NCBI GenBank assembly: GCA_007123055.1
Contig: SKSJ01000111.1
Location: 1 to 38,005, forward strand
Length of the DNA: 38,005 bases
Direction of reading: 5' to 3'
From: Wenzhouxiangella sp.
GTDB lineage: Bacteria > Pseudomonadota > Gammaproteobacteria > Xanthomonadales > Wenzhouxiangellaceae
Shown piece after piece: positions 1 through 38,005 of the stretch (position 1 is its first letter; each line of letters opens with the position of its first letter). The position numbers and the translations under genes are program-made. The notes beneath the pieces are model-generated. The model had not been told where the DNA came from, made no database searches, and saw only the letters and a list, made by a program, of their open reading frames with translations.

Positions 1-1908
1 CTCTACGAGGGCACGATCACGGTCGAAAGCTTCGACGACAGCATCGTCGGCGTCGGCGGAGTGTACGGTGAGTTCGTGGAAAACGTCGAAGTCTTGCCGA
101 CGCCGGCCGATGTCACCTTCGAGACCGACGATCTGGTACAGACCTTCGATGGCACCGAAAAGACCGTTGGCGTGACCACGGCACCGGAAGCCGAGCTGGA
201 TGTCGAGATCGTGTTCGACCCGGCGTCACCTGTCGATGCCGGCAGCTATGCCATTACCGCCACGGTGGTTGATCCGTACTTCGAGGGTGAGGCCACCGAG
301 ACCCTGGTGATCGAGCCGGCTGAAGCACAGGTGATGCTCGATGACCTGGTCCAGGTCTACGATGGTGAACCGAAGCAGGTCACTGTTGTTACCGATCCTG
401 CTGGAATCAATGTGCTGGTCACCTACGATGGTGGCAGCATCGAACCGGTGGTAGCCGGCACCTATGCCGTTGAGGCGGTGGTGGACCAGCCAAACTACAC
501 CGGATCGGCTTCAGATTCCTTGACCATCGAGCCAGCAGACCAGGTTATCGACTTCCCGACCATCGGCGATCGTCCGGTCGACACGGAGCCGTTTGTTATT
601 TCCGCCTCGGCGACTTCCGGTTTGCCTGTTTCCTTCACCCTGGTGTCCGGTCCGGCCACTCTGGATGGCAACGAAGTCACGTTGACCGGGGAATTGGGCG
701 AAGTCGTCATTACCGCTGATCAGCCGGGGAGTGACAACTGGAATGCGGCACCAACGGAAACACAGTCTTTCAATGTGGTGGAAGGTGACGGCAATACCAT
801 CGAGGCGGTCAGTGCCACCACGATTTCCGGCGAAGCCGGCGAGCCCGTGGATGTTGCCGACCTGCCCACCGTGCGCGTCGTCGACCAGGCCGACAACCCG
901 GTTGCCGGAGTCACCGTCAGCTTCGAAGTCACCTCGAGTGGCGGAAGCATCAGCGGTGCCACGCAGGTGACCGACAGCGAAGGTCTTGCCCAGGTCGGTG
1001 AATGGGTGCTCGGCAGTGAAGCCGTTCAGACCCTGACCGCGTCGGCACCCGGCCTCGCCGGCAGCCCGGTGGAATTCACCGCCGAGGTCGATGCGGTGGT
1101 CAACCTGGATATCTCCATTACCGACAATCGGGACACCATCGAGCCGGGTGAACGCAATACCTATGTCGTTACGGTCAGTAATGCCGGGCCGAACGATGCC
1201 GAAGATGCCGAGGTCAGCGTGGTGTTGCCGCCCGAGCTGGTGACTGCCACTGCCGACTGGCAGTGCTTCGCCGGCCAGGGTGCGTCCTGCACCGGCTCGG
1301 ACAGCGGGGACATTGCCGACGATGCGGTCTCAATGGCGGCCGGATCCTCGGTGATCTACGTTCTCGAAGCCGATGTTGACGTCACTGCCACCGGCCCGAT
1401 TGCGGTCACCGCCACGGTCGAACTGGATGACGTTGTTGCCAGTGACACCACGACCACGCAGATCGTCATTACCGAAGACCCGATCTTCCAGGATCGCTTT
1501 GAAAGTGATGACGAAACGGACGGCTCAGTGTCCGCTGATGCATCTCGCATCGAGGGCCACCTGATGGTCTCGGGCAACTACCGCGGTGGACTGCCGCCGC
1601 GGGTGTTGCTCGGTGGTCGAGATCGGGGCGGCAACGACGTTTTCCGGGTTCGTTCACTGGCGTTCGATCAACTTGCTCTGGTCCGCATCGAGCTGCGCGA
1701 CACCGCAGGTCACTGGAGCCATGGTGAGTGGCTTGCCATGCAGCCGGCCGAGGAGGGCGCGCTCGCTTTCGAGTACGATGCCGAGAACGGCCTTCTGATC
1801 CTGGCAGGTGACAGCGCCGACGACATGGTGCAGTCCAGAAGCAGCGCTCCCGCTGCCCATGAACTTTTCACCGAATCGTCCGACCAGGTCGAAATCGTCA
1901 TCGAGTAA
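1..1908 (+). CDS. Large secreted/surface repeat protein, 3' part (5' end outside window): MBG-like repeats, Ig-like/Big_1 domain, DUF11 domain, IFQDRFE motif and ~130-aa C-terminal tail
   Basis: Frame 1 is open from base 1 (LYEGTITVESFDD...) to TAA at 1906-1908. Repeats such as DDLVQTFDGTEKTVGV and DDLVQVYDGEPKQVTV are MBG-like; VRVVDQADNPVAGVTVSFEVTSSGGSISG is Big_1-like; ISITDNRDTIEPGERNTYVVTVSNAGPNDAEDAEVSVVLP is DUF11-like. Confidence 0.85.
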   Translation, partial: LYEGTITVESFDDSIVGVGGVYGEFVENVEVLPTPADVTFETDDLVQTFDGTEKTVGVTTAPEAELDVEIVFDPASPVDAGSYAITATVVDPYFEGEATETLVIEPAEAQVMLDDLVQVYDGEPKQVTVVTDPAGINVLVTYDGGSIEPVVAGTYAVEAVVDQPNYTGSASDSLTIEPADQVIDFPTIGDRPVDTEPFVISASATSGLPVSFTLVSGPATLDGNEVTLTGELGEVVITADQPGSDNWNAAPTETQSFNVVEGDGNTIEAVSATTISGEAGEPVDVADLPTVRVVDQADNPVAGVTVSFEVTSSGGSISGATQVTDSEGLAQVGEWVLGSEAVQTLTASAPGLAGSPVEFTAEVDAVVNLDISITDNRDTIEPGERNTYVVTVSNAGPNDAEDAEVSVVLPPELVTATADWQCFAGQGASCTGSDSGDIADDAVSMAAGSSVIYVLEADVDVTATGPIAVTATVELDDVVASDTTTTQIVITEDPIFQDRFESDDETDGSVSADASRIEGHLMVSGNYRGGLPPRVLLGGRDRGGNDVFRVRSLAFDQLALVRIELRDTAGHWSHGEWLAMQPAEEGALAFEYDAENGLLILAGDSADDMVQSRSSAPAAHELFTESSDQVEIVIE

Positions 1909-1940
1909 CAAGCAATAGGCATGAATACATGCCACCAGGA

Positions 1941-1968
1941 AAAGCCCCGCCGCCGTGCGGGGCTTTTT
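1941..1968 (+). terminator. Rho-independent terminator after the repeat protein
   Basis: AAAGCCCCGCcgccgtGCGGGGCTTTTT: GC stem followed by T tract, 33 nt after the stop codon. Confidence 0.85.
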
Positions 1969-2142
1969 CGCAAATGGGGCGGTTACGGCGGCTATGGCGT
2001 ATGCGTTTAATCAGCTTCCCAGCTCTCGCCGTCAAGTGCCGGATGATCTTAGGGAAAATATTTCCGGTCATCACGAAGGGAGACCGATAATTGGCGAGCG
2101 TGTAGAAGACGACCATGAGTTTCCCCTAGCATTTAGAACCAA

Positions 2143-2445
2143 CTGATTACTCAGATGATTCAGCCATATGTCGGTCGGAATTTTTGCGAACCGCAGATGA
2201 ACGCGGATTAACGTAGATTCAAGGGCTTGCAGCAGGAATAACAGCTGTAATCGTCCGCGCCCCGAGACGATCGCACTAATGTGTCTCAGCTCGTGGACGC
2301 ATGAAAGCCTGGGCTGTTCTTTGAATCGCTAACCCCAGCGCCTACCGATGAACCATGAGTCGGATCGAAAATTTGCGTTTATCGGGGTTCATCCGCGGTT
2401 TCATGATTCTATTCAGAATCATGGCTGAGAAACATGAGTAATCAG
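2143..2445. repeat. ~300-bp imperfect inverted repeat / nested palindrome (MITE-like or structured RNA)
   Basis: CTGATTACTCA (2143-2153) pairs with TGAGTAATCAG (2435-2445); TCAGCCAT (2160-2167) with ATGGCTGA (2421-2428); AACCGCAGATGAAC... with the complement of ...GTTCATCCGCGGTT (2388-2400); nested inner arms continue to a central loop near 2269-2282. Confidence 0.75.
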
Positions 2446-2592
2446 GTAAGGTTTTACCTGGTCGCTTGCTTGGGAAGAAAGTTTCGACACTGTTCGTCGG
2501 GGGTGCAACCCCGAGCTACAAGGGAAGAATTGAGTGCCAAGGGGCGGATTCTCGAGGGTTCAATTGAAGGCTTGGCTGCATTCCTTGACATG

Positions 2593-2622
2593 AAAAAGGC
2601 CCCGACTTCGCGGGGCCTTTTT
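2593..2622 (-). terminator. Bidirectional-looking intrinsic terminator downstream of rne
   Basis: AAAAAGGCCCCGacttCGCGGGGCCTTTTT: perfect GC stem with A/T tracts on both sides, just past the rne stop codon. Confidence 0.85.
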
Positions 2623-2645
2623 GAGTTTGGAGCAGGGCGGCGGGG

Positions 2646-5444
2646 TCAGTCCTTCTTGTCGCCGTCCTTGTTCAGGCGGTAGATGCCGCCGCCTTCGGGT
2701 ACGGCCTGAGGCCGATCCTTTGGCTTGTCCTCGGATTTCGGCTTGTCCTGGCCGCCTGATTTTTCCTTGTTCTTGTCCTGTGTTCCGGGCGCCTTCTCGG
2801 CAGGCTTGCTTTCGCCCGAGTCCCGGGATGTCTTCTGCTTTTCCTTGCCGTCGCCGGAAGTTGTCGGCTGCTCAGGCTTGCGCTCCTTGCCGCTTTCCGG
2901 CTTTGCTTCGGCCTGAGCTGGCTTCTGTTCCGGGGGCTTTTCCTGCTTTTGGTCCGATTGCTTCTCCGGTTTGGGCTGCTTACCTGCACCTGAGCGGGAG
3001 TCGGATGGGCTTTCCGACGGCCTGGAGTGCGGGGCGGCGTTGGAACGCTGTGAGCCCTTGGGAGATTCCTGGCGATCCGGCTTTTGCTCACTCTTGCCTT
3101 CAGTCTGGCCAGTGGCAGCGGAGTCAGACTTCGCAGCGGGAGCGCTTTCGCCTTGCTTTTGCGGTTGCTGCCCGGAAGGCCTTTCCTGTCCGCGTGCGGA
3201 TTCACTTCCGGACCTCTGCTCGGACTTCTGCTCAGTCTTTTGGCCCGGTTTGGCATCTGCCTTGTCCTGCTGGCCAGGGCGATCGGCTGACTTGTCCTGC
3301 TTCGGTTGACGGCCGGACGGCTGATCGGACTGATCCCGCGCGGCTGGGCTGGACTGTTCGCCGCCGGTGCCCGCCGGCTTGCCGGAATCCGACTGCTGAT
3401 CACCGCTTGCGTGATTCTGCTGACCGTTCTGCTGACTGTCTTGCTGACGACCACCGCGTGAGCGTCGCTTCTTGCCGCCGCGACGCCGACGCTTTTTCTT
3501 CTTGGGTTGATCCGGTTGGCCGTTATCCTGCTGATTTGGCTTGCCGCCACGGTCGTCGTTCGCTTGTGCCGCTTTCTTCTTGCCGGTCTTTTTCTTGCGT
3601 GACGGCGGCTTGCGGTCATTGCCGCCCGACTTGTCCTTGTCCTGTTGCTTGCCGTGAGGCGGACGGCGATGCTGTCCGCTCACGGCCTTGCCGGAGCGCT
3701 TGCGTTCGTGCTTCTTGCCCTTGGTTCGCGGCTTTTTCCTGTCGGAGTCCTCCGATCCGCCGAATAGCTTGCGCAGGGCGGTCATGAGGCGTGCCATGAA
3801 GCCCTCGGGTTCGCGGCTGGGTGCCGGCGAGCTGGGACGCACGCCGCTGACCGCGGCCGGGGGCGGCGGAGGCGGGGGAGCAGCCTGGCCCTGTACTTCT
3901 CCGGCGGCCGTTTCCAGCTCTTCACCCTTGGCCAGCGCGTAGCTGGGCTCATCGACCGATTCGCTGGTGCGCAGGCGCTGGATCTCGAAGCGCGGTGTCT
4001 CGAGGTAGCGGTTGGCAACGATGGTGATCGGTACCTTGTTGCGTTGCTCGAGCTCGGCCATGGCATCGCGTTTTTCATTGAGCAGGAAGTTGCCGACCTC
4101 GATCGGGGTCTGGACGATGACCCGTGAGGTGTGCTCCTTCATCGACTCTTCCTCGGCCAGGCGAATGATGGACAGGGCCAGGGATTCGATCGAACGGATG
4201 GCGCCGTATCCGTCGCAGCGCGGGCAGGTGATGTAGCTGGACTCGCCCAAAGAAGGCCGGAGGCGCTGGCGGGACATTTCCAGGAGGCCGAAACGCGAGA
4301 TGCGGCCGATCTGCACCCGCGCCTTGTCCATGCGCATCGCCTCGCGCAGGCGATTCTCGACCTGGCGCTGGGCGTCCTTGCTCATCATGTCGATGAAATC
4401 GATCACGATCAGCCCGCCGAGATCGCGGATCCTCAGCTGGCGGGAAATCTCGTCGGCTGCTTCCAGGTTGGTGTGCAGGGCCGTTTCTTCGATATCCGCA
4501 CCCTTGGTGGCGCGTGCGGAGTTGATGTCGATCGACAGCAGGGCCTCGGTGTGATCGATCACGACCGCGCCGCCGGAGGGCAGGCGTACCTCGCGGGCGA
4601 AAGCCGATTCGATCTGGCTTTCGATCTGGAAGCGCGAAAACAGCGGCGTGGGGTCGCGGTAGGCCTTGAGCTTGCGCAGGTTGTGCGGCATGACCTGCTG
4701 CATGAACTCGCGCGCGTCCTCGAAGACCTTGTCGTCGTCGATCAGGATCTCGCCAATCTCCTCGCGCAGGTAGTCGCGCAGCGCACGGATGATGAGGTTG
4801 CTTTCCTGATATATGAGGAACGGCGCGGCCTTGGACTTGGCCGCCTCCTGGATGGCGCTCCACAGCTGCAGCAGGTAGTCGAGGTCCCACTGCAGTTCCT
4901 CGCTGTCGCGCCCGACGCCGGCCGTGCGCACGATCGCGCCCATGCCGTCGGGAATGCGGATATCGTTGAGCGTGTCGAGCAACGCCTTGCGTTCTTCACG
5001 CGTGATCTGGCGGGAGACGCCGCCGGCGCGCGGATTGTTCGGCATCAGCACCAGGTAGCGTCCTGCCAGGCTGACGAAGGTGGTCAGCGCCGCACCCTTG
5101 GTGCCGCGTTCTTCCTTCTCGACCTGAACGATGACTTCCTGGCCGCCGGACACGGCGTCCTTGATTTCGACCCGCTCACCGGCTTCGAGCTGCTTGATCG
5201 CCTTGTCGCTGAAGTACTCGCGACTGATTTCCTTCATCGACAGGAAACCGTGGCGTTCGGAACCGAATTCCACGAAGCAGGCGTCCAGGCTGGGTTCGAC
5301 GCGGGTGATGCGTCCCTTGTAAATATTGGCTTTCTTCTGTTCCTGGGCCGGGACCTCGATGTCCAGGTCCAGCAGGGTCTGGCCATCGGCGATGGCCACG
5401 CGCAACTCTTCTGGCTGAGTTGCGTTGATCAGCATGCGTTTCAT
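2646..5444 (-). CDS. rne: Ribonuclease E
   Basis: [30 protein letters not shown]...[25 protein letters not shown]1 domain, RNase E/G catalytic domain ([20 protein letters not shown]), CPRCDGYG Zn-link, and long K/Q/P-rich C-terminal half. Start chosen at the conserved MKRMLIN (5444) rather than the ORF start at 5543. Confidence 0.97.
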
Positions 5445-5609
5445 TGGTTTTGATTCCTCCGGCGCCCGGATGGCGAGAGTCGCCGGGGGAGACGGTGCCG
5501 GACATTGGCCGCGATTCCCCAGCCAAGGGGAACGGGGTAGCATAAGCCAGTCATCAGGCAGCTAAAGGGCTGCTGTCACGGCGGCCGGGTGTAGCCGCCG
5601 AATTGCCAA

Positions 5610-5891
5610 CTCGCGTCGCGGTCCGATCGGATCCGCGAGGCCAACTCGACTGGCGTCCGCGCAATCGCGCGGACTTTCAATATCTGGCACTGATCCCGGT
5701 GGCGAGACGCACTCGGCCAATCCGAAAAGCGCATGATTTTCATCAGGTGGCCTGGCAAATTCGGTGTAATTTGCCGGCCAACCCATAATTGACTTCATGA
5801 ACCGACTGCCAGTGCAGGGCGGTCATGCGTTAAGTTCTGTCCGCCTTCGGCGGACGCCCGGTGCGCAGATTCTGACGAACCGTCACCGGGC
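5610..5891 (-). promoter_or_regulatory. Putative structured rne 5' leader (multiple hairpins)
   Basis: Perfect or near-perfect stems at 5655-5674 (GTCCGCGC-aatc-GCGCGGAC), 5749-5779 (GGCCtGGCAAATT-cggtgt-AATTTGCCGGCC), 5839-5855 (GTCCGCC-ttc-GGCGGAC) and 5856-5891 (GCCCGGTG...CACCGGGC), in the ~640-bp gap between divergent rne and rluC. Confidence 0.5.
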
Positions 5892-6084
5892 ACAGTACCT
5901 TGTCGCCGTTGAGTCGGGCGTATCCGGTCGGCGCGCGCTGTTCGAACCACGGGGCCGCAAGTCCCGGACTCGCCCATACTTAACTTGATTATCTTATCAT
6001 TGCGATGGTTTTGATGATAGTCTGAGATGATGCGGCCGGTTGCCCGACCAGGCCGCGGCGAACCCGATTTCACGCGTATATCCC

Positions 6085-7011
6085 ATGAATCAAGCCCCCG
6101 AGCGTTCGGCCGTGCGCCATGTCACTGTCAGTGCCGACCAGTCCGGTCAGCGGCTGGACAATTTCCTCATCAGTCAGCTCGATGCCGTGCCACGCAGCCT
6201 GGTCTACCGCCTGGTGAGGACAGGGCAGGTCAGGGTCAACGGCGGCCGCGCCAAACCGATGAAGAAGCTCAAGACGGGCGACGAGGTCCGCATACCCCCG
6301 GTGGGGACCCGACCGCGGGGTAAGGCGCAGGTGCCTTCCGACCTTGTACAGGAGATTCGCGGGCGGGTCATCTATCACGATGGCGATATCCTGTTGGTCG
6401 ACAAGCCCGCCGGACTGGCCCTGCACGCTGGCAGCGGGCTGAGTTTTGGCCTGGTGGACGTGTTGGCCGAACTGCATGAAGGACTCAAGCCCGTTCACCG
6501 GCTCGATCGTCCGACCAGCGGCCTGGTCGTGTTCGCCTGCAACCGGCAGGCTTCGGTGGAACTGCAGCGGGCCTTCTCGGACCGCAAGGTCGATAAACGC
6601 TACCTTGCGTTGCTGGCAGGCGCGCTGCCAGAGGACCGGGTGCGTATCGACGAGCCTCTGAAGAAAATCCGCGACGGCAGTGGCCAGCACCGCGTGATCG
6701 TGGCCGAAGATGGCCAGCCGGCGCAGACCTCGTTCCAGTGCCTGGAGCGGCTGGCCGGTTACAGTTACGTCGAAGCCCGCATCGAAACCGGGCGCACTCA
6801 CCAGATCAGGGCCCATGCCGCGCACATCGGTCACCCACTGGCCGGCGACGACCGGTACAATCCGGGTCCGGTGCCGGCGGGTCTGAAGCGTTTGTTCCTG
6901 CACGCGCACTTCCTGAAATTGCCGTGGCCGGAAGAGCGGGTGTTCAATGCGCCGCTTCCCGACGAGCTCGGCGATGTCATCGAGCGCTTGCGCCAAGTGC
7001 AGGAGAACTGA
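6085..7011 (+). CDS. rluC: Ribosomal large subunit pseudouridine synthase C (RluA family)
   Basis: S4-like N-terminus (QRLDNFLISQLDAVPRSLVYRLVRTGQVRVNGGR) and catalytic KPVHRLDRPTSGLVVFA; divergent from rne, as in many gammaproteobacteria. Confidence 0.93.
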   Translation: MNQAPERSAVRHVTVSADQSGQRLDNFLISQLDAVPRSLVYRLVRTGQVRVNGGRAKPMKKLKTGDEVRIPPVGTRPRGKAQVPSDLVQEIRGRVIYHDGDILLVDKPAGLALHAGSGLSFGLVDVLAELHEGLKPVHRLDRPTSGLVVFACNRQASVELQRAFSDRKVDKRYLALLAGALPEDRVRIDEPLKKIRDGSGQHRVIVAEDGQPAQTSFQCLERLAGYSYVEARIETGRTHQIRAHAAHIGHPLAGDDRYNPGPVPAGLKRLFLHAHFLKLPWPEERVFNAPLPDELGDVIERLRQVQEN

Positions 7012-7018
7012 AGCGTCC

Positions 7019-8263
7019 ATGTACCAGCCACTGACCATTTTCGTTGGCCTGCGCTACCTTCGGGCCAAGCGGCGCAACCACTTCATTTCCTTCATCTCGC
7101 TGATTTCCATGGCCGGCATTGCCCTCGGGGTGATGACGCTGATCACGGTGCTGAGCGTGATGAACGGTTTCGAGCGCGAGTTGCGCGAGCGCATTCTCGG
7201 CATGATCTCGCATGCCACGATCCAGGGCTATGAGGGCGAGTTCGCCGACTGGCAGGGTGTGCTCGACGAGGCCAACGCCCATCCGGAAGTGCTGGGTGCC
7301 GCACCCTACGTGGAACAGGAAACCATGCTGCGGGGGCGCCGCACGGCCGGGGCGCTGGTGCGCGGCATCGATCCGGCACTCGAACCCAGCGTCTCGGAAG
7401 TGCATGAGTTGATGCGCATCGGCAATATCGAGGATCTCCAGCCCGGTGAGTGGCGCGTGCTGCTCGGGTCCGGCCTTGCCAGTCGCCTCGGCGTCGGCCC
7501 CGGCGATCCGGTCACCATCTTCGCACCCGAGATTCGCGCGACGCCGGCCGGCGTGGTGCCGCAGGTGCGACGGTTCACTGTCGCCGGTATCTTCGAGGCC
7601 GGCGTACACGAGTACGACACAGCCTTGGCCGTCATCCACTACCAGGACGGTCAGCGACTGTTCCGGCTGGGCGATAACATCGGCGGTGTACGCCTCAAGC
7701 TTGATGACATGATGCGTGCGCGCTGGGTTGCCCTGGAGTTATCCGACCGGCTGCCGGGCATCTATCAGGTGCGCGACTGGACCCAGCAGCATGCCAACTT
7801 CTTCCGCGCGGTGCAGACCGAAAAGACGGTGATGTTCATCATCCTGTCGCTGATCATCGCCGTGGCTGCTTTCAATATCATCTCCACGCTGGTGATGGTG
7901 GTCACCGACAAGCAGGGCGACATCGCCATCCTCAAGACCATGGGCATGGGGCCCAGACGGATCATGGGCATCTTCATGGTCCAGGGCTCGCTGATCGGCA
8001 TCATCGGGACGCTGACAGGTATCGTGCTGGGCATCATCCTGGCGCTCAACGTCGAGTCGGTGGTGGCCAGCATCGAGGCCATGCTCAGCGTCGAGTTCCT
8101 GTCGGCCGAGATCTACTACATCAGCGACCTGCCGTCGGAGCTGCGCATGAGCGACGTGGTTCGTTTCGGTGCGCTGGCGCTGGTGCTGTCGTTCCTTTCG
8201 ACCATATACCCGGCCTGGCGCGCCTCGCGCACCGAGCCGGTGGAGGCACTGCGCCATGAGTGA
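7019..8263 (+). CDS. Lipoprotein-releasing ABC transporter permease (LolC/LolE/LolF family)
   Basis: MYQPLTIFVGLRYLRAKRRNHFISFISLISMAGIALGVMTLITVLSVMNGFERELRERILGM is characteristic of LolC/E; followed by a LolD ATPase. Confidence 0.93.
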   Translation: MYQPLTIFVGLRYLRAKRRNHFISFISLISMAGIALGVMTLITVLSVMNGFERELRERILGMISHATIQGYEGEFADWQGVLDEANAHPEVLGAAPYVEQETMLRGRRTAGALVRGIDPALEPSVSEVHELMRIGNIEDLQPGEWRVLLGSGLASRLGVGPGDPVTIFAPEIRATPAGVVPQVRRFTVAGIFEAGVHEYDTALAVIHYQDGQRLFRLGDNIGGVRLKLDDMMRARWVALELSDRLPGIYQVRDWTQQHANFFRAVQTEKTVMFIILSLIIAVAAFNIISTLVMVVTDKQGDIAILKTMGMGPRRIMGIFMVQGSLIGIIGTLTGIVLGIILALNVESVVASIEAMLSVEFLSAEIYYISDLPSELRMSDVVRFGALALVLSFLSTIYPAWRASRTEPVEALRHE

Positions 8264-8939
8264 TGCCGTGATCCAGGCCCGGGGGGTGACCCGTGTCTAC
8301 CGCCAGGGCGATAGCGAACTGCACGTATTGCGCGGTATCGATCTGGATATCGCGCCGGGCGAGCGCGTTGCCATCCTGGGAGCTTCGGGCGTCGGCAAGA
8401 GTACCTTGCTCCACCTGCTCGGCGGGCTGGACAAGCCGACCGAAGGCAAGGTCTTCGTTGCCGGCGCCGATATGGTTGCCGGCGACGAGCGGTCGCGCGC
8501 CCGCATTCGCAATCGTCACCTCGGCTTCGTCTACCAGTTTCACCACTTGCTGCCGGAATTTTCGGCACTGGAGAACGTCGCCATGCCGCTGCTGATCGGT
8601 GGCGTATCTGCCACGAAGGCAGCGGAAGCGGCCAGCGACCTGCTCGGTCGGGTCGGGCTGGCCGAAAGACTGCATCACAAGCCGGGTGAGCTTTCCGGCG
8701 GTGAGCGTCAGCGTGCGGCCGTGGCGCGGGCGTTGATCAACCGGCCGGCCTGCATCCTGGGCGATGAGCCGACCGGCAACCTCGACGAGCGCAACGCGGC
8801 CCAGGTCTATGACCTGATGCTTGAGCTCAACCGCGAGTTCCGTACCAGCGTGGTGCTGGTCACCCACGACCCCCAGTTGGCCAGCCGAATGGATCGGCGC
8901 CTGGAGATGACCGGGGGGCTGCTCCAACCCATCGACTAG
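8256..8939 (+). CDS. lolD: Lipoprotein-releasing system ATP-binding protein LolD
   Basis: Walker A GASGVGKST, LSGGERQRAAVARALINRP signature, DEPTGNLD; overlaps the permease stop codon by 8 nt. Confidence 0.93.
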   Translation: MSDAVIQARGVTRVYRQGDSELHVLRGIDLDIAPGERVAILGASGVGKSTLLHLLGGLDKPTEGKVFVAGADMVAGDERSRARIRNRHLGFVYQFHHLLPEFSALENVAMPLLIGGVSATKAAEAASDLLGRVGLAERLHHKPGELSGGERQRAAVARALINRPACILGDEPTGNLDERNAAQVYDLMLELNREFRTSVVLVTHDPQLASRMDRRLEMTGGLLQPID

Positions 8940-8948
8940 GCGGCGGCG

Positions 8949-11234
8949 ATGGCCGGGGGCTGGCGATACCTCTTGCTGCTTGCCGCCGGGTGCGTGCTTG
9001 CCGCCGCCTTGCCGCTGCTGCCGGGATGGTGGGGCATCTCGCTGTTAGTACTGCTGGTGGCCGGTGCCATGGCCTGGCGGCGAACGCGGCTGCTTGCTGC
9101 ATTCCTGCTCGGCATGCTGTGGTTTCTGGCCCACGCACAGTGGCAGCTCGATCAGCAATGGCCCGAAGAACGGGCCGGGGAGGTGCTTGCGGTCAGCGGC
9201 ACGGTGACCGGCCTGGTCGAGCAACGCGAGCAGGGTATCCGTTTCGAGTTCAGGCCGGATCGCGGCCAGACAGACGGGGATGTGCCCTCCAGGGTGCAGG
9301 TCAACTGGTTTCGGCCATCACTGCATGTCGAACCTGGTTCGCGCTGGCGCTTCGAATTGCGACTGAATCCGGCCGACGGTCGCGACAACCCGGCCGGCTT
9401 TGATTTCCATCGTTACCTGCTGTCACGACGTATCGGTGCCACAGCAACGGTGCGCGACGAATCTGAAATCCTGGAAGATGGTGGACGCGGCCAGGTGAGT
9501 CGCTTGCGCCAGCGCCTGGCCACGGTACTGCAGGCCGAAACCACCCGTCTCGATGCCGCCGCCCTCAAGCGCGCCCTGGGACTGGCCGATCGCTCGGCCA
9601 TGGCCCCCGAGCTCTCGGAGTTGCTCAGACACACAGGAACGGCCCACCTGCTGGCCATATCCGGTTTGCATGTGGGCATGGTCGCCGCAATCGGCGCGCT
9701 GGTCAGCGCCGTGCTGCTAGCGCCGCTGGTGCTGGTACAACGGCGTTTCGACCGCCGTCGACTGGCCCTGGCGGGCGGGCTGGTGGCGGCAACCGCATAT
9801 GCCATGCTCGCCGGCTTCACACTGCCGACCCAGCGCGCCCTGGTCATGCTGGCGGTGGTTGCACTGGCCTTCTTCCTGCGCCGTGCCACCGCGCCGGCGC
9901 ATGCACTCTTGCTCGCGCTGGTGGCAGTCTTGTTGTTCGACCCGCTGGCCCCTCTGGCGACGGGGTTCTGGCTTTCCTTTGCCGCCGTGGCCGTGTTGAT
10001 CTGGGCCTTTGCCTGGCGGCCTGCCGACGATGAATCGCGCGGGCAGTGGCTGTCGGGCCTGTTGCGCGCACAGCTCGTCATCGCCGTCGGGCTGCTGCCG
10101 CTCAATGTCGGCGTGTTTCAGCAACTCGTGCCGGCAGCGTTCTTCGCCAACCTGGTCGCCATTCCGCTGGTCGGGCTCTGGATACTGCCGGCGTTGCTGC
10201 TGGAGATGACCGGAATCGCCCTGAATTTTTCAACGACTCTGGTTTCCAGCGCCGGTGAGCAGGGCCTGGTTTTGCTGTTGGGCCTCCTGACCTGGATCGA
10301 CGGGTTCGATTTCTCTCACGCTCCCGTCGCCGGTGGGTCCTGGAAGGTTGTGCTTCCCGCGGCAGCCGGCGCACTCTGGTTGCTGGCCCCCAGGGGCTGG
10401 CCGGCGCGCTGGCTGGGGGTGCCGTTGATGATTCCGTTGCTGCTGACACGACCCGATGCACTTGGGGAAGGCGAACTGGAGTTGTGGTTGCTTGATGCCG
10501 GAGATGGCCTGGCCGCCGTCGTGCGCAGTAATGCGGAGGTTTTGTTGTACGACACCGGACCAGGTGACGGGCAGGGTGGGGACATGATCGGCCGCGAGCT
10601 CGATGGGCTGCTCGCCCGCCTGGATGTACCGTCCATTGACCGCCTTGTCGTTTCGCATGCTCACCGCGGGCATGCCGGAGGGCTGGGCTCGGTGGCGCAT
10701 CGCCTGCCGGCTGATCGCATCTACAGCAGCATCGATGGGGTCGGGCAGCGCTGCAAGACCGGCATGCAATGGACGGCTGGCGGATATCGTTTCAGGTTTC
10801 TTCATCCCAGTGCCGGTCTGCCCGATCTCGGCGCCAATTCCTCGTGTGTTCTCCACGTCGAGGGTCCGGGCGGTGCACTGCTGCTGACCGGCGGTATCGA
10901 TGCCAGCGTGGAGTCGCGCCTGGTCCAGCAGTTTGGTGGCCCCCCGGCCGACGTGCTGGTGCTCGCCGCCGGCGGTCATCGGCGTGCGTCCGACAACGAA
11001 TTCCTGCAGGCAGTATCGCCCCGTTTTGCCCTGGCTTCGGTGCGACATCATGATCGCTTCGGGCGACCGCACCCGGAAACGATATCCAGCGTGGATGCCG
11101 TTGGCGCGCGACTGGTGAGCACGGGACAATGCGGCGCGCTGCAGGTGCGAATTCGTGAAGGGCGCCCGGCGCAGGTCCGCTCAATGGCCACGTTGCAGCG
11201 ACGCTTCTGGAAACCACGCGGGGATTGCCCCTGA
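8949..11234 (+). CDS. comEC: ComEC/Rec2-family DNA internalization protein
   Basis: DUF4131-like N-terminus, competence domain with HLLAISGLHVGM, and C-terminal metallo-beta-lactamase-like domain (LWLLDAGDGLAAVVR...LLYDTGPGDG...VVSHAHRGHAGG). Confidence 0.92.
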   Translation: MAGGWRYLLLLAAGCVLAAALPLLPGWWGISLLVLLVAGAMAWRRTRLLAAFLLGMLWFLAHAQWQLDQQWPEERAGEVLAVSGTVTGLVEQREQGIRFEFRPDRGQTDGDVPSRVQVNWFRPSLHVEPGSRWRFELRLNPADGRDNPAGFDFHRYLLSRRIGATATVRDESEILEDGGRGQVSRLRQRLATVLQAETTRLDAAALKRALGLADRSAMAPELSELLRHTGTAHLLAISGLHVGMVAAIGALVSAVLLAPLVLVQRRFDRRRLALAGGLVAATAYAMLAGFTLPTQRALVMLAVVALAFFLRRATAPAHALLLALVAVLLFDPLAPLATGFWLSFAAVAVLIWAFAWRPADDESRGQWLSGLLRAQLVIAVGLLPLNVGVFQQLVPAAFFANLVAIPLVGLWILPALLLEMTGIALNFSTTLVSSAGEQGLVLLLGLLTWIDGFDFSHAPVAGGSWKVVLPAAAGALWLLAPRGWPARWLGVPLMIPLLLTRPDALGEGELELWLLDAGDGLAAVVRSNAEVLLYDTGPGDGQGGDMIGRELDGLLARLDVPSIDRLVVSHAHRGHAGGLGSVAHRLPADRIYSSIDGVGQRCKTGMQWTAGGYRFRFLHPSAGLPDLGANSSCVLHVEGPGGALLLTGGIDASVESRLVQQFGGPPADVLVLAAGGHRRASDNEFLQAVSPRFALASVRHHDRFGRPHPETISSVDAVGARLVSTGQCGALQVRIREGRPAQVRSMATLQRRFWKPRGDCP

Positions 11235-11339
11235 AGTCGGCTCCGTCCTGCTTTGACGGCGACGCCGGTCCGGCGAGACCGGGTCAAACCCGTTATCATG
11301 CGCGCTGGAGTCCAACTCGGTACGGAACAGTCCCGGATC

Positions 11340-11960
11340 ATGTTTGAAATCGTAGTTGCCGGCGGATGGCTGATGGTGCCCATCCTGCTGTGCTCGATCA
11401 TCGCACTCGCCATCATCATCGAGCGTTTCGTCGCGCTTCGCGGCAACCGAGTGCTGCCCGGTGGTGTGCTCGGTCAGGTTCGTCACTGGGCCAACCAGCG
11501 CGAACTCGACAGCCAGCACATCGAACAGTTGAGGCGAAGCTCCCCGCTTGGACAGGTACTGGCCGCCGCCCTGGTCAACCGTCACCGTGGACGCGAGGTC
11601 ATCAAGGACGCGGTCGAGGATACCGGGCGACATGTCGTGCATGACCTCGAACGTTTTCTCAACACACTGGGCACCATTGCCGGCATCACGCCGTTGCTGG
11701 GACTGCTGGGCACGGTCATCGGCATGATCAAGGTCTTCAGTGCCATCATGATGCATGGCGTGGGGGATCCGACCCAACTGGCCGGCGGTATTTCCGAGGC
11801 GCTGATCACGACGGCGGCAGGCTTGTCGGTGGCGATTCCCACATTTTTCTTCTACCGCTATTTCCGCGGCCTGGTCAGGAGCTACGTGGTGCAGATGGAG
11901 CAACAGGCCATCGATCTGCTCCATGCCATCGAGCATCGCAACCGTCCGCGCGGACAGTGA
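11340..11960 (+). CDS. exbB: MotA/TolQ/ExbB proton channel family protein
   Basis: MFEIVVAGGWLMVPILLCSIIALAIIIERFVALRG...LNTLGTIAGITPLLGLLGTVIGMIKVF...GGISEALITTAAGLSVAIPT. Confidence 0.92.
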   Translation: MFEIVVAGGWLMVPILLCSIIALAIIIERFVALRGNRVLPGGVLGQVRHWANQRELDSQHIEQLRRSSPLGQVLAAALVNRHRGREVIKDAVEDTGRHVVHDLERFLNTLGTIAGITPLLGLLGTVIGMIKVFSAIMMHGVGDPTQLAGGISEALITTAAGLSVAIPTFFFYRYFRGLVRSYVVQMEQQAIDLLHAIEHRNRPRGQ

Positions 11961-11982
11961 GCAAGGCGCTGGATGAAATGAC

Positions 11983-12408
11983 ATGAAACTGCTGGACGAA
12001 GAACGCGAAGAGCCGGAAATCAATCTCACTTCGTTGATCGATGTGGTGTTCCTGCTGCTGATCTTTTTCATGGTCTCGACCACGTTCGAGCAGCACGCAC
12101 TGCTGCAGCTCGACCTGCCCGAGGCGGCGACGGCCGAGACCGATGCCGTACCTGATGTAGTCGAACTCATCATTACCGAAGATGGCCAGGTCTACATCGG
12201 TGATGAACAGCTGGTCGATGATCGACGTGCCACCATGCAGGCGGCCATTGCCGGCAAGTTCGAGGAGCGGCCGGATGCCGTGCTTGTGGTTCGGGCCGAT
12301 GCCGAGGCGCCGCACCGGCTGGTGGTGCGGGCGCTGGATGCGGCAGCCGCCGAGGGGATCCGTCGGGTCAGTATCGCGACCGTGGAAGAGGGCGGCCGAA
12401 GCCCATGA
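11983..12408 (+). CDS. exbD: ExbD/TolR family biopolymer transport protein
   Basis: EPEINLTSLIDVVFLLLIFFMVSTTF: ExbD transmembrane signature with conserved Asp; follows exbB. Confidence 0.92.
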   Translation: MKLLDEEREEPEINLTSLIDVVFLLLIFFMVSTTFEQHALLQLDLPEAATAETDAVPDVVELIITEDGQVYIGDEQLVDDRRATMQAAIAGKFEERPDAVLVVRADAEAPHRLVVRALDAAAAEGIRRVSIATVEEGGRSP

Positions 12409-14168
12409 GCAATGGCGAGCGCATGACCGGCCGCCAGGTTTATGGTCGCCTGCTTTCCCATGTCCTGCGGCAGCGCACCATCTTCGCCCTGGCGCTGCTG
12501 GCCGTGGCGCTGGACGCGGCCGGACAGGGGTTGTTCTTCTACCTGCTGCGGCCCTTGATCGACGAAACCATCGCCGCGCCGGATCCCACCTTCGACTTCA
12601 CCCTGCCGGCCCTGGTGTTTGGTGCGGTATTGCTGCGCATCGTCGGCAATTTCGGCGGCGAATTCGGCATGCAGTGGGTTGGCCGGCGCCTGATCGCCGA
12701 TCTGCGCGCGGATCTGTTCCATCGTTACCTCGAGCTGCCGGCGGCCTATTTCGACCGCGAGTCATCCGGACAGATGATCTCGCGGGTGACCTACAACACC
12801 GAGCAGGTCGCCGAGGCGGCCACCAAGGCCCTGATCGGCGTGGCCCGCGACGTGCTGACCATCGTCGCGCTGGTCAGCGTAATGCTGATCCAATCCTGGC
12901 GACTGACACTGACCATGCTGCTGCTGGTGCCCGTGATCGCCCTGATCGTGACGGTGATCAGCCGCCGTTTTCGAAGGATTTCCACCAGCATTCAGGACTC
13001 CATGGGGGATGTCACCCACGTGACCGAGGAGGCGGTCAACGGCCACCAGGTGATCAAGATCTTCGGCGGCCAGCCCCAGGAGCGCGAAAACTTCCATGCC
13101 ATCAACGACCACAACCGTCGACTGCACCTGCGCCTGGTCGCCACCCAGCTGGTCTCCTCGTCGCTGGTGCAATTGGCCGCTGGCCTGGCCGTCATCCTTC
13201 TGCTGATCATCGCCGCCAGTCAATTGATGGATACCGAAGTGACCGCCGGTATCTTCATGTCGGTACTGGCCGCCATGGCGGCGTGTATCCCCCCGCTCAA
13301 GCGCCTGACCAAGATGCACGTGATGATCGAGAAGGGGGTGGCGGCCGCCAACAGCATTTTCCGGCTGATCGACACCCCGGCCGAGGCCGATGACGGCACG
13401 GCCGAGCCCGAGCGCGTCAGTGGTCGCATCGAGTTTTGCTCGGTCAGTTTCACCTATCCCGGCGCAGAGCGGCCGGCGCTCGAGGACATCGATCTGGAAA
13501 TCGGCGCCGGGCAGGTCACGGCACTGGTCGGTCGTTCCGGCTCGGGAAAGAGCACGCTGGTCAAGCTGCTGCCACGCTTTTACCTGCCGAACAGCGGACG
13601 TATCCTGGTCGACGGTATCGACATCGTCGATTTCAGGCTGGCCGCCTTGCGGCGCCAGGTTGCCATGGTCAGCCAGGACGTGGTGCTGTTCAACGATACC
13701 GTGGCCCGCAACATTGCATATGGCGCATCGGCCTGTGCTTCCCGCGAAGCCGTTGAAAGCGCTGCCAGGGCCGCTCATGCCATGGAGTTCATCGAACGCC
13801 TGCCGCAGGGACTGGATACGCCCATTGGCGAGGACGGTGGTCTGCTGTCGGGTGGGCAGCGCCAACGCATCGCGATCGCGCGTGCGCTGCTGAAGGATGC
13901 ACCCATCCTGATTCTCGATGAGGCAACCTCGGCACTGGACGCGGAATCCGAACAGACCGTGCAGGCTGCGCTGGACAACCTGATGCGCGATCGCACGACG
14001 CTTGTCATTGCCCACCGGCTAGCGACCGTGCAGAAGGCGGATCGCGTCGTGGTGCTGGATCAGGGCAGGGTGATCGAGTCCGGCACTCACCGGGAGCTCG
14101 TAGAGCGTGATAACGGCCTCTACCAGTACCTGCATCGCCTTCAGCTGGCCGACAGCCAGTCGGATTGA
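12405..14168 (+). CDS. msbA: Lipid A export permease/ATP-binding protein MsbA
   Basis: ABC exporter TM domain plus ATPase (GRSGSGKSTLVKLLPRFY, LSGGQRQRIAIARALLKDAPILILDEATSALD); immediately upstream of lpxK. Confidence 0.93.
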   Translation: MSNGERMTGRQVYGRLLSHVLRQRTIFALALLAVALDAAGQGLFFYLLRPLIDETIAAPDPTFDFTLPALVFGAVLLRIVGNFGGEFGMQWVGRRLIADLRADLFHRYLELPAAYFDRESSGQMISRVTYNTEQVAEAATKALIGVARDVLTIVALVSVMLIQSWRLTLTMLLLVPVIALIVTVISRRFRRISTSIQDSMGDVTHVTEEAVNGHQVIKIFGGQPQERENFHAINDHNRRLHLRLVATQLVSSSLVQLAAGLAVILLLIIAASQLMDTEVTAGIFMSVLAAMAACIPPLKRLTKMHVMIEKGVAAANSIFRLIDTPAEADDGTAEPERVSGRIEFCSVSFTYPGAERPALEDIDLEIGAGQVTALVGRSGSGKSTLVKLLPRFYLPNSGRILVDGIDIVDFRLAALRRQVAMVSQDVVLFNDTVARNIAYGASACASREAVESAARAAHAMEFIERLPQGLDTPIGEDGGLLSGGQRQRIAIARALLKDAPILILDEATSALDAESEQTVQAALDNLMRDRTTLVIAHRLATVQKADRVVVLDQGRVIESGTHRELVERDNGLYQYLHRLQLADSQSD

Positions 14169-15163
14169 TGGGGCGGCTTCGCGATCGCGTCGAGCGCTAT
14201 TTCAACGGGCTGTGGTACGAGAGTACCCGGCCCGGACTGCCCTGGCGCGCCCTGTCCGGGCTCTACGCACTGGCAGCGCCCGGCCGTGTTCCCGATCAGC
14301 GTAGTGCGCTTCCGGGGCCAGTGATCGTCGTCGGCAATATCACCGTTGGTGGTGGCGGCAAGACACCCGTGGTGGCCGCACTGGCCGCGACGCTGGTCGA
14401 GGAGGGCCGGCGCGTGGCCGTGATCAGTCGAGGTTACGGCGGACAGTCGCCCGTGCGCCCCCTGCGTGTGCAGGTCGGCGACGATCCGCAGGTCTGCGGT
14501 GACGAGCCCTTGTTGCTGGCACGCTCCACCGCTTGCCCGGTGTGGGTCTGTCGCAAACGCGCGAGCGCCATGCAGGCGGCCTTCGACGACGGGGCCGAAG
14601 TCGTCCTGTCCGACGACGGGTTGCAGCACGCCGCCCTGCCCAGGAGTTTCGAGATCTGCGTCATCGACGAGGCCCGCGGATTCGGCAACCGACGGTTGTT
14701 GCCAGCCGGGCCGTTGCGACAGCCGCTGGAGCGGCTTGATCAGGTCGACCTCGTGTTGCGAAAGCGAACTACCCATACATCGGAGCGAACCGACCTGCCG
14801 GGATTACCTTTTACCATCGAACCCGCGCGCGCCTACCGACTGGGCGATCGCCAGCCGATCGATCTGCAGCGTATGCAGACATTGGATGCCGTGTGCGGGA
14901 TCGCCAACCCGGACAGTTTTTTCGACACGCTCGAGGGGCTTGGCTTGCACTTTCGGCGACACGCATTCCCCGATCACCATGCCTTTCGCGCGACGGACCT
15001 GACGGGGCTGAAGGGGCCGATGATCGTCACCGAAAAGGATGCGGTCAAGCTCGAAGGGCTGGAGGGGTTGCCGGAAACACTGGTGCTTCCGATTCGTGCC
15101 CGCCTGCCCGAGTCTGCGTTGCAGACAATCAAGTCCCATGTGGGAGAATTTCTGTACTCATGA
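14168..15163 (+). CDS. lpxK: Tetraacyldisaccharide 4'-kinase
   Basis: GPVIVVGNITVGGGGKTPVVAALA, VISRGYGG, LSDDGLQHAALPR; start overlaps the msbA stop (TGATG). Confidence 0.95.
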   Translation: MGRLRDRVERYFNGLWYESTRPGLPWRALSGLYALAAPGRVPDQRSALPGPVIVVGNITVGGGGKTPVVAALAATLVEEGRRVAVISRGYGGQSPVRPLRVQVGDDPQVCGDEPLLLARSTACPVWVCRKRASAMQAAFDDGAEVVLSDDGLQHAALPRSFEICVIDEARGFGNRRLLPAGPLRQPLERLDQVDLVLRKRTTHTSERTDLPGLPFTIEPARAYRLGDRQPIDLQRMQTLDAVCGIANPDSFFDTLEGLGLHFRRHAFPDHHAFRATDLTGLKGPMIVTEKDAVKLEGLEGLPETLVLPIRARLPESALQTIKSHVGEFLYS

Positions 15164-15903
15164 ACCAGTTTCACGTCATCATTCCGGCGCGCATGGCCTC
15201 GACCCGGCTTGAGCGCAAGCCGCTGGTCGATCTCGGCGGCAAGCCGCTGGTGGTCCGTGTGCTTGAGCAGGCCCGCGCCTGTGGCGCACTGAGTGTGCAT
15301 GTCGCCACCGACCACGAGGACATTGCCGCAGCGGTCGAGGAGGCCGGCGGTGACGTCCTGATCACCGGCGAGCATCACCGCTGCGGTACCGACCGGCTTT
15401 CGGAAGCGGCGCAGTTGCTCGGCCTGGCCGAAGACGCCATCGTGGTCAACCTGCAGGGCGATGAGCCCGATATGCCACCGGCTTGCGTGCAGCAGGTGTC
15501 ACAACTATTGCAGGACAATTCGTCGGCGGACATGTCCACACTGTGGTGGCCGATCGAGGCGGAGTCCGACTGGCGTGATCCAAACGTGGTCAAACTGGTG
15601 ACGGATGCCGGTGGGAACGCGCTGTACTTCTCGCGTGCACCGATTCCGCACAGGCGCGATGGCAATTGGCCCCGGGGCCATGCGCGCCGTCACGTCGGAC
15701 TCTATGCCTACCGTGCCGGGGCTCTCTCAGCCTGGCCCGATCTGCCGAGCAGTGCGCTGGAGGCCGCGGAATCGCTGGAGCAGTTGCGTGCACTGGAAGC
15801 CGGCTGGCGCATTGTTTGCGAGCAGGCCGCGGCGCTCGTGCCGCCGGGTATCGACACGCCGGCCGACGTGCATCGATTCCTGGAATCCATTGAATCATCC
15901 TGA
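15160..15903 (+). CDS. kdsB: 3-deoxy-manno-octulosonate cytidylyltransferase
   Basis: FHVIIPARMASTRLERKPLVDLGGKPLVVRV, ATDHEDI, VNLQGDEPDMP; 4-nt overlap with lpxK. Confidence 0.95.
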   Translation: MNQFHVIIPARMASTRLERKPLVDLGGKPLVVRVLEQARACGALSVHVATDHEDIAAAVEEAGGDVLITGEHHRCGTDRLSEAAQLLGLAEDAIVVNLQGDEPDMPPACVQQVSQLLQDNSSADMSTLWWPIEAESDWRDPNVVKLVTDAGGNALYFSRAPIPHRRDGNWPRGHARRHVGLYAYRAGALSAWPDLPSSALEAAESLEQLRALEAGWRIVCEQAAALVPPGIDTPADVHRFLESIESS

Positions 15904-15972
15904 GTCCGCTCTTGCGCTAGACTGAAAGACACAGGATCCTCAACCAGATGGTCAACTTCTCTTCGTAAGATA

Positions 15973-16443
15973 ATGGAAAGTATACTTTTTGTTTGTCTGG
16001 GGAACATCTGTCGCAGCCCGACGGCCAAGGCCGTATTCGACTACAAGTTCAAGCGGGCTGGACTGTCGCCCAGAACCGATTCGGCCGGTACGACGGGATA
16101 TCATCAGGGCAGTCCTCCGGACCCGCGGGCGATTCATGTTGCCAGGAGCCGGGGAGTGGACATCAGTGGCGAGCGCGCGAGGATCGTCACCGCTGAAGAC
16201 TTCACCCGGTTCGAGCGCATCTACGCAATGGACCGCTCCAATCTCGCGGATCTCCGAGAAAGAATGCCGGTGGGGGCAAGCGCCCGGATCGATCTGCTCA
16301 TGAGCCTGGCGCCCGATTACGGCATCGACGAGGTGCCGGATCCATATTACGGCGGGGAAGAGGGCTTTCGACGGGTCCTCGACATGCTGGAAACAGCTGC
16401 CGATCGCCTGATCGAAGAGCTGGGAGCGCGTCCACGTCCATGA
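15973..16443 (+). CDS. Low-molecular-weight protein-tyrosine phosphatase
   Basis: P-loop VCLGNICRSPTAKAVF plus C-terminal VPDPYYGGEEGF (DPYY motif). Confidence 0.94.
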   Translation: MESILFVCLGNICRSPTAKAVFDYKFKRAGLSPRTDSAGTTGYHQGSPPDPRAIHVARSRGVDISGERARIVTAEDFTRFERIYAMDRSNLADLRERMPVGASARIDLLMSLAPDYGIDEVPDPYYGGEEGFRRVLDMLETAADRLIEELGARPRP

Positions 16444-18263
16444 GCCGTTTCGACGGACGCGCATTTGCCCGCAGCCTGTCGACCGGGCCCGGCGTGTACC
16501 TGATGCGCGATGCCGATGGCAAGGTGCTCTATGTCGGCAAGGCGCGCAACCTGCAGCGTCGCGTGGCCAGTTACTTCACGCGCCAGCAACGCAGCCCGCG
16601 TATCGAGCTGATGCTTCGCAAGGTGGCTTCGATGGAGGTCAGCCTGACCCGAACCGAAGCCGAGGCGTTGTTGCTGGAGAACGAGTGGATCAAGGCCTAC
16701 CGGCCTCGCTTCAACGTCAGCCTGCGCGATGACAAGAGCTATCCCTGGATTCGTCTCGAGAGTGGGCATGACTACCCTCGGATCGGCTTCTACCGGGGTT
16801 CACGAAAGCCTCCGCACCGTTATTTCGGTCCATACTCCAGCGCAGGATCGGTGCGCGAGGCGCTCAACCAGATCTACCGCCTGTTCGGATTGCGCCAGTG
16901 CCGCGACACGGTATTCGCCAACCGCACGCGTCCCTGCCTTCAGTACCAGATCAACCGGTGTAGTGCGCCCTGTGTCGACTACATCAGCAAGGAAGCCTAC
17001 CGGCGCGATGTTCAGGCAGCCATGCGCTTCCTGCAGGGACGCAACGAGGAGGTCATCGAGTATCTCGCCGAGCGCATGCAGGAAGCCAGCGAGCAGCTCG
17101 ATTTCGAGCGCGCCGCGCAGTTCCGCGATCGCATCCGCAGCATGCAGAAAGTGCGCGCGAGCCAGTACGTGACTGGCAGCGCCAGTGACCTGGATGTGAT
17201 TGGCATGAGCCATCTGCCGGGGCGGGCCGCGCTGCACGTGGTGGAGTTCCGTCATGGCCGCAACGTCGGCGGCCGGACCTACTTTCCCGGTAACCTGCAC
17301 GATGACCTGGACGAGTCCGACATCATGTCCGGATTTCTCGGCCAGTACTATGCCGAGCGCCGCCCGCCGCCGGAAATCCTCTTGTCCCAATCGCCGGGTC
17401 AGCCGCGTTTGTGGGAAGAAGCGCTGGGGAGTCGCCGGGACGCCGCGGTGAAGCTGCGCTGGCGCCTGCGCGGCGAACGTGCCGAGTGGGTGCGGCTGGC
17501 GGTGGCCAACGCAGACGATGCCTTGCGCCGGCGGCTGGCCGAGCGCGACCAGATCGGCACCGGGCTGGCCGCGCTGGCTGATCTGCTGGAGTTGCCGACT
17601 CCTCCGGAACGCATCGAGTGTTTCGATATTTCGCATATTTCCGGTACCGAGACGGTCGGGTCCTGCGTGGTGTTCGGTCCGACCGGACCGAACAAGAAAG
17701 CATACCGCCGCTACAACATCCGCGAGATCACTCCCGGCGACGACTATGCAGCCATGGGACAGGTGTTGAAGCGTCGCTACAGCCGGGCGCTGGAGGAAGA
17801 GAATGCATTGCCCGACCTGGTCATCATCGATGGCGGCAAGGGTCAGTTGAGTCGTGCGCGCGAGGAGATGGAAGCGCTGGGGCTGGATGCCGTGCCGTTG
17901 CTGGGAGTGGCCAAGGGCCCGGCCCGAAGGGCGGGATTCGAGACCCTGATCTTCGGCGAACGCGAAGCCGTTCCCGGTCCGCACGATCCAGTGTCTCACC
18001 TGATCCAGCAGATTCGCGACGAGGCTCACCGTTTCGCCATTGACGGACATCGCACGCGTCGCCAGAAACGCGCCCAGGCCTCACCGCTCGAACAGGTGCC
18101 CGGCATCGGGCCGAAACGCCGGCAGCAGTTGCTCAAACACTTCGGCGGATTGCAGGGGCTGATGAATGCCGGCACCGACGAGATCGAGCGTGTCCCCGGC
18201 ATTTCCCGTAAGCTTGCCGAACAGATCGCCGGGCACCTGCAGAAGCCATCCGGCAAGGCGTGA
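16440..18263 (+). CDS. uvrC: Excinuclease ABC subunit C
   Basis: GIY-YIG domain (GPGVYLMRDADGKVLYVGKARNLQRRVASYF), CLQYQINRCSAPCV, ECFDISHISGTETVGSCVVF, C-terminal HhH region. Confidence 0.97.
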   Translation: MSRFDGRAFARSLSTGPGVYLMRDADGKVLYVGKARNLQRRVASYFTRQQRSPRIELMLRKVASMEVSLTRTEAEALLLENEWIKAYRPRFNVSLRDDKSYPWIRLESGHDYPRIGFYRGSRKPPHRYFGPYSSAGSVREALNQIYRLFGLRQCRDTVFANRTRPCLQYQINRCSAPCVDYISKEAYRRDVQAAMRFLQGRNEEVIEYLAERMQEASEQLDFERAAQFRDRIRSMQKVRASQYVTGSASDLDVIGMSHLPGRAALHVVEFRHGRNVGGRTYFPGNLHDDLDESDIMSGFLGQYYAERRPPPEILLSQSPGQPRLWEEALGSRRDAAVKLRWRLRGERAEWVRLAVANADDALRRRLAERDQIGTGLAALADLLELPTPPERIECFDISHISGTETVGSCVVFGPTGPNKKAYRRYNIREITPGDDYAAMGQVLKRRYSRALEEENALPDLVIIDGGKGQLSRAREEMEALGLDAVPLLGVAKGPARRAGFETLIFGEREAVPGPHDPVSHLIQQIRDEAHRFAIDGHRTRRQKRAQASPLEQVPGIGPKRRQQLLKHFGGLQGLMNAGTDEIERVPGISRKLAEQIAGHLQKPSGKA

Positions 18264-18302
18264 AGCGCCTGTCCGAACGGGCTGTCGCAGTCCAGGCTAT
18301 CG

Positions 18303-18328
18303 ACGAACAAACGAATCAACGAACAAAC
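18303..18328 (+). repeat. Short direct repeat ACGAACAAAC x2 (16-nt period) upstream of pgsA
   Basis: ACGAACAAAC (18303-18312) GAATCA ACGAACAAAC (18319-18328). Confidence 0.6.
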
Positions 18329-18378
18329 CACCCCCCGACTGCGGGATAATAGGCACGCCTTCTGCCGGAGAACCGTCC

Positions 18379-18942
18379 TTGCACCTGACCATTCCGACAC
18401 TGCTGACCCTGCTTCGCATCGTGCTCATACCGGTGCTGGTGGTGGCGTTCTACCTGCCGGTGGAATGGGCCAACGTGCTGACCGTGACGATCTTCGTGCT
18501 GGCTGCCATCACCGACGGCCTGGACGGATGGGTCGCACGCCGTTACGGCATGACCAGCAGCTTCGGCGCGTTCCTCGATCCAGTCGCCGACAAGCTGATG
18601 GTGGCCGTTGCCCTGATCCTGATCGTTCAGCGGCATCCCGAAGTGGTGATGGCTCTGTCGGCAGCAGTGATTCTCGGACGCGAGATCACGATCTCGGCGC
18701 TCAGGGAGTGGATGGCGGCGCTGGGTGAAGCGGCCCTTGTCAAGGTGGCCTGGACCGGCAAGCTCAAGACGATTTTGCAGATGGTAGCGATCGGATTCCT
18801 GCTTTACGGCGAGCCATTGTGGGTATTGCCGGTGCTCGAGATTGGGCGCTGGCTGCTGGTCGCCGCCGCCATTCTGACCATACTTTCCATGCTGGCCTAC
18901 CTGCGCGCTGCCTGGCCGGCCGTCCGCAACCAGTCGGAATGA
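18379..18942 (+). CDS. pgsA: CDP-diacylglycerol--glycerol-3-phosphate 3-phosphatidyltransferase (probable TTG start)
   Basis: LHLTIPTLLTLLRIVLIPVLVVAFYL and CDP-alcohol phosphotransferase motif DGLDGWVARRYGMTSSFGAFLDPVADKL. Confidence 0.94.
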   Translation: MHLTIPTLLTLLRIVLIPVLVVAFYLPVEWANVLTVTIFVLAAITDGLDGWVARRYGMTSSFGAFLDPVADKLMVAVALILIVQRHPEVVMALSAAVILGREITISALREWMAALGEAALVKVAWTGKLKTILQMVAIGFLLYGEPLWVLPVLEIGRWLLVAAAILTILSMLAYLRAAWPAVRNQSE

Positions 18943-18962
18943 ACCGGTAAACAGGAGTTCCC

Positions 18963-19781
18963 ATGCCGCGAAACAGGAGCAATCGGGTGGCCATGGCCGA
19001 CCGGGCCGATCGTCACGAGTTGTACGAGGCCAGCGTCCAGGATCCCGAGACCGAACTCGAGTTCGTAAGTGAAACCTTCGAGGCGCTTGCCGGACGGCCC
19101 TTGCGGTCGGTTCGCGAGGATTTCTGCGGCACGGCCAATACCGCCTGCCACTGGGTTCGTTCCGGCCCGGAGCACAGCGCCATCGGCATCGATCTGGACG
19201 GTGATGTCCTCGAATGGGGCAGGGAAAAGCACCTGGCGAAGCTGAATGCCGACGAGGCTGCTCGCATCCAGTTGTTGCAGGGCAACGTCATGGAGGTGGC
19301 GACCGAGCCAGTGGACGCGGTTCTGGCCATGAACTTCAGTTACTACCTGTTCACCACGCGTGAGCTGCTGAAAACCTATTTCAGGAGAGTTCGCGAAGGA
19401 CTGGTCGACGACGGCATCCTGTTCCTTGACGCTTTCGGCGGCTACGACGCCCATCGGGAACTGGAGGAGCGTACAGAGTACGATGACTTCACCTATGTCT
19501 GGGACCAGGCCAGTTTCGATCCGATCCATCATCACATGACTTGCCTGATTCACTTCGAGTTTCCCGACGGTTCGGAGATGAATCGTGCCTTCGAGTACTA
19601 CTGGCGGCTCTGGACCCTGCCGGAGATCAGGGAGTTGCTGGTCGAGGCTGGTTATTCCGAGGTTGCTGTCTACTGGGAAGGGACTGACGAGGAAAGCGGG
19701 GAAGGCAACGGCGTTTACGAGCCGGCCGAGACCGGCGACGCCGATGCGGGATGGATCTGCTACCTGGTCGCGCGCAAGTAG
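18963..19781 (+). CDS. Class I SAM-dependent methyltransferase
   Basis: REDFCGTANTACHWVRSGPEHSAIGIDLDGDVLEWG SAM-binding motif; VDAVLAMNFSYYLFTTRELLKTYFRRVREGL. Confidence 0.85.
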   Translation: MPRNRSNRVAMADRADRHELYEASVQDPETELEFVSETFEALAGRPLRSVREDFCGTANTACHWVRSGPEHSAIGIDLDGDVLEWGREKHLAKLNADEAARIQLLQGNVMEVATEPVDAVLAMNFSYYLFTTRELLKTYFRRVREGLVDDGILFLDAFGGYDAHRELEERTEYDDFTYVWDQASFDPIHHHMTCLIHFEFPDGSEMNRAFEYYWRLWTLPEIRELLVEAGYSEVAVYWEGTDEESGEGNGVYEPAETGDADAGWICYLVARK

Positions 19782-19786
19782 TGCTG

Positions 19787-19814
19787 AATCGCCCCGCCGG
19801 CAGACGGGGCGATT
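19787..19814 (+). terminator. Probable terminator between convergent genes
   Basis: AATCGCCCCGccggcagaCGGGGCGATT, perfect 10-bp stem, then CCCTTT; weak T tract. Confidence 0.65.
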
Positions 19815-19844
19815 CCCTTTGGTATCAGGAGCTTCAACAGGTTT

Positions 19845-20912
19845 TCAGAAGAAGCCGGTTACTTCCCTCAGCATGTTTTCCAGGCCCTCGTATTCCTGCG
19901 GCTCTGCTTCTACAAACTGCCCGATATCCAGTTCATGCACGGCGGCGAAATGATCGTCATCCTCATGCAGCCCGAGCAGAGCTTCCTGAATTTCACGCTG
20001 AATTGCCTCGGGGACAGCGGGGCTGGCTGACAGCGTCAGGCCGGGGAATTCCTGTGAAGTGGCAATCGTTTCCAGATTGACATAACGTTCGGCCAGGTTG
20101 CGTGGCGCCATGGCCGCATCGGCCTCCATGGAGAAGACAATCTCGATCGCATCGAGCCAGGATCCGGCGTTGGACTGAATGATTGGCTGCTGCATCGGGT
20201 TCTCGTACCAGCGCGACAACACAAGATACCCAAGACTGGGCGAGGGCATGGAGGATACTGGCTTGCCGACAAAATCCTGCAGACTGCCGTCGGCATAGGT
20301 GGGCGAAGCCATCAGGGAATAGGTCATGGGCTCGACCGCCTTGACCAATGGCACGTAGTCATCGCGTTGCATCCGGAAGGCAGTCAGGTGGGCCTCCTCG
20401 AGCACCAGGTCGGGCGTTTCGCCACGCCGAACATCCAGCCAGTAGCGATGGAAGTCGCGTGATATCAGCAGGTCAAAGCGGTATGGCGTGACGTCATTGA
20501 GATAGTTGACCAGGGGGCGGTAGACCAGTTCCGCCTGATCCGGCGTGAAAATGGGGTGACCCTGCAGGACAAACGTTTCGGGTGCCGCGGGTTCCGGCTG
20601 CGGTGTTGCTTCCGGCTCCGCGGGTTGGGGGGTGGCGGGCTCGGTTCCTGTCTCCTGTCGGGGTTCAGCTTCACTCGCGACGCCTTCTTCTGTGGTGGAG
20701 GCCGACGCGGCCGCCTCGACGTCGTCAGCGTCGAGCATTTCCTCGACCATCGGCTCGACCGGCGCCTCCTGCTCTTCGATGATCTCAGCGGCTTCGACTG
20801 CCTCTTCAGCTTCGTCCTGCCCGTCCCCGTCATCCTGCGACCAGGTGATTGCCGGCACCAGGCACAAGAGAAAAATGCAGATGAAAACGAGAGCGCGGTT
20901 TGAAGCGTTCAT
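19845..20912 (-). CDS. PhnD-like periplasmic substrate-binding protein with acidic low-complexity N-terminal linker
   Basis: Signal peptide MNASNRALVFICIFLLCLVPAITWSQ, E/A/P-rich linker, then VYRPLVNYLNDVTPYRFDLLISRDFHRYWLDVRRGETPDLVLEEAHLTAFRM, similar to phosphate/phosphonate ABC binding proteins. Confidence 0.7.
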   Translation of the reverse strand: MNASNRALVFICIFLLCLVPAITWSQDDGDGQDEAEEAVEAAEIIEEQEAPVEPMVEEMLDADDVEAAASASTTEEGVASEAEPRQETGTEPATPQPAEPEATPQPEPAAPETFVLQGHPIFTPDQAELVYRPLVNYLNDVTPYRFDLLISRDFHRYWLDVRRGETPDLVLEEAHLTAFRMQRDDYVPLVKAVEPMTYSLMASPTYADGSLQDFVGKPVSSMPSPSLGYLVLSRWYENPMQQPIIQSNAGSWLDAIEIVFSMEADAAMAPRNLAERYVNLETIATSQEFPGLTLSASPAVPEAIQREIQEALLGLHEDDDHFAAVHELDIGQFVEAEPQEYEGLENMLREVTGFF

Positions 20913-20984
20913 TGAGGTGACCCCTCTAAGTATATGATTTGGATTGTTTCGTTCTATTGTGACTTGATATTAGCACAGGCTGTT

Positions 20985-21776
20985 TCAAAGCGACACTCGC
21001 CCGGAGAGCCCGTCACGACCGCTTTCGGCCAGCACCGGCGTTCCATCCTCCGTCCCGACGGCAATCACCGCGAGCCCCGCGGAACCACTTCCGGTTGGCA
21101 GGCTCCACAGCATCTCGCCGGCACGACTCCCATCCTCGTGACGGAGGGTCGTGCCGGGTGCAACCGTACCGGTATCGAACCGGACCTGCACCACCCGATA
21201 TCCAACCTTGCCGCGATAGTGCACTCTCGCGATGACTTCCTGGCCCGGAAAGCAGCCCTTGGTATAACTCAGTCCGCCCAGCCCCTCCATGCCGAGTGAC
21301 TGGGGCAGGTGGCGGCCGGCGCTGTCGGGTGACAACCAGGGGAAACGGGCCTCGAGGTCATCGAGCTTCCAACGTGCCTGCTCATCGCTATCGTCACGGC
21401 AATCGGCACGACCAATCAGCAGCGAGCGTCGGCTGTCATAGCTCAGACTCGAGGCCGACTCACCGGCATCGCGACAGCCGCAGACATCCGCGCTGCTCGA
21501 GAAATCCACTTTCCGCCCGATGGCGTACATTTTGAGGCGTTCCAGTAGCGCATCGACCTGCCAGGCAGGAACGACCAGCGCGACGTGCTCTTCACGCCGG
21601 CCTGCCAACATGACGGCCAACACCCTGCCGCTGGGGTCGCACCAGGCGCCCGGATACCAATGGTTGACGTCGATGGCGGCGATATCATTGGTGAACTGGG
21701 CCTGGGCGTAGGTGACGGCGTCCGGGCCGGACAGGGTCAGTGCACCGAGATGTTCGAGCTTGAAGAAGTTGGACAT
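20985..21776 (-). CDS. ygfZ: YgfZ/GcvT-fold folate-binding protein
   Basis: SYTKGCFPGQEVIARVHYRGKVGYR matches the YgfZ signature KGCYxGQE; GcvT-like N-terminus. Start at MSNFFKLEH (21776); MPAF extension to 21788 possible. Confidence 0.92.
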   Translation of the reverse strand: MSNFFKLEHLGALTLSGPDAVTYAQAQFTNDIAAIDVNHWYPGAWCDPSGRVLAVMLAGRREEHVALVVPAWQVDALLERLKMYAIGRKVDFSSSADVCGCRDAGESASSLSYDSRRSLLIGRADCRDDSDEQARWKLDDLEARFPWLSPDSAGRHLPQSLGMEGLGGLSYTKGCFPGQEVIARVHYRGKVGYRVVQVRFDTGTVAPGTTLRHEDGSRAGEMLWSLPTGSGSAGLAVIAVGTEDGTPVLAESGRDGLSGRVSL

Positions 21777-21821
21777 GAATGCTGGCATCAAAGAAGGATC
21801 GAAACAGGGTACAATTCTATA

Positions 21822-21992
21822 ATGTCTCGTGAAAACGAATCCCGGCGGGACATTCCCGCCAACTCCAAGAAGAAGACGAACCGTTCGGAGACGCCCGAAC
21901 GCCGTCCGGTCGAGATCGGAGGGCGCCGCAAGGGGCTCGAGCCGACTCGCTACGGCGACTGGGAGAAAGACGGTCGCTGCATTGATTTCTGA
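21822..21992 (+). CDS. DUF1674 / SDHAF4-family succinate dehydrogenase assembly factor (56 aa)
   Basis: MSRENESRRD...EIGGRRKGLEPTRYGDWEKDGRCIDF; the C-terminal PTRYGDWExxGRCxDF matches the DUF1674/SDHAF4 motif; located directly upstream of sdhC. Confidence 0.88.
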   Translation: MSRENESRRDIPANSKKKTNRSETPERRPVEIGGRRKGLEPTRYGDWEKDGRCIDF

Positions 21993-22023
21993 AACATCTC
22001 GCTGACAACAAGAGAACTGGATC

Positions 22024-22401
22024 ATGGTGACGGATAACCGACCGCTATCCCCGCACCTGCAGGTATATCGCCCGCAGTTGACCTCGGTGATGTCCATTTC
22101 CCACCGCATCAGCGGCATCCTGCTCAGCCTGGGCATGGTTGTCGTCGTGCTGTGGGTGCTGGCACTTGCCTCCGGCCCGGAGGCTTTCGAGCGCATCAAC
22201 TCGCTATTGGCCACGCCCATCGGCCTGGTCGCCATGCTGGTGTGGACCTTTTCGCTTTTCTATCACTTGCTCAACGGTATTCGTCACCTGTTGTGGGATG
22301 CCGGCTGGCTGCTCGACCTGCGAGGCGCCTATGCTTCGGGATGGATCGTGCTGGTCGCCAGCGTGGTGATGACGGCCGTGGTCTGGGGAGGTCTGCTGTG
22401 A
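22024..22401 (+). CDS. sdhC: Succinate dehydrogenase cytochrome b556 subunit
   Basis: RPLSPHLQVYRPQLTSVMSISHRISGILL; heme-ligand region HLLNGIRHLLWD. Confidence 0.95.
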   Translation: MVTDNRPLSPHLQVYRPQLTSVMSISHRISGILLSLGMVVVVLWVLALASGPEAFERINSLLATPIGLVAMLVWTFSLFYHLLNGIRHLLWDAGWLLDLRGAYASGWIVLVASVVMTAVVWGGLL

Positions 22402-22778
22402 GCCTGAGAAATCCGCTTGCCAACGCGCACAATCACGGATCGGCCGGCCACGGCCTGTCTCACTGGTGGGCGCAGCGTTTCAGCGCCATCGCCCTGATAT
22501 TGCTGACGGTCTGGCTGCTCTGGGTGCTGGGTTCGCTCGTCGGTGCGTCGCATGCCGAGGCCGCTGCGCTGCTGGGGCATCCCTTCCATGCCGCCATGGC
22601 CATTCTGTTCGTGGTCGCCGGTCTCTACCACGGTCAGCTTGGACTGCAGGTGGTCATCGAGGACTACTTTGATAGTCACCTGATCGAGACGACAGCCCTG
22701 GTTGTCGTGCGCATGTTGTCCATCTTCGGCGGCCTGCTGGCCGTGATCGCAATCCTCAAACTGGCTCTGGGAGTCTGA
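22398..22778 (+). CDS. sdhD: Succinate dehydrogenase membrane anchor subunit (GTG start)
   Basis: [50 protein letters not shown]; 4-nt overlap with sdhC. Confidence 0.93.
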
Positions 22779-22779
22779 A

Positions 22780-24570
22780 GTGAGCAAGGCATACGATATC
22801 ACCCGGCACGAATATGACGTGCTGGTCATCGGCGCGGGCGGCGCCGGCCTGCGTGCCACCATGGGGCTGGCCGCCACCGGGCTGAATACCGCATGTATCA
22901 CCAAGGTGTTTCCAACCCGTTCACACACCGTGGCCGCGCAGGGCGGCATGAGTGCCGCGCTCGGAAACATGGGCGAGGACGACTGGCGCTGGCACATGTA
23001 CGACACGATCAAGGGTTCCGACTGGCTCGGTGACCAGGACGCCATCGAGTACATGTGCAAGAACGCCATTCCCGCAGTGATCGAACTGGAACATTTCGGC
23101 GTGCCGTTCTCGCGAACCGAAGCCGGCAAGATCTACCAGCGGCCCTTCGGCGGCATGACCACGCACTATGGCGAGGGCACGGCCCAGCGTACCTGTGCCG
23201 CGGCTGATCGTACCGGTCATGCCATACTCCACACCCTCTACCAGCAGTCGCTCAAGCACGATGCGCAGTTCTTCATCGAGTATTTCGCCATCGACCTGCT
23301 GATGGACGATGATGGCGCCTGCCGCGGCGTGATCGCCTGGGATCTGGCCACGGGTACGCTGCACGAGTTCCGCGCCCATGCCGTTATCCTGGCCACGGGC
23401 GGATACGGGCGTTCCTATTTCTCCTGCACTTCGGCACATACCTGCACCGGTGACGGCAACGGCATGGTGCTCAGGGCCGGACTTCCGCTGCAGGACATGG
23501 AGTTCGTTCAGTTCCATCCCACCGGCATCTACGGTGCCGGCTGTCTGATCACCGAGGGCGTGCGAGGCGAGGGCGGCTACCTGACCAACTCCGAGGGCGA
23601 ACGCTTCATGGAGCGCTATGCGCCCAACGCCAAAGACCTGGCCTCGCGCGATGTCGTGTCACGCTCGATGACCATCGAGATTCGCGAAGGCCGGGGTGTA
23701 GGCGAGAACAAGGATCACATCCACCTCAACCTGCAGCATCTTGGCGCAGAGGTGATCAACGAACGTCTGCCCGGCATCGCGGAATCGGCACGAATCTTTG
23801 CCGGCGTCGACGTGACGAAGGAGCCGATCCCGGTCATTCCCACCGTTCACTACAACATGGGCGGCATCCCGACCAACTACCACGGCGAAGTGGTCACCCT
23901 GAAAGACGGCAACCCCGATGCCGTCGTGCCCGGCCTGTTCGCCATTGGTGAGGCGGCCTGCGTATCGGTGCACGGCGCCAATCGCCTGGGTTCGAACTCG
24001 CTGCTAGACCTGATTGTGTTCGGACGTGCCGTCGCACTGCGCTGCGGCGAGACGATCGAACCGGGCCAGTCGCACAAGCCGCTGCCGGAAGGCCGGGTCG
24101 ATGCCATCGTCGATGAGTTCGACCGCCTGCGCCATGCCAATGGTTCGACGTCGACGGCCGAGATTCGCGCCGACATGCAGCAGGTCATGCAGAACAACGC
24201 TGCCGTGTTCCGTACCGGCGAAACTCTCTCGGAGGGCAAGGAAAGAATTGCCGAGGTCAGCAAGGGTTTTGCCGACGTCAAGGTCAGCGATCGCTCGATG
24301 GTGTGGAACTCCGACCTGGTCGAAACGCTGGAGTTGCGCAACCTGCTCGGCAACGCCGTCACGACAATGGTTTCGGCCGAGAACCGCAAGGAAAGCCGGG
24401 GCGCCCATGCGCGCGAGGACTTTTCCGAACGCGATGACGACAACTGGATGAAGCACACCCTGATCTGGATGGACGAGGCGGACGCGACGAAGATCGACTA
24501 CCGACCGGTGCACATGTATACGCTCACCGACGAAGTCGACGTGATTCCGCCGAAGGCAAGAACGTACTGA
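22780..24570 (+). CDS. sdhA: Succinate dehydrogenase flavoprotein subunit (GTG start)
   Basis: [63 protein letters not shown]. Confidence 0.97.
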
Positions 24571-24578
24571 TTAAGGCA

Positions 24579-24641
24579 TTCACCACGGAGACACAGAGTC
24601 CACAGAGAAATTCATTGTGTCTTCCGTGTCTCTGTGGTGAA
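24579..24641. repeat. Intergenic palindromic repeat (CACCACGGAGACACAGAG type) between sdhA and sdhB
   Basis: TTCACCACGGAGACACAGAG (24579-24598) pairs with TCCGTGTCTCTGTGGTGAA (24623-24641), about 2 mismatches over 19 bp. Confidence 0.85.
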
Positions 24642-24668
24642 ACGATTCCGATGTAGGCTAACTGGACC

Positions 24669-25454
24669 ATGGCTCAATTCAGACTTCCAAAGAATTCCCG
24701 CATAACCAAGGGCAAGCACTTTCCGGCACCGGAAGGGGCAAAGAACGTCAAGACATTCCGGATTTACCGCTATGAACCCGACAGCGGCGAGAATCCGCGG
24801 ATGGATACGTACGATATCGATCTCGACGATTGCGGGCCGATGGTGCTCGACGCGGTCATCAAGATCAAGAACGATATCGACCCGACGCTGACCTTCCGCC
24901 GCTCTTGCCGAGAGGGTATTTGTGGCTCCTGTGCATTCAACATCGACGGCACCAATACGCTGGCCTGTACCAAGGGCATCGACGAGGTCAAGGGCGAGGT
25001 CAGGATCTACCCGCTGCCGCACATGCCGGTGGTCAAGGACCTGGTCCCCGACCTCACGCATTTCTACGCCCAGTACGCATCGATTCGGCCGTGGCTGAGA
25101 ACCCAGAGTCCGGCGCCACCCGACAAGGAACGGCTACAGTCACCGGAAGACCGCAAGCATATTGACGGACTCTACGAATGCATTCTGTGTGCCTGCTGTT
25201 CGACCGCATGCCCCAGCTACTGGTGGAACGGCGAGCGCTACCTGGGACCGGCGATTCTGCTGCAGGCCTACCGCTGGCTGGTCGACTCGCGTGATGAGGC
25301 CACCGGAGAACGACTCGACGAGCTCGAAGACCCGTTCCGCCTGTACCGGTGTCATACCATCATGAATTGCACCAAGACCTGTCCGAAGGGCCTGAATCCG
25401 GCCAAAGCCATTGCGGAAATCAAGAAGATGATGCTGGCGCGACGCGGGCTTTGA
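24669..25454 (+). CDS. sdhB: Succinate dehydrogenase iron-sulfur subunit
   Basis: [60 protein letters not shown] Fe-S cysteine clusters. Confidence 0.97.
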
Positions 25455-25495
25455 CCATTTCGCGCCGCGCATCCCCTAACGGGGAGTATCGGCAC

Positions 25496-25756
25496 ATGAA
25501 TGACGCTTCAATCCCCTCGCGTCTACGGTGGCGTTGCCGGCGAGGAATGCAGGAACTCGATGTTCTGCTGGGGCGTTGGCTGGAATCTCGCTGGGGAGGG
25601 GCGCCTGCCGACATGCAGCGGGCGTTCGAGCGGTTGCTCGAGTGCGAGGATGACCTGATCTGGAACTGGCTGATGGGGCGCACTGTACCCGACCCGGCGC
25701 TATCGGGAATCGTCGAGGAGATTCGTGAACTCGGTTTCGGTGACCGCGCACACTGA
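25496..25756 (+). CDS. sdhE: FAD assembly factor SdhE (DUF339/SDHAF2 family)
   Basis: SRLRWRCRRGMQELDVLLGRWLES contains the conserved RRGMxELD; C-terminal LLECEDDLIWNWLMGR. Confidence 0.94.
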   Translation: MNDASIPSRLRWRCRRGMQELDVLLGRWLESRWGGAPADMQRAFERLLECEDDLIWNWLMGRTVPDPALSGIVEEIRELGFGDRAH

Positions 25757-26156
25757 GTGGCCGGTCGGACCGGCCATTGTGCCGGCGTTACTGGTCACCG
25801 TGCCGGCCGTTGCAGCCCTGCCGGCAATCGCTTATTCGTCCCTCTCGCCGCTGCTGCGTATCGTGCTTTCTCTGGTGCTCTGCGTGTATGCCGGATGGCA
25901 TGTCTTTCGACTGCTCGTGCCACGGTGGAAGGCATTGAGAATCGGCGGGAATGAAGCTGAGCTGATAGACCGACACAACGAGGCCCATTCAATCCGGATC
26001 GACGAGCGGTCATTTGTCAGTCCGCTTTTTGCGGGCTTTGATTGTTGCTCGGTCACCGCCGGACAATGCACGTCGGTCGGTCTGTTTCGGGTTCAGCTTG
26101 GCCAGGAGGCCTTTCGTCTGCTTTCGGTTACGCTGCGCCACGGGAGCCAGACTTGA
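25725..26156 (+). CDS. YgfX/CptA-like small membrane protein (GTG start, 25725 or 25740)
   Basis: Follows and overlaps sdhE; two N-terminal hydrophobic helices followed by a basic/beta-rich tail, as in YgfX. Assignment rests mostly on synteny and topology. Confidence 0.65.
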   Translation: MNSVSVTAHTEWPVGPAIVPALLVTVPAVAALPAIAYSSLSPLLRIVLSLVLCVYAGWHVFRLLVPRWKALRIGGNEAELIDRHNEAHSIRIDERSFVSPLFAGFDCCSVTAGQCTSVGLFRVQLGQEAFRLLSVTLRHGSQT

Positions 26157-26830
26157 AACGCCTCCTTCAGTGGCTGCGCCGGTGGGCGCTCCGTTTCATC
26201 CTGTCATTCGTTGCGCTCACGGTGGTGCTGACGTTGCCGTTGCGGTGGATTGATCCCGTCGGCTCGGCCTTCATGTTGCTCGATCGGCTCACAACGGATC
26301 ACGCGATTCAACATGACTGGGTGCCCATGGCGGAGATTTCCCCGAACCTTGCGCTGGCGGTGATTGCGGCAGAGGATCAGAACTTTCCCCGCCACCATGG
26401 CTTCGACCTGCGCGAAATTCGTGCCGCGGTCGAAACACATCGCCAGGGCGGACGCCTGCGCGGTGCCAGCACCATCAGCCAGCAACTGGCGCGCAACCTC
26501 TACCTCTGGCCGCATCGCAGCTGGGTACGCAAGGGCCTCGAGTTCTGGTTTACTCTGCCGCTGGAGCTGCTGCTGTCCAAACAGCGGATGCTCGAGATTT
26601 ACCTGAACGTCGCCGAGTTCGGACCCGGCATATATGGTGCCGAGGCCGCTGCCCAATTTCACTTTGGCAAGTCGGCCAGTGCGTTGACAGAGCACGAGGC
26701 CGCCCTGCTGGCCGCGGTACTGCCGGCACCGAAACAGTTCGATGCTTCCGATCCCAGTCCCAGCCTGCTCGAGAGGCAGCGCTGGATCATCGGGCAAATG
26801 AACAATCTCGGTCACGACTGGCTGCCCTGA
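26153..26830 (+). CDS. mtgA: Monofunctional biosynthetic peptidoglycan transglycosylase (TTG start)
   Basis: GT51 motifs AVIAAEDQNFPRHHGFDL, GASTISQQLARNLYLWPHRSWVRKGLEFW, KQRMLEIYLNVAEFGPGIYGAEAAA. Confidence 0.94.
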   Translation: MKRLLQWLRRWALRFILSFVALTVVLTLPLRWIDPVGSAFMLLDRLTTDHAIQHDWVPMAEISPNLALAVIAAEDQNFPRHHGFDLREIRAAVETHRQGGRLRGASTISQQLARNLYLWPHRSWVRKGLEFWFTLPLELLLSKQRMLEIYLNVAEFGPGIYGAEAAAQFHFGKSASALTEHEAALLAAVLPAPKQFDASDPSPSLLERQRWIIGQMNNLGHDWLP

Positions 26831-26897
26831 TACCAGCTTCGCGGTTGATGTTAGACTGCCTTCGGCGTTGGCCACATCTTTGGGAAGGAGGGACGTG

Positions 26898-27980
26898 ATG
26901 CTAGAGAAGTATCTTCAGCTCATGGTGAAGCACCAGGCTTCGGACCTGTACTTCAGTGCCGGTGCCCCGGTGGGGATCAAGATCGAAGGTCGGACTCGCT
27001 ACGTCGACGACCGCAAGCTACCGGCCGAGGAGGTGCAGTCGCTGGCCTACTCGATTCTCGACGACGAACAGATCGCTGTGTTCGAACGCGAACTGGAGCA
27101 TAACAGTGCTCTGGTCGTGGAGCAGGTCGGTCGCTTTCGCATCAACCTGTTTCGTCAGCGCGGCACCGTCGCGATGGTCGTGCGGCACATCAAGGAAGAC
27201 ATTCCATCAATCGATGAGCTGAACCTTCCTCCGATTCTGGAGAATCTGGTGATGCGTCCCCGTGGCCTGATCCTGGTAGTCGGTGCGACAGGGTCTGGCA
27301 AGTCAACCACACTGGCATCGATGATCGATCATCGTAACCGCCTGGAAACCGGCCATATTCTCACCATCGAGGAGCCGATCGAATTTCTGCACCAGCACAA
27401 GAAATCGATTGTCGACCAGCGCGAGGTCGGGCTCGATACCCATAGTTACGCCCGGGCCCTGAAGAACGCCATGCGTGAAGCACCCGATGTCATCCTGATC
27501 GGCGAGATTCGCGACCGTGACACCATGCAGCAGGCCATTGCCTACTCGGAAACCGGTCACTTGTGTCTGTCAACCCTGCACGCCAACAACGCCAACCAGG
27601 CGTTGGATCGAATCATCAACTTCTTTCCGGATACCGCCCATCGACAGTTGTTCGTTGATCTCTCGCTTTATCTTCAGGCCATCATCGGGCAAAGGCTCAT
27701 TCCTGGCGTGGACGGCAAGCGGGTGCCGGCCGTCGAACTGCTATTGCATAGCCCCTTCGTTGCCGACCTGATCTCCAAGGGTGAGATCACCGGATTGAAA
27801 GAGGCCATGGCCGACAGTGAACAGCACGGTATGCAGACGTTCGACCAGGCATTGTTCAGAATGTGCACCGAGGGGCGGATCACGGTCGACGAGGCGCTTG
27901 CGCATGCCGATTCGCGCAATGATCTCGGGCTCGCCATTCGCCAGGCTGCCGGCCGGACCGATTTTTCATCTCTGCGATAG
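26898..27980 (+). CDS. pilU: Type IV pilus retraction ATPase PilU
   Basis: MLEKYLQLMVKHQASDLYFSAGAPVGIKIEG; Walker A VGATGSGKSTT; SETGHLCLSTLHANNANQALDRIINFFP is PilU-like rather than PilT-like. Confidence 0.9.
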   Translation: MLEKYLQLMVKHQASDLYFSAGAPVGIKIEGRTRYVDDRKLPAEEVQSLAYSILDDEQIAVFERELEHNSALVVEQVGRFRINLFRQRGTVAMVVRHIKEDIPSIDELNLPPILENLVMRPRGLILVVGATGSGKSTTLASMIDHRNRLETGHILTIEEPIEFLHQHKKSIVDQREVGLDTHSYARALKNAMREAPDVILIGEIRDRDTMQQAIAYSETGHLCLSTLHANNANQALDRIINFFPDTAHRQLFVDLSLYLQAIIGQRLIPGVDGKRVPAVELLLHSPFVADLISKGEITGLKEAMADSEQHGMQTFDQALFRMCTEGRITVDEALAHADSRNDLGLAIRQAAGRTDFSSLR

Positions 27981-28056
27981 GGATGCTCGGAAAGCAGACG
28001 AGGCTGCATGGCATGGCATGAATGCGTGCGCCACAAGCATGGCTGCGCGGGTTCTT

Positions 28057-28083
28057 TGATCGATGGATTCGATCATCTTTTTC
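28057..28083 (+). terminator. Candidate weak intrinsic terminator downstream of pilU
   Basis: TGATCGA-tggat-TCGATCA stem followed by TCTTTTTC. Confidence 0.45.
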
Positions 28084-28152
28084 GATGGTTCTGTCAGGAT
28101 TGTCTCCCGGGATTCGTAAGGCAGCATGTTCACACTTGCTGCAAGAGGAATC

Positions 28153-28881
28153 ATGAAACGACTGAATTACCTGAGTAACGCATTACGTACCCACTGGGCG
28201 GAAAACCCGGCCACGCGTGGAAAAGCGAAGATGGCGGCGGGTGCGGCATTGATCGTCATCGGCGTGTTCGGGTTGGGTGGCGCCACGGCGAAAACGCGTA
28301 GGGGCAAGCGCGGTCGGGGCGGCATACTGGGAAACATGCTGTTCTTGTTTGCCGGTGGCTTGTTCCTGATCGCAGCGGTGTCGTTGTGGCCTGATTCCTG
28401 GAGCGACCAGTTCGAAACCGACGGAGAGATCGCAAGCTATCAATCCGGCACCGGCTCTGACGGACGCTCCGTTTATCGGCCGATCTACCGCTTCGAGGTC
28501 GACGGCCAGGAATACGGCTTCGCCTCGGAGGTCACCACCAACGTCGAGCCGGAAGTCGGGGCCCGGGTGCGCATCGCCTATTCCGCGTCCGATCCCGATC
28601 AGGCGCGGCGCATAGATGGCCTCGACTCATTTATTCATTGGATATTTCTGGCTTTGTCGCTGGGCCTGCTGCTGATTGCCGGCGTGTCAATAGCGATCGG
28701 ACTGGCGCTGGTCTTCTTCGGTATGCGGTTGTTTCGTGACGGGCGCCGGGACCTGGACAAACCGTCAGACCCCGAGGCGTCAATGAAGGAACTGCGGGAA
28801 ACGATTGGACAGGTCCGGAGTGGGGACATCGATATCGACGACACGGCAGCCGCACAGGCCGGCGGCGACACCGGCCGCTGA
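28153..28881 (+). CDS. DUF3592-like membrane protein
   Basis: TM segment, then FETDGEIASYQSGTGSDGRSVYRPIYRFEVDGQEYGFASEVTTNVEPEVGARVRIAYSASDPDQARR (DUF3592-like), then a second TM segment and acidic tail. Confidence 0.75.
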   Translation: MKRLNYLSNALRTHWAENPATRGKAKMAAGAALIVIGVFGLGGATAKTRRGKRGRGGILGNMLFLFAGGLFLIAAVSLWPDSWSDQFETDGEIASYQSGTGSDGRSVYRPIYRFEVDGQEYGFASEVTTNVEPEVGARVRIAYSASDPDQARRIDGLDSFIHWIFLALSLGLLLIAGVSIAIGLALVFFGMRLFRDGRRDLDKPSDPEASMKELRETIGQVRSGDIDIDDTAAAQAGGDTGR

Positions 28882-28883
28882 AT

Positions 28884-29510
28884 TCAGCCGGGTGGGGGCT
28901 GCTGGCCGCGATCCGGGGGTGTCGTCTGCCGCCGGTTTCGGTTCCGGAGTCGTCCTGTCGCGCGGACCAGCAGCCAGATGACCGCCGCGATGACGATTAC
29001 TCCGAAGATAATCGGAATGAAAATCGCGAGGACGACAGCCAGCAGGCTACCGCCGGTTTCGCCGGTTGATACGGCCGGGTTGCCCAGTCCGCCAGTCGTT
29101 GCGGTCGACATGCCACGTGTCAGGACAGTCGACCCTTGTACCACGCCGGCGGTGCCACCGCCGAGCACGGCGGCCGTGCCCCACTGCGCGGCCGCGTTCA
29201 TCTCCGGCAACAGCGAGGAGACGATGACCGTCCCGCCGGCCAGCGCTGCCGGGGTCGCCAGCAGATCGAGCAGGTTGTCGACCAGCGGCACGTAGTAGCT
29301 GCCGACCTCCATCAGTGCCGCCAGACCGACGACGGCCAATACCGGCCCCGATGTCATCCACATGAACTGCTCGCTGACCGGCAGCAACTCGAAGCGCCCG
29401 GCCAGCCCGAGGGCCAGGATGGGGATGAACACGCGCAGCCCGGCCGCGGCACTGAGACAGATACCGGCCATGACGGCGGAAAACGCGCTAAGATCGGAAA
29501 CGGCGTCCAT
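28884..29510 (-). CDS. DUF4126 domain membrane protein
   Basis: AGICLSAAAGLRVFIPILALGLAGRFELLP... GSYYVPLVDNLLDLLATPAALAGGTVIV resembles DUF4126. Confidence 0.8.
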   Translation of the reverse strand: MDAVSDLSAFSAVMAGICLSAAAGLRVFIPILALGLAGRFELLPVSEQFMWMTSGPVLAVVGLAALMEVGSYYVPLVDNLLDLLATPAALAGGTVIVSSLLPEMNAAAQWGTAAVLGGGTAGVVQGSTVLTRGMSTATTGGLGNPAVSTGETGGSLLAVVLAIFIPIIFGVIVIAAVIWLLVRATGRLRNRNRRQTTPPDRGQQPPPG

Positions 29511-29523
29511 GGGAGAATTCTAC

Positions 29524-30480
29524 ATGACCAACCCCGACACCCACCCCGACAGCTCGCGTGCCAGCGATTGCCCGGCTCGTCCGGACCATCCGGTCATTGA
29601 ACGCATCGCGGCCAGAACGTCCACGCTGGGGCAGGGCATGACCATTCGGCGCGCGCTGCCGTCCCGAGCCCGGCGCATGATCGGCGCCTGGTGTTTTTTC
29701 GATCATGCCGGCCCGCTCCGCTACGAGGCCGGGCAGGGGATCGCGGTCGGTCCTCATCCGCACATCGGCCTGCAGACCTTTTCCTGGATGATCGAAGGTA
29801 GGATGCGTCACTCCGACAGCCTGGGCAATGATGTCTGGATCGCGCCGGGGCAGGTCAACCTGATGACGGCCGGCAGGGGGATTTCACATGCCGAGGAATC
29901 CGATCCGGATCGGCCCGGGCGTGTGCAACTGGCACAGTTGTGGATCGCGTTGCCCGACGCGCATCGTGACTGCGAGCCGGCTTTCGTCAATTACCCCGAA
30001 TTGCCGGTCAGCCATCGAGGCGACCTGGAACTCACACTGCTCGTTGGTGAACATGGTGATCGTGTCTCGCCGGTTCGCGTGCACAGTCCGTTGGTGGCCA
30101 TGGATATCCGCGCGACTGCAGCCGACGGCACCACGTTGTCACTGGAAAGCGGGTTCGAGTACGGCCTGATGGTGCTGGAAGGGGCTGCCAGCGTCGACGG
30201 TGAGCGCTTCGAGCCGGGTGAGCTGGCCTACCTGGGAGCCGGGCGAAGCATGCTCGACCTGTCCGTGGAAAGTGGCGGTCGGGTGTTGCTGATCGGCGGT
30301 GAACCGTTCGAGGAGGATATCCTGCTGTGGTGGAATTTCGTTGCTCGAACGCCCGAAGAAATCCAGCAGGCCGCGGCCGACTGGCAGGCTGGCCGACGAT
30401 TCGGTTCCGTCGAGGCCGCACAGACGCCACCCTTGCAGATGCCCAGCCTTGAGGGTGTTCGCATCAAATCGACGTCATGA
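29524..30480 (+). CDS. Pirin family protein
   Basis: IGAWCFFDHAGPLRYEAGQGIAVGPHPHIGLQTFSWMIEGRMRHSDSLGNDVWIAPGQVNLMTAGRGISHAEES: pirin cupin metal-binding motifs; SD-like GGGAGA upstream. Confidence 0.93.
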   Translation: MTNPDTHPDSSRASDCPARPDHPVIERIAARTSTLGQGMTIRRALPSRARRMIGAWCFFDHAGPLRYEAGQGIAVGPHPHIGLQTFSWMIEGRMRHSDSLGNDVWIAPGQVNLMTAGRGISHAEESDPDRPGRVQLAQLWIALPDAHRDCEPAFVNYPELPVSHRGDLELTLLVGEHGDRVSPVRVHSPLVAMDIRATAADGTTLSLESGFEYGLMVLEGAASVDGERFEPGELAYLGAGRSMLDLSVESGGRVLLIGGEPFEEDILLWWNFVARTPEEIQQAAADWQAGRRFGSVEAAQTPPLQMPSLEGVRIKSTS

Positions 30481-30521
30481 TGCTTCCGGGAAAGGAATCG
30501 CCTGCACCGGGGAAGCCCGTG

Positions 30522-33500
30522 ATGACGCAACGCTTCAGCCTGGCATGGATGATGATCGCCCTGTTGCTGGGGGGGTGCAATGGCGTCGATGAATCCGATG
30601 CCGGCGCTGCCGATAAGCAGGTCAGTGAACGCGCGCCGATCGGGTTGAACCGGCTGGAGTCCTTTCCGGGCAGGCTCGTTGACGGCACCGCGCATGACGA
30701 GCCCCATGAACGTCCCGAGGTGGTGCCCACCCGACCGCTGGATGATGAGCGAGTCCGCCGGTTGCTCGAGCGCATCGAGCCCCTGCCGTCGGAGGTCGAG
30801 GACGAACGCGACTTCGCGCTGAGGCCGGACAGCGACCCGCCGCCGCGCGCCGGTGCCGTCATCCGCGACGAGTTCCCGCCCGAGGACCAACGTCGGCCAC
30901 CGGATCCCGAGACCCCCGAAGGACCCGCCCAGGTATTGCGTTACTCACCCGAGGGCGAGGTGCCGATCGCCGGTCAGGTCAGCATCACCTTCGACCGGCC
31001 GATGGTGGCGGTCAGCGCTCATGACGACCTTGCCGAAAGGGACGTGCCGGTAGAACTCGAACCCGAGATTCCCGGGCGCTGGCGCTGGATCGGCACGCGA
31101 ACGCTGGTTTTTGACCCCGACGCTTCACGTTTGCCCATGGCCACGGAGTTCGACGTCACCCTGCCAGCGGGCACAACGGCGGCCGACGGCACTGAGCTGA
31201 CCGAGACCGTGACATGGCGATTCGCCACGCCGCCGCCAACGCTCGAACAGGTGCATCCCGGCGGCAACAGCATCGGCCTTAAACCGCTCATGTTCGCCGC
31301 CTTCGACCAGCGGATCGACACCACCGCCATGCTCGAGACGCTGGTCGTGGAAGCCGATGGCGAAGCGGTTGCCATTCGCGAGGCAACCACGGAAGAGATC
31401 GCCGCCGACAGGAATGTCCATCGTGCGATCGGTCGCCTCGATCCAGAGCGCGTCGTCGCCTTTCGAGCCGCGCAACCGTTCGAGCCGGACACCACCGTCA
31501 GCATCCGTCTGCCGGCTGGCAGCACTGCAGCCGAGGGCCCGCGCCCCACGACCGAGGATCAAGGCAGCAGCTTCCGCACCTACGGGCCATTGCGGGTGGT
31601 CGATCAACGTTGCGCCACGCGCGACTGCCGCCCCGTCGATGCCCTGATCATCGGTTTTTCCAATGAGCTGGCCGCTGACCAGGACTTGGTGGATCTGGTT
31701 GCCGTCGAGCCGGGGATTGCCGACAAGCATGTCAGCCTGCGCGGCAGCCGGCTCATGATCGAGGGGCTCAAGCAGGGCCGTACGGATTACACGGTCACGG
31801 TGTCGGAGGCACTGACTGACAGGTTCGGGCAGCAACTTGAAGGTCTGCGCGAGCTGCACTTCGAGACCGGCAGCATGCGGGCGAATATCGCCTTCCCGGG
31901 AAGCGGCCTGGTGACCCTGCCCAGGGGGCAACCGCCGAATCTGGCCTTTCATACGGTCAACTATCGCAATGCCCGAGTGCAGGTCCAAAAGGTGGAACCC
32001 GCCGACTGGCCGGCCTATGCCGGGCTGTTTCGCAACCGCGGTTTGTGGCAGGAGGAGCCGCCGGAGTTGCCAGGCGAAACAGTGACTGACGCGACGATGG
32101 ACTTCGCCGCCGAGCCGGATCGTTTCCGGCTTCAGGGCATTGATCTTTCGCCGTGGCTGCCCGAAGCCGGAAGCGGACATTTCGTGGTGCTGCTGGAACC
32201 CGGCACCGTCATCGGTTCCGAGCCGCGCTGGGCGCCGCCACGCCATGTCGCCTGGGTCCAGGTCACCGGCATCGGACTGGATGCGGCGGTCGACGGTGAC
32301 CGGATCCTGGCCTGGGTTACGGACCTGGACGATGGCGCGCCGTTGGCCAATCGGGCGATCAGGCTGGCGCCGGCCGGCGGTGCCGAACTCAGCGACCAGG
32401 AAGGCCTGGCATCTCTGGATCTGCCCGATGCCCGCGGCAACGCTTCGGGCACAGGCTGGCTGGAGGCGGTCGCGGACGACGACGTCGCCATCCTCCCCGA
32501 AACCGACCCTCTGCGGCACCGTGTGGTCTGGCGCGCTCAGGACCGGATCGACCAGGTACTCTGGCATGTCTTCGATGACCGCGCGATGTACCGCCCGGGA
32601 GAACGGGTACACCTGAAGGGCTGGATCCGGCGTGAAGAACGCCGAACCGACGGCGGGCTGGGGCTGGTCGACGGTCAACTGACGATACGCTACGAGGTGG
32701 CCGGCGCACGCGGCAACACCCTGGCCGAAGGCGAGACCGAAGTCGGTCGACTGGGTGGTTTCAACCTGTCCTTCGAGCTGCCCGACACGCCCAATCTCGG
32801 CCGTGCCCGCGTTCGGTTCAATCTTTCGGGCAGCCGGAATCTCGGCGGCACCGTGCATACGCACGCCTTCCAGATCCAGGAGTTCCGTACTCCGGAGTTC
32901 GAGGTCACGACGCGACGGGAGGAGGGGCCATTCGTCGGCGACACCACGGTCTCTGCCGAAGTCGAAGCTGCCTATTATGCCGGCGGCGCACTCGCCGGTG
33001 CCGAGACGACCTGGACGGTCAGCGCTCGTCCGGGTTACTACCGTCCACCCAACCGGGATGAATGGACTTTCGGCGTCGATAGCCCATGGTGGATGCCGTG
33101 GCCCGTCATCGATGTCGGCGCACCGGTCCGGGAGCGATTCGAGGGACTGACCGACGGCGGCGGCGTTCATGCACTCGATATCGACCTGGATATGAGCGGG
33201 CAGCTGCGCCCCCTGGCCATGAACGCCAGCGCCACGGTCATGGATGTCAATCGACAGGCCTGGAGCGCCACGTCGGATTTCATCGCGCATCCGGCAGCCA
33301 CGTATGTCGGGTTGCAGACCGAGCGGCAGTTCGTCGAGCAGGGCGAACCGCTCATGGTCGACATGATCACGGTCGATCTGGATGGCGAGATCATGCCGAA
33401 CCGCCCGGTGACGATGGAAGCGGCCCGCATCCAGTGGCAGTGGCGCGGGGGTGAGCGGCATGAAGAACTCACCGATGTCCAGCGTTGCGAGGTGCGAAGC

Positions 33501-36473
33501 GACGGACAAGGACTGGCGAGCTGTGAGTTTGTTCCCCGCCTGGGGGGACAGATCCGCATCACGGCCGTGGTCCGCGACGAGCAGGGCCGTGGCAATGCCA
33601 CGCGCCTGACACGCTGGGTCGGCGGCGGCCGGCTCCCGGCAGCCGATCGCGTCGACATGCAGGAAGCGCTGCTGATCCCGGATCGTGAAGAATACGCGCC
33701 CGGCGATACCGCCCGCGTCCTGGTGCAGGCACCTTTCGACGATGCCGAGGGGTTGCTGACTCTGCGTCGGCACGGTATCGCCGAGCAGCGGCGTTTCCGC
33801 ATCGACGGCGGTTCGAAGACGCTGGAGATCGACTTGCGCGAGGCCTGGATGCCGGGTATCGAGTTGCATGTCACCCTGGTCGGTCAGGCCGAGCGGGGCG
33901 AGGGCACCCGTCCGGCCATTGCCAGCGGACGCATTGATTTGCCCGTATCCGTTGCCGAACGAGTCCTCGACGTCGAGCTCATCCCGGCCAGCACCCGCCT
34001 GACTCCCGGCGAAGATACCGCGATCGAATTGCAGGTCCGTGATGCGACCGGCGAACCGGTCGGCGATGCCGAGATTGCATTGATCGTGGTCGACGAGGCC
34101 ATCCTGGCCCTGACCGGTTACGAGTTGGTCGATCCGCTGGGTGTATTCTGGCGGCAGCGTCCGGCCGATGTGCGCGATCACCACCTGCGCACCAGCGTGC
34201 TGTTGGCGGCACCGGATGAAGAAGACGCGATGGACAAACACCTGGCCCATGAAGCCGAGATGGCCGTGGCCGACCAGGTGCTGCGCTCGGGGGTGCCCCC
34301 GGGCGAGGAAGGAGCCGACGCCATCGGCTTGCGAGAGGACTTCAATCCCCTGGCTGCCTTCGTGCCGGCACTGACCACGGATTCAGAGGGCCGGGTGAGG
34401 GCCGAGATGTCCCTGCCCGACAACCTGACCCGCTACCGTGTCATGGCCGTGGCGGTTGCCGGTGCGACGCAGTACGGTACATCCGAATCGGCCATTACCG
34501 CGCGCCTGCCGCTGATGGTGAGGCCCTCGGCTCCACGTTTTCTGAATTTCGGCGACGAGATCGAACTGCCGGTAGTGCTGCAGAATCAGACCGACGAGGC
34601 CATGACCGTCGAGGTTGCCGTGGATGCAAGCAACCTCGAACTTAGGGCCGGGCGCGGCTATGCCGTCGAGGTGCCGGCCAACGACCGCGTCGCAGTTCGC
34701 TTCCCGGCCGCCGCCCGGCAGGCTGGCAAGGCCCGCTACCAGGTGGCAGCCGGCGCGGGCGATCATGCCGATGCCGCGCGTGGCGAATTGCCGGTGTGGA
34801 CGCCCGCGACCACTGAAGCCTTCGCCACTTACGGCGTGATCGACGAAGGCGCGCTGGTGCAGCCGATGATCGCGCCGAGTGAGGTCTGGCCGCAGTTCGG
34901 CCAGCTCGAGATCACCACCAGCGCCACGGCATTGCAATCGCTGACCGATGCCTTCATCTGGCTGTGCGACTACCCCTTCGACGCCACTGAGCCACTGGCC
35001 TCGCGCCTGCTGGCCATCGCCGCACTTGGCGACGTGCTCGAAGCGTTCGGGGCCGAGGACATGCCCACGCGCGAGGAGATCGAGCAGATCGTCGAAGCCG
35101 ACCTTGAACGCATCGCCGGACGCCAGAATCCCGACGGCGGACTCGGGCTGTGGCGGCGCGGCAACGAGTCATGGCCGTTCGTGTCCCTTCATGTAGCGCA
35201 TGCGCTGGTACGCCTGAACAACAGGAATTACCCCGTCGATGAAGCACTACTCGAGCGCAGTTTCAATCATGTGCGCGACATCGAGCGGCATATCCCGGCG
35301 CGCTACGGCGAGCGCGCCCGCCGTCATGTCATCGCCTACAGTCTTTACCTGCGCGGCCTGACGGGAGATTTCGACCGGGAACGGGCACGTGCCCTGCTGG
35401 CCGAAGTCGATGACCTCAAGGAGCTGACTTTCGAGGCCAGCGGCTGGTTGCTGGGCGTGCTCAGCGGCGACGAGGAATCCGGCGACGCGCTTGATGAGCT
35501 GCGCCGCTTCCTCGCCAACCGGGTGACCGAAACCGCCGCCAGCGCCCATTTCGCCGCCGGATTCCGGGACGGCAATCACCTCATCCTGCATTCAGACCGC
35601 CGCGCCGACGCCATCATTCTCGAAGCACTGATGCGCGACCAGCCTGATTCCGACCTGATCCCGAAGCTCGTAAACGGTCTTCAGGCTCACCGCACGCGAG
35701 GGCGCTGGTCCAGCACCCAGGAAAACGCCTTCGTGCTGCTGGCCCTCGACCAGTACTTTCGGCAGTACGAGGACCAGGAACCGAATTTCATCGCCCGTGC
35801 CTGGCTTGGCGAGGGGTTTGCCGGAGCGCATCACTTTGCCGGTCGCACCACCGACTATCACCACATCGACATCCCGATGGCATACGTTGCCGGTGACGGC
35901 GGTGAACATGACGTCGTACTCGACAAGGACGGGCCAGGGCGGCTGTATTACCGGCTGGGATTGCGTTACGCTCCGAAAAGCCTGCAACTGGAGCCGACCA
36001 GCCACGGGTTCGAGGTCCAACGACGTTACCGCGGACTCGATGACGATGACCACGTGCGCCGGCTCGATGACGGCGGCTGGGAGATTCGCGCCGGGGCCCG
36101 CGTGGCCGTGGAGCTCACCCTGGTGGCGCCCACGCGTCGTTACCACGTCGCCCTGGTCGATCCGTTGCCGGCCGGCCTGGAGGCCATCAATCCCGCCCTG
36201 GCGGTCAGCGCCGTGCCCGTGGCGGATGCGGCGGGGACTCACCGACAGGCTCGCGGCTGGTGGTGGGGACCGTGGTACCAGCACCAGAACCTGCGTGATG
36301 AGCGCGCCGAAGCCTTTACCAGTCTGCTTCCCGGCGGCGTGTACCACTACACCTATCACGCACGGGCCACGACGACCGGCGATTTCGTGGTTCCCCCGGC
36401 CCGTGTCGAGGAAATGTATCATCCGGAAACCTTCGCTCGCACGGGCTCGACGCGTGTTCGCATCATCGACTGA
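30522..36473 (+). CDS. Bacterial alpha-2-macroglobulin family lipoprotein, thioester site degenerate
   Basis: Lipobox MTQRFSLAWMMIALLLGGC; MG domains (FDDRAMYRPGERVHLKGWIRR, LREDFNPLAAFVPALTTDSEGRVRAEMSLPDNLTRYRVMAVAV), toroid region, C-terminal receptor-like domain. The ORF opens at 30477; start inferred from the signal peptide. Confidence 0.92.
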   Translation: MTQRFSLAWMMIALLLGGCNGVDESDAGAADKQVSERAPIGLNRLESFPGRLVDGTAHDEPHERPEVVPTRPLDDERVRRLLERIEPLPSEVEDERDFALRPDSDPPPRAGAVIRDEFPPEDQRRPPDPETPEGPAQVLRYSPEGEVPIAGQVSITFDRPMVAVSAHDDLAERDVPVELEPEIPGRWRWIGTRTLVFDPDASRLPMATEFDVTLPAGTTAADGTELTETVTWRFATPPPTLEQVHPGGNSIGLKPLMFAAFDQRIDTTAMLETLVVEADGEAVAIREATTEEIAADRNVHRAIGRLDPERVVAFRAAQPFEPDTTVSIRLPAGSTAAEGPRPTTEDQGSSFRTYGPLRVVDQRCATRDCRPVDALIIGFSNELAADQDLVDLVAVEPGIADKHVSLRGSRLMIEGLKQGRTDYTVTVSEALTDRFGQQLEGLRELHFETGSMRANIAFPGSGLVTLPRGQPPNLAFHTVNYRNARVQVQKVEPADWPAYAGLFRNRGLWQEEPPELPGETVTDATMDFAAEPDRFRLQGIDLSPWLPEAGSGHFVVLLEPGTVIGSEPRWAPPRHVAWVQVTGIGLDAAVDGDRILAWVTDLDDGAPLANRAIRLAPAGGAELSDQEGLASLDLPDARGNASGTGWLEAVADDDVAILPETDPLRHRVVWRAQDRIDQVLWHVFDDRAMYRPGERVHLKGWIRREERRTDGGLGLVDGQLTIRYEVAGARGNTLAEGETEVGRLGGFNLSFELPDTPNLGRARVRFNLSGSRNLGGTVHTHAFQIQEFRTPEFEVTTRREEGPFVGDTTVSAEVEAAYYAGGALAGAETTWTVSARPGYYRPPNRDEWTFGVDSPWWMPWPVIDVGAPVRERFEGLTDGGGVHALDIDLDMSGQLRPLAMNASATVMDVNRQAWSATSDFIAHPAATYVGLQTERQFVEQGEPLMVDMITVDLDGEIMPNRPVTMEAARIQWQWRGGERHEELTDVQRCEVRSDGQGLASCEFVPRLGGQIRITAVVRDEQGRGNATRLTRWVGGGRLPAADRVDMQEALLIPDREEYAPGDTARVLVQAPFDDAEGLLTLRRHGIAEQRRFRIDGGSKTLEIDLREAWMPGIELHVTLVGQAERGEGTRPAIASGRIDLPVSVAERVLDVELIPASTRLTPGEDTAIELQVRDATGEPVGDAEIALIVVDEAILALTGYELVDPLGVFWRQRPADVRDHHLRTSVLLAAPDEEDAMDKHLAHEAEMAVADQVLRSGVPPGEEGADAIGLREDFNPLAAFVPALTTDSEGRVRAEMSLPDNLTRYRVMAVAVAGATQYGTSESAITARLPLMVRPSAPRFLNFGDEIELPVVLQNQTDEAMTVEVAVDASNLELRAGRGYAVEVPANDRVAVRFPAAARQAGKARYQVAAGAGDHADAARGELPVWTPATTEAFATYGVIDEGALVQPMIAPSEVWPQFGQLEITTSATALQSLTDAFIWLCDYPFDATEPLASRLLAIAALGDVLEAFGAEDMPTREEIEQIVEADLERIAGRQNPDGGLGLWRRGNESWPFVSLHVAHALVRLNNRNYPVDEALLERSFNHVRDIERHIPARYGERARRHVIAYSLYLRGLTGDFDRERARALLAEVDDLKELTFEASGWLLGVLSGDEESGDALDELRRFLANRVTETAASAHFAAGFRDGNHLILHSDRRADAIILEALMRDQPDSDLIPKLVNGLQAHRTRGRWSSTQENAFVLLALDQYFRQYEDQEPNFIARAWLGEGFAGAHHFAGRTTDYHHIDIPMAYVAGDGGEHDVVLDKDGPGRLYYRLGLRYAPKSLQLEPTSHGFEVQRRYRGLDDDDHVRRLDDGGWEIRAGARVAVELTLVAPTRRYHVALVDPLPAGLEAINPALAVSAVPVADAAGTHRQARGWWWGPWYQHQNLRDERAEAFTSLLPGGVYHYTYHARATTTGDFVVPPARVEEMYHPETFARTGSTRVRIID

Positions 36474-36536
36474 ATGAGCGGTCGGAGTTGGGTATATTAC
36501 GGCGCTCACGCAATTCGTTCTTCAAGGGAGTGGACC

Positions 36537-37322
36537 ATGCACAAGGCGATTGTCGGATTCGCCCTCACCATCGGCCTGGCCCTGGGGGCGCAGAGCGCGG
36601 TTGCATCTCAGTACCTCCGTATCGGCGGCATCTGGGAAGACTCGCGCAGTGCCGCTTTCCTGGACAGGAACTGCGAGCCGGCCGACCGGGCTGCCCTGTT
36701 TGGCTGCGTCGACGGCGACGATGGATTGCCAATCGGAGCTCGAGGTGATTTCGGCAGCGGGGCGGGCGCGCAACTGGCCTGGGGCATGCACCTCGGCGAG
36801 ATGCTGCGAACCGAACTGGAGCTTACTTACCAGCCCGGTCTGGCATTCGAGGGCAACGCGAACTTCATCGGTTCCGGTGACCGGCAGCCGGTCGACGGCT
36901 CACTGACCCAGTACCGGGCCGGCATCAACCTGTATGTCGACCTGGCCGCGGCCTTGGCCCGCGACGCCGGCACCTTCGAGCCGTATGTCGGCCTGGGCGC
37001 CAGCGCGGTTCGCAACCAGATCGGCACGATGCGATACGAGTTTCCCGAACTCGACAGCCAGCCGGCACTGACAACGGTGCCCGGCGGCAGCAGCAACCAT
37101 CTTGGCTGGATGCTGGCGATCGGAACGGGCATCGAACTGTCACCGCGCAACATGCTCGACCTCGCGGTCAGCTGGCACGATCACGGACGGGTGGAAACGC
37201 CGGTGGGCGACATCGACATCATCCGCGGCGGCGAGTCCGTGGCGCAGGTTGAAGTGGAAAGCACCCGCTCGCGTCTGGAGACCTTTGGCCTCACGCTGTC
37301 GTGGCGCCATTACCTGCGGTAA
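36537..37322 (+). CDS. Outer-membrane beta-barrel protein (OmpW/OmpA-like fold)
   Basis: Signal peptide MHKAIVGFALTIGLALGAQSAVAS; alternating amphipathic strands; terminates in SWRHYLR. Confidence 0.7.
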   Translation: MHKAIVGFALTIGLALGAQSAVASQYLRIGGIWEDSRSAAFLDRNCEPADRAALFGCVDGDDGLPIGARGDFGSGAGAQLAWGMHLGEMLRTELELTYQPGLAFEGNANFIGSGDRQPVDGSLTQYRAGINLYVDLAAALARDAGTFEPYVGLGASAVRNQIGTMRYEFPELDSQPALTTVPGGSSNHLGWMLAIGTGIELSPRNMLDLAVSWHDHGRVETPVGDIDIIRGGESVAQVEVESTRSRLETFGLTLSWRHYLR

Positions 37323-37344
37323 GGCGCCCGGACTCAGGTCTTGA

Positions 37345-37384
37345 TGGCCCTGTCCCCCGCCGCACTGGCTGGCCGGGGGCCATG
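37345..37384. terminator. Possible hairpin terminator between convergent genes (no clear U tract)
   Basis: ATGGCC(ctgtc)CCCCG ... CGGGGGCCAT, bulged GC stem. Confidence 0.35.
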
Positions 37385-37387
37385 GCA

Positions 37388-38005
37388 TCAGTGCACGATC
37401 TCGACCAGCTCCACGCGCCGGTTTTCCGCCCGGCCGTCATCGGTGCGGTTGGTGGTGACCGGGGCCATCATGCCGGCGCCGGCGGCCCGTAGACGTTCGC
37501 GGGCGATGCCGTGGCCATCCACCAGTTCATCGACTACCGCGCTGGCCCGATCCATGGAGAGCCTGAGGTTGTAGTCGAAATCACCGACGGCATCGGTGTG
37601 ACCGACGACCAGCAGTTCCAGGTCGGCGCGTTCGTTCATCAACTCGGCGATGGTGGCCAGCGCTTCGGCCGATTCGGGCAGGATTTCGTCGGAATCGAAG
37701 GCGAACAGGATGTTCCGGATGGCAACGCGGCCCTGCTCGACGAGGCCCGTTTCCATTTCGCCGGCGGTCAGTGGCTGGTGGTCCATGGTGTCGTCCATCT
37801 CGTCGGCCGTCACCACGGCCAGTGAAACGGCCGGGCCGTCCACGCGCCGGGCGTTGAAGGCGGCAATGCCCACCAGGACGTTGCCGTCGGCCGAGCGTGC
37901 GGCGATGTAGCGGAGGTCGCGGTTGCGGTTGGCCAGTTGGCAGCAGTCACGGGCACCGCGTTCGAACAGGTTGGAGCCGTGGACGAAGAACAGCCGGCCG
38001 TCTCC
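37388..38005 (-). CDS. OmpA-family C-terminal domain protein (5' end outside window)
   Basis: NILFAFDSDEILPESAEALATIAELMNERADLELLVVGHTDAVGDFDYNLRLSMDRASAVVDELVDGHGIARERLRAAGAGMMAPV...ENRRVELVEI: OmpA peptidoglycan-binding domain. The frame stays open upstream (GRLFFVHGSNLFERGARDCCQLANRNRDLRYIAARSADGNVLVGIAAFN) to the window edge. Confidence 0.88.
   Translation of the reverse strand, partial: GDGRLFFVHGSNLFERGARDCCQLANRNRDLRYIAARSADGNVLVGIAAFNARRVDGPAVSLAVVTADEMDDTMDHQPLTAGEMETGLVEQGRVAIRNILFAFDSDEILPESAEALATIAELMNERADLELLVVGHTDAVGDFDYNLRLSMDRASAVVDELVDGHGIARERLRAAGAGMMAPVTTNRTDDGRAENRRVELVEIVH

Follow-up and report, generated by a model that had tools for sequence, protein, structure and literature searches.

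The palindrome beside rne

The window (the whole stretch of Wenzhouxiangella sp. DNA analyzed here, 38,005 nucleotides) carries an imperfect palindrome at positions 2142-2446, in a non-coding gap beside the RNase E gene (rne). The genes bordering this gap are convergent: that of an MBG/Ig-repeat protein spans 61-1908 on the plus strand, and rne spans 2646-5543 on the minus strand, with its 3' end at 2646. Elsewhere in the window, positions 30477-36473 encode a 1,998-residue bacterial alpha-2-macroglobulin-like protein with A2M, A2M_BRD and bMG10 domains.

An initial annotation had described nested complementary blocks in the gap that could fold into one long hairpin. Inspection of the gap reveals all of these blocks, arranged as two long imperfect arm pairs with shorter pairs further in. 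The outer arms (2143-2167 and 2421-2445) are 25 nt long and 80% complementary, and the inner arms (2189-2219 and 2370-2400) are 31 nt long and 81% complementary. Folding of the 331-nt stretch yields -125.8 kcal/mol, whereas shuffled sequences give -90.8 +/- 5.3 kcal/mol (z = -6.56) and 0 of 100 of them fold as well as the real one. Given the arm pairs and a fold far better than that of the shuffles, the palindrome is confirmed and is not a product of chance. The small CGTCCGCG/CGTGGACG and GAGAC/GTCTC hairpins exist as described, but they are not a defining part of the unit. No ORF of at least 80 aa in the window's ORF list falls inside 2142-2446, in agreement with the earlier view that no convincing ORF lies there.

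The palindrome is real, but it is not the single unit it was first taken for. It is made of two different inverted repeats, one nested in the other, each of which is found elsewhere alone. Its parts are listed below, where G018 is a closed Wenzhouxiangella genome and G029 is the genome with an orthologous copy.

2142-2446 (305 bp), no strand: whole MITE, non-autonomous, (A)CTGATTAC...GTAATCAGG; no ORF; ends taken from copies at unrelated sites, G018 and G029
2142-2168, plus strand: left outer terminal inverted repeat, IS1595-type; matches the TIR of a 1,029-bp IS1595-family IS in G018
2421-2446, minus strand: right outer terminal inverted repeat; CCTGATTACTCATGTTTCTCAGCCAT on the minus strand, 0 mismatches to the pattern CCTGATTNCNNATNNNTCTCAGCCAT
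2189-2219, plus strand: left inner arm; three ~10-bp iterons AACCGCAGAT / GAACGCGGAT / TAACGTAGATT; the repeat also brackets GxxExxY genes
2370-2400, minus strand: right inner arm; reverse complement AACCGCGGATGAACCCCGATAAACGCAAATT; iterons diverged, 81% complementary to the left inner arm
2220-2369, no strand: gene-less interior, conserved among the G018 and G029 MITE copies
2134-2141 (left, TAGAACCA) and 2447-2454 (right, TAAGGTTT), no strand: expected target-duplication flanks; 2 of 8 bases match

Outer ends shared with IS1595 elements

The outer arms of the window element read CTGATTACTCA...TCAGCCAT. The end pattern CCTGATTNCNNATNNNTCTCAGCCAT was searched for in 61 related genomes with the reversed pattern as a control; it is present in 15 of them, versus 0 for the control. 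G018 carries an autonomous IS of 1,029 bp that shares these ends (C1:2155513-2156541, equivalent to L100:1014-2042) and lies between the two halves of a perfect 8-bp duplication, TAGGTGTT/TAGGTGTT. Its 319-residue reading frame contains an IS1595 DDE domain and a zinc ribbon, and the transposase matches NF033547 (E = 6.7e-59, 199 bits against a cut-off of 75) along with PF12762 and PF12760. G017 has another element of 1,029 bp that shares them (L072); both elements thus agree in ends and length. Members of IS1595 usually generate 8-bp duplications and carry a zinc finger, except in the IS1016 group (PMC8101967). Most elements with the outer ends carry no inner repeat (L071-L107), which identifies the outer ends as an independent family.

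Among 24 elements with the same TIRs from related genomes, the window excluded, 19 are flanked by octamers with at least six of eight positions alike, and in many all eight agree, where the chance of a match of at least 6/8 is about 0.4-2.5% per element. IS1595-type elements in Wenzhouxiangella also often adjoin AARCCTTW-like octamers (L017, L018, L020, L032, L034, L089). This suggests a target preference, and the right flank of the window element, TAAGGTTT, fits it.

The assembly that contains the window (2.47 Mb in 259 contigs, 81% complete) holds a single copy of the composite MITE, and neither a second copy nor an IS with the same ends was found in it. Further copies lie in relatives. G029 holds the orthologous copy (C207:252-556), 89% identical to the 331-bp query and with the same flanks. 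G018 holds about nine full or partial copies with unrelated flanks, where similarity ends at (C)CTGATTAC...GTAATCAGG. In all, the best-conserved part of the copies is the inner arms. A 304-bp copy at L037 has TAGAGGAA on either side and the copy at L048 has AAACGGAA on either side, both perfect 8-bp duplications, and the octamers flanking L036 match at 7/8. The expected target-site duplications are therefore present at the level of the family but not at the window copy, where the duplication is unrecognizable (TAGAACCA versus TAAGGTTT, 2/8), and the same holds for the G029 ortholog. Decay with age may be the reason, as both copies are presumably old. The search for a clean empty site in sister genomes came back negative: G018 lacks the MITE near rne, but its flanks there do not align. 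Matches to plasmid or phage DNA were also sought, and none was found, so that a plasmid or phage origin of the window element was rejected.

Inner arms and GxxExxY genes

The inner arm consists of three 10-bp units, AACCGCAGAT-GAACGCGGAT-TAACGTAGAT. The resemblance of the AACCGCAGATGAACGCGGAT core to an intergenic repeat of diverse bacteria, pointed out in the initial annotation, proved correct and led to iteron repeats linked to GxxExxY genes. Counts of the two-unit core, exact or with one mismatch and with reversed patterns as controls, give 79-114 copies each in G001, G002, G005, G014 and G018, 54 in G017, 36 in G024 and 41 in G034, which belongs to another genus. The remaining genomes have at most 10, and the reversed controls give almost none. 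That is to say, the inner repeats amount to hundreds of copies over seven sister genomes. In G002 and G017 they form mostly inverted pairs 39-223 bp apart, located between housekeeping genes and enclosing unrelated sequence, and inner palindromes without outer ends far outnumber the MITE copies. At conserved gene pairs, among them gltB-gltD and rpmA-obgE, G012 and further sister genomes have sites that lack the palindrome. No target duplication is discernible for the inner palindromes at these sites, where intergenic divergence would hide one if it were there.

In five genomes (G002, G014, G017, G018, G024), a GC-type repeat pair ~427 bp apart encloses a 124-126-residue GxxExxY frame (TIGR04256, PF13366 PDDEXK_3) positioned between carA and carB. 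The protein sequence at the G017 locus is identical to that of Wenzhouxiangella limi (L112), which gives the genus as Wenzhouxiangella. The inner arms of the window match the arms at L058, L063, L064, L066 and L328, which are inverted arrays of three ~9-10-bp tandem units. At these loci (L064:1458-1892 for one) the GC-type cassette separates carA from carB and seems to contribute the final codons of carA, whose reading frame, ending in ETADERG*, runs into the repeat. An intact GC-type gene goes with at least 20 repeat hits (5/5 versus 2/27 genomes, Fisher p = 1e-4) across 32 family-level genomes that are at least about 80% complete, where the p value is only a guide because the genomes are related. 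G003, in which AC arms bracket the GxxExxY gene, has abundant copies of the AC variant CCACAGATGAACACAGAT, but so do G010 (65 repeats) and G021, in which no gene of this type was detected. AC-type repeats thus go only weakly with an AC-type gene. Within the window genome (G000) there is no TIGR04256 hit. With no gene inside the palindrome either, the inner part of the window element can only be a gene-less derivative.

The arrangement extends well beyond this genus. Within Wenzhouxiangella and its family, arms that score above shuffles are present at every one of the 31 GxxExxY loci tested, which represent about seven orthologous sites. A scan of genome contigs with a ten-sequence alignment yielded 80 GxxExxY loci in Proteobacteria, Chloroflexi, Planctomycetes, Verrucomicrobia, Acidobacteria, Bacteroidetes, Spirochaetes and others. 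When the 250-bp flanks on each side of the gene were aligned with each other as inverted repeats, 41 of 72 GxxExxY genes reached a score of at least 40. Random windows drawn from the same loci never did so (0 of 720, Mann-Whitney p = 7e-33), and among other ORFs 1 of 117 had flanks scoring that high. The arm sequence varies by genome, and the common build is one of 9- or 10-bp tandem units (40 of 50 arms), with ACCGCCAAGACGCCAAGAACGCCAAG and GCCACGGATTTGCGCGGATTACGCGGAT as examples.

The GxxExxY protein has invariant D68, E78 and K80 residues in addition to the GxxExxY motif, which together fit a PD-(D/E)XK active site. A confident AlphaFold2 model (mean pLDDT 93.7) has SSO0001, LHK-Exo and lambda exonuclease as its nearest solved structures, of which SSO0001 (4ic1) is a Cas4 protein. 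The family is absent from PADLOC. In the open literature searched, which covers part of the journals, the protein is mentioned in passing, no description of the flanking repeats was found, and the iteron strings gave no relevant match. The gene types are confined to some seven fixed orthologous loci, the GC type to carA-carB. Mobility of the gene itself within the genus was therefore rejected, and GxxExxY looks vertically inherited within it.

Two further observations concern genes of this general build. At L327 (G005:C121), L333 (G024:C17:870430) and L336 (G027:C1:1599598) the GxxExxY genes are truncated or internally deleted with the iteron arms still there, which is gene decay with the arms remaining. 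Four-helix-bundle genes of TIGR02436, relatives of the 23S rRNA intervening-sequence protein, also stand between inverted short-unit arrays (L278-L295; for example L285:1501-1809, L287:1501-1809 and L284:1501-1818). Their arms have ~7-bp units (GGGAGAC, CAGGTTT, TCGGGAC) and exceed shuffles at 16 of 19 loci. This looks like a second, parallel arrangement of a gene plus inverted iterons.

A composite element and its relation to known systems

Several explanations for the window palindrome have to be weighed together. The initial annotation had left a structured RNA as one of its two options, and a structured ncRNA or a cis-regulatory hairpin of rne or its neighbor, kept for its fold, would account for the strong folding (z = -6.56) and for the retention of the same position in G029. 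Against this stand the G018 copies at unrelated places and the lack of any Rfam match near its gathering score. Covariation among homologous copies does not help either, since 8 of 72 consensus pairs are doubly changed and the covariation term, +3.67, is unfavorable. The element moreover lies between the 3' ends of convergent genes, in a gap where no promoter-like site was found. We consider a selected RNA very unlikely. As an old copy in a probably little-transcribed gap, the element would have its hairpin as a by-product of the nested inverted repeats.

The question of what moved the 305-bp unit turns on its ends. Were the GxxExxY system the mover, with the outer arms merely an older insertion around the inner part, one could understand why the inner arms are best conserved in the copies and why inner-only palindromes are far commoner. 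The 8-bp duplications, however, adjoin the outer ends, and the copies are alike all the way to those ends, making this account highly improbable. Hardly any credence can be given to the idea that the inner repeats are a RAYT/REPIN system and the whole palindrome a large REPIN. Paired intergenic inverted repeats 39-223 bp apart, with one gene per genome inside the same repeats, do recall that system, and RAYT genes can have GTAG repeats or other TIRs as flanks (PMC3733652). Yet no Y1_Tnp gene (PF01797) was detected in G001, G002, G005, G014 or G024, which have 36-114 repeat hits each; the AACCGCAGATGAACGC/AACCGCAGATGAACGCGGAT iterons, on reading, have no terminal GTAG or CGTC tag; and the bracketed gene encodes a PD-(D/E)XK-fold protein without an HUH domain. 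RAYT was likewise rejected as the mover of the inner repeats, most repeat-rich genomes having no Y1_Tnp gene.

The window feature is thus very probably an IS1595-family MITE with a captured gene-less GxxExxY-type palindrome as its core. The MITE part of this reading, which was the other option of the initial annotation, is well supported: the element has its TIRs in common with an autonomous IS and contains no ORF, and its family shows 8-bp target duplications and copies at different places. The IS1595 transposase of a full-length IS would bind the outer 26-bp ends in trans and move the element, and its transposition would leave the 8-bp target duplication that the anatomy and duplications of the family display. 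Two IS1595 ends presumably came to enclose the inner palindrome in a lineage where GC-type iterons are plentiful, and the captured core may then have multiplied as a passenger, chiefly in the G018 lineage. The window genome would retain one old copy, in a convergent gap that is probably little transcribed.

By analogy, GxxExxY may mobilize or disperse the inner repeats as RAYT is thought to do for REPINs. A broader proposal, to which we incline only tentatively and which falls somewhat short of probable, is that GxxExxY proteins are recombinases of undescribed, phylum-spanning mobile or self-dispersing repeats. Each gene would lie between inverted arrays of some three 9-10-bp iterons of a type peculiar to it and would spread gene-less palindromes of that type (39-223 bp) through the chromosome. 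Bracketing in many phyla, the identity of iterons in arms and dispersed copies, the co-occurrence of gene and repeats for the GC type and the lack of RAYT genes in most repeat-rich genomes argue for dispersal by GxxExxY; AC-type repeats that outlive or lack the gene in some genomes, a gene locus fixed within the genus and the lack of a discernible target duplication argue against it. Were the proposal correct, a Cas4/lambda-exonuclease-like PD-(D/E)XK enzyme would take the role that HUH transposases have for REPINs, and the window element would be one such palindrome taken over by an IS1595 MITE.

Viewed simply as an IS1595 MITE, the window feature is unremarkable. Its composite build, an IS1595 MITE with an iteron core, appears to be new. 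The core reveals a widely annotated nuclease-like family, its role unassigned, tied to its own inverted iteron repeats, a link seen in Proteobacteria as well as in Chloroflexi, Planctomycetes, Bacteroidetes and Spirochaetes. For one repeat type at least, copies are abundant where the corresponding GxxExxY gene is present. The link offers a candidate function for the family (repeat-specific DNA binding, cutting or transposition) and a possible explanation for intergenic repeats of the 'ACCGCAGATGAACGC / ACCACAGATGAACAC' type. Inner repeats dispersed by GxxExxY would, if real, be a new RAYT/REPIN-like system.

Like the insertion sequences and MITEs of the ISfinder family IS1595 (PMC8101967), the outer layer has 8-bp duplications and ~26-bp terminal inverted repeats, and its autonomous partner encodes a DDE transposase with an N-terminal zinc ribbon. 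Unlike them, the window MITE has only its ends in common with its IS, its core being foreign and built of GxxExxY-type iteron repeats. The inner repeats resemble REPIN/RAYT systems (PMC3733652, PMC8049555) in their many gene-less intergenic inverted pairs and in the single fixed-locus gene inside the same repeat. They differ in that the gene here is a PD-(D/E)XK-fold GxxExxY gene in place of an HUH tyrosine transposase, and in that the arms are 3 x ~10-bp iterons, in contrast to hairpins with GTAG tags. The core also resembles the surroundings of GxxExxY family genes (TIGR04256 / PF13366 PDDEXK_3), in that its inner arms match the iteron repeats on either side of those genes, whereas the window element is without the gene.
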